Assembly: GCF_008729015.1 (NCBI RefSeq)
Contig: NZ_RKSM01000001.1
Span: 310,001-374,000 of the forward strand
Source of the DNA: Haloarcula sp. CBA1129
GTDB lineage: Archaea > Halobacteriota > Halobacteria > Halobacteriales > Haloarculaceae
Length of the DNA: 64,000 bases
Direction of reading: 5' to 3'
The translations under genes were made by a program, and so were the position numbers. Of the stretch, positions 1-64,000 are shown piece by piece; position 1 is the stretch's first letter; every line of letters starts with the position of its first letter. The notes under the pieces are model-generated. The model was not told the DNA's origin, did no database searches, and saw only the letters and a program-made list of their open reading frames with translations.

Positions 1-94
1 GGACAGCGACTCCCGCCGCGCGCCGAAGATGTTCTCGCCGACCAATCACGCCACGATGGGCCAGTTCGACACGGAAGCTAGGGACCCGCGCTGA
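1..94 (+). CDS. C-terminal end of an unidentified protein (truncated by window edge)
   Basis: An open frame enters from the left edge (codons in phase with base 2) and ends at TGA 92-94. The last 30 residues include the stretch KMFSPTNHATMGQFDTEARD. I do not recognise the family from this tail. The composition is ordinary for a haloarchaeal cytoplasmic protein. It is followed after 44 bases by the next plus-strand gene. It could in principle be a chance open frame, because only 30 codons are visible. Confidence 0.45.
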   Translation, partial: DSDSRRAPKMFSPTNHATMGQFDTEARDPR

Positions 95-138
95 ACTGGG
101 ACACAACGCATATCCCGACGGCACGCCTCCATGCCGAT

Positions 139-348
139 ATGTCCGATTACACCACGGTATCGATTCCGAAGGACCTCGCGGAGCGCGTCGAAGAGACAAT
201 TGAAGGAACGAGTTTCTCCAGCACCTCTGACCTCGTTCGGTTCCTGCTCCGGAGTATCGTCGTCGAACACCAGCGCGAAGGAGAACTGACCGAAGCGCAG
301 TTTCAGGACATCACCGACCAGCTGCGGGATCTCGGCTATCTGGAGTAA
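139..348 (+). CDS. Ribbon-helix-helix (CopG/Arc-type) small regulator
   Basis: This 69-residue protein has the layout of a MetJ/Arc/CopG DNA-binding fold. A short beta strand (residues about 4-9, TTVSIP) is followed by helix A (DLAERVEETI) and helix B beginning after SSTSD (LVRFLLRSIV). The tail after residue 45 is acidic and may mediate oligomer contacts. Such proteins bind DNA as dimers, and the target is unknown here. Translation is set at ATG 139. An AT-rich stretch near 110 (catatc) could be its promoter. No toxin partner lies next to it, so an antitoxin role is not supported. Confidence 0.75.
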   Translation: MSDYTTVSIPKDLAERVEETIEGTSFSSTSDLVRFLLRSIVVEHQREGELTEAQFQDITDQLRDLGYLE

Positions 349-370
349 CCGACACGACGGTAGCTGAGTG

Positions 371-796
371 CTATTGCGGATACTTCTCGGGCGGTTCGAC
401 GTCCAGAACCGTCACCTCTTGTTCCTGTCCGGCTCTATCGAAGGCTCCGAAGGCGTCGATATCCCACGGCGGGATGCCGACGAAGATCACCTCGTGCAGA
501 TCGTCGGTCTTGCTGATACCCATATACCCGTCAGGGTGAGAGACGAACCGCCCCTGTGTCTGGCCGGCCGGCGTCCCCAGATCGACGCCGAACACTGCGT
601 TCACCGAGGCCCCGGCTGAAGGGAGATAGAAGTCGGTGAACACTGGTGTCTCGTCCGGCAAATCTGCATCAGGAAGGTCTTCTGCAGGCGTGACGGCCAG
701 CGAAATCGTCACGTCGTCAGGTTCGGCCTCGCTGGCGAGCCGCAACAGCGTTTCGACGAGTCCGCGTGTGACATAGACCACGCTATTCTTTCGCAC
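371..796 (-). CDS. JAMM/MPN-like domain protein, catalytic His replaced
   Basis: A 141-residue acidic protein. Residues 85-98 read VSHPDGYMGISKTD, which matches the spacing of the JAMM metalloprotease signature (H-S/T-H-P-x6-S-x2-D) except that the first zinc-binding His is Val85. The N-terminal catalytic Glu of active JAMM enzymes is also not evident. The fold call is inference from this one motif, and a non-catalytic MPN scaffold is the best guess. A TTTTACC stretch at about 806-812 on the same strand is a possible promoter. It is convergent with the preceding small regulator gene. Confidence 0.55.
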   Translation of the reverse strand: MRKNSVVYVTRGLVETLLRLASEAEPDDVTISLAVTPAEDLPDADLPDETPVFTDFYLPSAGASVNAVFGVDLGTPAGQTQGRFVSHPDGYMGISKTDDLHEVIFVGIPPWDIDAFGAFDRAGQEQEVTVLDVEPPEKYPQ

Positions 797-828
797 GGCC
801 CGGGTAAAACGCCGTCGTTTACGTCGGT

Positions 829-1509
829 TTAGCCGAGCACGAGCGACTTGAGGTTTTTCGCGTACAGGCCCGGTGTCCGGCCGCGCGACCCGCGGAGCGC
901 GTACGCGATGGCCTCAGTCGCGTCCTCCATCACGCCTTCTCCGTGGCCGACCAAGACCCGATCGGGGTCCAGTCGGGAGAGTTTCTTCGGGGGGAACAGG
1001 CGCAACATCGGGTGGACGCCGAGGCGCTCGTCGCCGGCGAGGAAGTAGTCCGCCGCCCCGACCGCCTCCGGGACGACCAACGTATCGTCTTCGTCGCCAT
1101 ACAGCGCGGCCTCTTGCCAGAACGTGTTCTCGATAATCTTGTGGACGCCGTAGTCCGTGCCCGGCAGCTGTCGGTGTATGCGTTCCACCGGCGCGTCGAT
1201 GTCCGCCTCGACACCCGACATCCACTCGGGGATGTACACTGACACATCGTGGCGGTTTGCAACGGCGGCGCTGTCGCGTTTGTGGCGGTCTAACAGGATG
1301 ACGACGCCGGCCACTTCGCCGAACTCGGCGAACAAGTCGTCGATGCCGTCGACGTCTATCGGGTCGACGACAAACACACCGGCGTCTGTCTTGAGAACGT
1401 GGCTCGCCCGGACCATCATCTCGTCGGGATACGGGATGTAGCTCACGCCGCGGTCCCAGCGGTTCGTCTCCGTCCACCCTGTCGTTTCGTCCTGACTGTT
1501 GGTTGGCAT
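829..1509 (-). CDS. Metallo-beta-lactamase-fold protein lacking the metal site
   Basis: A 226-residue protein whose N-terminal half reads like the MBL fold: a beta-rich start, GVFVVDPIDVDG, then VVILLDRHKRDSAAVA where active enzymes carry HxHxDH. Here the corresponding residues are D74, H76, R78 and D79, so the zinc site looks lost. Near the C-terminus, DPDRVLVGHGEGV (about 180-192) resembles the late MBL motif with a retained His. The function is unknown, and a binding or structural role is more likely than hydrolysis. The start ATG at 1509 gives a conventional acidic N-terminus. Confidence 0.65.
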   Translation of the reverse strand: MPTNSQDETTGWTETNRWDRGVSYIPYPDEMMVRASHVLKTDAGVFVVDPIDVDGIDDLFAEFGEVAGVVILLDRHKRDSAAVANRHDVSVYIPEWMSGVEADIDAPVERIHRQLPGTDYGVHKIIENTFWQEAALYGDEDDTLVVPEAVGAADYFLAGDERLGVHPMLRLFPPKKLSRLDPDRVLVGHGEGVMEDATEAIAYALRGSRGRTPGLYAKNLKSLVLG

Positions 1510-1630
1510 ACGCCTCTATACGAGCCTGACGCGAATAAATGGTCGAGAACGGGAAACACGCGTGCGTGGGTTGTTCTGCCTTCGAAACGGCGTCCACAGC
1601 GGCTTTGTCGGTGGCGGTCGAAGCGCCGCT

Positions 1631-2317
1631 ATGCTCTCGTCGCCCGCTTGGCTCACGCTAGAGGTGAAGTATCCGGACCGTGCAACGGCGTTCTACGAGG
1701 CCTTTCTGGAACTCGATGTCGTCTCGGAGGCGTCCGACCAAGCCGTGCTCGCGGCCGGCGACACCGAACTCAGGCTCCGCGCGCCGGGAGCGGTTCCGCG
1801 CGGCGGGCTCCACACCCACTATGCGCTGACAATCCCCGAACGGGAGTACGACGACTGGTACGACCGACTGGACGAGCGCTTCGACCTCGTCGAGCATACG
1901 TTCGGGGACGCGCGGTCGCTGTACTTCTATGACCCGCAGGGGAACTGCGTGGAACTCGGCGAGCGGGCGGTAGACGGCGCTGGCGTCACCGGACTGTTCG
2001 AGATCGTCCTCGAAGTCGAGGACCTGTCCACAGCAGTGAACTTTTACACCACGTTGGGGTTCGAGCTGGTCGACGACGGCCGCGACGAAGGCCGGGTCAG
2101 GCTGTCGACCGGTGAACTCGATCTGGAACTGTGGTCACCGCGGCTCGGTATCGCCGATGCCCGCGGCGGCGTCCACGTCGACTTCGGTGTCGTCGCCGAA
2201 GACCCGAAATCGACGGCTCGGGAGGTCGCCGACGACGCGCTCGCGGTCACGTCCGTTGAGGACGGCGTCCGAATCAGGGACCCAGACGGCCACTACCTGA
2301 CGCTGGTGTCAGAATAG
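1631..2317 (+). CDS. Two-domain VOC (glyoxalase/extradiol dioxygenase-like) protein
   Basis: The 228-residue product holds two vicinal-oxygen-chelate modules in tandem. The first runs from about 7 to 115 (LTLEVKYPDRATAFYEAFL to SLYFYDPQGNCVELGE). The second runs from about 122 to 226 (FEIVLEVEDLSTAVNFYTTL to IRDPDGHYLTLVSE). Both end in the typical (Y/I)-x-DP-x-G-x-x-(V/L)-E/T-L pattern that supplies a metal ligand. The open frame extends upstream, but ATG 1631 begins exactly at domain 1. Known relatives are glyoxalases and catechol 2,3-dioxygenases, and the substrate cannot be inferred. Confidence 0.75.
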   Translation: MLSSPAWLTLEVKYPDRATAFYEAFLELDVVSEASDQAVLAAGDTELRLRAPGAVPRGGLHTHYALTIPEREYDDWYDRLDERFDLVEHTFGDARSLYFYDPQGNCVELGERAVDGAGVTGLFEIVLEVEDLSTAVNFYTTLGFELVDDGRDEGRVRLSTGELDLELWSPRLGIADARGGVHVDFGVVAEDPKSTAREVADDALAVTSVEDGVRIRDPDGHYLTLVSE

Positions 2318-2486
2318 GCAGCCGCCAGTGTCAGCGTAGCCGGCTACCGATGCCAGCGTAGCCGACCAGTGGTATCAGGAACTGCATCCGCCGGAAGTGA
2401 ATATAATGACTACCCCTGTATTAGTAGCTGTATAGACCCCTCATAGGCAGGGCCTTTTCGTGTCGACGGCCACCGTTCACCTGAGG

Positions 2487-2765
2487 ATGTCCCCGACTGA
2501 CTCCCGGATCGAGCGCGATGTCCCTGCGAAGGCGACGCTGTTCTGTCCGGACTGTGGGCACCAGAGCAGGTACGACGGCGACTGGATTGTGGTTGAGCGC
2601 CGCGGCGGCACGCACTACCGCTGTCCGGACTGCCACGCCCAGATCACGACCCGACTACGCCACACTGACAGGGGTGCGCCTCGGTTCTTCGACACCTACT
2701 GGCAAGCGTGGGATCACGGTATCCGCGTGTGGCACGGACTGCTACAGCGACTCCTCTCCCCGTGA
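2487..2765 (+). CDS. Small zinc-ribbon protein (haloarchaeal)
   Basis: A 92-residue protein with two CPDC knuckles, CPDCGH at about 20-25 and CPDCHA at about 48-53, separated by a strand-rich stretch (DWIVVERRGGTHYR). This is the arrangement of a four-cysteine zinc ribbon. The tail is rich in Trp and basic residues (FDTYWQAWDHGIRVW). ATG 2487 is chosen over GTG 2460 because it begins the acidic conserved-looking part. A TATA-like region (gtatagacc, about 2430) lies upstream. A nucleic-acid or protein-binding role is likely, and no specific function is known. Confidence 0.65.
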   Translation: MSPTDSRIERDVPAKATLFCPDCGHQSRYDGDWIVVERRGGTHYRCPDCHAQITTRLRHTDRGAPRFFDTYWQAWDHGIRVWHGLLQRLLSP

Positions 2766-2884
2766 CCGACGTGCCAGCTACTGCCGGATATCTGAGACGG
2801 CAAACCCCACTGTGCTCGATATGCTCGTTCCAGAAGCCCAGCATCCATACTGCTCTGTTCGGAGGGCAGAGCCTGTTTCGCCGC

Positions 2885-3187
2885 TCAGCCCAGCCGCTCG
2901 GAGTCGATACTGACGCCCGGCGGCGTCACGATCAGGAAGCCCCGGAAATGCATCAGTTCGCCGCCGGCCTCCCGGACCGGTCGGGCGAACCCGGCGGCGA
3001 GTTCGTTCAGGTCGCCCTCGACGTTGAGAACCAGTACCGCTCCGTTCTCGATGGTGTCGATCCACTGTTCGGGCGACTCCGACCCGTCGAGGACGCCAAG
3101 CACGACGCGGTTGCTGCCGGCCCCGTCACGGTCCTCGTCCATCTGGTCCTCCACGGCCTGCAGGTCAAGGCCCTCGAAATCGCTCAT
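2885..3187 (-). CDS. Conserved haloarchaeal protein (possibly DUF5779)
   Basis: A 100-residue acidic protein. The open frame extends to 3283, but ATG 3187 (MSDFEGLDLQ) gives the natural start. The core RVVLGVLDGSESPEQWIDTI, followed by ENGAVLVLNVEGDLNELAAG, looks like a small alpha/beta domain. From memory it resembles a haloarchaeal family listed as DUF5779, an assignment that needs a profile search. There are no catalytic motifs. It is divergent from leuA, with which it shares the intergenic region containing the TATA box at 3306. Confidence 0.6.
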   Translation of the reverse strand: MSDFEGLDLQAVEDQMDEDRDGAGSNRVVLGVLDGSESPEQWIDTIENGAVLVLNVEGDLNELAAGFARPVREAGGELMHFRGFLIVTPPGVSIDSERLG

Positions 3188-3305
3188 AGCCACATACATG
3201 CGCGGACAGAGCAAAAATCCTCCCCACCTGTCTGACGCGCGGCAGTCGCGATAGCCACGGTCGCCACCGTGTGCCGTGTGCACGCATCACCGCCTTATGG
3301 ACAAG

Positions 3306-3313
3306 TATAAATA
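3306..3313 (+). promoter_or_regulatory. TATA box upstream of leuA
   Basis: TATAAATA is a near-perfect archaeal TATA box. Archaeal transcription normally starts 25-28 bases downstream, which places the 5' end near 3333-3338, just before ATG 3340. GTG 3314, the only conventional start in the long leuA frame, abuts the box and would not be on this transcript. Confidence 0.75.
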
Positions 3314-4558
3314 GTGGAAGCATCCAGTTACGGGTGCTTATGTCCAACAACGAGGGCACGTCGGAATCTCCGGCGGATCGAGTTCTTCCAGGGCACACTG
3401 GATTCCACGTCTGAGATAACAGACGCACGGATTTTCGACACCACGCTGCGCGATGGTGAGCAGTCACCACGCACGTCGTTCAACTACGAGGACAAACGCG
3501 AGATAGCCGCGCTGCTCGACGAGATGGGCACCCACGTCATCGAGGCCGGGTTCCCCGTCAACTCCGACGCGGAGTTCGAGGCAGTGCGCGACATCGCCGA
3601 GTCCACGCAAGTGACGACCTGCGGGCTGGCGCGTGTGGTCGAGAAAGACATCGAGGCGGCCTTGGATTCTGGTGTGGACATGGTCCACACCTTCGTCTCG
3701 ACGTCGGACGTACAGTTGCAGGATTCCATGCACGCGACCCGTCAGGAGGCACTCGACACCGCCGTCGACTGTGTCGAGATGATCACAGACGCGGGCGCCG
3801 AATGCATGTTCTCGCCGATGGACGCCACGAGGACTGACGAGGACTTCCTCGTCGAAGTCATCGAGGCTACGTCCGCGGCGGGTGCGGACTGGATCAACAT
3901 TCCGGACACGTGTGGGGTCGCCACGCCGCGGCGGTTCTACGACCTCATCGAGATTGTCGACGACTGCACCGACGCCTATATCGACGTGCACACGCACGAC
4001 GACTTCGGGCTGGCGTCGGCCAACGCTATCTCCGGCTTCGAGGCCGGAGCCAGTCAGGCGCAGGTGTCAGTCAACGGCATCGGCGAACGTGCCGGCAACG
4101 CGGCCTACGAAGAGGTCGTGATGGCGCTTGAGTCGCTGTATGATGTCGACACCGGAATCGACACCACCCGCATCACGGAGCTCTCCCGTATCGTCGAGGA
4201 GAAGTCCGACATCGGGGTGCCGGCGAACAAGCCCGTCGTCGGGCGCAACGCCTTCTCCCACGAGAGCGGCATCCACGCCGCCGGTGTCATCGAGAACTCC
4301 GACACGTTCGAACCGGGCGTCATGACTCCCGAGATGGTCGGGGCCACGCGCGAACTCGTGCTCGGCAAGCACACCGGAGCCCACTCGGTTCGGGAGCGAC
4401 TCGTCGACGCCGGCTACGACCCGACCGAGGCGGAGGTCCGAGAAGTGACCCGCCGCGTCAAGGAGTACGGCGCGGAAGAGCAGGTCACCATGTCGGTGCT
4501 CGAACGGTTCGCCGAGGAGATCGGTGTGACCGAGGAAAGCGAGGAGGTCCGGGCGTAG
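3314..4558 (+). CDS. leuA: 2-isopropylmalate / (R)-citramalate synthase family protein
   Basis: The enzyme condenses acetyl-CoA with 2-oxoisovalerate (leucine) or pyruvate (citramalate route to isoleucine). The conserved part starts at RRIEFFQGT. It carries FDTTLRDGEQSPRTSF (TIM-barrel metal and substrate site), HTHDDFGLASAN (metal His pair) and NGIGERAGNA. At ~400 residues it lacks the C-terminal allosteric domain of long LeuA enzymes, so the exact substrate is uncertain and it may serve both pathways. The start is problematic. The long frame begins only at GTG 3314, which abuts the TATA box, while the well-placed ATG 3340 is one base out of frame. The gene precedes the ilv/leu operon. leuA is used as the conventional symbol. 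Confidence 0.85.
   Translation: MEASSYGCLCPTTRARRNLRRIEFFQGTLDSTSEITDARIFDTTLRDGEQSPRTSFNYEDKREIAALLDEMGTHVIEAGFPVNSDAEFEAVRDIAESTQVTTCGLARVVEKDIEAALDSGVDMVHTFVSTSDVQLQDSMHATRQEALDTAVDCVEMITDAGAECMFSPMDATRTDEDFLVEVIEATSAAGADWINIPDTCGVATPRRFYDLIEIVDDCTDAYIDVHTHDDFGLASANAISGFEAGASQAQVSVNGIGERAGNAAYEEVVMALESLYDVDTGIDTTRITELSRIVEEKSDIGVPANKPVVGRNAFSHESGIHAAGVIENSDTFEPGVMTPEMVGATRELVLGKHTGAHSVRERLVDAGYDPTEAEVREVTRRVKEYGAEEQVTMSVLERFAEEIGVTEESEEVRA
3340..3414 (+). other. ATG-started short frame, probable displaced N-terminus of leuA
   Basis: ATG 3340 lies 27-34 bases after the TATA box, the normal position for a leaderless start, and opens a 24-codon frame (MSNNEGTSESPADR...) ending at TGA 3412. 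Its acidic beginning is typical of a haloarchaeal protein N-terminus. Skipping one base around 3367-3375 would join it to the conserved leuA frame just before RRIEFFQGT. It is therefore a frameshifted true start, a site of +1 recoding, or a sequencing error. It has no run of branched-chain codons, so a leader peptide is less likely. Confidence 0.55.
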
Positions 4559-4654
4559 GTCGATGACCTCGCTTTCGGCCGTCACTACGAGTGAGCAGCC
4601 ACCGGTGAGTACCCGGTTTCGAGCGGCTGCCCGCCAACAACTATCACAGAACGC

Positions 4655-4661
4655 TTATTAT
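4655..4661 (+). promoter_or_regulatory. TATA box of the ilvB operon leader
   Basis: TTATTAT sits in an AT-rich island about 29 bases (centre to start) before ATG 4687. With the usual archaeal spacing, transcription would begin near 4683-4687. That would make the peptide ORF at 4687 leaderless and leave about 210 bases of transcribed leader before ilvB. Confidence 0.6.
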
Positions 4662-4686
4662 TCGGGACGAACTGCATCCAGATGTG

Positions 4687-4773
4687 ATGACCGCGGCTGC
4701 TGGGCGTCAGGTTCGACCACCCGCCAGCACCGCGACCGCTATTCTCGGCGTGCGTATTGTAGGGGCACTATAG
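4687..4773 (+). CDS. Putative ilvB leader peptide (28 codons, Ile/Leu/Val-rich end)
   Basis: The frame runs from ATG 4687 to TAG 4771-4773 and ends ...AILGVRIVGAL. Seven of the last ten residues before the stop are Ile, Leu, Val or Ala, using ATT CTC GGC GTG CGT ATT GTA GGG GCA CTA. It has no other protein-like features. Bacterial leader peptides of ilv operons (for example IvbL and IlvL) stall ribosomes on such codons when charged branched-chain tRNA is scarce. Here the peptide frame overlaps a hairpin followed by T-rich DNA. A role in attenuation is inferred from layout, and I know of no described archaeal case. Confidence 0.55.
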   Translation: MTAAAGRQVRPPASTATAILGVRIVGAL

Positions 4774-4791
4774 CCCCTCTTTTCACATTTT
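4761..4791 (+). terminator. Hairpin with T-rich tail (candidate attenuator)
   Basis: AGGGGC (4761-4766) pairs perfectly with GCCCCT (4773-4778) around a six-base loop ACTATA, and is followed by CTTTTCACATTTTC. The stem spans the last codons and stop of the leader peptide. Archaeal polymerase terminates mainly at T-rich tracts, with hairpins optional. The form is that of an intrinsic terminator placed 107 bases before ilvB. Confidence 0.55.
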
Positions 4792-4883
4792 CACCCCCGG
4801 TCGAATCGATTCGCTACAACACCACAGAGTCACCAGTCATGCACGCAGCATACACATCACCGCGGTATCGACCCCGAACAAAC

Positions 4884-4888
4884 GGAGG
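4884..4888 (+). promoter_or_regulatory. Shine-Dalgarno site of ilvB
   Basis: GGAGG lies nine bases before ATG 4898. It indicates internal ribosome loading for ilvB, consistent with a transcript that begins far upstream in the leader and not at ilvB itself. A three-codon frame ATG GCA CGA TGA (4890-4901) overlaps the ilvB start. Confidence 0.65.
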
Positions 4889-4897
4889 AATGGCACG

Positions 4898-6655
4898 ATG
4901 AGCGAACGCGCATCGGTCCCCAAGGAGGAGGACGAAACGGAGACGGAAACGGAACAAGACCCCGTCACAACGGGCGCGCAATCGGTCATCCGTGCGCTAG
5001 AAAACGCCGGGACGGACTACGTCTTCGGCGTTCAGGGCGGCGCGATCATGCCCGTCTACGACGCGCTGTACGACTCCGATATCAACCACGTCACGATGGC
5101 CCACGAACAGGGGGCCTCTCACGCGGCAGACGCGTACGGTGTCGTCACTGGCGACCCCGGCGTCTGTTTCGCCACGTCCGGCCCCGGTGCGACGAACCTC
5201 GTTACCGGCATCGCTGACGCCAACATGGACTCAGACCCGGTCATCGCACTGACCGGGCAGGTCCCGACGGAGTTCGTCGGTAACGACGCGTTCCAAGAGA
5301 CGGACACGGTCGGCATCACCCAACCGATCACGAAAGAGAGCTACTTCGCCGCCGACTCCGACACTGTCGGGGACAATGTCAGCGAGGCGTTTGCCCTCGC
5401 CGACGCCGGCCGACAGGGGCCGACGCTGGTCGACCTGCCGAAGGACGTGACCCAAGGCGAAACCGAGGTCGAACCCGGTGCCCCCGAGACGCCAGAGACC
5501 TACGAGGTGCCTGAGGAAGCGGACGACGAAAACGTTCAGGAGGCCGCCGAAGCGCTGGCCGAAGCCGACCGCCCGGTCATCCTCTCGGGCGGCGGCGTCA
5601 TCAAGGCGAACGCCTCAAGCGCACTCCGGGAGTTCGCAAAGGAGTACGAGATTCCGGTCATCACGACGATGCCCGGCATCGGCTCGTTCCCGGAAGACCA
5701 CGAACTCTCGCTTGAATGGGCCGGTATGCACGGCACCGGGTACGCCAACATGGCGATTACCAACACCGACTGCATGCTGGCTATCGGGACGCGCTTCGAC
5801 GACCGCCTGACCGGTGGCGTCGACTCCTTCGCCCCCGACGCGGAGGTCATCCACGTCGATATCGACCCCGCGGAAATCAGCAAGAACGTCTACGCCGACT
5901 ACCCGCTTATCGGCGACGCTCGGGAAGTGCTCCGGCAGCTGTTCGACGCAATGCCGCGCGCCCCGGACGCCGACGAGTGGCGTGACCAGTGTCAGGTCTG
6001 GAAAGACGAGTATCCGATGTCCTACGACACGCCCGACGACGAGCCGCTGAAGCCACAATACGTCGTCGAGCAGTTCTCGGAGATGACGCCGGACGACACC
6101 ATCGTCTGTACCGGCGTCGGGCAACACCAGATGTGGGCCTCCCAGTTCTGGGAGTACACCGAGCCCCGGACGTGGGTGTCCTCCCACGGTCTCGGGACGA
6201 TGGGCTACGGTGTGCCCGCCGCTATCGGCGCGAAACTCGCTGCCCCGGATCAGGAGGTCGTCTGCTTCGACGGCGACGGCTCGTTCCTGATGACCGTCCA
6301 GGGGCTGTCGGTCGCGGTGCGTGAGCAACTGGACATCACCTACGTCGTCCTGAACAACGAGGCGGTCGGGATGGTCCGCCAGTGGCAGGACGGCTTCTAC
6401 GAGGGCCGCCGGATGGCCTCGGAGTACCCGTGGATCCCGCAGTTCGACAAGCTCGCCGAGGCCTTCGGCGCACGCGGGTTCACGCTGGAGTCCTACGAGA
6501 ACGTCGAGGAAACGATACAGGAAGCACGCGACTACGACGGGCCAAGCGTCATCGACGCCCACATCGACCCCGGGGAGAACGTCTTCCCGATGGTTCCAAG
6601 CGGCGGTGACAACGGCCTGTTCGCGCTCGAAGAAGACCATCTGGATCAACTATGA
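4898..6655 (+). CDS. ilvB: Acetolactate synthase large (catalytic) subunit
   Basis: This thiamine-diphosphate enzyme makes 2-acetolactate (valine, leucine) and 2-aceto-2-hydroxybutyrate (isoleucine). Its 585 residues show the three-domain fold. The N-terminal PYR domain has the catalytic Glu in MAHEQGASHAADAYG and SGPGATNLVTG. The central domain has RPVILSGGGV and IGTRFDDRLTGG. The C-terminal PP domain has the ThDP/Mg motif GDGSFLMTVQ ending in VVLNN. The N-terminus has an acidic extension typical of haloarchaea. It overlaps ilvN by four bases (ATGA), implying coupled translation and a 1:1 supply of subunits. Probable control by the leader region 4655-4791. Confidence 0.96.
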   Translation: MSERASVPKEEDETETETEQDPVTTGAQSVIRALENAGTDYVFGVQGGAIMPVYDALYDSDINHVTMAHEQGASHAADAYGVVTGDPGVCFATSGPGATNLVTGIADANMDSDPVIALTGQVPTEFVGNDAFQETDTVGITQPITKESYFAADSDTVGDNVSEAFALADAGRQGPTLVDLPKDVTQGETEVEPGAPETPETYEVPEEADDENVQEAAEALAEADRPVILSGGGVIKANASSALREFAKEYEIPVITTMPGIGSFPEDHELSLEWAGMHGTGYANMAITNTDCMLAIGTRFDDRLTGGVDSFAPDAEVIHVDIDPAEISKNVYADYPLIGDAREVLRQLFDAMPRAPDADEWRDQCQVWKDEYPMSYDTPDDEPLKPQYVVEQFSEMTPDDTIVCTGVGQHQMWASQFWEYTEPRTWVSSHGLGTMGYGVPAAIGAKLAAPDQEVVCFDGDGSFLMTVQGLSVAVREQLDITYVVLNNEAVGMVRQWQDGFYEGRRMASEYPWIPQFDKLAEAFGARGFTLESYENVEETIQEARDYDGPSVIDAHIDPGENVFPMVPSGGDNGLFALEEDHLDQL

Positions 6656-7251
6656 CAGGAGGAATGCCGGGCCCCGCGCCGGACGAACGGATGCGCCCGA
6701 AGGGCCGACGCAACACGCAGGGAATCCGCGTCGACCCCGAGGCCGAAGTGACCCACGAACCGCGACAGGCGGTGCTGTCAGCGCTGGTCAAACACCGACC
6801 GGGCGTGCTTTCGGAGGTGTCGGCGCTGTTCAGCCGACGGCAGTTCAACATCGAAAGCCTCACCGTCGGCCCAACAGCCGACGATGACACAGCCCGGATG
6901 ACGATCCTCATCGAGGAGCCCGAACCGGGGATCGATCAGGCAAAAAAGCAACTGCGGAAGCTCGTTCCCGTCATCTCGGTCAGAGAGCTCGAAGGCGAGG
7001 CCGTCCGTCGGGAGCTCGCGCTGGTGAAAGTCAGCGGCGAGAAACCAGACGACGTCAATGCGGTCGCCGATATGTACAACGGGCAAGCCGTCGACGCGTC
7101 GACCGACTCGGTCACCGTCGAAATCACGGGCAGCAAGCAGAAGATCGACGCCGCCATCGAGGCGTTCAAGCAGTTCGATGTGCAGGAGATCGTGCGAACC
7201 GGGGCCGCCGCACTGGATCGCGGCCCGAAAACACTAGAGAAAGATGTCTGA
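6652..7251 (+). CDS. ilvN: Acetolactate synthase small (regulatory) subunit
   Basis: A 199-residue regulatory partner of IlvB. After a ~35-residue polar extension comes an ACT domain ([31 protein letters not shown]), the valine-binding module of this family, then a C-terminal domain (about 120-190, ending [12 protein letters not shown]) that contacts the large subunit. It starts inside the ilvB stop (ATGA) and overlaps ilvC by eight bases. Feedback inhibition by branched-chain amino acids is known for the family and inferred here. Confidence 0.94.
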
Positions 7252-8275
7252 CGAATTCACCACAACAGTCTACTACGACGAAGACGCTGACGTATCGACA
7301 CTCGACGACGAGACCGTAGCCGTGCTGGGCTACGGGTCACAGGGCCACGCCCACGCGCTGAACCTCCATGAGTCCGGCGTGGACGTGGTCGTCGGCCTCC
7401 GCAAGGACTCCTCGTCGTGGGCCGACGCCGAAGACGCCGGCCTCCGCGTCGAGACACCCGATGTTGCCGCCAGCGAGGCAGACCGCGTCGTGATGCTCGT
7501 CCCCGACACGGTCCAGCCGGCCGTGTACGAAGCCATCGAGGATGAACTGGACGCTGGCGACACGCTTCAGTTCGCGCACGGCTTCAACATCCACTACGGC
7601 CAGATCGAACCGCCGGAGGACGTGGACGTGACGATGGTCGCGCCCAAATCGCCGGGCCACCTCGTGCGCCGGACCTACGAGCGCGGCGAGGGGACGCCGG
7701 GCCTCATCGCGGTGTATCAGGACGCGACCGGCAACGCCAAACAGGAGTCACTGGCCTACGCGAAGGGCGTCGGCTGCACCCGCGCCGGCGTCATCGAGAC
7801 CACCTTTCAGGAAGAAGTCGAGACGGACCTCTTCGGCGAGCAGGCCGTCCTCTGTGGCGGCGTTACCGAGATGGTCAAGGTCGGCTTCGAGACGCTGGTC
7901 GACGCCGGCTACGCGCCGGAGATGGCCTACTTCGAGTGTCTGAACGAACTCAAACTCATTGTCGACCTCATGTACGAGGGCGGCCACATGGAGATGTGGA
8001 ACTCCGTCTCCGACACCGCCGAGTACGGCGGCTTGACCCGCGGCGAGGAGGTCATCGACCGCGAAGGGATGGAGAAGATCCTCGAAGAGGTCCAGAACGG
8101 CGAGTTCGCTCGCGAGTGGATCAACGAGAATCAGGCCAACCGACCCGCCTACAAGCAGTATCGCGACGCCGAACAGAACCACCAGATCGAAGCCGTCGGC
8201 GAGAACCTGCGCGAACTGTTCGCGTGGGGTGAGGACGCCGACGCAGAGAAGACAGAAGCCCCAGCAGATGACTAA
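7244..8275 (+). CDS. ilvC: Ketol-acid reductoisomerase
   Basis: Converts acetolactate and acetohydroxybutyrate to the dihydroxy acids using NAD(P)H and Mg2+. The 343-residue length is that of the short class I form. The Rossmann motif [13 protein letters not shown] is near the start, followed by the conserved SPGHLVRR and the knotted C-terminal domain with [11 protein letters not shown] and the metal site ([17 protein letters not shown]). The tail is acidic. It overlaps ilvN by eight bases and the next small gene by eight, so the operon is read as one unit. Confidence 0.96.
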
Positions 8276-8534
8276 CGAACGCACGGATCCGACGGACGAC
8301 GAACAGAACGAATCGCGCACGACCATGGGGAGCATCGAGCACACGCACCCCCAGACGAACGGAACCTTCGGCGCGGTGTTCCGCCGCGGCCCGGTCGTGG
8401 CCGCCGACGGCGGCGAACGCGACGCCGAAGAGGAGACAGACGAGACGATGGAAGACATCGACCACGAAGCATCCGACGAGGGTGTCACCCGCGCGTACGA
8501 GCGCGGAACTGAAGGGCGGGACGAGACAGTATGA
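8268..8534 (+). CDS. 88-residue acidic protein inside the ilv-leu operon
   Basis: It starts at ATG 8268 within the end of ilvC and stops at TGA 8532-8534, overlapping the leuC start by four bases, so it is locked into the operon. About a third of the residues are Asp or Glu. The only distinctive segment is the middle, [20 protein letters not shown] (about 34-53), which could form a beta hairpin. I recognise no domain. The coupling at both ends argues that it is translated and may assist or regulate the pathway. Confidence 0.7.
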
Positions 8535-9952
8535 GTGAGAACACACTGTACGACAAGGTGTGGGACCAGCACAAAGTCACGACCCTGCCAAACGGGCAGG
8601 ACCAGCTGTTCGTCGGGCTGCACCTCATCCACGAGGTTACTAGCCCGCAGGCGTTCGGGATGCTCAAAGAACGCGGCCTCGAAGTCGCCCGACCTGACCT
8701 GACCCACGCGACGGTCGACCATATCGTGCCGACCGCAAATCAGGACCGGCCCTACAGCGACGACGCGGCCGAGACGATGATGGCGGAACTCGAAGAGAAC
8801 GTCCGAGACGCCGGCATCCAGTTCTCGGACCCGACGACGGGCGATCAGGGTATCGTCCACGTCATCGGCCCGGAGCAGGGCATCACTCAGCCCGGCAAGA
8901 CAATCGTCTGTGGCGACAGCCACACCTCCACCCACGGTGCCTTCGGCGCGCTCGCGTTCGGTATCGGGACCAGCCAGATTCGGGACGTGCTGGCGACCCA
9001 GACCATCGCGATGGAGAAACAGAAGGTCCGCAAAATCGAGGTCACCGGTGAACTCGACGAGGGTGTCGAGGCCAAGGACATCATCCTCGAAATCATCCGC
9101 CGGCTGGGCACCGAAGGCGGCGTCGGCTACGTCTACGAGTACGCCGGCGAGACCATCGAGAACCTCGACATGGAAGGTCGGATGTCTATCTGTAACATGT
9201 CCATCGAGGGCGGCGCTCGCGCGGGCTATGTCAACCCCGACGAGACCACATACGAGTGGCTGGAGGGGACGGACTACTTCCAAGAGCACCCCGAGAAGTT
9301 CGAGGAACTCAAGCCGTACTGGGAGTCCATCCGCTCGGACGAGGACGCCGAATACGACGATGTCGTCGAAATCGACGCCAGCGAACTCGACCCCGTCGTC
9401 ACATGGGGGACCACGCCCGGCCAAGGTATCGGCATCGATGACCCGATTCCGGAACCCGAGGAGTTGGCTGACGACAAAGTTGACACCGCCCGCCGCGCAC
9501 AGGAGCACATGCGCGTCGAGCCCGGCGAGACCATGGAAGGGTACGACATTGATGTCGCCTTCCTCGGCTCCTGTACCAACGCTCGACTGCCCGACCTGCG
9601 CCGCGGGGCCCGCATCGTCAAGGGGCGTCAGGTCGCCGATGACGTGCGAGCGTTCGTCGTCCCCGGTAGCCAGCGCGTCCAGCGTGCCGCCGAGGAGGAA
9701 GGCCTGAAAGACATCTTCGAGGAAGCCGGCTTCGAGTGGCGCAACGCCGGCTGTTCGATGTGTCTGGGCATGAACGAGGACCAACTGGAGGGCGACGAGG
9801 CCTGTGCCTCCTCCTCGAACCGGAACTTCGTCGGCCGGCAGGGCAGCAAGGACGGCCGCACCGTCCTGATGAACCCACGAATGGTGGCCGCCGCGGCCAT
9901 CACCGGCGAGGTCTCTGACGTGCGCGACTTAGAGGAGGTGGCATTAGTATGA
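8531..9952 (+). CDS. leuC: 3-isopropylmalate dehydratase large subunit
   Basis: Aconitase-family enzyme that isomerises 2- to 3-isopropylmalate and, in the citramalate route, citramalate. The 473-residue length fits the bacterial-type large subunit. [14 protein letters not shown] is the conserved substrate region. Cysteines in [13 protein letters not shown] and in [11 protein letters not shown] supply the three [4Fe-4S] ligands. Overlaps of four bases with both the upstream small gene and leuD indicate coupled translation, which suits a heterodimer with LeuD. Confidence 0.96.
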
Positions 9953-10593
9953 CCGACGCGACTGAGGACATCCCGTCGGTCGACTACGTCGAGGGAGCCG
10001 GTATCCCGATCCGCGGGAACGACATCGACACGGACCAGATCATCCCGGCGCGGTTCATGAAGGTCGTCACCTTCGACGGTCTGGGCGAGTTCGCCTTCTT
10101 CGACCTGCGGTTCGACGACGAGGACAACGAGAAGGACCACCCGTTCAACGAGGAGCGGTTTCAGGACTCGAACGTGATGGTGGTCAACAACAACTTCGGC
10201 TGTGGCTCCTCGCGTGAACACGCGCCACAGGCCCTGATGCGCTGGGGCATCGACGCCATCATCGGTGAGGGCTTCGCCGAAATTTTCGCTGGGAACTGTC
10301 TCGCGCTCGGCATTCCGACAGTCACTGCCGACCACGAGACGATCAACGCGCTCCAGCAGTGGGTCGACGACAACCCCGATGGCGACATCGAAGTCGACGT
10401 GCGGGCGGAAACGGTCACCTACGGTGACAACGAGATCAACGTCAGCGTCGACCGCGCCCAGCGCGAGGCCCTCGTCGAGGGCAACTGGGACACGACGGCG
10501 CTGATGAAGGCAAACCGGAACGCTATCGAGGAGACGGCCTCGCAACTGCCGTATCTGGACCAGACGCGGTCGGAACTCGAAGCGGACGACTAA
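9949..10593 (+). CDS. leuD: 3-isopropylmalate dehydratase small subunit
   Basis: A 214-residue swivel-domain partner of Leu[18 protein letters not shown] at about 18-34 and [16 protein letters not shown] are the family signatures, the latter shaping the substrate pocket. It begins at ATG 9949 inside the leuC stop. It ends the tight operon: the next gene is about 200 bases away and is not a leucine gene, unlike the leuD-leuB order I would expect in haloarchaea. The last bases of the gene are part of a 49-bp repeat. Confidence 0.95.
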
Positions 10594-10630
10594 CGCGAGG
10601 TCGCGAAGCGACCTCGGTATGCGCGAACGG
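10582..10630 (+). repeat. 49-bp imperfect direct repeat, copy 1 (with hairpin)
   Basis: This starts in the leuD 3' end (gcggacgac) and runs through the stop codon. It contains GAGGTCGC-GAA-GCGACCTC (10597-10615), a perfect 8-bp stem with a three-base loop, extended by one C-G pair. Copy 2 lies at 10694-10742. The hairpin could mark the operon end, though no T-tract follows directly. Confidence 0.75.
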
Positions 10631-10693
10631 CGACGTCGAGAGCGCCAGAGAACCGCCTTACGTGTCCGAAGCGTCGGCGTCCGGTTCGCAGTA

Positions 10694-10742
10694 GCGGACG
10701 ATTACCGCGAGGTCGCAAAGCGGCCTCGGATAGCCTGAACGG
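10694..10742 (+). repeat. 49-bp imperfect direct repeat, copy 2 (with hairpin)
   Basis: This matches copy 1 over its whole length with few changes (gcggacgattaccgcgagg...). The hairpin GAGGTCGC-AAA-GCGGCCTC (10709-10727) is kept, with one pair changed to a G-T wobble. It includes a piece matching the leuD end, as if a segment spanning the leuD stop had been duplicated. It is followed by the AT-rich promoter region of the next gene. Confidence 0.75.
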
Positions 10743-10798
10743 ATTTTCTGTCTCGAATATGGTAAGACCAATAGCTGTGCGGGGCGCGTCATCTTTGC

Positions 10799-11539
10799 AT
10801 GGATCAGATTCGGGAGATACACATCGCGCCGCTGGGGCACGAACGCGACCGGATCGCCGAGCCGATTCACCAGCACAACGCTGACGACGTGTACCTCCTC
10901 ACAGCGACGACGGAGCCGTCACGGTTGACGCCGTACCAGCAGGCACTTGTCGAAGAACTGGATGACAACGGCGTTAGTGTCGAACTCCACCGTGCGGAGC
11001 TACACGACCTCTATGATGTGCTGGCGGTCGTCACGACACTGACCGCCGACCATCCCGAGGATATCGTGCGTGTCAACGTCTCCAGCGGGCCGAAGGTAGC
11101 GGCTATCGGAAGCGCAATCGCGTGTATGGCGACGGCGGCGACGGCGTATTACGTCCATCCCGAGGAACACGTCCCGTCGGTTTCGGCGGAACCGCTCACT
11201 CGCGGGATGGAGCGCGCAGAGGTCTTGCCGTCGTACCCCATCGAAGCGATCTCCCGCGATCAGGTCGCCGTCCTTGATTACCTCAACCGAACAAACACGG
11301 ACACATACACCGCCAAGAAGTCGGATCTTATCGAGTTCGCAGAGGACGCCGGGCTTTCGTTCATTGCCGACGCTGACCCCGCAAACGAGAAGGCGAAGTT
11401 CGCGCTGTTGAACGCAAACATCGTCGACCCGCTGGCCGAGGACGAGTACATTACGGTCAGCAACATCGGCCGGACAAAACAGATAGAGCTGACAGACACC
11501 GGCGAAAACGCCCTCCACGCGTTCCGACACAGGCTCTGA
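10799..11539 (+). CDS. CARF-domain protein with C-terminal winged helix (HFX_2341/DUF6293-like)
   Basis: A 246-residue protein. Residues 1-130 form a Rossmann-like CARF domain (IHIAPLGHERDRIAEPI, DDVYLLTAT, then VNVSSGPKVAAIGSAIACMA with the conserved ligand loop). Residues 150-246 form a winged helix-turn-helix (ISRDQVAVLDYL... IELTDTGENALHAF). CARF domains of Csa3-type regulators bind cyclic oligoadenylates. This stand-alone haloarchaeal type is annotated, as I recall, as HFX_2341-family regulator. There are no CRISPR or cas genes here. Its place between leuD and leuB suggests local regulation or an insertion. Confidence 0.75.
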   Translation: MDQIREIHIAPLGHERDRIAEPIHQHNADDVYLLTATTEPSRLTPYQQALVEELDDNGVSVELHRAELHDLYDVLAVVTTLTADHPEDIVRVNVSSGPKVAAIGSAIACMATAATAYYVHPEEHVPSVSAEPLTRGMERAEVLPSYPIEAISRDQVAVLDYLNRTNTDTYTAKKSDLIEFAEDAGLSFIADADPANEKAKFALLNANIVDPLAEDEYITVSNIGRTKQIELTDTGENALHAFRHRL

Positions 11540-11580
11540 GCTGGCCCGCGGTTCTTGTGACCCAGCAGCTCACGGCACGC

Positions 11581-11588
11581 ATAAAATA
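11581..11588 (+). promoter_or_regulatory. TATA-like box before the receiver-PAS gene
   Basis: ATAAAATA lies about 60 bases before ATG 11647, which would give a short untranslated leader of roughly 35 bases. It is the only strongly AT-rich stretch in this gap. Confidence 0.45.
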
Positions 11589-11646
11589 GAACCAAACGTT
11601 TTCGTAGTTTCAGACGCTATTCAGATGCACTTGGGCAACGCCCCAC

Positions 11647-12408
11647 ATGAGCCACTTCTCGATAGACAGCGTCACTGTACTCCACGTCGACGACGAACCA
11701 GATTTCGGCGAAATCGTCGCGGAGTTTCTGGAACGGGAGGACGCCGCGTTCTCGGTGAGGACAGCCACGAGCGTCGACGACGCGCTGACAGTGCTCCGGA
11801 ACGAGTCCATCGAGTGCGTCGTCAGCGACTACGATATGCCCGACAGAGACGGGCTGGAGTTACTGGAGTTGGTACGGGACGACTACCCGGACCTGCCGTT
11901 TATTCTGTTCACAGGGAAGGGGTCAGAGGAGATTGCGAGCCAAGCGATATCCGCTGGCGTCACCGACTACCTCCAGAAGGGGGTCGGGACGGAGCAGTAC
12001 ACGGTGCTGGCAAACCGAATCCGGAACGCGGTCCGGAGCACTCGGGCCGAAACCGCGGTCCAGCGCACGGAGGACCGGTACCACAACCTCGTCGACACTG
12101 CGCCGATTCCGATCCTCCTCTTCGACCGTAACTGGGAGGCTCTGTACGCCAATGAGGCAGCCGTGGCGTTTCTCGATGCAGACTCGTTCGCCGAAATCGC
12201 GGGCAAGAAAGCAAGTGACTTTCTCCACCCTGACGAGCGGGACACAGCCAGAGAACGGTTCCAGCAGTTGATTCGTGACGACGTTTCCGTTCCGGAAAAA
12301 GAGTACCGCGTGATAACCGTCACAGATGAAGTGAAGGAGGCGACGATTGCCACCGCACCCGGCTACTACCGCGGCGAGAAGGTCGCGCAGGCGATGGTGT
12401 ATCGATAG
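11647..12408 (+). CDS. Response regulator: receiver domain plus PAS domain
   Basis: A 253-residue cytoplasmic signalling protein. Residues 9-125 are a CheY-like receiver: VLHVDDEPDFGEIVAEFL supplies the acidic pocket, VVSDYDMPDRDGLELLELV the phosphoryl-accepting Asp, ILFTGKG the switch Thr and Lys. Residues 137-250 are a PAS domain (DTAPIPILLFDRNWEALYAN). There is no kinase or DNA-binding output, so it likely acts by protein contact, as in many haloarchaeal receiver-PAS proteins. The gene stands alone. Confidence 0.85.
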   Translation: MSHFSIDSVTVLHVDDEPDFGEIVAEFLEREDAAFSVRTATSVDDALTVLRNESIECVVSDYDMPDRDGLELLELVRDDYPDLPFILFTGKGSEEIASQAISAGVTDYLQKGVGTEQYTVLANRIRNAVRSTRAETAVQRTEDRYHNLVDTAPIPILLFDRNWEALYANEAAVAFLDADSFAEIAGKKASDFLHPDERDTARERFQQLIRDDVSVPEKEYRVITVTDEVKEATIATAPGYYRGEKVAQAMVYR

Positions 12409-12795
12409 CCCGCGGCCGATTTATCACAAGCATCTACCGACCGTTTCTGCTCGTCAGTGTTGACCGATAGTACCTGTAGTATTGATAGTATAGATAGTAT
12501 AGATAGTATCAAGATAGAGCCTACATACTCACCTCCACTACGAATAGTCGCGCACGGGTCGCCAGCAATCACCCCCGGTTCGCTTCGGCCCTCCACACGC
12601 TCACATCGTCCGCTGGTCGCCCGTGCCATCCCCTGACCGTGGTCCGTTTCCGCCTCCGAACGCCGGTTTCCGTGTTTTCGATCCGCGAGAACGACCTGCC
12701 ATCCACATCTGGAGCGCCGCTGGTGCGACGAATATCTGTGAGCCTGATACGCCGGAACCGAACCACTTTCACCAGCCGGCTACGTGCCTCCCGCT
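12409..12795 (+). other. 387-base gap before leuB with 9-bp tandem repeats
   Basis: No convincing gene: the open frames here are arginine-rich and cross into leuB in the wrong frame. The clearest structure is GATAGTATA repeated three times (12484-12509, third unit ending in C), preceded by a related partial unit, all in unusually AT-rich DNA. The leuB promoter must lie in this gap, but I see no strong TATA box at the expected distance from ATG 12796. Confidence 0.55.
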
Positions 12796-13779
12796 ATGAC
12801 TCACGAGATAGCCGTTATTCCCGGCGACGGAATCGGACAGGAGGTCACACCCGCCGCGGTCGAAGTCCTTTCGGCCATCGACGCTGTCGACTTCGACTTC
12901 GTCGAGGGCGAGGCCGGCGACGCGGTGAAGGCGGAAACCGGCGAGGCGCTCCCCCAGAAGACGCGCGACTTGGCGGCCGACGCCGACGCGACGCTGTTCG
13001 GCGCGGCCGGCGAGACGGCGGCCGACGTTATTCTGCCGCTCCGGCAGGTCGTCGGTTCGTTCGCAAACGTCCGTCCGGCCCGATCCTACCCCGGTCTCGA
13101 CGCCGTCCAGCCCGACACGGATATCGTGTTCATCCGGGAGAACACTGAGGGTGTCTACAAAGGCATCGAGAGCGAGATCGCCGAGGGTGTCACTACCTGT
13201 ACGCGAGTCATCACGGAGGAAGCCTCCGAGAAGATCGCCGAATACGGGTTCAGCTATGCGAAACAGAACGGCTACGACGACGTAACTATCGCTCACAAGG
13301 CCAATGTCATGCGCACCACCGACGGCCTGTTCCTCGATGCGGCGTCGGCGGTCGGTGAGGACCGGGACGCGACCTACGACACCGCGCTCATGGACGCGCT
13401 CGCGATGCACCTCGTGATGAACCCGCAGGATTACGGTGTCGTCATCTGTCCGAACCTCGCCGGTGATATGCTCTCGGACCTCGCCGCGGGCCTCGTCGGC
13501 GGCCTCGGTCTGCTGCCGTCGGCTAATATCGGCGAGGACAACGCGCTGTTCGAGCCGGTCCACGGCTCCGCGCCGGACATCGCCGGCGAGGGCATCGCCA
13601 ATCCGTCGGCGATGATTCTCTCCGCCGCGATGTTGCTCGACCACCTCGGGTACGACGAGCAGGGCGACGCCGTCCGGTCGGCCGTCGAGGCCGTGCTCGA
13701 CTCGGGGCCCCGGACGCCGGATCTGGACGGCAACGCATCCACTGAGGACGTGACTGCGGCTGTCGTCGACGAGCTGTAA
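12796..13779 (+). CDS. leuB: 3-isopropylmalate dehydrogenase
   Basis: NAD-dependent oxidative decarboxylation of 3-isopropylmalate, and of 3-methylmalate in the citramalate route. The 327-residue protein starts at ATG 12796 ([17 protein letters not shown]). The open frame extends four codons further, but the conserved start is here. [13 protein letters not shown] holds the substrate-recognition region, [20 protein letters not shown] the metal and substrate residues, and [18 protein letters not shown] the NAD-binding loop. It is separated from leuD by two unrelated genes. Confidence 0.94.
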
Positions 13780-13867
13780 CCGGTTTTCTCTCGCCCTATC
13801 CCGTCAGAAACAAGCATAGTCCAATAGAAAGAGGTAAAACCGAAGCGAAACAATCACAGCCGAAAGA

Positions 13868-14629
13868 ATGCTCCCGGCCGAGCGAAAGCGCACTATCGTC
13901 CAGTTGGTGACAGAGCGAGACGGCTGTTCAGTGTCGGAGCTGGCCGCGGAACTGGAGTTTTCGAAGGCGACGATACGCCGCGATCTCCGGGACCTCGAGT
14001 CACAAGGCCGAATCGAGCGGTCCCACGGCGGCGCAGTGCCGGCATCCTCTGCCGGAACGGAGCGACCGTATGGTCAGCGTGAGGTCGACCACTACGCGGA
14101 GAAACAAGCCATCGGCGAGCGAGCCGCACAGGAAGTCCGCGAAGGGCACGTGGTCTGTTTCGATGCGGGCTCGACGACGATGGAAGTCGCTCGCGCGATT
14201 CCGGACACTGACTACGTCGCGGCGACGAATATGCCACAGCTCGCCATCGAAATGGCCGAGCGAGATGTCGATGCCAAACTCACCGGTGGGAGCCTCCGAC
14301 CGCGGACCCGCGCGCTCGTCGGCCCGATGGCCGAGCGCGCTATCGGACGAATGAACTTCGATCTGCTGTTTCTGGGGACGAACGCGCTCGACAGCGCCGC
14401 CGGGCTGTCGACGCCCAACGAGGACGAGGCGGCCGTCAAGGAACTGATGGTCGAGCGCGCTCGCCGTGTCGTGCTAGTCGCCGACGCGTCGAAGTTCGGC
14501 GACCGGAGCTTCGTCACCTTCGCCGATCTGGATCAGGTCGACCTGCTCGTCAGCGACGCCAGCCCGTCAGGGGCGCTCGCCACGGCACTCGCGGATGCAG
14601 ACGTAGATATCGAAGAGGTCAGCACATGA
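13868..14629 (+). CDS. glpR: DeoR-family sugar regulator (GlpR-like)
   Basis: A 253-residue repressor. Residues 1-57 are a DeoR helix-turn-helix (IVQLVTERDGCSVSELAAEL, FSKATIRRDLRDLESQG). Residues 75-240 are a sugar-phosphate sensing domain (VCFDAGSTTMEVARAI, FLGTNALDSAAGLSTPNEDE). In Haloferax, GlpR of this type represses 1-phosphofructokinase genes in response to sugars. Here it overlaps pfkB by four bases (ATGA), so it most likely controls its own operon and perhaps fba. Confidence 0.85.
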   Translation: MLPAERKRTIVQLVTERDGCSVSELAAELEFSKATIRRDLRDLESQGRIERSHGGAVPASSAGTERPYGQREVDHYAEKQAIGERAAQEVREGHVVCFDAGSTTMEVARAIPDTDYVAATNMPQLAIEMAERDVDAKLTGGSLRPRTRALVGPMAERAIGRMNFDLLFLGTNALDSAAGLSTPNEDEAAVKELMVERARRVVLVADASKFGDRSFVTFADLDQVDLLVSDASPSGALATALADADVDIEEVST

Positions 14630-15534
14630 TTGTCACCGTCACCTACAACCCCGCAGTCGACCAAACGATCCAGTTCGATGAGCAGATGGCTCCCGACCGC
14701 GTCATGCGGGCCGACAAAGCGCAATTTGACGCCGGTGGGAAAGGCATCAATGCGGCGCAGTTGTTCACCGCCATGGACCGGCCCTGTGTTGCGACGGGAC
14801 TGCTAGGTGGGTTCACCGGCTCGTTCATCCGAGATACGCTGGAGGACGACGGCGTCGAGACGGCCTTTGTAGAGGTGGACGGAACGACCCGGCTCAACAC
14901 CACTGCTATCGCAGCCGCCGAGGAGTACAAACTGAATCAGGCCGGGCCAACCGTCGACGAGTCGGTCGTCGACTCGCTGCTCGAACAGGTGCGAGCGCAG
15001 GACCCCGACCGCGTGCTCGTCGGTGGGAGCCTGCCGCCGGGGCTGTCCCCCGAGGCCATCGACCGTATCGCGGCCGGCGGCGACTGGGAAACCGTCGTCG
15101 ACACCGGTGGCGATGTCCTCCGAGAACTCGACGCCCAGTACGGACTCTGTAAACCGAACCGGGCCGAACTCGGCGACGCGACCGGGGCCGATGTCTCCTC
15201 CGTCGAGGGATGTGCAGACGCGGCAGACACGTTCCGAGAGCATGGTTTCGACCGCGTTCTGGCTTCTCTCGGTGCGGACGGTGCAGTTCTCGTTGGCGAT
15301 GCGGGCCGACTGTACGCGGAAGCGCTCGACATCGACGTGGTCGACACCGTCGGCGCTGGCGACGCGCTCCTCTCAGGCGTGTTGAGTGCTTGGGAGGCTG
15401 GGGCGGACGACGAGACGGCGCTGCGGACCGGCGTGGCCGTCTCCGCGCAGGTCGTCCAGCGGGCCGGCACGGCCGTCCCCGACTTAGATGACATCGACTC
15501 GCTCCGAGACGGCGTGACGGTGCGGCGGCTGTAG
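14626..15534 (+). CDS. pfkB: 1-phosphofructokinase (PfkB family)
   Basis: Phosphorylates fructose-1-phosphate to fructose-1,6-bisphosphate. The 302-residue protein has FDAGGKGINAAQ near residue 36 (sugar contact), NTTAIAAAEEYKLNQAGP, and the catalytic anion-hole motif DTVGAGDALLSG with the base Asp. These features and the glpR linkage fit FruK/1-PfkB better than ribokinase or tagatose-6-phosphate kinase. It is translationally coupled to glpR and converges on the second kinase gene, with a hairpin between them. Confidence 0.87.
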   Translation: MIVTVTYNPAVDQTIQFDEQMAPDRVMRADKAQFDAGGKGINAAQLFTAMDRPCVATGLLGGFTGSFIRDTLEDDGVETAFVEVDGTTRLNTTAIAAAEEYKLNQAGPTVDESVVDSLLEQVRAQDPDRVLVGGSLPPGLSPEAIDRIAAGGDWETVVDTGGDVLRELDAQYGLCKPNRAELGDATGADVSSVEGCADAADTFREHGFDRVLASLGADGAVLVGDAGRLYAEALDIDVVDTVGAGDALLSGVLSAWEAGADDETALRTGVAVSAQVVQRAGTAVPDLDDIDSLRDGVTVRRL

Positions 15535-15567
15535 CGACTGGAAACTCTTTTCCCAGAAATAGAGGAA

Positions 15568-15583
15568 CCCGAGATAGCTCGGG
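15568..15583. terminator. Bidirectional hairpin between converging sugar genes
   Basis: CCCGAG-ATAG-CTCGGG is a perfect 6-bp stem with a four-base loop, located four bases past the minus-strand kinase stop and 33 bases past pfkB. On the minus strand a pyrimidine-rich stretch (TTCCTCTATTTCT) follows. On the plus strand a CTTTT run precedes it. It plausibly ends both transcripts. Confidence 0.5.
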
Positions 15584-15587
15584 CCGG

Positions 15588-16715
15588 TCAGAACTTTTCG
15601 AGGTAGTCGTCGACGAACGCGCGTACGTCGGTCAGCGACGGCTGGTCGGCGGTCCGGACGAAGTAGCCGGCGACGGCGTTGCCGACGACGACGGCGGCCG
15701 CCGGCGGGAGGCCGGCGATGCGAGCGAGGCCCAGCCCGGCGTTGAAGTGGTCGCCGGAACTGGTCGTCAGCTCCGGGTCCGAGACGGCGGGGACAGCCAC
15801 GCTGTCGGTTCCGTCGGCGGTGACGACGACCGAGCGTTCGACGCCGTGGCCGACGAACCACGTCGGCGACAGTGCCTCAAACACCGCCTCGGCGTCCTCG
15901 GCGAAGGACCGCTCGGCCTCGCCGGCGTAGGCGTCCGCCAGAACGCCTGTTTCGGCCCGGTTCGAAGAGACCACCACGTCGGTCACCTCGTCCAGCCGGC
16001 CGATGGCCTCCCGGCCGGCGCGCAGGCGGTCGGCGTCGAGCTTTCGCACGTCGCCGGGGTCGACGAGCACCGTCTCCGGCGGGTCGTCGATGTCGCTCCA
16101 GAGAGACCCCAGACCGTCGAAGATGGACGGCAGGTCCGGCGTCTCCGACCAGTAGCCGGTCCCTAACAGGCTCGCACCGTCAAGCTTCTCGGCCAGTCGG
16201 TCGTGGCCGAAGGTCGCGTCGAGTTCGGCCCAGTCCAGCGACATCGTGTCGCCGATCTCGGTGAGCATCAGCTTCCCGTCGTCGAACTCGACGGCGTCGG
16301 TGACGCCGGGTTCGCCCAGCGAATGGAGTTCGTAGTCGCCGAACTCCCTCTCGAAGGCGTCGCGGACTGGGTCGCCGTACATCCCGACCATCACCGGGTC
16401 GAACGACCAGCCGCCGAAGGCCCGGGCGAGGTGGCTGGTGTGGCCGCCGGTCCGGTTCCCCTGCTGGAGCCACTCGAAGGAGAGGGAGCTTTCAGCGGCG
16501 ACGGAGCGGTCGATGCGGTCGCCAAAGCCTTCCAGCGTGGCGAGGCGCTCGTGGCTCTCGGGGTCGATACGGTCCGCGACGATCTCTCGGACGCGGTCGA
16601 GGTAGCCATCGAAGCCGAAGACGACCCGGCCCGTGTCGATAGCGTCGGGAAGCGCACCGCTGGCGGGCAACGCTTCGTCCGCTGCGGCGACGGCTCGGCG
16701 CGTCTCCTCGTCCAT
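15588..16715 (-). CDS. PfkB-family sugar kinase, probable ketohexokinase
   Basis: A 375-residue, longer-than-usual PfkB-type kinase. It shows RVVFGFDGYLDRVRE, QGNRTGGHTSHLARAFGG (sugar-binding GG region) and LTTSSGDHFNAGLGLA, in which the catalytic Asp follows Ser-Ser-Gly instead of Gly-Ala-Gly. It lies two bases before (downstream of) the class I aldolase stop and faces glpR-pfkB. Haloarcula species are known to degrade fructose by ketohexokinase, 1-phosphofructokinase and aldolase. With the other two present, fructose 1-kinase activity is the natural inference, not proved by motif. Confidence 0.7.
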   Translation of the reverse strand: MDEETRRAVAAADEALPASGALPDAIDTGRVVFGFDGYLDRVREIVADRIDPESHERLATLEGFGDRIDRSVAAESSLSFEWLQQGNRTGGHTSHLARAFGGWSFDPVMVGMYGDPVRDAFEREFGDYELHSLGEPGVTDAVEFDDGKLMLTEIGDTMSLDWAELDATFGHDRLAEKLDGASLLGTGYWSETPDLPSIFDGLGSLWSDIDDPPETVLVDPGDVRKLDADRLRAGREAIGRLDEVTDVVVSSNRAETGVLADAYAGEAERSFAEDAEAVFEALSPTWFVGHGVERSVVVTADGTDSVAVPAVSDPELTTSSGDHFNAGLGLARIAGLPPAAAVVVGNAVAGYFVRTADQPSLTDVRAFVDDYLEKF

Positions 16716-16718
16716 GGC

Positions 16719-17501
16719 CTACAGGACGTCGTCGGCTGTCGCGTCCTCGAAGATGACGCCTTCGAGCTTGTCCAGAATGTCGTAGGGGTCATCGCGCTGC
16801 CAGACGTTGCGGCCGACGGCGAGGCCGGCGACGCCGACGTCCATGCAGTCCTCGACGAGTTCGAGGAAGTCCCGGTCGGAGGTCTTCGAGCCGCCCGAGA
16901 GCAGGACGCGGTTGTCGGCCGCCGAGCGGACGGCGTGGGCCATCGCTTCCTTGTCCCGCGGATACTTGACCTTCGTGAAATCAGCACCCAACTCCAGACC
17001 GATGCGGGCCGCGTAGGCGATGGTCGACGGACTCCGGTGCTCCTTGATAGCCTGCCCGCGCGGGTACGACCACATCGCGATGGGAAGGTCGTGGTCCCGT
17101 GCGTTCTCTTGGACCGGGCGGAAGTCCTCGAACATGTCGGTCTCGCGGTTGACGCCCGGATAGACGGTGTAGCCGATGGCGTCGGCACCGAGTTCGGCCG
17201 CGTAGTCGACCGACCAGTTCTGGGGCGAGTACGGGTCGCCCATCCAGAGGTCCGAGCCGCCATTGAGCTTCGCCAGCAGGTTCACGTCGTCCTCGTAGCT
17301 CGGGTAGTACGTCTCGGCGAGACCCTTCCCGACAGCCAGAGCCGTCACGGCATCGTGGGTCGCCATCTCGAACACTTCGCGGGGGTCGAGGCGCTCCTCG
17401 ACGCCGCTGAACTGCTTAGGACCGTGTTCCAGCCCGTGGTCGTGGGCCAGCACGAGCGTCTTGTCGTTCCGTACGAGCGGTGAGTCACCCAGTGGTCGCA
17501 T
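16719..17501 (-). CDS. fba: Fructose-bisphosphate aldolase, archaeal class I (DhnA type)
   Basis: Cleaves fructose-1,6-bisphosphate to dihydroxyacetone phosphate and glyceraldehyde-3-phosphate through a Schiff base. The 260-residue TIM barrel contains VLAHDHGLEHGP near the start, GADFTKVKYP with the candidate Schiff-base Lys, and VLLSGGSKTSDRDF and GLAVGRNVWQ as phosphate-binding loops. Start ATG 17501 is preceded by an inverted repeat at 17531-17544. It is transcribed with the kinase, which follows after three bases. Confidence 0.9.
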   Translation of the reverse strand: MRPLGDSPLVRNDKTLVLAHDHGLEHGPKQFSGVEERLDPREVFEMATHDAVTALAVGKGLAETYYPSYEDDVNLLAKLNGGSDLWMGDPYSPQNWSVDYAAELGADAIGYTVYPGVNRETDMFEDFRPVQENARDHDLPIAMWSYPRGQAIKEHRSPSTIAYAARIGLELGADFTKVKYPRDKEAMAHAVRSAADNRVLLSGGSKTSDRDFLELVEDCMDVGVAGLAVGRNVWQRDDPYDILDKLEGVIFEDATADDVL

Positions 17502-17530
17502 GTGTGGTGTTTCTACCGAGAACGACCATT

Positions 17531-17544
17531 AACCGTTTTCGGTT
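17531..17544. promoter_or_regulatory. Inverted repeat in the fba promoter (possible operator)
   Basis: AACCG-TTTT-CGGTT is a perfect 5-bp inverted repeat lying 30-43 bases before the fba ATG, where the minus-strand core promoter should be. It is preceded by TTAA. It could be an operator for a sugar regulator such as the nearby GlpR. No second copy at pfkB is convincing. Confidence 0.4.
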
Positions 17545-17620
17545 CTGATTTGTTACTACTGTTCGCGTTCGTTTTTGAGCGAGAGCGGGAAGTAAGTGTG
17601 TTCCAGTGAAAGGTTCGGCT

Positions 17621-17769
17621 ATGCCAGCCGTGGAACTGGACGCCGAACCAGTCGACCGTTTCGCGATCTCCACGTCGAGGACGAATCGTCCGACGACGTC
17701 GTGACGGCGCTCATCAACATCGACGAAGCCGAGGAGCTGACGCTGTTCCACGACGGCGACGAGTACTAA
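17621..17769 (+). pseudogene. Frameshifted ~50-residue haloarchaeal protein gene
   Basis: ATG 17621 opens MPAVELDAEPVDRF, then the frame runs into a non-protein-like stretch and stops at TGA 17702. Shifting by one base near 17663-17667 gives DLHVEDESSDDVVTALINID and then EAEELTLFHDGDEY, ending at TAA 17767-17769. Joined, the two parts resemble a small conserved haloarchaeal family (possibly DUF7557, from memory) with the pattern VELD..VDRL..L.VEDES.DE.V..LINI.EA.ELTLF. A single-base loss near the junction explains it. The stop overlaps the end of the opposite-strand gene. Confidence 0.6.
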
Positions 17770-18215
17770 CCCTGGGCCTGCTCACAGACGGACTTCCAGC
17801 GCCCGTTTGACTCCAATTTCTCCTGTAGCTGCTCAGCGTACGCCTGCGCGAGCTGTGCCGCTTCCTCTTCCTGTTGCTTGTTGCCACCGCCGCCGGACCC
17901 ACTCAGTCCGAGCGCGTCCTTGACGCCCGAGAGGAGGCCGCCCCCGGAGCTACCGCTGTCCCCGCCGGGACCGCCCATCGGCCCCTGATTTGCGACTCGT
18001 TCCATCTCCGGCATGACGCTGGAGAGCTTCGACGTATCGGCGACGATGCGCGCAGCGTCGGGGTCGCCCGGATTCTCGATCTCGAACTCGACGGCAGTCA
18101 TCACCAGCCCCCACTGCTGGCTGGAGAACGACGACGCTTTGACCTGTTCGTTGAACCGCTGGTCGACCGCCATCCGTTCGCCGGCGATGCGGTCGGTCCA
18201 GTTTGAATCGCTCAT
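17766..18215 (-). CDS. DUF5799-like haloarchaeal protein
   Basis: A 149-residue protein starting at ATG 18215 (MSDSNWTDRIAGERMAVDQ). The open frame runs to 18284, but the extra residues are basic and unlike the family. The N-terminal ~80 residues (SSQQWGLVMTAVEFEIENP, DAARIVADTSKLSSVMPEM) match what I recall of DUF5799. A Gly/Ser-rich linker (about 88-118) leads to a Gln/Glu-rich helix (EEEAAQLAQAYAEQLQEKLE). The function is unknown. It is cytoplasmic. Confidence 0.75.
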   Translation of the reverse strand: MSDSNWTDRIAGERMAVDQRFNEQVKASSFSSQQWGLVMTAVEFEIENPGDPDAARIVADTSKLSSVMPEMERVANQGPMGGPGGDSGSSGGGLLSGVKDALGLSGSGGGGNKQQEEEAAQLAQAYAEQLQEKLESNGRWKSVCEQAQG

Positions 18216-18389
18216 GGACTGGTGTTTGCGGGCCGGCGGTATGAGCGTTTCCCGCTTCGTGCGGTGTTCTACGGTAAAAAGCACCGTTTCCGGGCGCTCG
18301 TCACGTCTCTGACTGCCCCACTCCCACGTCGTATTGTCTTCAAAACGGTTCCAATATGTTAAGTTAGCTCACGATATACTTGTATCTCA

Positions 18390-19673
18390 ATGACTACTGA
18401 GCTTGGGACAGGGCAGGCGACGGGGGACTCTGGTGATGCCGCAGCTATGGACGCTATACGGGAAGCCATGGACGCCATCTCGGCCAGCGAACCGGACTTC
18501 TGTCAGATTTTCTGCTCCCCGACATACGATTACGAGGCGGTGCTGTGGGGTGCTCGAAGTGTCGTCGGTTCAGATACCGAGATTGTGGGCTGTTCGTCCT
18601 CCGGCGAGTTCACTGAAACGGGCTCGGGGAACGGAACTGTCACAGTCGGCGTCGTTTCGTCGGACTCGATGCGGTTCTTCTCCAGCCTTTCGACGGAACT
18701 CAGCGCCGATCCCGAGCGCTGCCTGTTCGAAGCCGTTCATGATCTCCCTGCGAGCGAGGACCCTGCTGTCGATGGGTATCCGCACCGAACGATCATCAAC
18801 CTCCACGACGGCATGGCCGGCATCGGAAACAAGGTCACTCGACTCACCGAACAGTACCTCGACGACGAGGAGACGCCGGTCGTCGGCGGGTCTGCGGGTG
18901 ACGACCTCCAGTTACAGCAGACCCACGTCTTCCGGAACGACCGCGTCAAGACGGACGCCGTCGTCCTCGCGCTCATTGCCTCAGAGGACCCGCTTCCAGT
19001 GACAGTCAACCACGGCCACGAACCGATCTCCGAGGCGATGACGGTAACCCGAGCAGAGGGAAGCACCGTGTACGAACTCGACGGCAGACCTGCCTTCGAG
19101 GCTTGGCGGGACGCGATTCGAGCGGATGCGATGGAGACATACGATATCGATGTCGACGAGCTGGAAGCAGGGTCTGAGGACCTCGTCATGCTGCTCGGCC
19201 GCTACGAACTCGGTATCGAGTCGGAGCCGGACGCGGATGCGGACGGACTCGCTTCCCGAATCAAGACCTTCATCGAGAGCAAGCTCATCTCGACGCAGGG
19301 ATACAACATCCGATGGCCGGGTCACACAACCGACACCGAAGGGCCACTGGATTTCGCCGTCACCGTCTCCGAAGGGACGGAAGTGCGGGTGACACACAGT
19401 AATAAATCCGATCAGGTGTATGCGGTCCGGAACGCCGCGACCAACGCCGTCAATGAACTCCGCGGCGGCAGCGTGGCGGGTGGGTTCGTGTACGACTGCG
19501 CCTGCCGTGCGATGATTCTCGGCGACGACTTCGATGACGCCGTCGACACGATTCACAGCGCTATCGACGCGCCCTTCGCCGGCTTCGAAACCTACGGTGA
19601 AGTCTGTTCGGCCGACGAGGATTACACTGGCTATCATAACACGTCCTCAGTCATCCTGCTGTTCCCGGAGTGA
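18390..19673 (+). CDS. FIST-domain sensory protein
   Basis: A 427-residue protein consisting of FIST_N (about 30-215: DFCQIFCSPTYDYEAVLWG, IVGCSSSGEFTETG, VVGGSAGDDLQLQQTHVF) and FIST_C (about 225-420: AFEAWRDAIRADAME, GGFVYDCACRAMILG, AGFETYGEVCSADEDYTGYH). FIST proteins are thought to sense small ligands such as amino acids and feed signal transduction. There are no kinase or regulator partners next door, so it may act on a distant chemotaxis or kinase system. AT-rich DNA (tatgttaagtta, about 18354) lies upstream. Confidence 0.88.
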   Translation: MTTELGTGQATGDSGDAAAMDAIREAMDAISASEPDFCQIFCSPTYDYEAVLWGARSVVGSDTEIVGCSSSGEFTETGSGNGTVTVGVVSSDSMRFFSSLSTELSADPERCLFEAVHDLPASEDPAVDGYPHRTIINLHDGMAGIGNKVTRLTEQYLDDEETPVVGGSAGDDLQLQQTHVFRNDRVKTDAVVLALIASEDPLPVTVNHGHEPISEAMTVTRAEGSTVYELDGRPAFEAWRDAIRADAMETYDIDVDELEAGSEDLVMLLGRYELGIESEPDADADGLASRIKTFIESKLISTQGYNIRWPGHTTDTEGPLDFAVTVSEGTEVRVTHSNKSDQVYAVRNAATNAVNELRGGSVAGGFVYDCACRAMILGDDFDDAVDTIHSAIDAPFAGFETYGEVCSADEDYTGYHNTSSVILLFPE

Positions 19674-19724
19674 CGACTACAGGACTGCTGCCGGCGAAAA
19701 ATAACGCCTTCTCCGTTCTGCCGC

Positions 19725-20120
19725 TCAGACGCCGGACTCGATAGTGATTTCGGCGTGTAGCTCGTCCTGCAGCGCCGAGTGGACGTGACAGATGTCCTCG
19801 GCGAGTTCCACGATGTCCTGCTCTTCGTCGGCAAGTGACTCCTCGACCTCGACGTGGAAGTCGATATACTCCAGATCGTCGTCCTCGTCGAGACCTGCGG
19901 CGACCTCGACGTCGACGCTGCCGATGTCTTCGTGGCCGTACTTGTCGGCGGCAACACGCAGCGCCGGGATGTAACAGGAGGCGTAGTCGGCGGCCAGCAC
20001 CTCGTTCGGCGACGGTCCGTTCTCGCTCAACGCGTCGACGATGAGTTCCCACTCACCGTTGATGACGCTCTCTACTGTGTAGCCCTCTTCGCACGTGCTT
20101 TCGACTTCAATGTCTGCCAT
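19725..20120 (-). CDS. OsmC-family peroxidase-like protein
   Basis: A 131-residue protein starting at ATG 20120 (MADIEVESTCEEGY). The longer frame to 20267 is rejected because it overlaps the divergent promoter. The OsmC fold is indicated by PSPNEVLAADYASCYIPALR with one active-site Cys and AEDICHVHSALQDEL with the second, the pair used to reduce organic hydroperoxides. The spacing is that of the OsmC/YhfA-like branch. A role in oxidative stress or sulphur chemistry is inferred from the family. Confidence 0.85.
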   Translation of the reverse strand: MADIEVESTCEEGYTVESVINGEWELIVDALSENGPSPNEVLAADYASCYIPALRVAADKYGHEDIGSVDVEVAAGLDEDDDLEYIDFHVEVEESLADEEQDIVELAEDICHVHSALQDELHAEITIESGV

Positions 20121-20251
20121 AGCACTCTGGAGGGTCACAGCCCTCCCTCTAAACGTTTCCTGCATGGCATCTCGGTCGTGCCCAGAGTAGTCGGACAGCG
20201 GTGTGTCCATCTGCCGAAGGATAATACACTTCCAGTCCGTATGTACCGGCA

Positions 20252-20623
20252 ATGGAACACCTCGCACCGTCGAACGTGCCGGTGTACGCCACGCGGGAAC
20301 ACCAGCGCGAAATCTGGGAGCGCTGTCGGGACCGAGGACACCCAGTCCTCGCCGTCCGGGACGCGACGCGGGGGTTCATTGTCCGGTACGACCTCCAGCA
20401 TCTGTCCTACGAGCTCACAGACGCCACCGTTCAGGCGCTCCGGGACCGTGTCCGGTCTCGCCGACCGTATCCGACGACGACGGACCCGATTTCGGAGACG
20501 GAGGGCGTCGGCGGCGAGGCTGGCCCGGTGTCCGGTGAACTCCATGCGGACACCGAACAGGCTGCCAGAGAACTGGCCTCACATATCTCTGGGTTCGTGC
20601 TGGACCGGTCGAACTGGCGGTAG
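20252..20623 (+). CDS. Uncharacterised 123-residue haloarchaeal protein
   Basis: The start at ATG 20252 follows an AT-rich patch (ggataatacac, about 20218). The N-terminal half is compact (VPVYATREHQREIWERCRDR, then HPVLAVRDATRGFIVRYD), the middle is Pro/Gly-rich, and the C-terminal helix is ARELASHISGFVLD. I recognise no domain or motif. Codon use and composition are typical of the genome. It is divergent from the OsmC gene. Confidence 0.6.
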   Translation: MEHLAPSNVPVYATREHQREIWERCRDRGHPVLAVRDATRGFIVRYDLQHLSYELTDATVQALRDRVRSRRPYPTTTDPISETEGVGGEAGPVSGELHADTEQAARELASHISGFVLDRSNWR

Positions 20624-20675
20624 TACCGAACCAACGTGGACGTGGCTTTTTGCCACAGCCGTGCCTTGAGTTCGT

Positions 20676-21530
20676 ATGGCAGTCGCCCGACACGAGACCG
20701 GTCCGCTCGCGGCCGTGAGTGCCCTTGCTTCTCAGATCCATCCGGTGTTTATGTTGCCGCCGCTAGCGACCTCGTTGTTCGGTGGGTTGCTCTCCGGGGG
20801 ATTCTGGCCGCCGGTGGCCGCGCTCCACGCGGGCGCGATGTTCTTCGCGGTCTACACGGCCCACGTCAAGGACGGCTACGTCGATTTCCACGTCCGCGGC
20901 GAGGATGACGATCATCCCCTCACCGGTTCGGGCTGTCGGATGGCGCTGGTCGGTGCCGGCATCGGCTTCGCGCTCTGTACGGCGGGCATCTGGGTGCTGG
21001 TCGGTCCCGTTGCGGCGCTGCTGACGGTTCCGACTTGGGGTATCGGCTACACCCACGCGCCGCAACTGGATATGAATCCCGTCGGTGCGACGATGGGCTA
21101 TCCGACGGGTATCGCGCTGGCGCTGCTGGGTGGCTACTACGCTCAGGCGATGACGCTGACGCCGCGTGCCGTCGGTCTCGCGGCCGTATTTCTCCTGTTA
21201 CTGACTGGCATCAAGATTATCGACGACGAGCAGGACTACGACTACGACCGGTCGATACAGAAACGGACCGTCGCCGTCGTACTGGGCCATCAACGCGCCC
21301 GGCGGCTCGCGCTCGGCCTGTTCGCAGCGGGCCTTCTCGGAATCGTGGGGCTGTCCGTGGCATTGCCCGGCATCCCGCCGAGTGCCGCGGCGGCTGCACT
21401 CGTCTTCGGGACGGTTGTGGCTATCGCCCAGCGAGGCGACCCTGAAACCGCGACGATGCTTTTGATTCGCGGGTCGTATCTCCTGTTGGCCGTCCTCGTT
21501 ACCGCCGTCTGGTTCCGGCCGCTAGCGTGA
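20676..21530 (+). CDS. UbiA-family prenyltransferase
   Basis: A 284-residue integral membrane protein with about eight hydrophobic segments. The two aspartate-rich motifs that bind Mg-prenyl diphosphate are visible: VKDGYVDFH (about residues 68-76) and IIDDEQDYDYDRS (about 187-199). Members attach polyprenyl chains to aromatic or glycerol-phosphate acceptors in lipid or quinone synthesis. Without linked pathway genes the acceptor is unclear. In haloarchaea, menaquinone or archaeal lipid biosynthesis are the main options. Confidence 0.85.
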   Translation: MAVARHETGPLAAVSALASQIHPVFMLPPLATSLFGGLLSGGFWPPVAALHAGAMFFAVYTAHVKDGYVDFHVRGEDDDHPLTGSGCRMALVGAGIGFALCTAGIWVLVGPVAALLTVPTWGIGYTHAPQLDMNPVGATMGYPTGIALALLGGYYAQAMTLTPRAVGLAAVFLLLLTGIKIIDDEQDYDYDRSIQKRTVAVVLGHQRARRLALGLFAAGLLGIVGLSVALPGIPPSAAAAALVFGTVVAIAQRGDPETATMLLIRGSYLLLAVLVTAVWFRPLA

Positions 21531-21603
21531 GGCTGTGGCTGTTCTGCCAGTCGCTGGTCCACTGGCCGTTCGAAACTGCTATGGCTCGACCCGCTCCTCG
21601 TTG

Positions 21604-22263
21604 TCAGCCCGAAACGTGTGTGAGGACGTGAGTCGCAGAGACGACCAGCGAAATCGTCACCATCGAGACAGCCATGACACCGGCGACGACCGGCGGGAGG
21701 TTCCCAGTGAGGCCACCGACTGCGAGCAGTGCGGCGGCAATGGTCGTACAGACAAGCAGCGCCAGATGGACAAACAGCCACGGTCCGACGCGGCGGAGCG
21801 AACCGAGCACTGTCTCGACTCCTGTCGACTGTGTCGGCCGGACTCGCTGGCCGGGTTTGTAGTACTCCGCGGCAGTCCCGTAGCCTGTACTTCCGCCGCG
21901 GGTCTGAGTGGGCCGCTGTGTCGCTTTCGCCCCTGCCTCGCCCGCTGTCTCTGTGTCGGCCCGTTGGTCGACATACTGCTGTGCGATGTCACTGACACCG
22001 CCCGTGGCTGTTCCTCTGTCCGCGCCGCCGTCGACGTGCCTGTTGACGTATGCGTCGTGGCCGAGCTGGTCATATCGCTCTCGCTCGGCCTCGTCCGTGA
22101 GCACGTTTTTCGCCTGCGTGAGGCGTTTGAACCGTTCTCCCGCGTCGGGGTCGTCACTCACGTCCGGGTGATGTGCCTTCGTCTGCTCCCGGTAGGCGCG
22201 GACTATCGTCTCTTCGGTGGCATCTGGGTCAACGCCCAGAATACCGTAGAACGTCGCTTCCAT
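21604..22263 (-). CDS. DnaJ-domain membrane protein
   Basis: A 219-residue protein. Residues 1-65 form a J domain (MEATFYGILGVDPDATEETI, HPD at 32-34, then the fourth helix with DEAERERYDQLGHDAY). A polar linker of about 80 residues follows. Two C-terminal transmembrane helices (WLFVHLALLVCTTIAAALLA and PPVVAGVMAVSMVTISLVV) anchor it. It would recruit DnaK (Hsp70) to the membrane. The ATG at 22263 is preferred over GTG 22269. Confidence 0.87.
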   Translation of the reverse strand: MEATFYGILGVDPDATEETIVRAYREQTKAHHPDVSDDPDAGERFKRLTQAKNVLTDEAERERYDQLGHDAYVNRHVDGGADRGTATGGVSDIAQQYVDQRADTETAGEAGAKATQRPTQTRGGSTGYGTAAEYYKPGQRVRPTQSTGVETVLGSLRRVGPWLFVHLALLVCTTIAAALLAVGGLTGNLPPVVAGVMAVSMVTISLVVSATHVLTHVSG

Positions 22264-22390
22264 ACACACCCCTGTGTGTTTATCAAGTGGAACTAGACGT
22301 ATAATAAAATATCCACTCCCTCAGTTCGCGATATCGCCCGTCTGTTGCCGAGTCGCCGGACTGAAACTGCGTGGCCACCACCGTCCCTGT

Positions 22391-22939
22391 ATGGACGACG
22401 ATACAGAGAACTGGGCGACGCAGTTGCAAGCGAACCGGGACGAGAAAGACCGCTTCTTCGCGGAACATCGCCAATCTCCGATTCCGCCGGAGGACCGCGA
22501 CGACTTCGACGGGCTCAGCTATTTCGAGCCGGACCCCGAGTATCGGGTCGAGGCAACGGTTACTGTTCACGAGACGCCGGGATCGGTCGATCTGGAGACG
22601 AGCGACGACCGAACGGTTCGCTATCTCCACGTCGCGACGCTGTCGTTCGACCTCGACGGCGAGTCCCGCGAACTGCGCGCGTTCCGACAGGCCGCCGACG
22701 AGTCGCGGACGCTCTTTGTCCCGTTCCGGGACAAGACGACCGGCCAGCAGAGCTACGACGGCGGCCGGTACATGGAACTGGAGCCCGACCGCGACCTGAG
22801 CGACGGCGACGAAATCACGCTGGATTTCAACCTCGCGTACTCGCCGTTCTGTGCCTACAGCGACACCTTCTCCTGCCCGCTCCCGCCGGAGTCAAACTGG
22901 CTCGAAACCGCGGTGACGGCCGGGGAACGAACCGATTGA
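22391..22939 (+). CDS. DUF1684-family protein
   Basis: A 182-residue cytoplasmic protein starting at ATG 22391 (MDDDTENWATQL). The family signature is clear in the second half: TGQQSYDGGRYMELEPD, then LDFNLAYSPFCAYSDTFSCP with the conserved Cys pair, and PPESNWLE. DUF1684 proteins are widespread in bacteria and haloarchaea, and no activity is established to my knowledge. An upstream extension of the frame to 22274 is basic and rejected. Confidence 0.88.
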   Translation: MDDDTENWATQLQANRDEKDRFFAEHRQSPIPPEDRDDFDGLSYFEPDPEYRVEATVTVHETPGSVDLETSDDRTVRYLHVATLSFDLDGESRELRAFRQAADESRTLFVPFRDKTTGQQSYDGGRYMELEPDRDLSDGDEITLDFNLAYSPFCAYSDTFSCPLPPESNWLETAVTAGERTD

Positions 22940-23011
22940 GTCGTAGTTACCGGCAGTTACGATACCAACACCAAACGAATTGTTTACACATCGCCACGAC
23001 CAAGATAGCGT

Positions 23012-23878
23012 ATGGCAACTGATACCCGGGAAGATCCAGTCTTTCATATGGCGGTGAAGGCCTTCCAGTACGGGTTTACGCTTTTTTCGGCGCTCTCGCT
23101 TGGGGGGCTAGGACTCCTGTTCGGCTCGCTACTGCTGCTCACGATCGCTTTTTCGCTATCACTCGTCGCAGGAGTCCAGATAACACAAGTACAGACGCTG
23201 GTCCTTGGGCTGATAACGGTTCAGGGAATCGGCTGCCCGGTTATCGCCTTCACGTACATCAAGCTCAGGCCGGTGATCAGATCGAAACTCCGCGAACTCA
23301 TCTCGTATCCGCCAGACACTGAAACGTTCACTATCGGTGCTTCTGTGCCGAGTTTCCGCGAGGCCGGCATCGTTGTTCTGGGCTACGCCAGCGCGATGTG
23401 TGGGCTCGTGGTAGTGGCCGTCATCATTACCACGCTCGTCTCGATGTTCGGGATCGAAACGGCAACGAATCAGGCGGCGGAGATCGGGATGGAGAACCCC
23501 GATGTTCTCCTCCTGTTGATTCCCGCCTCGTTCCTCCTCATCGGCCCCGGCGAGGAACTGCTGTTCCGCGGCGTCGTTCAGGGCCGTATCCGGGACTACT
23601 TCGGCCCTATTTCAGGCGTCACCATCGCAAGCGTCATTTTCGCCAGCATTCACTACCCCGCCCTCAGCGGCGGGTCGGTCACAGGGAAACTTGTCGGGGT
23701 GTGTGCCCTCCTTATTCCGTCGCTCATCCTCGGCGCGACCTACGAGTACACGGATAACATCGTCGTCCCGTCACTCATCCACGGCGCGTACAACGCCACG
23801 CTGTTTACTGGCCTGTACGTCACCGTGAAGTTCAGTGGTGAACTCTCGTCTGCGGCGGGCACCCTCACTCTGGGGTAA
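23012..23878 (+). CDS. CPBP (CAAX-type) intramembrane metalloprotease
   Basis: A 288-residue membrane protein with about seven hydrophobic segments. The catalytic motifs of the CPBP/Abi family are present: GPGEELLFRGVVQGR (EExxxR), FASIHYPALSGG (FxxxH) and the late HGAYNATLF (HxxxN). Members process prenylated proteins or peptides, or act in immunity to peptides. The substrate here is unknown. Neighbours are unrelated. Confidence 0.9.
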   Translation: MATDTREDPVFHMAVKAFQYGFTLFSALSLGGLGLLFGSLLLLTIAFSLSLVAGVQITQVQTLVLGLITVQGIGCPVIAFTYIKLRPVIRSKLRELISYPPDTETFTIGASVPSFREAGIVVLGYASAMCGLVVVAVIITTLVSMFGIETATNQAAEIGMENPDVLLLLIPASFLLIGPGEELLFRGVVQGRIRDYFGPISGVTIASVIFASIHYPALSGGSVTGKLVGVCALLIPSLILGATYEYTDNIVVPSLIHGAYNATLFTGLYVTVKFSGELSSAAGTLTLG

Positions 23879-23949
23879 CGCCGTTCCCGATCCAGATTTT
23901 GCACACAATCCTCGCCTCAGTCTGGAAGTCTTTCACCGACTGCCCATCC

Positions 23950-24945
23950 CTATCTCGTGGTCGGACCCGAGGCCCCCGCCGACTCGTCCGGCACTAGCCA
24001 TTCAGGAACGACCCGCGTGAGGACGACCATCCCGGACAGTTCGACGAGCGTCTGCGTGACGACGACGGCCGGCGCGAGCCCATACCCGGACGGCAAGGCG
24101 AGCGCCAGCGGGAGCATCACGAGCGAGTTCCGCGTGACGGATGTGAACACGAGCGCCCGGCTCGTGCCGGGTTCCATCCCGAGGAGCCCGGCGACAGCCC
24201 GCCCGAGCACCGGCATGATGAGGAGGAACGCCACGTACACCGGCACGACCGCAGCGATCTGATCGATGGAGTCCCGCACACGCGGGAGTTGCGAAGCGAT
24301 AACGACGAACAGCGTCGCACCCATCATCGGCACTGGGAGCCACCCCATCGCCTGCTGACACTGCTCACCCCGCCGTGACCGGTCCGCCCAGAGTTCGGTC
24401 CCCCACGCTAGCGTCAGCGGCAAGGCGATGATGACGACGAACGCTTCGATGAACGGCCCGGCCTCGATGAACTCGGCGACCCGCCCCATGAACAGCCAGA
24501 GATACAACGGGAGCAAGAGCAACTGGACGAGCATCAGTGCCGGCGTCGCGGCCGTGATCTGTTCGGCGTCGCCGTCGGCGAGTTCGGTGAACGTAATGAC
24601 GTAGTCGATACACGGCGTCAGAAGCACCATGAACACGCCGACGAGAATCGCTGGCTCCCGTGGCAGGAACCGCGTGAGCCCGAACACCACCCCCGGAACG
24701 ATCAGGAAATTCATCCCCAGCGCGGCCAGCATGAACTGCCTGTTCCGGAACGCCTGTCGGATGCGGACGAACGGAATCTCCAAGAACGTGACGTACAGCA
24801 ACACCGCCAACACAGGATTGATGAGTGCCTCCAGCGTGGTCCCTGCACTCGGCCGTCCAAGGCCGACTCCGACCGCAAGGAGGACGGCGACAGCGTACAG
24901 GCTGACCTGATTGTACTGAACCCACTCCTTAGAGAGTCTGTTCAT
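23950..24945 (-). CDS. ACR3/BASS-type transporter (arsenite efflux-like)
   Basis: A 331-residue protein with ten predicted transmembrane segments. VLLTPCIDYVITFTELADGD matches the conserved Cys-containing fourth helix of ACR3 arsenite exporters, and SVTRNSLVMLPLALALP the late BASS-family motif. The cysteine position favours ACR3 over bile acid:sodium symport. No arsR or arsC is nearby. Two short palindromes upstream (24957-24964 and 25032-25041) might bind a regulator. Confidence 0.8.
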   Translation of the reverse strand: MNRLSKEWVQYNQVSLYAVAVLLAVGVGLGRPSAGTTLEALINPVLAVLLYVTFLEIPFVRIRQAFRNRQFMLAALGMNFLIVPGVVFGLTRFLPREPAILVGVFMVLLTPCIDYVITFTELADGDAEQITAATPALMLVQLLLLPLYLWLFMGRVAEFIEAGPFIEAFVVIIALPLTLAWGTELWADRSRRGEQCQQAMGWLPVPMMGATLFVVIASQLPRVRDSIDQIAAVVPVYVAFLLIMPVLGRAVAGLLGMEPGTSRALVFTSVTRNSLVMLPLALALPSGYGLAPAVVVTQTLVELSGMVVLTRVVPEWLVPDESAGASGPTTR

Positions 24946-25313
24946 TCCATTACGGTGTGTACACGGCTGTTCAAACGGCGGCCGATTGCTTCCGCCCCGA
25001 CCAGTACCAACGACGAGCGATCACGCGCCATCTGTATACAGTCTCCGTGTGATGCAACGTACTTAGCTGTCGCTCACAGAAGTCGAAATATCGCCCGGAA
25101 CACTAACGTCCGGCATCATCCTCGGCGGTGTGCCACGTCAGCCGGCAAACCCTCGTGCCGGGCGGGTCGTCGAATGACGACCAGATGCGGTGTGAACCGC
25201 GGTCATGTCGCGTGCCCGGGTTCTCCGGATCGTCATCGTCCCGGTGACGGGCCTCAGCCGGGGATTGAAGGCACGCATCCGTAGTTCGCCGGTCGCACAC
25301 CTAAGGGTGACGT
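24946..25313. other. 368-base gap upstream of the ACR3-like gene
   Basis: I find no protein with family-like sequence here. The gap holds two perfect palindromes, GTGTACAC (24957-24964) and CTGTATACAG (25032-25041). The first is directly before the transporter start, where it may overlap the promoter. The rest is GC-rich without strong hairpins, and I could not match it to RNase P RNA, SRP RNA or any known structured RNA. Confidence 0.4.
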
Positions 25314-26672
25314 TCAGATGGCGTAGTCGTCCTCACGCAGTTGGACGTACTTGCCGTTGCGGTAGGAGAACTTCCCCCACTTGTAAGAGAGAACCATCTT
25401 GATGCCGTTGAAGCCGCCACGGAGCGCCGCATCGGCCTTGATTCCTCGGGCGTCCATCAGGTCGTTGGCGGTGGTGAAAGCCCGGTCCCAGTCGCTGGGT
25501 CCCCAGTCCCGAACCATGTCCGCGAAGGTGACGTTCCGGAGAATTTCGTCGCCGATGGCGTCGTGCCAAGCGTCGTTGTACCGTTCGAGTCGGTCGGTCG
25601 CGGCGAGGCGACCGGCGATGCGCCCGGTGCGAACGGCGACATGGTCGCCGCCCTCGTGGAACGCTGAGGTGGTCCCCATTGCCCCGCCGACCACGGCGAT
25701 TCCAGCATCGACCGGGGATTCTATCGGCCGCGTCGAGGAGATGGGATACGTCTCCGTGCCCTTCGCTTTGCCGCGGTCCTCGACGAGCGGGAAGTCCTCA
25801 AGGTCGTACGCCTGAAACTCCCGTTCGAGCAGTCGCTCGATGTACTCCCGGCCCTGTGGGATGCTGTCGTCGCTTGCTTTGAGCAGGTCCCACTCGCTGC
25901 GGTCGTACGCGTCGATGTCCAGTCCGATGGGCATCGTCAGACCGATCCGGGCGACCGGGGCGTCGTTCGGGAAAATCCACGGGTAGGCCGTATGGCCGGG
26001 CATAATGCCCCACCAGAACTCGATGAACTCCGGCGTGAACAGTTCCTCGGGCATCCGGCGATGCTCCTGATAGGCGATGTGGTTCACCTTGTTCGACGGC
26101 ATGATGTCGGCCATCGTCTGTCCGGCCGGGAGGAACTGGTCGAGCGTGCCCCCGGTGATAGTCCGCTGTGGGCCGTCGGCGAGAACCACGTACTCGGCGG
26201 CGATGTCCTCGCCGTTGGCCAGTCGAACAGTGTGTCGCGGCGAACTCCGCAGATCGGTTTCGACGCCGGTGACGCTGACGCCGACGCGGTAGTCCGCACC
26301 CGCTTCCGTCGCCCGCTCGCGCAGCCAGTCGTCGAACCGCGCTCGATGAAACGTGATGCCGAAGCCGTCGGCGCTGGAACTGATACCGGTCTCCGTGAGC
26401 GTCATCTCTGTCGAGGGGCCGTAGAACTTCGCCCCGTCGAGTTCGCTCAACACCACGTCTTCGGGGAACTCCGACCGAGGAATGCCCATGATGTCGAACC
26501 AGTAATCGAGCAGTCCGGCGGCATCCGTCGAGTCCGGTCCCGTCCCCTCACGGTCGGCTCTGGGAACCCCCTTTTCGAGGAGGACGGCGTCGGCCCCGTG
26601 GTCGGCCGCAGCCTCGGCCGCCGACGACCCGGCCGGGCCACCACCCACAATGGCGACGTCTACGTGTTCCAT
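25314..26672 (-). CDS. Geranylgeranyl reductase family flavoprotein
   Basis: A 452-residue FAD enzyme. VDVAIVGGGPAGSSAAEAAA at the N-terminus is the dinucleotide-binding fold. Further motifs are YVVLADGPQRT and the second FAD motif VVGGAMGTTSAFHEGGDH. Family members saturate isoprenoid chains of archaeal lipids or menaquinone. Haloarchaea have several paralogues, so this may not be the main digeranylgeranylglycerophospholipid reductase. It is convergent with nothing and followed by the gap upstream of the ACR3-like gene. Confidence 0.85.
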   Translation of the reverse strand: MEHVDVAIVGGGPAGSSAAEAAADHGADAVLLEKGVPRADREGTGPDSTDAAGLLDYWFDIMGIPRSEFPEDVVLSELDGAKFYGPSTEMTLTETGISSSADGFGITFHRARFDDWLRERATEAGADYRVGVSVTGVETDLRSSPRHTVRLANGEDIAAEYVVLADGPQRTITGGTLDQFLPAGQTMADIMPSNKVNHIAYQEHRRMPEELFTPEFIEFWWGIMPGHTAYPWIFPNDAPVARIGLTMPIGLDIDAYDRSEWDLLKASDDSIPQGREYIERLLEREFQAYDLEDFPLVEDRGKAKGTETYPISSTRPIESPVDAGIAVVGGAMGTTSAFHEGGDHVAVRTGRIAGRLAATDRLERYNDAWHDAIGDEILRNVTFADMVRDWGPSDWDRAFTTANDLMDARGIKADAALRGGFNGIKMVLSYKWGKFSYRNGKYVQLREDDYAI

Positions 26673-26768
26673 ACCCGCTACGGCGTCCCGCGCCCGCTAA
26701 AACCTATTGTCTTGCACCGAATCTACGGTCTGATGCCCTCATCTGACTACACTGGAACGCACTGCGCG

Positions 26769-27290
26769 CTACGGTTCGGACACTGCATCGGCGAGTGATA
26801 CGTCGTGCTGTTCCAGCCGTTCGACGGCCCGCTGGTACGCGTCGCTCTCCGCGAGCGCTGTCGCCCGAACTGCGTCAGCGACCGTTGCCCGGCGGTCGGC
26901 AAGCCCCAGTAGTTCTCGACGGTTCGTTCCGTACTCGCACCGGCGACGAACTGCCGAGAGTACCGACAACAGGGTATCTCGGTCGGCGGGCTTTCTGAGA
27001 TACGAATCGACGGGAATGTCCAGAATATCCACGTCCGGTTTGACGCTACTAATCATTACGACTGCAGGGGTTACTGACCGCTGTCTGAGTCTTTCGGCGA
27101 CGGTTTCGCCGCCCAGTTCCGGCATCTGTCGGTCCAGCAGTACCGCATCGATTGAGTCGTCGATCCGCTGTAACCCCGTACGGCCGTCACCGGCCTCTAT
27201 AATCTCGTATTCCTCCGGAAGCCAGAGTTTGTAGAGCTGTCTATAGTCCTTATCGTCATCGATCACCGCAACGCTCGTCGGTCTCCCCAT
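26769..27290 (-). CDS. Response regulator with HalX domain
   Basis: A 173-residue protein with a receiver domain (1-115: VAVIDDDKDYRQLYKLW, AVLLDRQMPELGGE with the phospho-Asp, VVMISSV, YLRKPADRD with the conserved Lys) followed by a helical HalX domain of about 60 residues (LSAVRRRCEYGTNRREL). HalX is a haloarchaeal output module with no DNA-binding motif. A 7-bp inverted repeat 56-76 bases upstream may be its operator. Confidence 0.88.
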   Translation of the reverse strand: MGRPTSVAVIDDDKDYRQLYKLWLPEEYEIIEAGDGRTGLQRIDDSIDAVLLDRQMPELGGETVAERLRQRSVTPAVVMISSVKPDVDILDIPVDSYLRKPADRDTLLSVLSAVRRRCEYGTNRRELLGLADRRATVADAVRATALAESDAYQRAVERLEQHDVSLADAVSEP

Positions 27291-27345
27291 GCCTTCGAAA
27301 TGCTACGTTAGTCATCCTACAAATATGCTAAGATATCGGTATACT

Positions 27346-27366
27346 ATTAGTACAAATTTTACTAAT
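27346..27366. promoter_or_regulatory. Inverted repeat upstream of the HalX regulator
   Basis: ATTAGTA-CAAATTT-TACTAAT is a perfect 7-bp inverted repeat with a seven-base spacer in a long AT-rich stretch (27300-27420). Its position 56 bases before ATG 27290 suits an operator, possibly for autoregulation. It could instead influence the divergent dehydrogenase gene. Confidence 0.45.
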
Positions 27367-27506
27367 CTAGACTGGTAATTCCGGCGTTCTCTAAGTGGTT
27401 AAGTACTAACAATTTCACCGGCGTGCGGTCAACGGACTGCCGGCACCGTTTTGAGGCCCCCGCGTGGAACAGCCGGTATGGTTCCGCACGCCACAGGAGG
27501 GGTTCA

Positions 27507-28460
27507 ATGGCCGACATCGTCGTGATGCGCTACGACGTTCACGGAATGCCAGTCGACCAGTATGTGTCCGCGCTCCGGGAACGACTACCCGAGAAAAACA
27601 TCGCCGTCGCGGAGACGCCAGAGGCTGAGCGGGACTTGATTGCGGGCGCGACAGTCCTGACCGGCAACGATGTCTCACCGGAACTGGTCGACACTGCCGA
27701 CTCGCTACAGTTGTTTGCAGGAACATACGCTGGCTACGACCACCTCCCACTCTCGGAGCTTGCGGACCGGGATATCGCACTCACGACGGCCTCCGGCGTC
27801 CACGGCCCGAACGTCGCTGAGAACGTCGTCGGGTCGTGGCTCGCCTTCGCTCGCGGGTTCTTTACCGCCCGCCGACACCAGCGCAACAACGTCTGGCAGT
27901 CGTTCCACACCGACGACTTTGCCGGCAGCCGTGTCTGCGTCGTTGGCCTCGGCGAGATCGGGGAGGCCATCGTCAGCCGCGTTCAAGGGTTCGACGTGGA
28001 GACCGTTGGCGTCCGCTATTCGCCGGAGAAAGGCGGCCCGACCGACGAGGTGTACGGCTTTGACGAGATTCACGAAGCGGTCGCCGACACGGAGTACGTC
28101 GGCCTCGCCTGCCCGCTCACCGAGGAGACGCGCCATCTCATCGACGAGGAAGTCTTCCGGACGATGCGTCCTGATGCAGTCCTCACGAACGTTGCTCGCG
28201 GCCCGGTCGTCGATACGGACGCGCTGGTCAGTGCGCTCCAGCGCAACCACATCGATGGCGCGGCGCTGGACGTGACTGACCCCGAACCGCTGCCCGGCGA
28301 CCACCCGCTGTGGGACTTCGAGAACGTCCTCATCACGCCACACAACGCCGGCCACACGCCGAGCTACTACGAGCGACTGGCCGACATCGTGGCGGAAAAC
28401 GTCCGGCAGGCCGAGCGGACCGGCGAGTGGGACGGGCTCAGAAACCAGATCGACCTCTAG
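27507..28460 (+). CDS. D-isomer-specific 2-hydroxyacid dehydrogenase
   Basis: A 317-residue NAD(P)-dependent enzyme. The NAD motif GLGEIGEAIVSRVQGFD and the signature NVARGPVVDTDALVSAL are present, together with the catalytic Arg in the latter motif, Glu in VTDPEPLPGDHPLW and His in ITPHNAGHT. GGAGG at 27496-27500 places the ribosome on ATG 27507; the longer frame to 27423 is rejected. The substrate is not predictable, and the family includes phosphoglycerate, glyoxylate and lactate dehydrogenases. Confidence 0.9.
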   Translation: MADIVVMRYDVHGMPVDQYVSALRERLPEKNIAVAETPEAERDLIAGATVLTGNDVSPELVDTADSLQLFAGTYAGYDHLPLSELADRDIALTTASGVHGPNVAENVVGSWLAFARGFFTARRHQRNNVWQSFHTDDFAGSRVCVVGLGEIGEAIVSRVQGFDVETVGVRYSPEKGGPTDEVYGFDEIHEAVADTEYVGLACPLTEETRHLIDEEVFRTMRPDAVLTNVARGPVVDTDALVSALQRNHIDGAALDVTDPEPLPGDHPLWDFENVLITPHNAGHTPSYYERLADIVAENVRQAERTGEWDGLRNQIDL

Positions 28461-28841
28461 TCACTGTCGGCTGGCGAGATAGCCGTCCCGTACCTCATAC
28501 AGGAAGTAGATCACCACTGCCAGAGCGAGCGTACCACCCAGTAGTTGCTTGAGCGTGACGCTCCCGAGACTGGTTTGCCCAGCAATCTCTTGCAGGAAAG
28601 CAACCACGGCTACCATTGCCGCAATTCCGACGTACCGCCACCGGGCCGCAACTGGAATGGTCTCACTATCATCCACAAGAGCTAGATACAGGTGTACACC
28701 ACCGAACATGACGAAGTTTGTGCCTGCAAAGAACGCGACTGAGCCGAGCCGTCCGAGCGGAAATACGAATGGACGGAGCACTGATACGACAATGACCACG
28801 CTCACCACCCCGATCTGAAGCTTCGTATCGCGGGAGACCAT
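28461..28841 (-). CDS. Four-helix membrane protein, unknown
   Basis: A 126-residue protein with four predicted transmembrane helices (about 8-30, 33-53, 70-88 and 99-116) and short charged loops. The C-terminus YEVRDGYLASRQ is polar. No family is recognised. The stop directly abuts the end of the converging dehydrogenase gene, so the two share a termination region. Confidence 0.65.
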   Translation of the reverse strand: MVSRDTKLQIGVVSVVIVVSVLRPFVFPLGRLGSVAFFAGTNFVMFGGVHLYLALVDDSETIPVAARWRYVGIAAMVAVVAFLQEIAGQTSLGSVTLKQLLGGTLALAVVIYFLYEVRDGYLASRQ

Positions 28842-28933
28842 ATGCCGGAAGTCGCGTCTGGCCGTGAAAAAATATCGGACTGTCTAGCAGTTCTCGTGCG
28901 ACGCGGAAGAACGGCGCTCGACGTCTGCGACCG

Positions 28934-29971
28934 CTACAGATAGCCGCGCTTGTCAAGCAGTTCGCCGTTCAGCACGCTCGCGCCCGCCGCGCCGCGCATC
29001 GTGTTGTGCGCGAGGCAGTTGAACTGGACGCCGTCGGTCGTCTCGCGGAACCCGCCGACAGCGACGCCCATGCCGTCTTCGATGTTGCGGTCGAGTCGCG
29101 GCTGTGGGCGGTCGGGTTCCTCGAACACTGTGATGAGGTTCTCCGGCGAGGACGGCAGGTCGACACCGCTGACAGATTCCATTGCGGCCTCGGCATCAGC
29201 CGTGGAGATGTCCTCGGCTGTGTCGGCCCAGACGTTCTCTAGGTGGCCATCGAGCGTCGGGATGCGGTTACAGGACGCGGCCACGTCCATCTCGTTGAGG
29301 TGGACCTCCGCGCCGTCGAAGGAACCGAGCAGTTTGCGCGATTCGCTCTCCATCTTCTGCTCCTCGCCGCCGATGTGCGGGATGGCGTTGTCGATGATCT
29401 CCATCGACGAGACGCCGGAGTAGCCCGCGCCGGAGACGGCCTGTAGCGTCGAGACGCGCACGTCGGTCAGGTCGAACTCGCGGTCGAGAGCGGCCAGCGG
29501 CGGGACCATCGTAATCGTCGAACAGTTCGGGTTCTTCAAGAGCGCGCCGTCCCAGCCCCGTTCGTCCCGCTGGACCTCGAGCAGGTCGACGTGGTCGGCG
29601 TTGACTTCCGGGATAACAAGCGGCACATCTTCGTCCATCCGACCGTTCGAGGAGTTCGAGGAGACAGTGTAGCCGGCCGCACAGAACTCCGGTTCGACCT
29701 CCGCCCCGACACTCGACGGGAGCGAAGAGAAGATGAGATCGACGTCGTCGGGTACCGAGTCCGGCTCGGTAGCACGGACCTCCAGCCCGGCCACGTCCTC
29801 TGGGATCGGGGAGTTGACGCGCCACTTGGCGGCGTCCTTGTATGTCTCGCCAGCGCTTTCGTCGCTGGCTGTCAGTGCGGCGATTTCGAACTCGGGGTGG
29901 GGGTCAAGCAGTTGGATAAGTCGCTGCCCGACTGCGCCAGTCGCACCGAGTACACCTACGCGTACAGTCAT
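28934..29971 (-). CDS. asd: Aspartate-semialdehyde dehydrogenase
   Basis: Reduces aspartyl phosphate to aspartate semialdehyde for threonine, methionine and lysine synthesis. The 345-residue protein begins at ATG 29971 (MTVRVGVLGATGAVGQRL, NADP motif). The catalytic Cys is in LLKNPNCSTITMVPPL and the active-site His region in IPHIGGEEQKMESESRK. It is of the archaeal/fungal type. It is monocistronic, with no aspartokinase adjacent. Confidence 0.94.
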   Translation of the reverse strand: MTVRVGVLGATGAVGQRLIQLLDPHPEFEIAALTASDESAGETYKDAAKWRVNSPIPEDVAGLEVRATEPDSVPDDVDLIFSSLPSSVGAEVEPEFCAAGYTVSSNSSNGRMDEDVPLVIPEVNADHVDLLEVQRDERGWDGALLKNPNCSTITMVPPLAALDREFDLTDVRVSTLQAVSGAGYSGVSSMEIIDNAIPHIGGEEQKMESESRKLLGSFDGAEVHLNEMDVAASCNRIPTLDGHLENVWADTAEDISTADAEAAMESVSGVDLPSSPENLITVFEEPDRPQPRLDRNIEDGMGVAVGGFRETTDGVQFNCLAHNTMRGAAGASVLNGELLDKRGYL

Positions 29972-30039
29972 CGGTTGACACACGGCTGTGGGTGGGCAAA
30001 ACAGTTTGGATACGGAGTCATACCACTGCCCTCGTAGGA

Positions 30040-30474
30040 TTACTCACTCTCGGTGTCCTCGAACACCCACTCGATGACGCGGGCCTCCACGAGGTCCCGT
30101 TCCTCGACGTACGGGTCGTCGCGGTTCGCCAGCGTTTCCGCGGCCTCAGCGCGCATTTCGGCTTCGATTTCCGTATGGTCCGGCTCGTCTCGGATATCAT
30201 TCAGCAGTGCCTCGAAGTCCTCGCGGAGGTCGAAAGAGGCGCGGGCGGCGTTACACCGGGACAGCGGGCTCATTCCGGTCTCTAACACGAGATCGCGAAC
30301 CGTCTCCCAGTCGGAGCCACAGAAGTAGATAGACACCTCGCCGACGATGTCCTGCCATGCGATGGGGTCGGCGTGTTTCAGCAGCGGGACCGCCCGCGGC
30401 GGCAGGTCCAGACGGGTCTCGGTGTCCGGATTCCCACACAGACAGCAGGCCTTCTCCGTTTTCCCCGTGTACAT
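30040..30474 (-). CDS. Uncharacterised protein with N-terminal zinc knuckle
   Basis: A 144-residue acidic protein. The start EKACCLCGNPDTETRLDLPP carries a CCxxC cluster, and additional Cys residues at about 52 (IYFCGSDW) and 74 (SRCNAA) could complete a metal site. The C-terminal half is a long acidic helix. I do not recognise the family. It resembles haloarchaeal hypothetical proteins of similar size. ATG 30474 is the only sensible start. Confidence 0.6.
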   Translation of the reverse strand: MYTGKTEKACCLCGNPDTETRLDLPPRAVPLLKHADPIAWQDIVGEVSIYFCGSDWETVRDLVLETGMSPLSRCNAARASFDLREDFEALLNDIRDEPDHTEIEAEMRAEAAETLANRDDPYVEERDLVEARVIEWVFEDTESE

Positions 30475-30613
30475 GCGCGGGTATTGGACTGCGCGTATTT
30501 GGACCCATCGGCGTCAGACGGCTCCAACAGGGGCGACAGCTACCCCCGACTGTGCCCTGCTGTGATAAAACAGTATGGCCCACCTCGACAGTCCGTCACA
30601 CCGGACAGGAACG

Positions 30614-30619
30614 TTTTAA
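30614..30619 (+). promoter_or_regulatory. TATA-like box of tyrS
   Basis: TTTTAA is centred 27-28 bases before ATG 30644, the spacing expected for a leaderless archaeal mRNA. Confidence 0.5.
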
Positions 30620-30643
30620 TCACCGGACCGGCCACACATCGGT

Positions 30644-31684
30644 ATGGATACCGCCGAGCGACTCGATTTGGTGACACGACACACCACAGAGGTCGTCACC
30701 GAGGAGGAACTGCGGACGTTGTTCGAGGACGGCGACCCGTCGGCGTACATCGGCTACGCGCCGACCGGCGAGATGCACATCGGCCACTTCACGACGATGC
30801 GGAAGCTCGCGGACTTCCTGCGGGCCGGCGTCGACGTGACGGTCCTCATCGCCGACCTGCACGCCCACCTCGACGACAACAAATCACCCTTCGACCTGCT
30901 CGATGCCCGCTCGGCCTACTACGAGACGGCCATCGAGGGCATGATTGAAGCGGCTGGCGCGGACCCCGAGGACGTAACCTTCGTCCGCGGGACCGACTTC
31001 CAGCTCGACGAGGAGTACACACTGGAGATGTACCGGATGGCCGCCGAGACGACCATCTCGCGCACCCAGCGCGCGGCCAGCGAGGTCGTCCGCGAGTCAG
31101 AGAGCCCGAACCTCGGCGGGCTCATCTATCCGTTGATGCAGACGCTCGACGTGAAGGCGCTCGATGCTGACATCGCCTACGGCGGCGTCGACCAGCGCGG
31201 CATCTACATGCTCTCCCGCGAAATTCTCCCCGACCACGGCGGCGAGTCGCCGATCTGTCTGTTCGCACCGCTCCTCTCTGGCCTCTCGGGCGGCAAGATG
31301 AGCGCCTCCGACGAAGCGTCGAAGGTCAATCTCACCGACAGCCCCGACGAGGTCGACGAGAAGATCAATCAGGCGTACTGTCCGGCCGGCGAGGTCGAGG
31401 AAAACGGCGTGCTGGAGTACCTCAACCACCTCGTCTTCCCGATTCTGGATGTTCGCGGCGAATCGTTCGTCGTCGAGCGCCCCGAAGAATATGGCGGCGA
31501 CCTGACCTACGAGAGCTACGACGAGGTCGAATCGGACTTCGTCAGCGGCGACCTCCACCCGGCCGACCTGAAGCCGTCCGCCGCGGGCGCTATCTCGGAG
31601 GTCATCGACCCGGTTCGGGAGCGACTGGCCGACGAGGAAGCGCTACTCGCCGAGGCCTACCCCGAGAAGTACGGCGCGGAGTGA
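30644..31684 (+). CDS. tyrS: Tyrosyl-tRNA synthetase
   Basis: A 346-residue class I aminoacyl-tRNA synthetase of archaeal size. The HIGH motif is in YAPTGEMHIGHFTTM and the KMSKS equivalent is KMSAS in GGKMSASDE. AYGGVDQRGIYMLSRE lies in the tyrosine-binding region. The short C-terminal domain matches archaeal/eukaryotic TyrRS. The mRNA is probably leaderless. A methyltransferase gene follows after 12 bases on the same strand, and tRNA-Gly is further downstream. Confidence 0.95.
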   Translation: MDTAERLDLVTRHTTEVVTEEELRTLFEDGDPSAYIGYAPTGEMHIGHFTTMRKLADFLRAGVDVTVLIADLHAHLDDNKSPFDLLDARSAYYETAIEGMIEAAGADPEDVTFVRGTDFQLDEEYTLEMYRMAAETTISRTQRAASEVVRESESPNLGGLIYPLMQTLDVKALDADIAYGGVDQRGIYMLSREILPDHGGESPICLFAPLLSGLSGGKMSASDEASKVNLTDSPDEVDEKINQAYCPAGEVEENGVLEYLNHLVFPILDVRGESFVVERPEEYGGDLTYESYDEVESDFVSGDLHPADLKPSAAGAISEVIDPVRERLADEEALLAEAYPEKYGAE

Positions 31685-31696
31685 CGCGGTCGACCG

Positions 31697-32389
31697 ATGC
31701 CGTCCCCTGACCCAACCGCCGGCAGTGATACAGACGGCGAGCCATCGCGGGCCGCCGTCCGCCGGACCTACGAGGACATCGGCGACCACTTCTCGAAGAC
31801 CCGCGAGTACGCTTGGCCGGAGGTCGAATCGTTCGTCGAGGAGTCAGACCGCGTTGGGACGGCGCTCGATATCGGCTGTGGCAACGGCCGCCATTCGGAA
31901 CTGCTCGCGGCCGTGGCCGACACCGTCGTCGGTCTCGACGCCAGCCGCGCGCTCCTGCAGGCGGCGACCGACCGCGTCGGCGACAGCGTCGCGTTGCTGC
32001 AGGGCGACGCGACCCGACTCCCGCTCGCTGCCGGGGCCGTCGACCTCGCGGTGTACGTCGCGACGCTGCATCACCTCCCGTCTCGATCTGCACGCCGCGC
32101 CAGTCTGGACGAACTGGCCCGCGTGCTCGCGCCGGACGCCCGGGCGCTGGTCAGCGCGTGGAGCACGGCCCACGATAGCTTCGACGCCGACCCTGACGCG
32201 GACGAAGGCTTCGACACGACCGTCGACTGGACGCTCCCCGGCGGCGAGACGGTCCCGCGGTTCTACCATATCTACGCGCCGGCCGAATTCGAGCGTGATG
32301 TCGCCGACAGCGACCTCCGACTCGTCTCGGTGGAGCTGTCAAGCGGCAACTGTTACGGGGTTGTCGAGCCAGAAGGGAAACGCACTTAA
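31697..32389 (+). CDS. SAM-dependent methyltransferase, Trm9/ALKBH8-like
   Basis: A 230-residue class I methyltransferase. TALDIGCGNGRHSELLA is motif I, VVGLDASRALLQ motif II and LAVYVATLHHLPSR the post-motif IV region. The preceding YEDIGDHFSKTREYAWPEVE resembles the N-terminus of Trm9/ALKBH8 enzymes that modify the wobble uridine of tRNA. Linkage to tyrS and a tRNA gene fits a tRNA-modifying role, which remains inference. The start follows the tyrS stop by 12 bases. Confidence 0.8.
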   Translation: MPSPDPTAGSDTDGEPSRAAVRRTYEDIGDHFSKTREYAWPEVESFVEESDRVGTALDIGCGNGRHSELLAAVADTVVGLDASRALLQAATDRVGDSVALLQGDATRLPLAAGAVDLAVYVATLHHLPSRSARRASLDELARVLAPDARALVSAWSTAHDSFDADPDADEGFDTTVDWTLPGGETVPRFYHIYAPAEFERDVADSDLRLVSVELSSGNCYGVVEPEGKRT

Positions 32390-32481
32390 TTGCCTTCCAT
32401 CTATGGACGTGTACGTTCGCACTCGGGCGGAACGCGAGTCAGATGACTCGTCACCTTCCCACGGGTGAGCGGCGGTGGTGA

Positions 32482-32500
32482 GCAAATCCCTCGGATTTGC
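32482..32500. repeat. Perfect 8-bp hairpin upstream of tRNA-Gly
   Basis: GCAAATCC-CTC-GGATTTGC is a perfect stem with a three-base loop. It and its flanks (GAG before, GAACGACGCC after) closely match 47546-47580 near tRNA-Arg, where the stem differs by paired substitutions. Confidence 0.7.
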
Positions 32501-32531
32501 GAACGACGCCGCGCGCGAACGGAGTGAGAGC

Positions 32532-32602
32532 GCGGCGGTGGTCTAGTGGTAGGACCTGAGCCTTCCAAGCTCATGGCCCGGGTTCAAATCCCGGTCGCCG
32601 CA
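32532..32602 (+). tRNA. tRNA-Gly (anticodon TCC)
   Basis: A full cloverleaf can be drawn: acceptor GCGGCGG/TCGCCGC with a G-U last pair and discriminator A, anticodon stem TGAGC/GCTCA around the loop CTTCCAA (anticodon TCC), and T arm CCGGG-TTCAAAT-CCCGG. No intron is seen and CCA is not encoded. The 3' end is copied 108 bases downstream. Confidence 0.93.
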
Positions 32603-32608
32603 TTTTAC
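32579..32608 (+). repeat. 30-bp repeat, copy 1: 3' end of tRNA-Gly
   Basis: The last 24 bases of the tRNA gene plus six downstream bases are identical to 32687-32716. This is the layout left when an integrase uses a tRNA 3' end as attachment site. The segment between the copies is only 78 bases, and no integrase gene is present. Confidence 0.85.
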
Positions 32609-32659
32609 TGCGAGCAAATCCGCGAGCAGCGAATTCGCTATCTAGGGATTTGAATCACG

Positions 32660-32682
32660 CGAGACGAGTGAAACGAGTCTCG
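32660..32682. repeat. 23-bp inverted repeat shared with the tRNA-Arg locus
   Basis: This 23-base imperfect palindrome (CGAGACGAG...CGAGTCTCG) lies between a GGGATTTGAATC sequence and the second tRNA-Gly 3'-end copy. It matches 21 of 23 bases of the reverse complement of 47647-47669. Confidence 0.7.
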
Positions 32683-32686
32683 CCAT

Positions 32687-32716
32687 CGGGTTCAAATCCC
32701 GGTCGCCGCATTTTAC
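32687..32716 (+). repeat. 30-bp repeat, copy 2: detached tRNA-Gly 3' end
   Basis: This is identical to 32579-32608 (T-arm half, acceptor 3' strand, discriminator and ATTTTAC context). It has no upstream tRNA half, so it is not a gene. It probably represents the distal attachment site of a lost or miniature element. Confidence 0.8.
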
Positions 32717-32798
32717 CGCAGTAAAAACGGCCAGTTGAGGCGGTAGCGGTCGCTTTACCATCCGACGAGGTCTTCCAGCCGCCTCAGTGACCAACCCC

Positions 32799-33113
32799 TC
32801 ACTCCGGTTCGACGGCGGTCTGGTCGAACTCTTGCCAGTCGTCGCCCATCCACTCTTGCAGGCGGTCGGTGACGCCGGCGAAGTCCTCGCCGTCCTCGAA
32901 GGACTCGACGACGACCCAGCCGTCGCCGTCGCGGTCGTAACCGAGGCTGTAGCCACGGTCGCCGTTGATGATAACGACGAATGCGGCCACTACATCCAGA
33001 TCGGGGAAGAACCCGACCGGTGCGAACCCGTAGTCGTCGTGCTGAGTTTCGAGGGCCGAAATCTCGCTCGTAGAGAGCGGTCTGTCCGGCAGTGAATCCG
33101 TCAGTTCCGTCAT
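32799..33113 (-). CDS. Uncharacterised 104-residue haloarchaeal protein
   Basis: It starts at ATG 33113 (MTELTDSLPDRPLSTSEIS). The frame continues upstream, but the added part is Arg/Pro-rich. The core YGFAPVGFFPDLDVVAAFVV, IINGDRGYSLGYDRDGDGWV and a C-terminal acidic helix (VTDRLQEWMGDDWQEF) suggest a small alpha/beta domain. No family is recognised. It lies just past the tRNA-Gly repeat region, a common site for accessory genes. Confidence 0.65.
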   Translation of the reverse strand: MTELTDSLPDRPLSTSEISALETQHDDYGFAPVGFFPDLDVVAAFVVIINGDRGYSLGYDRDGDGWVVVESFEDGEDFAGVTDRLQEWMGDDWQEFDQTAVEPE

Positions 33114-33500
33114 TACGTCGCAGTCATGGGGAGCGGGCTGAAAGCGTTTCGAGTGGGGCGCAGCCGGGACGTGGGAGAAGTGTGAGTTGTAAATCACTTC
33201 AGCCAACATTGAAGTACCATCGTGCCTTTTGTTAACATGGAGCTTCCTACGCTCCCGGCGGGAACGACCGTCGTACCATCCGGGATTGGCATCGGCGGAC
33301 GACAAACCGCTGGTGGAGCATGGCCACTCCACCGGCCACGTATCGCTTTGAAACCAACAGCACACGGAGCATCTGACACCCCACCCCCACCACTTTCCCT
33401 GCTCCCGTTTTCCGAGCTGTTTTCGACACACCTGCCCTCTTGACCTGATAGCCTCGGTGAGGGCCGGTGGGGTTTTCTGCAAGTACGCGTAGCGTCGGGT
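33114..33500. other. 387-base gap before the DNA polymerase IV gene
   Basis: No supported gene. One clear structure is GGTGGAG-CATGGCCA-CTCCACC (33312-33333), a perfect 7-bp stem whose loop contains the palindrome TGGCCA. The stretch 33370-33420 is pyrimidine-rich (CCCCACCCCCACCACTTTCCC). I see no strong TATA box close to ATG 33501, so the polymerase mRNA may start within this gap. Confidence 0.45.
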
Positions 33501-34862
33501 ATGGACGCCGCGCGGCTCCCTGGGACCAGCGGACCCGAGCAGATAGTCGCGCACGTCGATATGGATTGCTTCTACGCCGCTTGCGAACAGCGGCGGGAGC
33601 CGGCACTCAGAGGCGAACCGCTCGTCGTGGGCATGGGCTACGAGAGCGGCGCGACCCACGGGGCCGTCGCGACAGCGAGCTACGAGGCGCGGGCGTACGG
33701 CGTCGAATCCGCGATGGCTATCTCCGAGGCGCTGGACCGACTCCCTCGCAAAGTCGAGGCCGTCGAGGACCCGGACTTAGACGTCGAGGACGCGGGGTTC
33801 TACCGCCCGGTGGACATGGGATTCTACGAGTCCGTCGCCGCGGACGTCCGGGAAATCCTCCACGCGGAAGCGGCTGTCGTTCGCGAAGTGAGCATCGACG
33901 AGGCGTATCTGGATGTCACCGAGCGTGTCTCTTGGGAAACCGTCGAGTCGTGGGCACAGGACCTGAAAGACACCATCGAGTCGGATGTCGGCGTGGTCGC
34001 GAGTGTCGGCGTCGCGCCGACGATGAGCGCCGCGAAGGTGGCAAGCGACCGCGACAAGCCGGACGGGCTGGTCGTCGTCGAACCCGGAACAGTCCGGGAG
34101 TTCTTCGCCGACCTCCCGGTCGAGGATGTCCACGGCGTCGGCCCGGTCACCGCCAGAGAGCTCGATACACTCGATATCGGAACCGCGGGGGACTTGGCGG
34201 CCGCCGACCCGGAGCTGCTGGCCGAGCGCTTCGGCGAGCGCGGCCGCGAGATACGCCGCTACGCTCGTGGCGAGGACGAGCGGTCGGTGACACCGAAAGG
34301 CGACCCAAAAAGCCTCTCACGGGAGTCTGCGTTCACCGAGGCAACGACTGACTCGGAGGCCAAGTGTCGGCAAGTCCGCACGCTCGCCGACGCTGTTGCC
34401 GACCGCGCCCGTCGGAAGGGCGCGCGCTACCAGACCATCGGTATCAAGGTCGTGATGCCGCCATTCGACGTGAACACGCGCGCTCGCTCGCTCCCCGGGC
34501 CAGTCGAAGAGCCCGAACTGATCAGGCGCGTCGCGTTAGACCTGCTTGCCGAGTTCGATGCCGACCCGGTTCGGAAGGTCGGGGTCCGAGTCTCGAATCT
34601 GGACTTTTCGGCCGGTGAGCAGGCCAATCTGGATAGGTTCGGCGACGATACCGGCACCGAGGAGACGGCCGACCCCTCTCTCGCCGGCACTGACGCAGTG
34701 ACGGCTGACAGCCCGGACGATGCGGGACAGGTCGAGCTTGAAACGTTCGCGGAAAACGACGTGGGAACCGAGAGTGCTGGAGACGCAGTGAACAGCGGGC
34801 CAGACACTGGCGACAGCCGCGGTTCGCTCCCGCCCGGCCAGACCACGCTTGCGGATTTCTGA
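33501..34862 (+). CDS. dinB: DNA polymerase IV (Y-family translesion polymerase)
   Basis: A 453-residue lesion-bypass polymerase. IVAHVDMDCFYAACEQRREP carries the first metal-binding Asp, and REVSIDEAYLDVTERV the catalytic SIDE motif with the second acidic pair. Helix-hairpin-helix VHGVGPVTARELDTL sits in the thumb, and the little-finger domain spans about 245-365. An acidic disordered tail ends in QTTLADF, a PCNA-interacting (PIP) box, as expected for recruitment to the sliding clamp. Confidence 0.95.
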   Translation: MDAARLPGTSGPEQIVAHVDMDCFYAACEQRREPALRGEPLVVGMGYESGATHGAVATASYEARAYGVESAMAISEALDRLPRKVEAVEDPDLDVEDAGFYRPVDMGFYESVAADVREILHAEAAVVREVSIDEAYLDVTERVSWETVESWAQDLKDTIESDVGVVASVGVAPTMSAAKVASDRDKPDGLVVVEPGTVREFFADLPVEDVHGVGPVTARELDTLDIGTAGDLAAADPELLAERFGERGREIRRYARGEDERSVTPKGDPKSLSRESAFTEATTDSEAKCRQVRTLADAVADRARRKGARYQTIGIKVVMPPFDVNTRARSLPGPVEEPELIRRVALDLLAEFDADPVRKVGVRVSNLDFSAGEQANLDRFGDDTGTEETADPSLAGTDAVTADSPDDAGQVELETFAENDVGTESAGDAVNSGPDTGDSRGSLPPGQTTLADF

Positions 34863-34868
34863 CGGTGT

Positions 34869-35216
34869 TCAGGCGACGCCGTGTTCCAAATTCTCCAGCA
34901 GTTTCCCGACGAACAGGCCGGCCCGCGGCGAGATGGTGTCGTCGGCTGGGACTTCTGTTGGATGCGCGGCCAGCGTGTCGACGAACCGCTGGCTGTGGGT
35001 CATCGCGTGTAACATGTCGACCACGTCGACCACCAGCCCCTCGTCGCTGGTGTCCATGCCGGCGTACCGCTCCTTCTCAGCTTCGGAGTAGGTGATTGTC
35101 CACGCCGGGCCGCCGGCGGCCGCGACGATGTCGTCGAGCGGCGCCACCTCCAGCGGGCCGTCGTCACTCCCGACGTACACAACCTCGTCCTCGACGAACG
35201 TCTCGTATCTGTCCAT
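34869..35216 (-). CDS. Uncharacterised acidic protein, haloarchaeal
   Basis: A 115-residue protein. ATG 35216 (MDRYETFVEDEVVYVGSDDG) is chosen; ATG 35255 would add 13 residues. The sequence PLDDIVAAAGGPAWTITYSE, then EGLVVDVVDMLHAMTHSQRF, is orderly and ends in a helical AGLFVGKLLENLEHG. I do not recognise a family. It converges with dinB, leaving six bases between stops. Confidence 0.6.
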   Translation of the reverse strand: MDRYETFVEDEVVYVGSDDGPLEVAPLDDIVAAAGGPAWTITYSEAEKERYAGMDTSDEGLVVDVVDMLHAMTHSQRFVDTLAAHPTEVPADDTISPRAGLFVGKLLENLEHGVA

Positions 35217-35377
35217 GGACAGCCCCCACCGAACGACTGTGTCAAAGTATGCCATCACAATAGCCGTTGCCCCACCTCGAACCGACTGGCAATGATCACG
35301 GTCTGTCTTGCAACCGCATCTCTCAGTCTCGGGGATATCCGTTGGCCTGCACAATCGGTATACAACTGCCGTTTATC

Positions 35378-36058
35378 ATGGAAGATATGGTTGAGTTCGG
35401 ACCCCGCGACCGCGAGGCTGTCTACAAGGCCATCTATTCGCGACGGGACATCAGGCGATTTGTCGATGATCCCGTTCCAGAGGAAGCACTGGCACGGATT
35501 CTGGATGCAGCACACAACGCACCCAGCGTCGGGTTCTCGCAACCGTGGGACTTCGTTGTGATTGAGGATGAGCAGACGAAATCAGCGGTCGCGTCGATTG
35601 CCGAACGGGCGATAGCTGCCGCCCGTGAAGGCTATACAGAGCCGCGCAAATCAGAGTTCGGCCAGCTGAAACTGGAGGGGATAACCGATGCCCCGGTGAA
35701 TATCTGTGTCACCTGTGACCCTACTCGTGATGCACCGCACGTTCTCGGCCGGAACACGATGCAGCGGATGGACGTCTATTCGACGTGTCTTGCCGTGCAA
35801 AACCTCTGGCTCGCTGCCCGTACCGAGGGTATCGGTGTCGGCTGGGTCTCGTTTCTGTATCCCCACGAACTCCGTGATGTATTGAACATTCCGCACCACG
35901 TCCAGCCCGTCGCCTACCTCTGTGTCGGATACCCAGCGGATGGCTTCCCCGCTGAACCGGTACTGCAACAGGAAGGCTGGCGTCGTCGCATCGACAGAAC
36001 GGAACTGATCCACTACGACGAGTGGGACCCCAGTCGGACACCCGAAACGCAGTCATAA
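35378..36058 (+). CDS. bluB: 5,6-Dimethylbenzimidazole synthase (BluB)
   Basis: A 226-residue nitroreductase-fold flavoenzyme that converts FMNH2 with O2 to the lower ligand of vitamin B12. Signatures are YSRRDIRRFVDDPVPEEALA, DAAHNAPSVGFSQPWDFVV (FMN contacts), NTMQRMDVYSTCLAVQNLW and EGIGVGWVSFLYPHELRDVL, all close to BluB and distinct from generic nitroreductases. ATG 35378 follows an AT-rich patch (ggtatacaa). No other cobalamin genes are in this window. Confidence 0.88.
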   Translation: MEDMVEFGPRDREAVYKAIYSRRDIRRFVDDPVPEEALARILDAAHNAPSVGFSQPWDFVVIEDEQTKSAVASIAERAIAAAREGYTEPRKSEFGQLKLEGITDAPVNICVTCDPTRDAPHVLGRNTMQRMDVYSTCLAVQNLWLAARTEGIGVGWVSFLYPHELRDVLNIPHHVQPVAYLCVGYPADGFPAEPVLQQEGWRRRIDRTELIHYDEWDPSRTPETQS

Positions 36059-36230
36059 CGGCTTCGGCGACCGAACCTCCGGTCGATCCCACACGAGATA
36101 TGGAAGCCTGTGCGAACGATCTCTCGGAACGATTTCGAACGGTTTCGCCCGCATCCAGATCTGTACCACAGTTGATGGGCGTCTGACGGAGAGTTATGGG
36201 GCCTGCGCGTCTCCATCCTGACAGAAACGC

Positions 36231-38123
36231 ATGGCAGAGACCGAACAGATAACCGTCGCGACGACAAGCGCGGGGCCGGGTGGGACCGGGGAACCGGGAG
36301 AGACAGTCAATCTCCCGGTGGTGGAACTGCTGACCGGCCGGGGGTTCATCACCGGTAAGAGCGGGTCCGGGAAGAGTAACACGGCGAGCGTCATTGCCGA
36401 GAAACTGCTCGACAACGGCTTTGGCCTGCTTATCGTCGATATCGACGGCGAGTACTACGGCCTGAAAGAGGAGTACGAGATCCTCCACGTCGGCGGCGAC
36501 GAGGAGTGTGACATTCAGGTCACCGAGGACCACGCCGGCAAGATTGCCTCGCTGGCGCTGGAACAGAACGTCCCGATCATTCTGGACATCTCGTCGTTCC
36601 TCGACGAAGAGGAGGCCGAGACACTGCTGACCGAAGTGGCCAAGCAGCTGTTCGCCAAGGCGAAAAAGCAGAAACAGCCGTTCCTGATGCTCGTCGAGGA
36701 GTGCCACGAGTGGATGCCCGAGAAGGGGTCGATGGGTGAGGTCGGGAAGATGCTCATCAAGATCGGGAAGCGCGGCCGGAAACACGGGCTGGGCATCGTC
36801 GGCATCAGCCAGCGCCCCGCCGACGTAAAGAAGGACTACATCACCCAGTGTGATTGGCTCGTCTGGCACCGTCTGACTTGGAACAACGACACGAAGGTGG
36901 TCGGGCGCATCCTCGACAACAAGTATGCCGACGCCGTCGAAGACTTAGACGACGGCGAGGCGTTCATGATGAACGACTGGGCCGAGCAGGTCAGTCGGGT
37001 CCAGTTCCATCGCAAGCAGACGTTCGACGCCGGCGCGACGCCCGGCCTCGACGACTTCGAGCGGCCCGAGCTCAAGTCCGTCAGCGACGACCTCGTCTCC
37101 GAACTGGAGACCATCAGCGAGGAACAACAGGCGACGGAGAACCGCATCAAGGAACTCCGCGAGGAGCTGGACAAGAAGAACTCCCGCATCGCCGAACTGG
37201 AGGCGGAACTGCAAGACGCCAGAGACCTCTCTCGGATGGCCGAGCAGTTCACCGAAGCCATGCTGGATCAGGCCGAGGACTACAACCCCGGCCGGACGGA
37301 ACAGGAGAAGATGCGCCGCCAGCACGAACGGTTTGCCGACCAGCCGGCGTCGGACGACGAGGCAGACGACGATGGCTCCCGTAACGAGCAGTCCGCGGAG
37401 TCGGACGAAACAGCCGATGCCACGTCCGGCGGCGGGTTCGGTGACGCGTTCAGTGCCTTCGCCGAGGACGGGGCCGCGATGAACGGTGGCAGCGCCGGGG
37501 ACGGTGCGGCGTCGAACGGCGATAGCGCGGAAGCGGCGTCGAACGACGACGGTGCGGACCACAAGCCGGCGACGAACGGCCACGCCGCAACCGACGACGT
37601 AGCGACGACCGGCGCAAGCGCAGACGGCGGTGCAACGACGGTGTCCGCCAACGGTCACAGTGAATCCGACGACACAGCTGCTGCGAACGAAACTGATGAC
37701 GCACAGCTGAAAGCGGCCATCGCCGAGGCCGTCGAAGCGGAGCAGACAGACGGAGCGGACGCATCGTCTGCCGACGAGACCACGGCGTTCGACGGTCCCG
37801 CCGTCTACGGCGACCTCCACGCCGACATCGAGGAGTTGGACCGAAAGACCCGCCGGATGCTCGCGTACTACCGCGAGCAAGGGCCCGGGACGCCGCTGAA
37901 CGCCCACTTCTCGGCTGGCGGGTCCGGCGACCGGACCGCGGCCTACGCACGGAACAGAGAACTCAGACTCCGCGGGCTGGTCGAACACGTCGGCCGCGGA
38001 AAGTACGACACTCGGTTGACCGCGCTGGTTCGAGCGGAGAGCGACCGCCGACTCGACGAAGACGAGGTAGAATCGGTTGTCGCTCGACTCGAATCGATGT
38101 TTCTGGACGGAACTGACGAGTGA
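36231..38123 (+). CDS. HerA-like ATPase (DUF87) with coiled coil and winged-helix tail
   Basis: A 630-residue ATPase. Walker A is GKSGSGKS at 42-49 and Walker B is FLMLVEECHE at 151-160. GIVGISQRPADVKKDYITQC lies at the sensor region, and HRLTWNNDTKVVG follows. Residues about 285-330 form a coiled coil (EEQQATENRIKELREELDKK). An Asp/Ser/Asn/Gly-rich linker (about 360-520) leads to a C-terminal helical domain (IEELDRKTRRMLAYYREQGP). HerA-type pumps translocate DNA with NurA nuclease, but no nurA is nearby. A chromosome- or defence-related motor is plausible. Confidence 0.85.
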   Translation: MAETEQITVATTSAGPGGTGEPGETVNLPVVELLTGRGFITGKSGSGKSNTASVIAEKLLDNGFGLLIVDIDGEYYGLKEEYEILHVGGDEECDIQVTEDHAGKIASLALEQNVPIILDISSFLDEEEAETLLTEVAKQLFAKAKKQKQPFLMLVEECHEWMPEKGSMGEVGKMLIKIGKRGRKHGLGIVGISQRPADVKKDYITQCDWLVWHRLTWNNDTKVVGRILDNKYADAVEDLDDGEAFMMNDWAEQVSRVQFHRKQTFDAGATPGLDDFERPELKSVSDDLVSELETISEEQQATENRIKELREELDKKNSRIAELEAELQDARDLSRMAEQFTEAMLDQAEDYNPGRTEQEKMRRQHERFADQPASDDEADDDGSRNEQSAESDETADATSGGGFGDAFSAFAEDGAAMNGGSAGDGAASNGDSAEAASNDDGADHKPATNGHAATDDVATTGASADGGATTVSANGHSESDDTAAANETDDAQLKAAIAEAVEAEQTDGADASSADETTAFDGPAVYGDLHADIEELDRKTRRMLAYYREQGPGTPLNAHFSAGGSGDRTAAYARNRELRLRGLVEHVGRGKYDTRLTALVRAESDRRLDEDEVESVVARLESMFLDGTDE

Positions 38124-38150
38124 AAAGCTAGTTCTTCGGTACCGGTGCTT

Positions 38151-38798
38151 CTACAGGAGCGGTTCGACGAGGTCTTCGAGCGCCGCGCGCGGGTCGTCGG
38201 CCTTTGCGACGCCGCTCGCCAGCAGAACGCCGCTCGCGCCGAGATCGCTCGCCGAGACGAGGTCCTCACCGGTGGAGATGCCAGCGCCACAGAGCACGTC
38301 CACGTCGCCGTTGACGCGGGCAGCGGCGTCGACTGCGCCGGTCACGATGTCCGGGTCGGCCTTGCTGACGGGCGTGCCGGTTCCGATGAGTTCCGGCGGC
38401 TCGACGGCGACGCCGTCGGGGTCGAGCGCGGCGGCCGCGCCGATCTGTGCGGGATTGTTCGCACAGACGATGGTTTCGAGGTCCGCGCGGTCGGCGGCAT
38501 CCAGCGCGCCGTCGATATCCGCGAGCTTGAGTCGGTTCTCGGAGTGGTTCAGGAGCGTCCCGACAGCGCCGGCATCTGCGGCGGCCTCGGCGAGGGTACT
38601 GCCGGTGTGGCTGCCGTGCTCGACGGCGCTGACGTGCTGGGCCCACGTCTCGACGCCGGTTTCCGCGACAGCGCCGATTTGTGCGGCCTGTGGCGCGACA
38701 GCGACGCGAACGCCGGAGTCGTCGCTCACGTCAGCAGCGGCGGTTGCTACCTCGACTGGGTCACATGGGTACGCCTTCAGATTGACAAGGACGAACAT
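38151..38798 (-). CDS. tpiA: Triose-phosphate isomerase
   Basis: Interconverts dihydroxyacetone phosphate and glyceraldehyde-3-phosphate. The 215-residue length fits the short archaeal form. It starts at ATG 38798 ([14 protein letters not shown]) with the active-site Asn/Lys pair. [12 protein letters not shown] carries the catalytic His, GTGTPVSK the flexible loop 6 with the upstream Glu in [11 protein letters not shown], and [12 protein letters not shown] the phosphate loop. It supports both the fructose module in this window and gluconeogenesis. Confidence 0.94.
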
Positions 38799-38941
38799 AC
38801 GAAACGCACCGGTTGCTGTCGGGAAATAGGTTGCGAAGCCGCCGTTTGGCGTGCCTCCCACCGCGCACTCGTTCATTCTCGGCCTACCGCTCGGGGGTGA
38901 CAATTATTACGCTTCAGCCGAGACAAAAAACGAGACAAGCC

Positions 38942-39502
38942 GTGACAGCAGGGGATGACGACACACCGACCGTTCTGATAGTCGAGGACGAACAACACTT
39001 GGCCGATCTGTACACCGATTATCTGTCTGACCAGTACCACGTACAGACGGCCTACAGCGGCGAGGAAGGTCTGGAACTGCTGTCGCCCGACATCGACGTC
39101 GTACTGCTCGACCGACGGATGCCAGTCGTCTCCGGTAACGAAGTGCTCGCACAGATCGAAGAGAAAGGCCTTCGATGCCGCGTCGCGATGGTTACCGCTA
39201 TCGACCCCGACTTCGACATTATCGAGATGCGCGTCGACGACTACCTCGTCAAGCCTGTCACCCGTGACGATCTTCAAGCAGTCGTCAATCGACTGTACAA
39301 GATTCGGGAGTACAACGACAGACTCCGGACACTCACGTCGAAAAAGCTCAAGCGCAACGTCCTCCGCGTCGAGAAGACCGAACGGGAACTGCAAGACAGC
39401 GCACGATATCAGGAACTACAGAACGAGATCGAGCGTATCTCGTCGAACGTCGAGTCACTCGCAGACGAACTCGACGTAGAGAAAAGCGACCTCCAGCTGT
39501 GA
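38942..39502 (+). CDS. Response regulator with HalX domain
   Basis: A 186-residue protein. The receiver domain (about 9-120) has VLIVEDEQHLADLYTDYL, VVLLDRRMPVVSGNEVLAQI with the phospho-Asp, VAMVTAIDPD and DYLVKPVTRDDL. A HalX helical domain follows (VVNRLYKIREYNDRLRTLTS), then a coiled tail. GTG 38942 is chosen because an AT-rich box (aattatta, about 38900-38907) lies 35-42 bases upstream; GTG 38897 precedes that box. It is divergent from tpiA. Confidence 0.85.
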   Translation: MTAGDDDTPTVLIVEDEQHLADLYTDYLSDQYHVQTAYSGEEGLELLSPDIDVVLLDRRMPVVSGNEVLAQIEEKGLRCRVAMVTAIDPDFDIIEMRVDDYLVKPVTRDDLQAVVNRLYKIREYNDRLRTLTSKKLKRNVLRVEKTERELQDSARYQELQNEIERISSNVESLADELDVEKSDLQL

Positions 39503-39503
39503 T

Positions 39504-40034
39504 CTAGTCTTTCCGTTTCACGACGTCGCCGAGCGTGTACTCGCCGTCGCTGCTCCCGCCGGACCACTCCGTCTCGTCGGCGCTGCCGCCCGCGCTCAGG
39601 GAAATTTCGAGCGCGCTTTCGAGTTTCTTCTGGACGTCATCGCTGGGCAGCGAGTTCCCCTGTTCGAGCTTCCGAATCAGGCTCGCCTTCTCGTTGAGCT
39701 GCTTGGCGAGTTCCTCTTGGCTGAGGCCCTGAGACTCCCGACCCTTGCGGATTCGGTCGTGGTAATCCTGTGCGATCTCGTCCATCTCGTCGAACATGTC
39801 TCGACGGCGGCCACCGGACCCGCCACCGCCCGAGGAACTCGACGAGGCGGATGAACTCGATGACGATGACGAGGAGGACGACGTCGAGTACTTCGTCGAC
39901 GTGGACGACGTCTCCTCCGTCTTGACCTCCGTGCCGAAGTCGGTACACTCGTCACAGACGTCGAGTTCGGCTCCCTCTATTTTGACGCGGTTCGGAGACG
40001 AAACCTCCGTCCCGCACATCTCGCACTGAACCAT
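39504..40034 (-). CDS. Multiprotein bridging factor 1 homologue (aMBF1)
   Basis: A 176-residue protein. An N-terminal zinc ribbon (VQCEMCGTEVSSPNRVKIEG, ELDVCDECTDFG; four Cys) is followed by a Ser-rich, low-complexity linker (about 45-80) and a helix-turn-helix (DRIRKGRESQGLSQEELAKQ, LNEKASLIRKLEQGNSLPSD). In archaea this factor associates with the ribosome and may bridge TBP to activators. ATG 40034 gives the canonical MVQCEMCG start. A TnpB gene ends 67 bases upstream, leaving little room for its own promoter. Confidence 0.92.
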   Translation of the reverse strand: MVQCEMCGTEVSSPNRVKIEGAELDVCDECTDFGTEVKTEETSSTSTKYSTSSSSSSSSSSSASSSSSGGGGSGGRRRDMFDEMDEIAQDYHDRIRKGRESQGLSQEELAKQLNEKASLIRKLEQGNSLPSDDVQKKLESALEISLSAGGSADETEWSGGSSDGEYTLGDVVKRKD

Positions 40035-40101
40035 ACCGACGGCTTGGACTGGGCGCGGTTTGAATGTTGCCCTGCGCACGCTGGCGCGGGGAATCCTGTT
40101 C

Positions 40102-41343
40102 TCACGTAGACAGGCTTCCTGTTTCGATGACGTGACTTGCAGACATTCGCTGAAGATCAGCGGTGTCCGTAGCGGTCACAGTCTCCACAGGCGTTGATTC
40201 GGGCCATCCCAGCCCTAGTTCAGAAAACCCCCTTTGCAAGACGTTCATCGCTGCATTCGCATCCCTGTTTGTCTCAAACCCACATGATGGACAGGAGTGT
40301 TCCCGGACCCAGATGGACTTCGATGACTCCACACCACACACCGCACATTCTTTTGTCGTCCCTGCCGCTTCGACCTGCACAACGTGCGTACCGTACACAT
40401 CGCCCTTGTATTCAAGCAAAGTGATAAACTGTCGCCACGCCGCATCCTGCTTGTTCCGACCGTTTCCATCCGCTCGAAGCATACTCTGAACGTTCAAGTC
40501 CTCCACAAACACGGCATCGTACTCCTTGACGAGCCACGTCGTTATTTTGTGCTGGTAGTCCAGTACTTTCCGGTGGATGTCGCGTTTGGCCTTCGCCACT
40601 TCGACTCGCTGATCCTCGTAGTTGTTCGACCCATGTTCTTTCCGCGAGAGTTTGCGGTGCGCACGTCGGAGTCGTTCGTATTCGCCTTCGAGGTCGAGCC
40701 AATCCACGGACTTCCCGTCGCTGGTATGGATGTAGTTCAAGATGCCGAGGTCAATACCCACGCTGTTGCTCGGGTTGAGTGAGTCCACATCGGGCTTCTC
40801 GGGCAAGTTAGCGTCGTCGATTTCCAACCCAAAGGAAACGAACCACTCACCGGTAGTCTCTTTCTTGAACGTGGCTTCCTTTATTGAGGAATCAGCAGGG
40901 ATTGGACGGGAGTACCGTATTTTGACCCATCCGACTTTGCTGAAGCGAACGTACGCAAACCCGTCTTGGCCCCTCTTTTCATCGAGGTCGAAACCAGACT
41001 GGTTGTACGTCACGCTCCGGTAATCGGTGGGTGCTTGCCGTTTGAGACGACCAACGGTGTGCCCGTTCTCTTTTTGTTTACGAAGGTTCGAGAGGTTGCG
41101 GTGGAAGCGGGCAACGGTAGCTTGCGCGGCTTTCGAATACGTTTCCGCGAACACTGGCCATTTTTGCTTCCACTCAGGGAGTTTGTTGTTCTGGTCGAAC
41201 TCACTCGGCTTAGCATCCACGGGGCTGTTCGTGTAGTCCCATCGGACGTGGTTGTATAGTTGGCGATGAATATCTACCTGATGTTCCAGTTCGTCCGCTA
41301 CCCCTTCTGTCGGATAGGCACGGTAGCGGTAACTGTGTTCCAT
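40102..41343 (-). CDS. tnpB: TnpB RNA-guided nuclease, lone (IS1341-type)
   Basis: A 413-residue IS200/IS605-family TnpB, ancestor-type of Cas12. The RuvC-like triad is complete: D198 in VGIDLGILNY, E281 in AVFVEDLNVQ, D361 in NRDANAA. A zinc finger with Cys 333, 336, 351 and 354 sits before the last motif. No tnpA transposase is adjacent. The C-terminal tail (about 385-413) is probably also the start of the guide (omega) RNA on this strand, as in known elements. Expected activity is guide-directed cleavage near a short target motif that keeps the element in place. Confidence 0.92.
   Translation of the reverse strand: MEHSYRYRAYPTEGVADELEHQVDIHRQLYNHVRWDYTNSPVDAKPSEFDQNNKLPEWKQKWPVFAETYSKAAQATVARFHRNLSNLRKQKENGHTVGRLKRQAPTDYRSVTYNQSGFDLDEKRGQDGFAYVRFSKVGWVKIRYSRPIPADSSIKEATFKKETTGEWFVSFGLEIDDANLPEKPDVDSLNPSNSVGIDLGILNYIHTSDGKSVDWLDLEGEYERLRRAHRKLSRKEHGSNNYEDQRVEVAKAKRDIHRKVLDYQHKITTWLVKEYDAVFVEDLNVQSMLRADGNGRNKQDAAWRQFITLLEYKGDVYGTHVVQVEAAGTTKECAVCGVESSKSIWVREHSCPSCGFETNRDANAAMNVLQRGFSELGLGWPESTPVETVTATDTADLQRMSASHVIETGSLST
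40105..40121 (-). other. Right-end hairpin of the TnpB element / omega-RNA region
   Basis: Over the last codons, read on the minus strand, lies ACAGG-AAG-CCTGT, a 5-bp stem. It continues downstream into ACGTGAGAACAGGATTCCCC. Subterminal hairpins at this place mark right ends of IS200/IS605 elements and the 3' part of omega RNAs. The guide would be the flanking host sequence just beyond (about 40060-40090), but the exact boundary is not fixed by sequence alone. Confidence 0.5.
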
Positions 41344-41506
41344 CGCTATCCTTGATTGTCGACATGTTTATTTAATGGTTTGTGACATGGAGTTTCGGCT
41401 TCATCCCCGTTCATGGTGTGTCGGGGGATTCGCCACGCTGATCAGTATAAATAGTGCACTGGTCGTTCTCAGCGGGATACTGGTCCGTCAATTGCTGAAC
41501 CGATGT

Positions 41507-42115
41507 TCAGTCGAGCGCTCTCATCGCGTGATAGAACCGCTGGGCGGCGGTGACGTGGCCGACGACGGCGAACACGACCAGCAGCCAGCCGACCAGCGTC
41601 AGGCCGGCCAGCGTAGTTTGGACGAACGCAGCCACACCAGTCACGACACCGACGAGAGCAAGCCGGTCGGCGCGACCGAGCAGGCCGCCGTACACGCGGT
41701 CGAGGCCGACCGCTTGCGCTTGGGTCCCGAGATAGGAGGTCATCAGAACGCCGGTGACGGCGGCGATGCCCAGTTCCCACTGGCTCACGCCCGCGGCGAG
41801 GCCGACGATGATGCCGATGTCGGCGTAGCGGTCCAGCACGTGGTCCAGCAGGTCGCCGCCGGAGGACGCGACGTTTAGTTCCCGGGCGAGCGCGCCGTCC
41901 ACGAGGTCGAGCCAGCCGTTCAGGAAGACCAGCACTGCGCCGCCGAGATACAGCAGCGGGTCCCGCGTCGCGACGGCGTACACGCTGCCGGCCCCCAGTG
42001 CGAGCAGGAACGCAATGACGCTGACGCCGTTGGGTGAGAGGCCGGCAACCTTGGCGGCGCTGACGAACGGGCCGAGTGCGCGGTCGGCCAGCGGGCGGAA
42101 CTTATCGAGCGTCAT
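41507..42115 (-). CDS. CDP-alcohol phosphatidyltransferase (archaetidylinositol-phosphate synthase type)
   Basis: A 202-residue membrane enzyme joining a CDP-activated archaeal lipid with a polar alcohol phosphate. The catalytic motif DGxxARx8GxxxDxxxD is seen as DLVDGALARELNVASSGGDL followed by LDHVLDRYAD. About six transmembrane helices are predicted. The start overlaps the stop of the upstream kinase gene (ATGA), placing it third in an operon with hisC. The exact polar head group is uncertain. Confidence 0.88.
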   Translation of the reverse strand: MTLDKFRPLADRALGPFVSAAKVAGLSPNGVSVIAFLLALGAGSVYAVATRDPLLYLGGAVLVFLNGWLDLVDGALARELNVASSGGDLLDHVLDRYADIGIIVGLAAGVSQWELGIAAVTGVLMTSYLGTQAQAVGLDRVYGGLLGRADRLALVGVVTGVAAFVQTTLAGLTLVGWLLVVFAVVGHVTAAQRFYHAMRALD

Positions 42116-42618
42116 AGCCAGTCGATGTAGGAGACGGTCCCCGCGCTCGGCTCGCGCTCCCCATCGACGACAGCCTGAATTTCACTCGCTACCTCGTCGG
42201 GGTCCCGGTCCGTCGTCTCGATCTCGTACACCGATTCCATGCCATGCTCCTCGACGGCTTCCCCGAGGATGACGTCGAGCGCCTCCGACTCCGCGTTCTC
42301 GTAGGCCTTCGAGTCATCGTCGCCGCGCTCCCGGAGCCGTTCGACGATGGTCTCGGGGTGGGCTCGCAGCACAATCACGCGGTCGGCGTCGAAGTGATGG
42401 GCGAGGTGGGATTCGAACAGCACGTCCTCGCGGCCGTCGAGCCACTCTGACAGGCCGTCGAGGTCGGCGACGAGGCTCCCGCGGTCCTCGTCGATACCCG
42501 TCGAGAATCCCTCGTCTTTGATGATTTCGTTGAGGTGGAGTACGTCGAGGTCGGTGTCGAGATGCTCCGTCGCCGTGGTCTTGCCCGTGCCCGGCGTCCC
42601 GGTGACGGCAACTCTCAC
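42112..42618 (-). CDS. Adenylate kinase-like P-loop NTPase (AK6/Fap7 type)
   Basis: A 168-residue kinase. VAVTGTPGTGKTTATEHL is the P-loop, LHLNEIIKDEGF the NMP-binding part and VLFESHLAHHFDADRVIVLR the second strand motif. Its small size and sequence match the AK6/Fap7 family, which in archaea links to 30S ribosome assembly. The start is GTG 42618, overlapping the hisC stop by four bases; no in-frame ATG exists at this point. It is coupled to the next gene by ATGA. Confidence 0.85.
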   Translation of the reverse strand: MRVAVTGTPGTGKTTATEHLDTDLDVLHLNEIIKDEGFSTGIDEDRGSLVADLDGLSEWLDGREDVLFESHLAHHFDADRVIVLRAHPETIVERLRERGDDDSKAYENAESEALDVILGEAVEEHGMESVYEIETTDRDPDEVASEIQAVVDGEREPSAGTVSYIDWL

Positions 42619-43697
42619 GCCTCGACCACCTCGATGACCTCGTTCAGTACCGAGACGGCATGCTCGGTGTCCTCGCGGGTCCCGCAAGTGATTCTGATGC
42701 ACTCGGGCAGTCCAAACGAGGAACAGTCGCGGATGATGACGCCACGCTCCTGTGCGGCGTCCGCGACGGCCGAGGCGTCGCCGACCTCTGCGAGGATGAA
42801 GTTCCCTGCGCTGTCCCGGGTCGGCGCGTCGAGTTCCTCGGCGATGTATTCTCGTGCCCACGCGGCAGTTTCGATGGAGCGCTCGACGTGCTCGTCGTCG
42901 TCAAGCGCTGCCAGCCCGGCCCGGCAGGCGAGTTCGCTGGCCGAGAACGGCGTGTTGATGCGGGCGTAGGCGTCGGCCCAGTCCTCGGGGACGACCGCGT
43001 AGCCGAGTCGAACGCCCGCGAGCCCGTAGGCCTTCGAAAACGTTCGCAGGAGCGCAACGTCGTCGCGGTCGTCCAGTAACGGCCGCTTGCTCGGCCGCTC
43101 GGAGAACTCTCCGTAGGCCTCGTCGACGACGACGAGTGTCTGTTCATCAGTCTCCTCGGCAATCGTTCGGACCGCGTCGGTCGAAAACTCCGCACCGGTC
43201 GGGTTGTGCGGGCTGGTGAGGTAGACGATTCGTTCGCCGTCGTAGTCCTTCAGGACAGTGTCGGCGGTCTGTGCGAAGTCGTCGGCCTTCGAGAGCGTGT
43301 ACTCGTTGACTTCGCCGTGGTGATAGCGGGCGCTCATCGCGTAGTACGCGAAGCCCGGCGACGGGACGAGCACGTCCTGCCCGGGGTCGAGCATCGCCCG
43401 GGCGAGGCAGTCGAGCGCGCCGTCGCCGCCGTTGCTCAGCCACACCTGTTCGGGCGTGACATCCCACATGGCCGCCAGTTCGTCGACGAGGTCGGCGTGG
43501 GAGGCCTTCGGATAGGAGTGCATCCGCTCGGCCGCCCCGCGAATCGCCTCGACAGCGTCCGGGCTCGGCCCGTACATGTTCTCGTTCGACGCCAGCTTCA
43601 CCATGTCGTCCGGGTCGAGACCGAGTTCCCGAGCGACCTCCTCGATACCGCGACCTGCCCGATAGACAGTGTGAGCGGAGAGGTCCCGTGGTTCCAT
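42615..43697 (-). CDS. hisC: Histidinol-phosphate aminotransferase
   Basis: A 360-residue PLP enzyme of histidine synthesis. LASNENMYGPSPDAVEAIRG is the N-terminal substrate region, SPHNPTGAEFS and VVVDEAYGEF hold PLP contacts, RTFSKAYGLAGVRLGYAV contains the Schiff-base Lys, and IRITCGTREDTEHAV the carboxylate-binding Arg. ATG 43697 begins MEPRDLSAHTVYRAG; the upstream frame is rejected. It leads an operon with the AK6-like kinase and the CDP-alcohol transferase. Some haloarchaeal homologues may use other amino acids. Confidence 0.93.
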   Translation of the reverse strand: MEPRDLSAHTVYRAGRGIEEVARELGLDPDDMVKLASNENMYGPSPDAVEAIRGAAERMHSYPKASHADLVDELAAMWDVTPEQVWLSNGGDGALDCLARAMLDPGQDVLVPSPGFAYYAMSARYHHGEVNEYTLSKADDFAQTADTVLKDYDGERIVYLTSPHNPTGAEFSTDAVRTIAEETDEQTLVVVDEAYGEFSERPSKRPLLDDRDDVALLRTFSKAYGLAGVRLGYAVVPEDWADAYARINTPFSASELACRAGLAALDDDEHVERSIETAAWAREYIAEELDAPTRDSAGNFILAEVGDASAVADAAQERGVIIRDCSSFGLPECIRITCGTREDTEHAVSVLNEVIEVVEA

Positions 43698-43953
43698 GGC
43701 TGTGCAAAACGGACGGGGCGGCTTAAGCGTGCTCACATCGGGCGTGGCCGCGGCTTCCCAGTTAGCCCTACAGATAAATTCGCTGGCGGCTGCCGTGCGA
43801 AACCCGTCGATGACGGGTAAGGCACGGAATAGCACGCTCCCCACCGAATCCCTGTCAGTCGGTGGTAATGAGCGTTACGGTGGGCCACTGTCTACTCGCC
43901 GACAGCTACAGTCACCGAAAACGGTAACACACCATGGGTCCTGATAGTGTGCA

Positions 43954-44652
43954 ATGCCGCTTCTCATCGATATCCGGAAACTCACGCTCATTACGCGACT
44001 CATTCAGGACGGAGCCGAGCAGGTCGCCGACTCGCTGGCGACGCTGGCCGGCGTTGACGCCGCCGTCGAGATCAAGAGCCTCTCGTTCGTCCAGCCGGAG
44101 GACATCGCCACGGAGATGGGTGGCGGGAACATCTACAGCGCTCGTGTTCGACTGACTGAACCGCCATACGGCGTGTTCCTGATGACGTTCGAGACAGAGA
44201 CGGCCGCCGAAATCGCAGAGCTGATGACCGGCTCCAGTGTCGACGATGGATTCACACAACTCCATGAGTCCGCACTGCAGGAGATGTGCAACATCCTCAC
44301 CTCGGGTTTCATCGACGGCATCGCGAACACGCTGAACGCGACGATCAACATGGGGACGCCGACAGTCGTACAGGACGACGCGACCGAAATCGCCGACAAA
44401 GCTCTCTCACACGTCCGCCGGGACTCGCTGACCATCGTGCTCGACTCGCTCGTCGACATCAAGGAGAGCGATGTGGCGTTCTCGCTGCGCATCTTCCTTA
44501 TCCCCGACCCCGGCTCGTTCGTCCACCTCATCGACCAGCTGGACTACGATACGGACCGCGAGACGCACATCTCGGCGGACACCGACGCGGTCACAGAACT
44601 CGATATGTCCGGTGACGTGGACGCGCTCGACGCCTTCGATTCCTCGGAGTAA
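43954..44652 (+). CDS. cheC: CheC-family phosphatase
   Basis: A 232-residue chemotaxis-type protein. The phosphatase helix motif (S/D-x3-E-x2-N ... P) is seen in ESALQEMCNILTSGFIDGIA, with the distal Pro in TINMGTPTVV. Such proteins dephosphorylate CheY or compete for it, and adapt the motility response. Other che genes are absent nearby, although haloarchaea often scatter CheC paralogues. The acidic tail (about 205-232) is haloarchaeal. ATG 43954 is the natural start. Confidence 0.85.
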   Translation: MPLLIDIRKLTLITRLIQDGAEQVADSLATLAGVDAAVEIKSLSFVQPEDIATEMGGGNIYSARVRLTEPPYGVFLMTFETETAAEIAELMTGSSVDDGFTQLHESALQEMCNILTSGFIDGIANTLNATINMGTPTVVQDDATEIADKALSHVRRDSLTIVLDSLVDIKESDVAFSLRIFLIPDPGSFVHLIDQLDYDTDRETHISADTDAVTELDMSGDVDALDAFDSSE

Positions 44653-44700
44653 CCACACCGAACCCACGACGTTGAAGAGGGTCGCGTCCAACCGCCGCAT

Positions 44701-45153
44701 ATGAGTGTCGTAAACGCGGCTGTCTTCGGGGTCCACCTGATATTCGCCGCGCTGTGGGCTGGAACCGTGTTGTTCATGACCTACGCCGTCCTCCCGACGG
44801 CGCTGAACGGCGACTCCTCGCCGGGGCCGCTGTCGGCGATTACCGGGAAGCTTCAGACGGTGTCACGGGCGAGCGCGCTGCTTCTGTTTCTGACGGGCGG
44901 GCATCTGGCGGCGACCCGCTACACCGCCGAGTCGCTGACGGGAACCGGTCGCGGCCACCTCGTCATCACGATGATCGTCCTGTGGTTCATTCTGGCCGGT
45001 CTCGTCGAGGTTGGCGCGTCGAAGCTCAGCGACGGCTTCGACCAGCAGAAGGTCCGCGAACCGGCACGGAACGCACGCCCGTTCCTGCTCGGGGCGTCTG
45101 TTGTGTCGATTCTGCTCCTGCTCGACGCCGGTGCGATTCTCGGCCTGTACTAA
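44701..45153 (+). CDS. CopD-like four-helix membrane protein
   Basis: A 150-residue protein with four transmembrane helices. The first, VFGVHLIFAALWAGTVLFMT, has the His and Trp characteristic of CopD-like proteins. An RYTAESLTGTGRGHLV loop precedes the third helix. CopD relatives are tied to copper uptake or to haem/quinone binding, and which applies here is open. It is 48 bases after cheC on the same strand. Confidence 0.7.
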   Translation: MSVVNAAVFGVHLIFAALWAGTVLFMTYAVLPTALNGDSSPGPLSAITGKLQTVSRASALLLFLTGGHLAATRYTAESLTGTGRGHLVITMIVLWFILAGLVEVGASKLSDGFDQQKVREPARNARPFLLGASVVSILLLLDAGAILGLY

Positions 45154-45233
45154 ACGGCTGACACACCGGCTGTCGACTGCACCGTAAACCTGTACCAGCA
45201 GATACAAATCACTATCCAGCGTACCGAATCCCA

Positions 45234-45812
45234 ATGTGGCCGTGGGGACACCTCGCCGTCGCTTATCTCGTCTACGTCGTCTACACTCGCCTTGACCCGA
45301 CCCGTCGACAGACTGCGGCGACGCTGACCGCGCTGGCGGTGGGCTCGCAGTTCCCGGACCTGATCGACAAACCACTCGCTTGGACGGTCGGCGTCCTGCC
45401 GTCCGGGCGGTCTCTCGCTCACTCGCTGTTCACACTTCTCTTCCTTGCCGTGGTTCTACACCGCGTCGCCGCGTGGTATCGCAGAACGGACCTCTCGGAA
45501 GCGTTCACCATCGGTGCGTTCGTACACACTCTGACCGACATGAGCCCGACAGCCGTTGCGGGACTGCTCGGCGGTGACCTGTCACAGACCAAGTGGCTAC
45601 GCTTTCTCGTCTGGCCGCTCCGGCCACCACCGCCGTACGCCAACGACACCTCCTTCGTCGAACAGTTCGCATCGCTCACTGTCGAGCCGTACGTCCTGTT
45701 CCAGTTCGGGCTGTTCGGTATCGCCGCCGTCGTGTGGATTGCCCACGGCGCGCCCGGACTCACATCGGTCACTCGTCGGAGCAAGGCAGTGGTCGCGGCG
45801 TTTTCTGATTAG
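45234..45812 (+). CDS. YdjM-type membrane-bound metal-dependent hydrolase
   Basis: A 192-residue protein with about four transmembrane helices. Conserved His and Asp residues are arranged as in the LexA-regulated YdjM/DUF457 family: WGHLAVAYLVY at the start, GSQFPDLIDKPLAW, RSLAHSLFTLLF and FVHTLTDMSP. The last hydrophobic region is near 150-170. The enzymatic role is unproven for the family. It converges with the GMC oxidoreductase and overlaps its stop by four bases. Confidence 0.8.
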   Translation: MWPWGHLAVAYLVYVVYTRLDPTRRQTAATLTALAVGSQFPDLIDKPLAWTVGVLPSGRSLAHSLFTLLFLAVVLHRVAAWYRRTDLSEAFTIGAFVHTLTDMSPTAVAGLLGGDLSQTKWLRFLVWPLRPPPPYANDTSFVEQFASLTVEPYVLFQFGLFGIAAVVWIAHGAPGLTSVTRRSKAVVAAFSD

Positions 45813-47440
45813 AGCCGCTCGGCGACGTGGTCCGCGCACTTCAGCGCGAGCGCCGCGATGGTCAGCGTCGGGTTCATCGACCCGGCGGTGACGAACACCG
45901 ACGAGGATGCGATTGAGAGATTCGCCACGTCGTGGGTCTGCAACTGTGGGTTGACCACGCTCGTCTCTGGGTCACTTCCCATCCGTGTCGTGCCCATGTG
46001 GTGGTACGCCGGCCCGGTGTCCGCCGGGCCGACTGTCCACGAGATGTCGACGCCCAACTCCGACAGCACGGTGTGTTGAATCTCGTTTGCGCGAGCCAGC
46101 GACCGCTCCAGTCGGTCGCCCCACGACCACTGGATGTCCGGTACCGGATTCCCGTGGTCGTCCGTCGTCGAGGTGTCCAGCGTCACCCGGTTTTCTTTCC
46201 GCGGTGGCTGGCCGACCAACCCACCCATCGCGATGCTGTTACCGTAGCTCTCTCGGAGGCTCGACAGCAAGGTGTCACCCCACTCCTCGCCGGAGAGCGC
46301 GAGTTCGACCGGCGACGGCCCGGCGTAGTTCAGAAACTCCAGTTTCAGCGGCGACAGCACCTCGTCGGTGGCCTCAACCACTGTCTTGTCATCCGCGACG
46401 CGTTCGACTGCCTGCCCGGGGTCGTCGTAGAACTGGTGACACTCGCTTGTGAGAAAGCCGACGTGGTTCTGACGCGTTTCCTGAGCGAGCGTGCCGCCAG
46501 CGCCGGCGAACAGGTGGTCCATGAAGTAGTGGCCGACCAGCCCCGAACTGTTCGCCAGCCCGTCCGGGTGGTCGTCGCTCTCCGATAGCAAGAGGAGTCG
46601 CGGCGTCTCGACGCCGCCGGCCGCGATGACGAACTCGCGGGCCGTCTGGCGGTGTTCGGTCCCGCCCGGCGTCGCGTAGACGGCCGCCTCGACGCGTCCC
46701 TCGGCGTCGGTAACGAGGCGCTGGACCGGGACGCGGTCGATGACGCGTGCCCCCTCGGCTTCGGCGTCCTCGATGTGGACGCTGGCGTCGTATTTCGCGC
46801 CCGAGGGACAAACTGGCTGGCAGGTCCCGTAGCCGACACACGGTCCGCGGCCGTCGTACGGCTCGGAGTTGCGGGCGTTGGGGACGGAGTGCATCGTGAT
46901 GCCCAACCGCTCGCAGGCCTCGGCGAACAGCGAGTCGCTGTACGACGGCGGGAACCCGGGCAAGGGGTACTCGCCGTCTCGCGGCGGCGCGAAGGGGTTG
47001 TCCGCGTCGCCGGCGACGCCCAGCGCGTGCTCGGCGTCGGCGTAGTACGGCCGCAGGTCGTCGTAATCGATGGGCCACGCTGGGTCGTCGGTGTCGTGGC
47101 TCCCGTCGAAATCCGACGGGTGCAGCCGCATCACCATTCCCTGCCAGTGCAGCGTCGAGCCACCAACGCCTTTCACCCGCGAGATGTTCAGCGGGTAGTA
47201 CCGCTCGCCGCTCGCACTGAACGCATCGCGGTCGCCGCCCATCTCCCAGACTGAGCCGTGGTCGCCGGGTCGGATCGCTGCCTCCATCTGCTGCTCTCGC
47301 TTCGCCCTGTCGAACCGCGGTCCGGCCTCTAGCACGACTACCTTCTGTCCGGCGCTGGCGAGGTGGCTTGCAATGAGTGCCCCCGCCGGTCCGGCCCCGA
47401 CGACACAGACATCCGCCCGCTCGGACGGCTCCCGGTCCAT
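45809..47440 (-). CDS. GMC-family oxidoreductase (FAD)
   Basis: A 543-residue flavoprotein. VCVVGAGPAGALIASHLASA is the FAD fold, GVGGSTLHWQGMVMRL the GMC signature, FVIAAGGVETPRLLLL a second FAD contact, and the C-terminal YHHMGTTRMGSDPETSVV and GSMNPTLTIAALAL regions hold the active-site His and Asn. It resembles haloarchaeal glucose- or choline-dehydrogenase-like enzymes. The small subunit and cytochrome partners are not adjacent. The substrate is unknown. Confidence 0.88.
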   Translation of the reverse strand: MDREPSERADVCVVGAGPAGALIASHLASAGQKVVVLEAGPRFDRAKREQQMEAAIRPGDHGSVWEMGGDRDAFSASGERYYPLNISRVKGVGGSTLHWQGMVMRLHPSDFDGSHDTDDPAWPIDYDDLRPYYADAEHALGVAGDADNPFAPPRDGEYPLPGFPPSYSDSLFAEACERLGITMHSVPNARNSEPYDGRGPCVGYGTCQPVCPSGAKYDASVHIEDAEAEGARVIDRVPVQRLVTDAEGRVEAAVYATPGGTEHRQTAREFVIAAGGVETPRLLLLSESDDHPDGLANSSGLVGHYFMDHLFAGAGGTLAQETRQNHVGFLTSECHQFYDDPGQAVERVADDKTVVEATDEVLSPLKLEFLNYAGPSPVELALSGEEWGDTLLSSLRESYGNSIAMGGLVGQPPRKENRVTLDTSTTDDHGNPVPDIQWSWGDRLERSLARANEIQHTVLSELGVDISWTVGPADTGPAYHHMGTTRMGSDPETSVVNPQLQTHDVANLSIASSSVFVTAGSMNPTLTIAALALKCADHVAERL

Positions 47441-47530
47441 CTCAGCAGGAGTTAGGTAAGCCTAAACTTATACGTTGGCATCTCAGGTGTTCTGTGTTGC
47501 CGTGTCAATTCGCTCACTGTGTTCGCTGCA

Positions 47531-47544
47531 CGGGCGTGGCGGGA
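47531..47544 (-). repeat. 14-bp copy of the tRNA-Arg 3' end
   Basis: CGGGCGTGGCGGGA is identical to 47721-47734, the discriminator, acceptor and first T-stem bases of tRNA-Arg. It is a fragment without any cloverleaf and is followed at once by the hairpin at 47549. Confidence 0.65.
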
Positions 47545-47548
47545 CTGA

Positions 47549-47567
47549 GCGAAACCGCAGGTTTCGC
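47549..47567. repeat. Perfect 8-bp hairpin near tRNA-Arg
   Basis: GCGAAACC-GCA-GGTTTCGC is the counterpart of 32482-32500. Two of the eight stem pairs differ between copies, and both differences are compensated on the opposite strand. The flanks (GAG upstream, GAGGGACGCC downstream) are also similar. Confidence 0.65.
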
Positions 47568-47620
47568 GAGGGACGCCACGGCCGCGAGTGTGTTTCGAGC
47601 GGATGCGAGAAACCACGAAG

Positions 47621-47690
47621 CGGGCAGGGCGGGATTCGAACCGGACCGAGACTCGCTTCGCTCGTCTCGTAGGGTTCGAATCTCCGGGCC
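47621..47690 (-). repeat. tRNA-flanking repeat module (palindrome plus tRNA-Arg 3' end copy)
   Basis: Read on the minus strand, this has a GATTCGAA sequence, the palindrome at 47647-47669, then GGTTCGAATCCCGCC and a near copy of the tRNA-Arg acceptor end. The same order occurs downstream of tRNA-Gly (32645-32716), each module carrying its own tRNA's T-loop version. Confidence 0.65.
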
Positions 47691-47720
47691 GTTACACACC
47701 TCGCCTTCGCTCGGTGGTAA

Positions 47721-47794
47721 CGGGCGTGGCGGGATTCGAACCCGCGTTCTAGGGGTTAGGAACCCCTCGCCCTAGTCCACTAGGCCACACGCCC
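47721..47794 (-). tRNA. tRNA-Arg (anticodon CCT)
   Basis: Read on the minus strand: acceptor GGGCGTG/CACGCCC with discriminator G, D stem GCCT/GGGC, anticodon stem AGGGG/CCCCT around TTCCTAA (anticodon CCT), a five-base variable loop, and T arm GCGGG-TTCGAAT-CCCGC. No intron and no encoded CCA. Fragments of its 3' end recur downstream on the same strand. Confidence 0.92.
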
Positions 47795-47871
47795 TATCGG
47801 GTGGTCGATTGAGCGGTGAAAAATGCTTTCGTTATCACTGTAGCCCGCTGAAAACGGAGAAGTGGTCGAGA

Positions 47872-48144
47872 TTACGTCTCGGATTCCGTCGCTTTCTCGG
47901 AAGACTCGGCCGCGTCCACAGTGGACGCGTCGGCCCCCTCTGCAGCGCCGCCATCACGCATCTCTTCGAGTTCCTGCTCGACTTCTTCGCGCCCCTTCTG
48001 GAACTCGCCCATGGCTTCACCGGTCGACCGTGCCAGTTTTGGAATCTTGTTCGCGCCGAACAGCAGGACGGCGATGAGGAGGATGACCATCATCTCCGTC
48101 GTCCCGGGCATCCCCGGGAACAGTACTCCGGATGTCCCTAACAT
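47872..48144 (-). CDS. tatA: Twin-arginine translocase subunit TatA
   Basis: A 90-residue Tat pore component. One N-terminal transmembrane helix (MMVILLIAVLLFGANKIPKL), the FGANKIP hinge, an amphipathic helix (RSTGEAMGEFQKGREEV) and an acidic tail match TatA. ATG 48144 is supported by a TATA box (48171-48178) 27-34 bases upstream, which makes the mRNA leaderless. Haloarchaea export most proteins by Tat, including the halocyanins of this window. Confidence 0.92.
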   Translation of the reverse strand: MLGTSGVLFPGMPGTTEMMVILLIAVLLFGANKIPKLARSTGEAMGEFQKGREEVEQELEEMRDGGAAEGADASTVDAAESSEKATESET

Positions 48145-48556
48145 TGTATCCGAAGGTTACGTGGTTGCTATTATAACCTTTTTGCTCAGGAGGGCCTGCC
48201 GGGCGATTTATCGACGTCGAGACTTGTGTCGTGGCGCTGCGCTGGCATACTGGATGTAGACCGGAGCGGCGACACCCGGTGTTCACGGTTCGGTGTCGCT
48301 AGCCTGTGTCGGTATGTCGATAACTAGACCGCGCTATGTACACGGAACCGGGTCGATAGCTGGGGTGTCAGGTGACACGGCTCACGTGGCCATGTTCTGC
48401 GGTCGCGGTCTGTCCGTCTTTGGGTTCGCACCCGCACCACCGGCTAGCCCGTCGATTTATCATCTGTTGATTAATCTACCGCTTGTCGGGGACAGCGCGG
48501 TCAGGCGACTCCGCCGCCCGGGAATATAACTACTGTCGGGCGCTCAGAGATACCAG
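48145..48556. other. 412-base gap between tatA and a small plus-strand gene
   Basis: This contains the tatA promoter (GGTTATAA on the minus strand, 48171-48178) and, farther right, GTGTCA-GG-TGACAC (48365-48378), a perfect 6-bp inverted repeat. The open frame at 48293-48529 has no protein-like pattern. AT-rich DNA at 48456-48480 may belong to the promoter of the next gene. Confidence 0.45.
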
Positions 48557-48802
48557 ATGCCGGCTGATAGTCATACGATGGAAGTCAGAAGTGGGGAAGA
48601 GGTAACGATTCGGCCGATCAAACCCGTCGGAGAGGACGTCGTTCGAGTCGACATTGAGGCTGACGGAGTATGGCGACTCGATATCACGCGCGAGGGAGAA
48701 ATCGCGGATATCGTCACGACCCGTGACGCTGACGGGGCACTCGCGGACCGAGAGTTACCGGAGTGGATCGACGAAGTCACGGCGAAGTTCGCCCAGTTCT
48801 GA
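48557..48802 (+). CDS. Small acidic protein, unknown
   Basis: An 81-residue protein, mostly alternating hydrophobic and charged residues (EVRSGEEVTIRPIKPVGEDV, then VRVDIEADGVWRLDITREG), suggesting a small beta sandwich or barrel with a C-terminal helix (WIDEVTAKFAQF). No family is recognised. It precedes the peroxiredoxin gene by 60 bases on the same strand. Confidence 0.6.
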   Translation: MPADSHTMEVRSGEEVTIRPIKPVGEDVVRVDIEADGVWRLDITREGEIADIVTTRDADGALADRELPEWIDEVTAKFAQF

Positions 48803-48862
48803 GTGCGTCGGGACTCGTCCACGTCGGAAAGGGTTTTACCTGCCACGACCAAGGTCGCCAGT

Positions 48863-49330
48863 ATGGTATCAGTCGGAGATGCTGCACCTGATTTCACGGC
48901 ACCGATCGCCAACGGCGACGTTGACGAGATGACACTATCCGAGGCAGTTGACGACGGGCCTGTCGTGCTCGCGTTCTTCCCGGGGGCGTTCACCAGCGTG
49001 TGCAGCCACGAAATGAACTCGTTCCAAGACCGACTCGATGAGCTCACTGAGGCAGGGGCGACGCTGTACGGTGTCAGCATCGATACACCGTTCTCACAGA
49101 ACGCGTTCCGGGACGAACTGGGGCTTGAATTCGACCTCGTCAGTGACTCCGGGCGGGAGATCGTCGATGCCTATGACATTTCGATGGACTTCGAGGCACT
49201 CGGTGTTCCGAACGTCGCCAAGCGGGCCGTCTTCGTTATCGATGAGGGCCGAGAAGTCACGTACGCATGGGTCAGCGACGACCCCGGCGTCGAACCGGAC
49301 TACGACGAAGTTATCGACGCTGCCACCTGA
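48863..49330 (+). CDS. Peroxiredoxin (AhpC/TSA family)
   Basis: A 155-residue thiol peroxidase that reduces H2O2 and organic peroxides. GDAAPDFTAPIANGDVDEM opens the thioredoxin fold, and FFPGAFTSVCSHEMNSFQ contains the peroxidatic Cys in the TxxC motif with its conserved Pro. No clear resolving Cys is seen, so it may be a one-Cys enzyme. ATG 48863 follows a possible promoter (gggttttacc, about 48831-48840). Confidence 0.9.
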   Translation: MVSVGDAAPDFTAPIANGDVDEMTLSEAVDDGPVVLAFFPGAFTSVCSHEMNSFQDRLDELTEAGATLYGVSIDTPFSQNAFRDELGLEFDLVSDSGREIVDAYDISMDFEALGVPNVAKRAVFVIDEGREVTYAWVSDDPGVEPDYDEVIDAAT

Positions 49331-49376
49331 TCGCGCCGGTGGGGGATTTTTCGCTATGGGTCGTCTGGGATGTGAT

Positions 49377-50189
49377 ATGAGCGTTGACAGAGACGAGACC
49401 GGCGGCCGAATTTACGACCCCGAGGCAGAGCATGCGTTCCCGGACGGACGACTGAACGCAGTTCTCGACACTATCACGACTGACGAGGAGATTCAGGCGT
49501 ATCTCGAAGCCCAGAACATCAACCCCGTCGCGCGCAAGCAGTACAACGATCACGGCGCGAAACACATCGGTATTGTTCGGAACCGAGCGCTGTGTCTGTA
49601 TGACCTCCTCAAACAGGGCGGCGTCGAGTTCAACGGTGCGGCCGACCACGGCCTCGACGAGGCTGACGAGGCCGTCATCATCGCGCTTGCGACGACGCTC
49701 CACGACATCGGCCACGTCGTCCATCGGGACTCACATCCGTACTATTCGATTCCGCTGGCGGCCGACATCCTCGATGACATCCTTCCGGAGTTCTACGACA
49801 TCCGTCAGGCGGTTCAGGTAAAGGGCGAGGTACTCCATGCCATTCTCTGCCATCACACCGAGGAAAACCCGCTGACGCTGGAAGCCGGCGTCGTTCGCGT
49901 CGCCGACGCTCTGGACATGGAGCGTGGCCGGTCGCGGATTCCGTACAAGCGCGGCGGTCGCGGAATCGATACCGTCTCTAGTCAGGCTATCGAGACGGTG
50001 ACGCTGAGCGCAGGCGACGATTACTCTGTCCTCGTCGAAATCGCGATGAACAACGCGGCTGGCGTCTATCAGGTCGACAATCTCCTGAAAGCCAAGCTCA
50101 AAGACTCTGGCTTGGAGGAACACGTCCGTATCGTCGCGCTCAACACCCGAGAAGACGGCAATCAGATCGTCGAACGGATCGAACTCTAA
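49377..50189 (+). CDS. HD-domain phosphohydrolase
   Basis: A 270-residue protein. YNDHGAKHIGIVRNRALCLY holds the first metal-binding His, LATTLHDIGHVVHRDSHPYY the HD pair, and AILCHHTEENPLTLEAGVVR with VADALDMERG the later His/Asp ligands. These belong to the HD superfamily of metal-dependent phosphohydrolases acting on nucleotides or cyclic dinucleotides. The substrate is unknown. ATG 49377 is 46 bases after the peroxiredoxin stop. Confidence 0.85.
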   Translation: MSVDRDETGGRIYDPEAEHAFPDGRLNAVLDTITTDEEIQAYLEAQNINPVARKQYNDHGAKHIGIVRNRALCLYDLLKQGGVEFNGAADHGLDEADEAVIIALATTLHDIGHVVHRDSHPYYSIPLAADILDDILPEFYDIRQAVQVKGEVLHAILCHHTEENPLTLEAGVVRVADALDMERGRSRIPYKRGGRGIDTVSSQAIETVTLSAGDDYSVLVEIAMNNAAGVYQVDNLLKAKLKDSGLEEHVRIVALNTREDGNQIVERIEL

Positions 50190-50236
50190 ACCGGAGCGAC
50201 ACAACGGTTTTGTACCGTGCTTCCCTAGCTGTGTCT

Positions 50237-50650
50237 ATGAGTCTCACACCCATGGATGAGCCACGGGGTGCCCGGGGCGGGACGGCCGACGGCGACGTGC
50301 CGCCGCCCTCGCTTCTGGAACGGGCAACGCATCGGGTGCGCTCAGCCATTGAGACTACTTCGATTGGGGAGAAATGTCTCCAGTGGCTCGATACGCGTGG
50401 TCGGGACAAGCCACAGTCGAAGATTCACACTGACGGGTTCGCCGATGACGTCGTTGCGCCGCCGAAGTGCCCGTCGATCAGTGACCTTCCGACGCGGTCA
50501 CGGCCGTTTACGTACCCGACCCGAAATCACGCGGAAACCAACACCGTTGATCTTGTCGCAATTGAGTCCGGCGACCGACTGACGGTGACCCACCCGGATA
50601 GCGCTGAGGCGAAAATTTCGTCCAACGTGTGGGAAGCTGTTGAGCAGTAA
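50237..50650 (+). CDS. Uncharacterised 137-residue protein
   Basis: It starts at ATG 50237 (MSLTPMDEPRGARGGTADGD). The N-terminal 25 residues look disordered. The middle (LLERATHRVRSAIETTSIGE, KCLQWLDTRGRDKPQ) is helical, and the end (VDLVAIESGDRLTVTHPDSA, EAKISSNVWEAVEQ) is strand-rich. No motif or family is recognised. It follows the HD hydrolase by 47 bases. Confidence 0.55.
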   Translation: MSLTPMDEPRGARGGTADGDVPPPSLLERATHRVRSAIETTSIGEKCLQWLDTRGRDKPQSKIHTDGFADDVVAPPKCPSISDLPTRSRPFTYPTRNHAETNTVDLVAIESGDRLTVTHPDSAEAKISSNVWEAVEQ

Positions 50651-50760
50651 GCGCGTCTGCCGGCCCGTTTTTCTGTCGCTGAACGAACAACCGATGGAGG
50701 CCACCCGTCTGATAGCGTTTGGAAAGAAGAAAACAGCGGACGGGAGAACGGATGCCTCAG

Positions 50761-50901
50761 TCAGAGGTCGTACTGTGCGATGTTGCTGGAGCCACAGGCA
50801 GGGCAGGTCGAGCTATCCGTTTCGATGGTGGTTCCACAGCGTCGACACTCCAGATGTGACCGCTGTTGAGTCCCCACGGCCCGGCGTAATCGCTCGAGCA
50901 T
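50761..50901 (-). CDS. 46-residue zinc-ribbon protein
   Basis: Short protein from ATG 50901. CRRCGTTIETDSSTCPACGS shows two CxxC knuckles 12 residues apart, a minimal zinc ribbon. The N-terminal MLERLRRAVGTQQ is basic. Haloarchaea encode many such small zinc proteins, and some affect motility and biofilm formation. The function here is unknown. The longer frame to 50946 lacks a better start. Confidence 0.65.
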   Translation of the reverse strand: MLERLRRAVGTQQRSHLECRRCGTTIETDSSTCPACGSSNIAQYDL

Positions 50902-51047
50902 ATTGCCGGACAAGGGACCGGGGACTGATATAATCGGGCAATGCACGGTGAAAGTGAAAACCGCAGGACATGACTCCGATTCCGATGGCCCGTCAGCCGA
51001 ACGTCAGACGCCGCTGTCACACCATCTGTCTTGCACAGCTACCTCAG

Positions 51048-51176
51048 CTACGCACTGGCCTGCTTATGTCGGTCCCGCTTGCCGAACGCGTACAGAAGCG
51101 CCAGAAACAGGCCGACTGCGACCAGCCAGATCACAACCAGCCAGAGCACTAGCAACTGGACCCCACTCCCGTGCAT
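51048..51176 (-). CDS. 42-residue single-helix membrane protein
   Basis: ATG 51176 to TAG 51048 encodes MHGSGVQ followed by a strongly hydrophobic stretch (LLVLWLVVIWLVAVGLFLAL) and a basic tail (AFGKRDRHKQASA). The positive-inside pattern puts the C-terminus in the cytoplasm. Third-position GC is high, as in real genes. No family is recognised. It lies alone between the zinc-ribbon gene and alaX. Confidence 0.55.
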   Translation of the reverse strand: MHGSGVQLLVLWLVVIWLVAVGLFLALLYAFGKRDRHKQASA

Positions 51177-51412
51177 GAACTGTAAGCATCAGTGTCGGTA
51201 CTTAATTAGTAGCACTGTATCGGGAACGGATACAGTGTCACACAGCAGATTATGCCGTGGATAACGATGCAACCGGCGTCGGCCGCTTCCCCAACAGCCT
51301 ACCCGACTCGGTGCGCACGAGCACTGCCCTCCTGTCGGCTGGGTGGTCCCAGACGCTCGTTCGTCTGGGACACGCCCAGACGTTTTTGTTCGCGCTGACG
51401 TAGCCACGCTCG

Positions 51413-52657
51413 ATGACAGGAACTGCCGCAGCCGAGCCCACTGTGACGACGTTCACGTCGACCGTCGACCGTATCGATTCGACCGCCGTCGTGCTAACGG
51501 AAACGTACTTCTACGCCGAAGGCGGCGGACAGCCGGCGGATCGAGGAACACTCGATGGTGTCGAGGTCGTCGACGTACAGCACCGAAACGGCGATATCGT
51601 CCACGAGCTGGCCGAGCCGCCGTCTTTCGACACGGGCGAGACAGTCAAAGGCCAGATTGATACGGCGTTTCGGACGTACTGCATGCGTGCCCACACAGCC
51701 AGTCACGTCCTCTATGGTGCTGGTCGCCGGCTGCTGTCTGATCTCGGCTACGGCGGTTTCGATATTAGCGCGACGGTCTCGGACGACGCCGGTGGCGACG
51801 ACTTCGGGCCAGCTATCGACGGAAAAGTGCGGGTGGATTTCGAAACAACGACCGAGATCGACGACGAGATACTCACCGAACTTGAACGGCTGACCAACCG
51901 CGCTGTCTGGGAATCCTACGACGTGAGCTGGGAAGAAATTCCGCGTGACGAGGCACTGGACCGCGACGACATCGCGTTCAACACAAAGACAGAGGAGGGA
52001 ATCGAAGGCGAGACGGTCCGGGTCGTTACCATCGACGACTGGGACGTGGCAGCCTGTGGTGGAACACACGTCGAGAACACGCGGGGAATCGGGCCGGTGA
52101 CGGTTCTCAGTCGGTCCAACCCCGGCGAGGGACTCACTCGCGTCGAGTTCGCCGTCGGTCCGCGAGCGATCCGCCAGCGCGCGACCGAGCACGAGCGGGC
52201 GATGACGGCCGCTCAGTCGCTGGATACGAACGTTGCCGAACTCCCGGCCGCTGTCGACGGACTCCAGTCGGAGCGCAACGACCTCCGGGAAACGGTTTCG
52301 AGCCTCCAGGAGCGCCTCGTGGATTCCCGTCTCGCTGATCTGCGCGACAACGCTATCGAAGCGGATGGACAGACGTGGCTCGTCGGGACCGTGGCGGGGC
52401 TCGACGCGAATGCGCTCGCTGACCGGGCGGAGTCCGCCGCCGCCGATGATATTGACGTGGCCGCGCTGGTCGACGCCGATGGCAAATATCTGGGGGTCGC
52501 AACGAACGGCGGCGTCGACGCCAGCGAGGTGGTCGAGCGGGTGACCACAGAGTTCGGTGGCGGTGGCGGCGGACGACCGACGGTCGCACAGGCTGGGGGA
52601 CTCGGTGCTGACGGGGCTGATATTGTTACGTTCCTCCGGAACGTGCCAGAGGCGTAA
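51413..52657 (+). CDS. alaX: Alanyl-tRNA editing protein (AlaX, long form)
   Basis: A 414-residue trans-editing enzyme that removes Ser or Gly mischarged on tRNA-Ala. EGGGQPADRGTLDG is the conserved Gly-rich loop of the N-terminal domain. HTASHVLYGAG and CGGTHVENTRGIGPV give the zinc ligands of the editing site (HxxxH ... CxxxH). A helical segment (about 262-305) leads to a DHHA1 domain (FGGGGGGRPTVAQAGG). The long form with DHHA1 suggests dimer formation and stable tRNA binding. Confidence 0.92.
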   Translation: MTGTAAAEPTVTTFTSTVDRIDSTAVVLTETYFYAEGGGQPADRGTLDGVEVVDVQHRNGDIVHELAEPPSFDTGETVKGQIDTAFRTYCMRAHTASHVLYGAGRRLLSDLGYGGFDISATVSDDAGGDDFGPAIDGKVRVDFETTTEIDDEILTELERLTNRAVWESYDVSWEEIPRDEALDRDDIAFNTKTEEGIEGETVRVVTIDDWDVAACGGTHVENTRGIGPVTVLSRSNPGEGLTRVEFAVGPRAIRQRATEHERAMTAAQSLDTNVAELPAAVDGLQSERNDLRETVSSLQERLVDSRLADLRDNAIEADGQTWLVGTVAGLDANALADRAESAAADDIDVAALVDADGKYLGVATNGGVDASEVVERVTTEFGGGGGGRPTVAQAGGLGADGADIVTFLRNVPEA

Positions 52658-52673
52658 GCCGTGACGGCTGACC

Positions 52674-53597
52674 TCAATCGCTACGGTTCGGCGACCCGTT
52701 GAGCCGCGCGACCTCGTTTCGAAGCGCGTCCCGTTTCAGCAGCGCGAACCCGATGAGGATACAGCCGAATCCGACGCCCGTGTAGACGGTCGGCGTCTCA
52801 CTCAGGAACAGCAGCCCGGTGGCGGCGGCGACGACCGGGGCGGCGTAGGAGACGAGGTTGATTTCGATGGGCCCCAGTCGCTCCAGCAGGTCGAAGTAGA
52901 TGAGAAAGCCCAGCGCGCTGGCGACGACAACCAGATACAGCAGGGCCAGCACGGCTTCAGCAGTCCACTGGACGGCAGCAATCGATTCTGAGGCACCGAG
53001 GCTGACACCATGCATAAGCACTGCACCGAGGAGCATCGACCACGCTTCCATCGTCTCGATTTCCAAACCGTCGTCGAACCGACGTGTCAGGACACTCCCG
53101 AGGGCGAACGACACTGTCGCGAGGAACACCAGAAACAGCGATACAGTTCGGGGGTTGAGGAGGTTCCTCGGGTCGGGGTTGCTGAGAACACCGACACCGA
53201 CGAACCCAACGAGGAGGCCGATGATACCCAGCGTCGTGAGCCGTTCGTCCGGAAGGAACGCACGCGCGAACCCGGTCGTGAGGATCGGCGAAAGGCTGAC
53301 GACGATAGCGGCGGCGGCACTGGTGGTCCCCTGCTCGCCGACGAAGAGGAAGATGTGGTACGCGGCGATCAGGAGCGAGCCGCCGATACCCACGACGATC
53401 CAGTCGGTCCGCCCCTTCGGGACCCACTGATCCGTCGCGTACACCGCGTAGCCGAGCATCAACACCCCAGCGAGATCGTACCGGAACGCCGCGAACAGGA
53501 TCGGCGGGAAGTACTCTAGCCCGGCTTTGATGGCGGTGAAAGCGCTTCCCCACGCGATAGCGAGCGCGATGAAGAGGATGGCGTTGCGGAACCGCAT
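52674..53597 (-). CDS. EamA-family (DMT) transporter
   Basis: A 307-residue protein with ten transmembrane helices made of two EamA repeats (about 8-145 and 155-290). IALAIAWGSAFTAIKAGLEY opens repeat 1, and VVVASALGFLIYFDLLERLG lies in repeat 2. Family members export amino acids or other metabolites. The start is seven bases after the surE stop, so it is the last gene of the tyrA-rsm22-surE operon. The substrate is unknown. Confidence 0.88.
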   Translation of the reverse strand: MRFRNAILFIALAIAWGSAFTAIKAGLEYFPPILFAAFRYDLAGVLMLGYAVYATDQWVPKGRTDWIVVGIGGSLLIAAYHIFLFVGEQGTTSAAAAIVVSLSPILTTGFARAFLPDERLTTLGIIGLLVGFVGVGVLSNPDPRNLLNPRTVSLFLVFLATVSFALGSVLTRRFDDGLEIETMEAWSMLLGAVLMHGVSLGASESIAAVQWTAEAVLALLYLVVVASALGFLIYFDLLERLGPIEINLVSYAAPVVAAATGLLFLSETPTVYTGVGFGCILIGFALLKRDALRNEVARLNGSPNRSD

Positions 53598-53604
53598 CGT
53601 CGGT

Positions 53605-54414
53605 TCAGTCGGCCGCCTCGCCGTTGTCTCCCGGCTCGTAGGTCTCTGCGATGGCGTCGAGGGCCTCGTGGTGTTCCGTCGTGTGTGGCGCGGTCAGCGG
53701 TGAGACGCTGACCTTCCCGTCGACGACGGCGCGGCGGTCGGTCCCCTCGGGGTCGGGGATGTCGCCATCGGCCATGTGTTCCCAGATACGGTCGTGGAGC
53801 ATCACGGCGTCGCCCTCCTTGACAGCGTCCATCTCGTAGAGATGGGACGGGCGCGTGACTGTCATCTCCGCGTCGCCCCACTCGGCGACGGGCGCGTTGA
53901 CGTTCAGGTAGTCACATTGCTCGAACACGCCGGCGTCGATGGCGTGGTCAGCGAGATAGCTCGTCGCTTGCTTGGCCTCGCCGTAGCTCTCTCCGTTAGC
54001 TTCGATATCGGAGAAGGCAGCGTCTTCGCGGACCGGGATGTACATCGAGACGGCTATCGCTGGCACGTCGAAGAAGGTGGCCTCGACGGCGGCGCTGACG
54101 GTCCCCGAGCGGCCGAGGACGTACGCGCCGAGGTTCGCCCCGCGGTTACAGCCCGCGACGACGAGGTCGGCATCAGTGACGAGCGCTTCGAGCCCCGCCA
54201 CGACGCAGTCAGAGGGTGTCCCCTCGACAGCGTAGCCGAGGTCGTGCTCGTGGACGGTCACTTCGTGGGAAATAGCCCGACCGACCGCGCTCTGGTCCTC
54301 CGCCGGGGCGACCGCAGTCACGTCGCCGACTGTCGAGAGCCCGTCGTACACCGCCCGGAGGCCGGCGCTCTCGATGCCGTCGTCGTTTGTCAGCAGAATC
54401 GTCGGCTCGTCCAT
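53605..54414 (-). CDS. surE: 5'/3'-nucleotidase SurE
   Basis: A 269-residue metal-dependent nucleotidase. ILLTNDDGIESAGLRAVYDG has the Asp pair that binds metal, VAPAEDQSAVGRAISH the phosphate-binding Ser, and VVAGCNRGANLGAYVLGRSG the Asn and active-site loop. SurE proteins hydrolyse nucleoside monophosphates, and some also short polyphosphate. It lies between rsm22 and the EamA gene with short gaps. Confidence 0.93.
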   Translation of the reverse strand: MDEPTILLTNDDGIESAGLRAVYDGLSTVGDVTAVAPAEDQSAVGRAISHEVTVHEHDLGYAVEGTPSDCVVAGLEALVTDADLVVAGCNRGANLGAYVLGRSGTVSAAVEATFFDVPAIAVSMYIPVREDAAFSDIEANGESYGEAKQATSYLADHAIDAGVFEQCDYLNVNAPVAEWGDAEMTVTRPSHLYEMDAVKEGDAVMLHDRIWEHMADGDIPDPEGTDRRAVVDGKVSVSPLTAPHTTEHHEALDAIAETYEPGDNGEAAD

Positions 54415-54450
54415 ACGCTCCGTCAGGCCGTCTGTGAGAAAAGCCCACCG

Positions 54451-55866
54451 CTAGCGGGCCCGGTCGACGACCGTCTCGCCATCGACAACGACGTTGTACG
54501 CTTCCTCGTCGTCGTTCCAGAGCACCAAGGCGTTCTCGAAGGACAGCAGGTCGCCGTAGTCGGCCGTCCGGAGGTCTTCGTTCAGTATCGAGGACTCGGT
54601 GAGGACGGCGAAGTGGTCGACCTGCTGGCTGCCGTCGCCCAGCAGATACAGCGGGTTCGCGCCCTCCCGTTCGGCGAGGTCGTGGCTGAGCTTGACCCCG
54701 AGGAAGTTCACCCGGTCGGTGACGTAGTTCTCGGCGTCGGCCATCGGCGCGTGGATGCCCCGGTCGGGCGTCACGTCGTGCTTGCGCTTGCCGTCGGTTC
54801 GCAGGACGCTGTAGGCGAACTGCACGTCCGTGTTGACGAACTCGCCGGTCCCCTCGGCAGGCTCGTCGAGGCGCTGTTGCATCGTCGGCACCTCGATGTC
54901 GGGCTTGCGGTCGAACGACCACGACTCGCCATTGGGCGATTGGTGGGGCCAGAGCCGCACCGTCGGCCCGTACACCGTCGCCGGGCCGCCGTCGGCGACC
55001 TCGCGCTCAACTGTTCGGAGCTGTATCGCCGTGTTCCGGTCGGCCGGGGCCAGCGCCAGCAGCGTCCCGTCGTCAGAAAGCACCTCGACGTACCGGTAGA
55101 GGGTCGCCGCCGCGTCGTCGAGTTCGCTGAGGACGTTGCCGAAGATGATGAGGTCGTACTCCGCTGCATCCGCTCCTGTGGGCTCGAACGCCTCTGCGAG
55201 CGCCCGGTGAATTTCCCAGCGGACGTTCTGACCGCTGTCTTCGAGGAGTTCCTCCAGCACGTCCGCGGCGGCGCTCGGTTCGACCGCGTGGTAGTCAAGC
55301 AGGGCGTCGTCCGGCAGCAGGTCGCGCAGGGCGAGCGCCGGGCCACCGACGCCGGCACCCACGTCCAGCACCCGGAGCTGTGACGGAAGCAGGCCGTCCG
55401 CGGCGAGGTCCGCGAGGACGTACTTCGCCACGGCGTAGTAGTCCGGAAGGTGATAGACGGCGTAACCGAGTGCGGTCAGTTCGTCGTACTCGACGGGCTG
55501 TCCCTGAAGATACCGCTCTTTGATGTCGCGGATTCGCTCGCGGAGCTCGTCACCGCGTTCGCCGTCGTACCACTCCAGCCCACCCCACTCCGTCAGCAGG
55601 TCCATGACCTGCTGTTCGTAGCGGTCGGGGAACCGCTCGACGCCGTGGAAGGGCACCGAGAGCCGTCCCTCGGGGGCCGGGACGAAGGTCCCGTCGTCCT
55701 GCTCGACGATGCCAAGGTCGAACGCCTCCTCCCGGAGCACCTGTTTGACGACGGCGGGATGAGGCTGGCCCTCGACGTATTCCTGTAGCTCCTCGGGGTC
55801 CAGCGGCCGGACGTTCCGGAGGTACTGGGCGTTCTCGCGTATCTGCTGGCGTGTATCTTGGTTCAT
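54451..55866 (-). CDS. Rsm22-like methyltransferase
   Basis: A 471-residue protein with N-terminal helices (about 1-150, including LGYAVYHLPDYYAVAKYVLA) and a class I methyltransferase domain (LRVLDVGAGVGGPALAL as motif I, then LIIFGNVLSELDDAAATLYR). Rsm22 proteins act on the small ribosomal subunit in mitochondria, and archaeal relatives are presumed to do likewise. The four Cys often seen in mitochondrial Rsm22 are absent. ATG 55866 overlaps the tyrA stop. Confidence 0.83.
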   Translation of the reverse strand: MNQDTRQQIRENAQYLRNVRPLDPEELQEYVEGQPHPAVVKQVLREEAFDLGIVEQDDGTFVPAPEGRLSVPFHGVERFPDRYEQQVMDLLTEWGGLEWYDGERGDELRERIRDIKERYLQGQPVEYDELTALGYAVYHLPDYYAVAKYVLADLAADGLLPSQLRVLDVGAGVGGPALALRDLLPDDALLDYHAVEPSAAADVLEELLEDSGQNVRWEIHRALAEAFEPTGADAAEYDLIIFGNVLSELDDAAATLYRYVEVLSDDGTLLALAPADRNTAIQLRTVEREVADGGPATVYGPTVRLWPHQSPNGESWSFDRKPDIEVPTMQQRLDEPAEGTGEFVNTDVQFAYSVLRTDGKRKHDVTPDRGIHAPMADAENYVTDRVNFLGVKLSHDLAEREGANPLYLLGDGSQQVDHFAVLTESSILNEDLRTADYGDLLSFENALVLWNDDEEAYNVVVDGETVVDRAR

Positions 55867-56597
55867 GAGAGTTGTTCGTACAACCGTTCGAAAGTGTCTG
55901 CGTCGGCGTCGGCGAGTTCGCTGGCGGCGTCGGCGACCGCGTCCGCGCCGTCGAAGGCGTCTTGTATGTCGGAATACACTCGCGGGTCACCGCCGGTGAC
56001 CTGCTCGACGAGGTCGAACAGGCCGGCCGAAATCGGCGTCTGGAACCGGTCGGGTACGTCGGCGGCGGCTATCGCGAACGCGAGGACAGCCGCGTGGGCG
56101 CTCGCCTGCACTGTTTCCATGGCTTCGTCGTGTTCCGCCGCCGTCGTCTCGAAGCAGTTGTTCCCGGCCTCGGCAAGTGCGTCGATGACGGCGTCAGCGT
56201 CGGGTCCCGATGCGTCGGTAACGACAGCGACGTTGCCCGGCGCGTTTTCGGGGGCAAACAGCGGGTGAAGGCTGAGTCGCTGACCGTCGGGTATGGCGTC
56301 CCGCATCGCCCCAATGGGGCCAGCCATGCTCCCAGTCACGTCGACGATTGCACCCGTGGCCAGCGGCGCGAACTCGTCGATAGCCGTCTCGGCCACGGGC
56401 ATCGGCACCGCGATACAGACGACATCGAAAGTCTCAGTCGCGTCGCTGGCGACAGCGCGCCCGTCGATTGCGTCGGCAGCGGCTTCAGCGGCCGACTGAT
56501 CGAGGTCGGTGAAGGCGACGGACGCGTCGGCGTGGGCCTGAACCGTGCGCGCGAACCATTGGCCCATCGCGCCAGCGCCAACGACGAGGACGTTCAT
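55863..56597 (-). CDS. tyrA: Prephenate dehydrogenase
   Basis: A 244-residue NAD(P) enzyme of tyrosine synthesis. It opens with VLVVGAGAMGQWFARTVQ, followed by VDVTGSMAGPIGAMRDA and RLSLHPLFAPENAPGNVAVV, where the conserved His contacts substrate, as in TyrA. It is shorter than bacterial enzymes, like other archaeal forms. It leads the operon with rsm22 (ATGA overlap), surE and the EamA transporter. Confidence 0.88.
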   Translation of the reverse strand: MNVLVVGAGAMGQWFARTVQAHADASVAFTDLDQSAAEAAADAIDGRAVASDATETFDVVCIAVPMPVAETAIDEFAPLATGAIVDVTGSMAGPIGAMRDAIPDGQRLSLHPLFAPENAPGNVAVVTDASGPDADAVIDALAEAGNNCFETTAAEHDEAMETVQASAHAAVLAFAIAAADVPDRFQTPISAGLFDLVEQVTGGDPRVYSDIQDAFDGADAVADAASELADADADTFERLYEQLS

Positions 56598-56759
56598 CGG
56601 CCCAGCGTAGCCCGTCCCGTCTCAAAAGCCGTTCGGTCACACTTCCGACGCCGGGCCACCGCAGGTGACGATGGACGGGTAGACAGCCGTCGAACAGCCC
56701 GCTGTGGTCCGGTTTCCCCCTCCTAAACGCTTATCTGTCGGCCCTGAGAGAACGGTGAC

Positions 56760-57533
56760 ATGAAGCGCGTTCGATTCCGTGATACCGCGGGGAACGTCCG
56801 GGGGGGTCGCTGGACCGTCGAGGACGGCGAACCCGTCGTCACCGCCGCCGCCGGACCGTACGGCCGTATCGCCTTTGGCGATGAGTCCTACGACCCCGAC
56901 GAGGTAGATATCCTCCCGCCCTGCGAGCCGACGAAAGTCGTCTGTATCGGGCGCAACTACGCCGACCACGCCGAGGAGATGGACTCGGACCTCCCGGACC
57001 GGCCGATGCTGTTTCTCAAGGCTCCGAACGCTGTTGCGTCCCACGGCAAGCACCTCACGATGCCCTCAGGGAAAGAGCGCATCGACTACGAGGCCGAACT
57101 CGGCGTCGTCATCGGCGAGCAGTGCAAGAACGTCAGCGAATCGGGCGCGATGGACGTCGTCGCGGGCTACACCTGTGTTAACGATATCTCCAACCGCGAC
57201 GACCAGCGACAGGAGCAAAACTGGGTCCGCGGGAAGGCCTTCGACAACGCCTGCCCGATTGGCCCGCTCGTGGCCACCCCGGAGCACGTTCCCGAGGACG
57301 CCAGCATCGAACTCCGACTCAACGGCGAGACGAAGCAGTCCTCCTCGCGCGAGCATCTCATCTTCTCCGTTCCGGAACTGATCGCGGAGATCACCTCGTA
57401 CATAACCTTAGAGCCCGGTGACGTCATCGCCACGGGGACGCCCGAGGGCGTCGGACCGATGGAAGACGGCGACGAGGTCGAAATCGAAATCGAGGGCATC
57501 GGGACGCTCAAACACAGCGTCAAAATCCCCTGA
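56760..57533 (+). CDS. Fumarylacetoacetate hydrolase-family protein
   Basis: A 257-residue metal-dependent enzyme. CIGRNYADHAEEMDSDLPDR, then IDYEAELGVVIGEQCKNVSE with the two Glu metal ligands, and GYTCVNDISNRDDQRQEQNW with the Asp ligand define the FAH fold. GDVIATGTPEGVGPMEDGDE is the late signature. Substrates in the family include acylpyruvates, oxaloacetate and 2-oxo-hydroxy diacids, and none is fixed here. It is monocistronic. Confidence 0.9.
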   Translation: MKRVRFRDTAGNVRGGRWTVEDGEPVVTAAAGPYGRIAFGDESYDPDEVDILPPCEPTKVVCIGRNYADHAEEMDSDLPDRPMLFLKAPNAVASHGKHLTMPSGKERIDYEAELGVVIGEQCKNVSESGAMDVVAGYTCVNDISNRDDQRQEQNWVRGKAFDNACPIGPLVATPEHVPEDASIELRLNGETKQSSSREHLIFSVPELIAEITSYITLEPGDVIATGTPEGVGPMEDGDEVEIEIEGIGTLKHSVKIP

Positions 57534-57560
57534 ACGGGCCGACACGGGGACTTCTGCGGG

Positions 57561-58505
57561 CTATTCCACGATAACGGCGCCGTTCATCCCGAGCCCTCGG
57601 TGTGGCTGGCAGGTGTACAGTTGCACCCCTGTCTCCTCGAAGGTGTGTTCGTACGTGTTATCCCCGTCAGCGACGAGTTCCGAGTCGAGCGGGCTTCCGT
57701 CGGTCGAAACGACGCTGTCCGAACCGCCCTTCCCGCCGTCGGTCGAGACGACATTGTGCGGGCCGGCGCCATCGACCCAGTCCCAGACGACGGTCGTTCC
57801 GGTCGAGACTTTCAGGGCGGGCGGGCCGAAGGCGTATGTCCCGCCGTTGCCCTCTGCGCCGACGAGGACGGTGACCTCGTCGCTGTCGGCCCGGTCGGTG
57901 ACAGTCCCATCGAAGTTGCCCGTCGACGCGAGCCAGTTGTCAACGGCGGGGTAGCCCGAGGACTGTTGCTCCCGGACGATGACCGCGCCTTTCATGCCCT
58001 CATCGCGGTGGGGTTCGGAGACGTAGGGGTACTCGCCGACCTCGTCGAAGATGTAGTGGTAGCCGGTCCCCTGCTGGGCGTTGGTCCGGCCGCTATCGAA
58101 GGTCCCGTCGAGCGCGACGACGTTCTGCTGGCCGCCGTGACCGGTCCAGTCCCAGCGGACGTTCGTCATGGGTGATATTTCGATGACCGGCGGATCGAAC
58201 GCCAGCCCGTCGTCGGTCTCCTCGCCGACCATGATTGTCGGCTGTTCGGCCGGGCCGTACTGGCGGGGCTCGCCGTCGTAGCCGTTGGCGTCCTCAAGCC
58301 AGTCATCAAGAGACTCGGGTGTCTGTTCAGGCGTCGCAGTTTCGGTCTCGGTGGTGGTCTCGGTCTCGGTGGTGGTCTCAGTTCCGGTTCCGGTAGCCGC
58401 CGCTGGTTCCGAACTACTCCCCGAGGACACACACCCGGCGGTAAGGGCGAGGGCCGTCAATCCTGTGCCTGCGAGAAACTGTCTGCGAGTGGAGGGCCGT
58501 TGCAT
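57561..58505 (-). CDS. Two-domain halocyanin-like lipoprotein
   Basis: A 314-residue exported protein. A twin-arginine signal (TRRQFLAGTGLTALALTAGC) with the lipobox Cys at 25 is followed by a Thr/Glu linker and two cupredoxin domains. Domain 2 (about 205-314) has the full blue-copper ligand set with CQPHRGLGM. Domain 1 (about 75-190) reads SEPHRDEGM, so the Cys ligand is Ser and blue copper binding is doubtful. It would shuttle electrons at the outer membrane face. Confidence 0.88.
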   Translation of the reverse strand: MQRPSTRRQFLAGTGLTALALTAGCVSSGSSSEPAAATGTGTETTTETETTTETETATPEQTPESLDDWLEDANGYDGEPRQYGPAEQPTIMVGEETDDGLAFDPPVIEISPMTNVRWDWTGHGGQQNVVALDGTFDSGRTNAQQGTGYHYIFDEVGEYPYVSEPHRDEGMKGAVIVREQQSSGYPAVDNWLASTGNFDGTVTDRADSDEVTVLVGAEGNGGTYAFGPPALKVSTGTTVVWDWVDGAGPHNVVSTDGGKGGSDSVVSTDGSPLDSELVADGDNTYEHTFEETGVQLYTCQPHRGLGMNGAVIVE

Positions 58506-58750
58506 AGCAAGCTAGTTGTTGCCATTCGATGATAGAAAAGGGAATGTCCTCTTTCCAGATTCTGGAAACAAACGGTCGCCCTTTATCTGAGGGTGTTTTA
58601 TATTCACGACACTGGGTGGGAGCTGCTACCGAGGCCTCGCAGGACACCGGTGTCGCAGTATCCCACAGGATTCACATCGCTGCGCCGTCATATCGAAATC
58701 GAATCGGCCACAGAAACGCTTCCGACTGCCCCCTGAGAGAACTCCCCTCC

Positions 58751-59113
58751 GTGGCACACAACGACGCGAGCGAGACACAGGCGCTGCTTGACGCTCTCTC
58801 CGACCCTGACTGTCGCGACATACTCAGGGTACTCGACGAGCCGTTGCCAGCCAAAGAGGTCGCCGCGGCCTGTGACCTGCCACAGACCAGCACCTATCGG
58901 AAGCTCGAACAGTTGAGCGAGGCCGAACTGGTCGCCGAGGAGACGGAGGTGCGTGCTGACGGGCATCACGCGACGGCGTACGTCCGGGACTGTGGCGGGG
59001 TGTTCGTCGGGATCGACGCCGACGGGGCTTTTGAGGCCGATATTCTGCCGGCCGAGGAGCGGCCAAGTGACCGGCTCGCACTCCTGTGGTCACGCGTCAG
59101 TGAGGAACTATGA
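58751..59113 (+). CDS. Winged-helix regulator (ArsR/MarR-like)
   Basis: A 120-residue protein from GTG 58751. It has LLDALSDPDCRDILRVLDEP, LPAKEVAAACDLPQTSTYRK and a wing near AELVAEETEVRADGHH, the helix-turn-helix layout of small haloarchaeal regulators. The frame is open further upstream (to 58529), and a TATA-like box (tttatattc) at 58597-58605 would allow a longer form. It overlaps the next gene by four bases. Confidence 0.78.
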   Translation: MAHNDASETQALLDALSDPDCRDILRVLDEPLPAKEVAAACDLPQTSTYRKLEQLSEAELVAEETEVRADGHHATAYVRDCGGVFVGIDADGAFEADILPAEERPSDRLALLWSRVSEEL

Positions 59114-59412
59114 ACGGAGACATCCCACTCATCGTTATCGGCTTCAAGACTGTGACAGTGTTGCTTGGCGGGCTTATCACCTACTTCGCTGCTCGTGCGG
59201 CGCTGAAAACGAGAGCGACCGGACTCACGTATCTCGCCGTCGGATTCGGAACCATTACTGTCGGATCGCTCATCGCCGGCGTCGCGGACCAGCTGTTCGG
59301 CCTGAGTACCAACGCTGCACTGATCTTCGAGAACGCACTCACCGCGGTCGGCTTCGCGGTCATCGCGTATTCGCTGTACGTTACTAGTCGCTCCGCGCTG
59401 GTAACACGATAA
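59110..59412 (+). CDS. Three-helix membrane protein (DUF7521-like)
   Basis: A 100-residue protein with three hydrophobic helices (about 6-28, 38-60 and 70-92). In other haloarchaea a gene of this kind, which I recall as DUF7521, often follows a winged-helix regulator gene as here. The ATGA overlap means coupled translation. It may sense a membrane signal for its partner, but this is inference from gene order. Confidence 0.7.
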   Translation: MNGDIPLIVIGFKTVTVLLGGLITYFAARAALKTRATGLTYLAVGFGTITVGSLIAGVADQLFGLSTNAALIFENALTAVGFAVIAYSLYVTSRSALVTR

Positions 59413-59435
59413 AAACCCGACTGCTACCTGTTGCG

Positions 59436-60011
59436 TTATTCGACGACGACTGCGCCTTTCATGCCTAAGGCGGCGTGTGGCACACAGTTGTAGAGGTAGG
59501 TGCCGGCTTCTTCGAACGTGTACTCGTAGGTGGTCCCTTCCGCTGTGACGGCCGAGCCCGAGTCGAGCGGGCCGTCGCCTTCGGATTTGACGTTGTGGCC
59601 GGCCCCGTTGCCGGTCCACTCCCAGACGACCGTCGTTCCGGTCGAGACTTTTACCGCGGCCGGGGCGAAGGCAAACGCGCCGCCGTTCCCTTCGGCTCCG
59701 ACTGCAACGGAAACCTCGTCCTGATCCGTCATCACGACCGTGTTTCCGTCGAAATTAGACGACTCGCCGACGTAGTCCGAAACCTCGCTCGACGCTTCGA
59801 CGGTTTCCATGTCACTGCTACCGCTGCCCTCGGTGGCCTCCATTTCCTCGGCTTCAGTGGTCGCCATTTCTTCTGCTTCGGTGGCTTCCGTTTCGCCACT
59901 ACCGCCATCGCCGCCATCGCCGCCGGACCCGCCACAGCCAGCAAGGAGTCCAGCGCCTGATACGGCTGCCGTCGTGCGGATGAACGTCCGCCTGTCGAGG
60001 TCGTCTGTCAT
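59436..60011 (-). CDS. Halocyanin (single-domain blue copper lipoprotein)
   Basis: A 191-residue exported electron carrier. A Tat signal (DRRTFIRTTAAVSGAGLLAG) is followed by the lipobox Cys at 26, an acidic linker of repeated ATEAEEM units (about 38-65) and one cupredoxin domain with His in GNGAGHNV and NCVPHAALGM supplying Cys, His and Met. It converges with the membrane-protein gene. It would accept electrons at the outer membrane surface. Confidence 0.92.
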   Translation of the reverse strand: MTDDLDRRTFIRTTAAVSGAGLLAGCGGSGGDGGDGGSGETEATEAEEMATTEAEEMEATEGSGSSDMETVEASSEVSDYVGESSNFDGNTVVMTDQDEVSVAVGAEGNGGAFAFAPAAVKVSTGTTVVWEWTGNGAGHNVKSEGDGPLDSGSAVTAEGTTYEYTFEEAGTYLYNCVPHAALGMKGAVVVE

Positions 60012-60180
60012 GCAGCTAGAGTTATGACTGGGAACTTATAAGGCAGTCGTTTCTGTCGTTTAGGCGGGAACAATAATTGAGGTTTGTACCGCCCAACGGC
60101 GTCACGGTACCAACACAGTTCGGATGGGAATTGATGCGGCTACGGGGTTATAATATAGCAATGGGAGTGTCCGTTCGCAG

Positions 60181-61707
60181 ATGACTGTATGGATTCGCGG
60201 CGACCACCTCCTCCGACGGGCCGGCCCAGTCGCCCGGCGGCCTGAGGAAGCGGTGCTCCTGATAGAAGCGGAGTCGTTCGCCCGCAAACTGCCGTACCAT
60301 CCACACAAGCTGATACTGCTGTTCAGCGCGATGCGGCATTTCCGGGACGAACTCCGGACCGACGGTCGGAGGGTCCGGTACCACCAGACAGACACTTTCG
60401 AAGACGGGCTGGCGGCACACTTCGAGGCCAACCCGGACGACACGCTCGTCACCCACCGGCCACAGACCGAGTCCGCACAGGCGCGGCTCGAATCGCTGGT
60501 GGCCGATGCTGGCGGAACGATAGAGTTCGTCGCCGACGAGCGCTTTCTCTGCTCACAATCGCAGTTCGACGGGTGGGTCGGAGAGGGGCGCTACCGCCAC
60601 GAGGACTTCTACCGATTCATGCGCCGGGAAACGGGCTACCTGATGTCCGACGGAGACCCCGTCGGCGGCGAGTGGAACTATGACGATCAGAACCGGGAGA
60701 CCCCACCGGACGGCTGGACGCCACCGGAGTCACCGCGCTTCGAGCCAGACACCGTAACCGAGGACGTAATCGAGTGGGTCGAGGAAACGTTCGAGGGTAG
60801 CTACGACGAGCGACCGTACGGCGGCGACTGGGCCGACCCCGAACCGTTCCACTGGCCCGTCTCCCGTCGACAGGCCGTCCGCGCCCTGGACCACTTCGTT
60901 ACGAACCGACTAACAGAGTTCGGCCCCTTTCAGGACGCGATGCTGGATGGAGAGTGGGCGATGAGTCACAGCCTGCTTTCCACGTCGCTCAATCTGGGAC
61001 TCCTCGGTCCCGATGAAGTCATCGAGCGCGCTATTGCCGCTTACGAGGACGGCGACGCGCCGCTGAACAGCGTCGAGGGGTTCGTCCGGCAGGTGCTTGG
61101 CTGGCGCGAGTTCCTCCGGCACGTCTACCGCCGGGAGATGCCGGATCTAGCCGAAGCGAACCAACTCGGCGCGAGCGAGCCCCTACCGGACTTCTACTGG
61201 GACGGTGACACCGACATGGCCTGTCTCTCCGACGTGGTCGATGGGGTCCGGGAACGAGGGTACTCACACCACATCGAGCGGCTGATGCTTCTCGCGAATT
61301 TCGGGCTCATCTACGGCGTCGAACCGGCCCAGCTCAATCGGTGGTTCCACGCCGGCTACGTCGACGCCTTCCACTGGGTGACGACACCGAACGTCGTCGA
61401 AATGGGCCTGTACGGCGCAGGCGTGTTCGCCACCAAGCCCTACGCCTCGTCGGCGAACTACGTCGACAAGATGAGCGACTACTGCTCGGGCTGTCCGTAC
61501 TACAAGACGAAGACGACCGGCGACGGGGCCTGTCCGTTCAACGCGCTGTACTGGGACTTCCTAGATCGCAACGAGGACACGCTCCGGTCGAATCACCGCA
61601 TGGGGCTGATGTACAGCCACGTCGACAACAAGAGCGACGAGGAACTGGCAGAGATACGCGAACGAGCCGAGGAGATACGAGAGCTAGCGGACACCGGTGA
61701 GCTGTGA
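60181..61707 (+). CDS. Photolyase/cryptochrome, iron-sulphur bacterial type (FeS-BCP/PhrB-like)
   Basis: A 508-residue flavoprotein. The N-terminal domain (VWIRGDHLLRRAGPVARRPE) is of the deoxyribodipyrimidine photolyase-related type. The FAD region contains LNSVEGFVRQVLGWREFLRH. The C-terminal CSGCPYYKTKTTGDGACPFN, with a fourth Cys upstream, is the [4Fe-4S] binding set of PhrB-type (6-4) photolyases. It would repair UV damage using blue light. ATG 60181 is preceded by an AT-rich stretch (gttataatatag, about 60148). Confidence 0.9.
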   Translation: MTVWIRGDHLLRRAGPVARRPEEAVLLIEAESFARKLPYHPHKLILLFSAMRHFRDELRTDGRRVRYHQTDTFEDGLAAHFEANPDDTLVTHRPQTESAQARLESLVADAGGTIEFVADERFLCSQSQFDGWVGEGRYRHEDFYRFMRRETGYLMSDGDPVGGEWNYDDQNRETPPDGWTPPESPRFEPDTVTEDVIEWVEETFEGSYDERPYGGDWADPEPFHWPVSRRQAVRALDHFVTNRLTEFGPFQDAMLDGEWAMSHSLLSTSLNLGLLGPDEVIERAIAAYEDGDAPLNSVEGFVRQVLGWREFLRHVYRREMPDLAEANQLGASEPLPDFYWDGDTDMACLSDVVDGVRERGYSHHIERLMLLANFGLIYGVEPAQLNRWFHAGYVDAFHWVTTPNVVEMGLYGAGVFATKPYASSANYVDKMSDYCSGCPYYKTKTTGDGACPFNALYWDFLDRNEDTLRSNHRMGLMYSHVDNKSDEELAEIRERAEEIRELADTGEL

Positions 61708-61716
61708 GGCCGCCGG

Positions 61717-63471
61717 CTACTCCTCACCCTCTGTTGCATCGGCCGCTTGCCGCTGGTGCATCTCGTGGCGGGTGAACTGTGGCGTCGACAGCGCCGGCCC
61801 GCGGCGTCGGCGGAACGACCACGCGAGAATCCCGAGTACTGCCGCGCTCCCGCCCAGCGCGAGCCCGGCGGGCTGGAGTCCGTTCACGGTGTAGAGGTAC
61901 GCACTCACCGGTACCCCGGCACTGGCGACGATGCCGAGCAGGAGCCGCTTGGCGAGCACTCGGCTCAGCCCGTCGGAGTCTTCGAGGACGGTCTTGACAA
62001 GGAGTTCTTCGCGTTCGACCCTGTCAAGTGCGTCCTCTAGCTTCGGTGCTGTCCGTACCACTGACCGGGTCGAACCCGTCACTGCGTCCTGTATCTCCGC
62101 TTTCACTCGTTCTCGAACGTCGTCGCCAGCCCCCTGCTCCATGACGTATTCCGAAATGATTTCGATGAAGTCGAACTCGGGGTCGAGCGTTCGACAGACA
62201 CCCTCAAGTACCGTCGTCACGCGGACCACCAGCGCAAGGTCCTGTGGGAGGCGCATCGGGAACTCGTACAGTTGCGTCTCGAACTGGCCGACCAGTTGCT
62301 CGATGCGGTACTCGCTGATGTCTTCGCCGCGGAACTGCTCGATGACGATGTCGAAGGCCTCCCGCATCACGTCTCGGTCGGCCATCGGGTCCAGTGCGCC
62401 CATCTCGACGAAGGCGTCCATCACGCGGTCCACGTCGTCGGTCGCCAGTCCGACGTAGAACTCAAGCAGTTGGTCCTGCGTCCGGGGACCGAGGTAGCCG
62501 GTCATCCCGAAATCGTAGAAGACGAGCGTCCCGTCGGGCTGGACCGCCAGATTGCCGGGATGGGGGTCGGCGTGGAAGCAGCCGTCCTCGACAATCATCT
62601 GGATGTACACTTCTTCGAGTCGGCGAACGAGTGCCGGGCGGTCGATCCCGAGTTCGTCCAGCCGCTCCACGTCGTCGATTTTCACGCCGTCGAGATACGT
62701 CATCGTCAGTATACGGTCCGTCGAGTGGCTCGCAACGACATCCGGAATGGCGATGTCGTCGTCGTTTGCGAAGTTGTCGCCGATCTCCCGGAGCATCCGT
62801 GCCTCGTGCCCGTAGTCCATCTCCCGGCGGACCGTTGCCGCGAACTCCTCGGTGAGGTTCTCAAGCGTAAACGCCTGCCCCGGGTCCGCACCGTAGGTGA
62901 GTACCGGCAGCAACGTCGATAGCACGCGCAGGTCTGACTCGACACGCGTCCTGATGTTGGGTCGAAGCACTTTCACGGCGACCCGCTGGCCGTCGATTCG
63001 CGCCTCGTACACTTGACCCAGCGAGGCCCCGGAGATAGCTGTGGTGTCGAAGTCCTCGAACAGCGTGTCGATGTCGTCGCCCAACTCACGCTCGATAACG
63101 GGCTCGATGGTCGCCCACGCGTCCGGCGGGACGTTGTCCTGTAGCTCCGAGAGCACGTCGACGTACGCCCGCGGCAGGGCATCAGGCCGGGTCGACAGCA
63201 TCTGGCCGAGTTTGATGAACGCCGGGCCGAGGTCGACGAACGTATTCTTCAGGTAGCGAGCGCGCCGTGTCCGCGTTTCGGGTGCCACCGACCGGGACCG
63301 ACCGAACAGGAGGAACCGCTTCCGGTCCCGACCCCACTGCCAGAGCAGGGGGACGAACTGCCAGACGATGATGAGCGCTCGCCAGAGCGCTCGGAGCCGA
63401 ACGCCGACACCGCCCGGCTGTGACACTGTCTCCCTCGGCGGCTCCTCGGCGACACGCTCCTCAGCAGTCAC
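61717..63471 (-). CDS. ABC1/UbiB-family kinase-like protein
   Basis: A 584-residue atypical kinase. FIKLGQMLSTRPDALP is the KxGQ motif, GASLGQVYEARIDGQRVAVK the Ala-rich nucleotide loop and Lys, ADPHPGNLAVQPDGTLVFYD the catalytic and metal-binding region. Two C-terminal hydrophobic segments (about 520-565) probably anchor it to the membrane. UbiB/ADCK members support quinone or isoprenoid lipid metabolism. The start ATG 63471 is preceded by no clear promoter. Confidence 0.9.
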   Translation of the reverse strand: MTAEERVAEEPPRETVSQPGGVGVRLRALWRALIIVWQFVPLLWQWGRDRKRFLLFGRSRSVAPETRTRRARYLKNTFVDLGPAFIKLGQMLSTRPDALPRAYVDVLSELQDNVPPDAWATIEPVIERELGDDIDTLFEDFDTTAISGASLGQVYEARIDGQRVAVKVLRPNIRTRVESDLRVLSTLLPVLTYGADPGQAFTLENLTEEFAATVRREMDYGHEARMLREIGDNFANDDDIAIPDVVASHSTDRILTMTYLDGVKIDDVERLDELGIDRPALVRRLEEVYIQMIVEDGCFHADPHPGNLAVQPDGTLVFYDFGMTGYLGPRTQDQLLEFYVGLATDDVDRVMDAFVEMGALDPMADRDVMREAFDIVIEQFRGEDISEYRIEQLVGQFETQLYEFPMRLPQDLALVVRVTTVLEGVCRTLDPEFDFIEIISEYVMEQGAGDDVRERVKAEIQDAVTGSTRSVVRTAPKLEDALDRVEREELLVKTVLEDSDGLSRVLAKRLLLGIVASAGVPVSAYLYTVNGLQPAGLALGGSAAVLGILAWSFRRRRGPALSTPQFTRHEMHQRQAADATEGEE

Positions 63472-63523
63472 TGTTCGTATGTGAGGCCCGGCGACAAATG
63501 AGTCTGCTGGAGACGGTGCCCAC

Positions 63524-64000
63524 TCAGCGCCGGAGGAAGCCGAGCAAGCGATACTCCGAGTCCGGGGTGTACTGGCGGAAGACGAGGCTGTTTGCGAGCA
63601 CGGACACGGATGAGGCAGCCATTGCGACGGCAGCGAGCACCGGCTGGAGGAGTCCCAGCGAGGCCAGCGGAATCATCACGGTGTTGTAGCCAAGCGCCCA
63701 GAAGAGGTTCTGCTTGATCTTCCGGAGCGTCGCCTCGGAGATCCGGATAGCCTTCACCACGTCGGCGGGGTCGTCTCGGAGCAGGGTCACGTCACCGGCC
63801 TCGATTGCTACGTCGGTCCCCGAGCCGATGGCACAGCCGACGCTCGCAGCCGCCAGCGCGGGCGCGTCGTTGACGCCGTCGCCGACCATCATCGCTTGGT
63901 CGCCGTCGCTCTGGAGTTCGTCGACGGCGTCGGCCTTGTCTTCCGGCAGCACGTCGGCCATCACGTTGTCGGGGTCGATCCCGACTTCCTCGGCGACAGC
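63524..64000 (-). CDS. Heavy-metal P-type ATPase, C-terminal part (cut by window edge)
   Basis: The frame continues past the right edge. The visible 158 residues begin [12 protein letters not shown] and contain [20 protein letters not shown], the P-type hinge motif, followed by [17 protein letters not shown]. The last two membrane helices carry [20 protein letters not shown] and [19 protein letters not shown]. This matches copper/heavy-metal exporters (CopA/ZntA group). The metal-selecting motif lies outside the window. Confidence 0.92.

Follow-up and report, generated by a model that had tools for sequence, protein, structure and literature searches.

The window, a stretch of 64,000 nucleotides from the genome of Haloarcula sp. 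CBA1129, carries at positions 13868-17501 four open reading frames arranged as two convergent pairs. On the plus strand (13868-15534), glpR (13868..14629, 253 residues) encodes a haloarchaeal DeoR/GlpR-type transcriptional regulator and overlaps by 4 bases with fruK, or pfkB (14626..15534, 302 residues), which encodes a fructose-1-phosphate kinase. On the minus strand (17501-15588), fbaB1, or fba (16719..17501, 260 residues), encodes a predicted class I fructose-1,6-bisphosphate aldolase and is followed after 3 bases by khk (15588..16715, 375 residues), encoding a predicted haloarchaeal ketohexokinase (ATP:fructose 1-phosphotransferase), whose end lies 53 bases from that of fruK. An earlier note on this DNA had described a glpR-pfkB pair facing a kinase-fba operon. 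All four reading frames lie where it placed them and the convergence holds, with the minus-strand pair transcribed in the order fba-khk. Their family matches are far beyond chance, with E-values of 8.3e-51 for the DeoRC match of GlpR, 4.3e-38 for the DeoC aldolase match of Fba, and 2.2e-41 for the PfkB match.

The closest known systems are those of H. hispanica, HAH_1077 (fruK), HAH_1078 (khk) and HAH_1079 (fbaB1), and of H. marismortui, rrnAC0343. Two loci that we take, by their coordinates, to be those of H. hispanica (L088) and H. marismortui (L089) are like the window in gene set, order and orientation, glpR included, and their proteins are 92-100% identical to those described here. The window shares 89.7% and 89.0% DNA identity with them, and therefore its source is probably a species other than these two. 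Of the 18 khk loci of haloarchaea that lie closest (L001-L018), 12 have the full set of four genes and the other 6 lack at least one of them. Taken as a whole, the segment is best explained as the Haloarcula fructose cluster, orthologous to HAH_1077-1079, a reading to which we give a probability of about 95%.

Profile searches place two of the partner genes in haloarchaeal equivalog families. GlpR, which carries PF00455 and PF08220, scores 382.4 bits against the GlpR model NF041397 (cut-off 300) and is 96.4% and 92.1% identical to the proteins at the H. hispanica and H. marismortui positions, respectively. FruK scores 459.4 bits against the 1-phosphofructokinase model NF041320 (cut-off 400) and is 92.4% identical to both corresponding proteins; the H. 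hispanica gene, HAH_1077, has been characterised (PMC11519228). Fba matches PF01791 with 131.7 bits and reaches the cut-off of no NCBIfam model, its score against the class I archaeal FBA equivalog NF040816 being 172.6 bits against a cut-off of 430. Though it lies outside that equivalog, Fba is, judged by its 100% identity over 260 residues to its counterparts at L088 and L089, a working class I FBA. The function of HAH_1079, at the H. hispanica position, was shown both by deletion and by its ability to complement an fba mutant of H. volcanii (PMC11519228).

The assignment of Khk is carried by a match to the Pfam family PF25270, 'Prokaryotic ketohexokinase', which scores 499.5 bits (cut-off 35, E 8e-150), spans residues 1-371 of the protein and positions 1-365 of the 365-position profile, and is the only match to that family in the genome. 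Khk is also 92.3% identical to both its H. hispanica and H. marismortui orthologues, with 375 of 375 residues aligned and no gap. The latter (genome G018, again identified by coordinates) ties it closely to a demonstrated fructose 1-kinase. In PMC11519228, published in 2024, the purified H. marismortui ketohexokinase is described as specific for fructose, and deletion of khk in H. hispanica as nearly abolishing growth on mannitol and sorbitol. The identification of the 375-residue member of the PfkB superfamily as the haloarchaeal ketohexokinase is thus supported by a full-length family match and by identity to genes at positions where the product was purified or the gene tested genetically. 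The earlier note also considered that a different kinase elsewhere might already have been shown to be the ketohexokinase; the gene for which this was shown is the orthologue of khk. Judged by its sequence, the enzyme is a ketohexokinase, and the guess was correct. It is at the same time already known, because the enzyme of relatives has been purified, a deletion tested, and this gene type predicted in 2011 (PMC3102087) and 2021 (PMC8305020); since the experimental identification of its orthologues in 2024, Khk can no longer be presented as an open candidate.

Could the 375-residue kinase act on another substrate, such as KDG, tagatose or a sugar phosphate? Weak likeness to PDB chains of 2-keto-3-deoxygluconokinase and fructokinase, confined to residues 300-354 with a best E-value of 0.0097, points that way. 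The list in the literature passage cited against this idea contains neither KDG nor tagatose. NCBIfam kinase models, on the other hand, stay far under their cut-offs with at most 21.4 bits. We consider another substrate very improbable, although the assignment as ketohexokinase has against it that no NCBIfam model names Khk above cut-off. A search for structural relatives of Khk by sequence gave weak matches alone, most of them short.

Two arguments offered earlier for a ketohexokinase, an unusual length and SSGD in place of GAGD, should be dropped, because both are traits of the family and clade and say nothing of the substrate. A length of 375 residues is normal for the family. SSGD is indeed present at residues 319-322, and S[SA]GD (as S[SA]GDHFN) occurs in 33 of 33 aligned haloarchaeal sequences, the window included and the partial loci L018 and L034 set aside, whereas 46 bacterial relatives have GAGD (45) or GGGD (1). 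These bacterial members of PF25270, many from Planctomycetota and Verrucomicrobiota and some from Firmicutes, are 26-32% identical to Khk, score 168-213 bits (six tested), and share invariant residues with it. Their neighbours gave no consistent picture from which to read a function. Among 14 proteins flanking six of the 46 loci, none was of the FruK or Fba type and five had no Pfam match. A GFO/IDH/MocA oxidoreductase adjoined two of the six genes, and a methyltransferase, an AraC-type regulator, a glucosamine isomerase-type protein, an Na/H exchanger, and DUF5050, YjeF-type and DNA-alkylation-repair proteins were each met once.

In Haloferax, the known systems compared were the PTS-fruK-fba fructose route and the ketohexokinase of the HVO_1812 type. 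The latter is orthologous to Khk, being 53-56% identical to it in 11 Haloferax loci; a value of 53% between the H. volcanii and H. hispanica enzymes is given in PMC11519228. Over the 13 kb covered at each of these 11 khk loci (L019-L029), none had a match to GlpR, FruK or Fba (E 1e-5, >28% identity).

The earlier note had set ketohexokinase against a sugar phosphotransferase system (PTS), observing that no PTS genes were present in the window. This holds for EIIC, the component checked, but not for the genome, where a single EIIC match lies on another contig. EI, HPr, EIIA, EIIB and EIIC were all found on that contig above the cut-offs of PF02896, PF00381, PF00359, PF02302 and PF02378, and four of the five subunits also exceed those of NCBIfam models (TIGR01417, TIGR00848, TIGR00829, TIGR01427), IIA, IIB and IIC passing fructose-type ones; the haloarchaeal HPr model NF041319 gave 131.4 bits, slightly below its cut-off of 140. 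The contrast between ketohexokinase and PTS fails, because a five-component fructose-type PTS is carried by this genome and, in H. hispanica and H. marismortui, by plasmids.

It might still be argued that ketohexokinase is the main or only fructose route and that the PTS either does not work or handles a different sugar. Such a view would agree with the ketohexokinase characterised from H. vallismortis, as stated in PMC3102087 and PMC8305020, with the finding that the only fruK match of the genome over cut-off is that of the window and that no PfkB kinase occurs among the ten frames scanned around the PTS, and with the 7 of 32 same-genus genomes that have khk without an EIIC match. Against it stand the fructose-type scores of IIA, IIB and IIC and the presence of the PTS stretch in eight Haloarcula plasmid records (94-100% covered, 78-88% DNA identity). 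Moreover, khk is found in every one of the 23 same-genus genomes that have an EIIC match, and therefore PTS and ketohexokinase are not alternatives. We regard it as unlikely that ketohexokinase is the main or only route, while the seven genomes mean that dual supply is not universal.

A source of substrate for Khk is at hand, as the genome carries a full-length mannitol/sorbitol (msc) cluster, in which the counterparts of all 11 H. hispanica msc-region genes queried are 87-97% identical with full coverage and kept order. In H. hispanica, msc and PTS both lie on pHH400, whereas here they are on separate contigs (C1 and C3).

Both pairs of the cluster are preceded by conserved regions, at 13805..13867 (plus strand) for glpR-fruK and 17505..17567 (minus strand) for fba-khk, which may include a promoter and/or a regulator site. 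Both regions align in the window and 12 loci, more weakly in L013 and L014, and a palindrome upstream of fba-khk, AACCG-AAAA-CGGTT in the window, is without mismatch there and at 3 of the 12 loci. Upstream regions of fba, glpR, PTS and msc shared no motif above the maximum of 20 shuffles; one pair, from the mscE and mscM upstream regions, exceeded it through trivial overlap. The GlpR encoded beside fruK may control the cluster; in Haloferax, GlpR represses fructose genes, going by the title of a paper that PMC10817205 cites. GfcR would probably activate the cluster, as proposed for H. hispanica (PMC11519228).

We picture two sources of fructose-1-phosphate. Khk would use ATP to convert intracellular fructose, supplied at least by oxidation of mannitol and sorbitol through the msc cluster, into fructose-1-phosphate, an activity demonstrated with the 92% identical enzyme of H. 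marismortui. From this, FruK would form fructose-1,6-bisphosphate, which the class I aldolase would split into triose phosphates, both steps shown in H. hispanica (PMC11519228). The separate PTS probably turns external fructose into the same intermediate, feeding the same FruK and Fba. In H. hispanica, fructose may also be used by a putative glucose isomerase, which PMC10817205 names. On balance, we favour the view that in Haloarcula the PTS, for extracellular fructose, and ketohexokinase, for fructose formed within the cell from mannitol, sorbitol or possibly sucrose, converge on one FruK/Fba.

The 2024 experimental gene assignment in close relatives is confirmed for the genes of the window, and the assumption that Haloarcula sp. 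has no fructose PTS is corrected. If two routes do supply fructose-1-phosphate, ketohexokinase would be dispensable for growth on fructose itself, unlike the picture of ketohexokinase as the fructose enzyme of Haloarcula.

The 375-residue PfkB-family kinase encoded at 15588-16715 on the reverse strand is a ketohexokinase (Khk), as the earlier note had proposed. A Pfam profile search scored residues 1-371 at 499.5 bits against PF25270 ('Prokaryotic ketohexokinase'; cut-off 35), a family that already bears the enzyme's name, and orthologues have been tested in relatives. All four ORFs of the cluster were found at their expected positions, with the forward-strand pair glpR (13868-14629) and fruK (14626-15534) converging on the reverse-strand pair fba (16719-17501) and khk. 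GlpR carries DeoR-type domains and scored 382.4 with its NCBIfam equivalog model (cut-off 300), and FruK, also a PfkB protein, scored 459.4 with that of 1-phosphofructokinase (cut-off 400). Khk and Fba, the latter of the DeoC/LacD aldolase family, matched no NCBIfam model at or above cut-off when both proteins were searched. A genome search found a single copy of khk.

Comparison was made with the loci of two genomes that we take as H. hispanica and H. marismortui from plasmid gene coordinates (MscE at 153433-154863 on C2 of the former vs 153430-154863 in NC_015944; EIIC at 402017-402862 on C7 of the latter, inside the NC_006395 match 401937-405965). Identity to the two, in that order, was 92.3% and 92.3% for Khk (gap-free), 92.4% and 92.4% for FruK, 100% and 100% for Fba, and 96.4% and 92.1% for GlpR. 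DNA identity across the locus was 89.7% and 89.0%, which points to a Haloarcula species other than these two as the probable source of the window.

That the kinase is a ketohexokinase is already known. Hmuk_2662, near fruK and fba, was put forward in 2011 as a possible ketohexokinase (PMC3102087), and it was named with HVO_1812 in 2021 as a representative of the orthologue set (PMC8305020). The H. volcanii enzyme is cited as ketohexokinase, after Ortjohann and Schonheit 2024, in PMC11519228, where HAH_1077 of H. hispanica is shown to be 1-phosphofructokinase and HAH_1079 a class I fructose-bisphosphate aldolase; the evidence for the latter was its deletion and its ability to complement an fba mutant of H. 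volcanii. In the same study, the H. marismortui ketohexokinase proved specific for fructose after purification, and loss of khk left H. hispanica with almost no growth on mannitol and sorbitol.

The length of the kinase and its SSGD motif, which had been offered as evidence for the substrate, are traits of family and clade, as judged from an alignment of the window's Khk with 32 haloarchaeal and 46 bacterial loci (start codons set by a simple rule; partial L018 and L034 excluded). Lengths were 369-378 residues in haloarchaea and 352-388 in bacteria; all 33 haloarchaeal sequences, the window's included, have S[SA]GDHFN, and the bacterial counterpart of S[SA]GD is GAGD in 45/46 and GGGD in one. 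The bacterial members (26-32% identical) include many Planctomycetota and Verrucomicrobiota and some Firmicutes; a GFO/IDH/MocA oxidoreductase gene lay beside theirs in two of six loci scanned. Halomicroarcula sp. SYNS111 (L031, L032, L034) and Halomicroarcula rubra (L030) carry paralogues besides their orthologues (L011 and L015, respectively); all four are 43-50% identical to the window's Khk, have SAGD, and may serve different substrates or conditions. Khk was matched only partly in L018 (Haloarcula rara) and L034. These are probably the two-piece matches on C1 of G002 (13395-14225 and 14231-14488) and of G013 (2607753-2608589 and 2608583-2608834), and the splits could be frameshifts or assembly errors.

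The relatives compared were the best 80 of 172 confirmed ones. Of the 18 haloarchaeal loci closest to the window, 12 combine all four of GlpR, FruK, Khk and Fba, 15 have FruK, and 16 have Fba adjoining khk, including one (L009) where the Fba match covered 71%. None of 11 Haloferax loci had GlpR, FruK or Fba neighbours within 13 kb. In L001-L007, Fba is 99-100% and the adjacent Khk 86-94% identical; the stronger conservation of Fba is consistent with an aldolase role in gluconeogenesis as well, and the H. hispanica fbaB1 mutant is described as unable to grow on casamino acids (PMC11519228). Directly upstream of glpR is an isopropylmalate/isocitrate dehydrogenase-family gene (12784-13779), found likewise in the 13 of these 18 loci that have glpR. 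In a comparison of 12 related loci, the upstream regions 17505-17567 and 13805-13867 are conserved, less strongly in two of them; the former holds the palindrome AACCG-AAAA-CGGTT, perfect in only 3/12.

The contrast drawn by the earlier note, ketohexokinase and not a PTS, needs correcting, since PTS ORFs lie on C3 of the same genome. The fructose-type genes for EIIC, EIIA, HPr, EI and EIIB occupy one strand at about 121.1-125.2 kb (5149-9184 of L083), with the genome's one PTS_EIIC match at 124257-125102. IIC, IIA, IIB and EI exceed NCBIfam cut-offs, and HPr just misses its haloarchaeal model (131.4 vs 140). Glycosyltransferase/heparinase-like genes flank one side and an archaeal SMC-related gene the other. 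The stretch matches eight plasmid records, all Haloarcula, at 94-100% coverage; five, including H. hispanica pHH400 and H. marismortui NC_006395, name all five subunits under the match, and one is unannotated. Such systems were already noted in H. marismortui (PMC3102087), H. hispanica (PMC10817205) and most Haloarcula species (PMC12029414). Of 32 same-genus genomes, 30 have khk and 23 have EIIC, always alongside khk; the two lacking khk are 71% and 80% complete. Because the window's fruK is the genome's only fruK match over cut-off, and no PfkB kinase is among the ten ORFs scanned around the PTS, the window's FruK would probably handle fructose-1-phosphate whichever of the two enzymes made it.

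Fructose could also arise inside the cell. The counterpart of the H. hispanica msc (mannitol/sorbitol) cluster lies at about 784-797 kb of C1, where all 11 genes queried were found in the same order, each aligned over the whole query with 87-97% identity. Of 21 same-genus genomes searched for MscE, 12 have it; all 12 also carry khk, and seven carry EIIC. The genome also has a GH32-family gene, possibly a sucrase. In PMC11519228 the substrates on which the khk mutant is described are sorbitol, mannitol and glucose, and growth on fructose is given for the fbaB1, mscR and gfcR mutants; in the parts of its main text consulted and a literature search, fructose growth data for a khk mutant were not found.

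A scheme of two branches is most likely. External fructose would become fructose-1-phosphate on entry through the PTS, and fructose made inside the cell by polyol dehydrogenases would be phosphorylated by Khk. Work on relatives has demonstrated the reactions of Khk, FruK and Fba. We infer a division of labour between PTS and Khk, the two branches meeting at FruK and then Fba.
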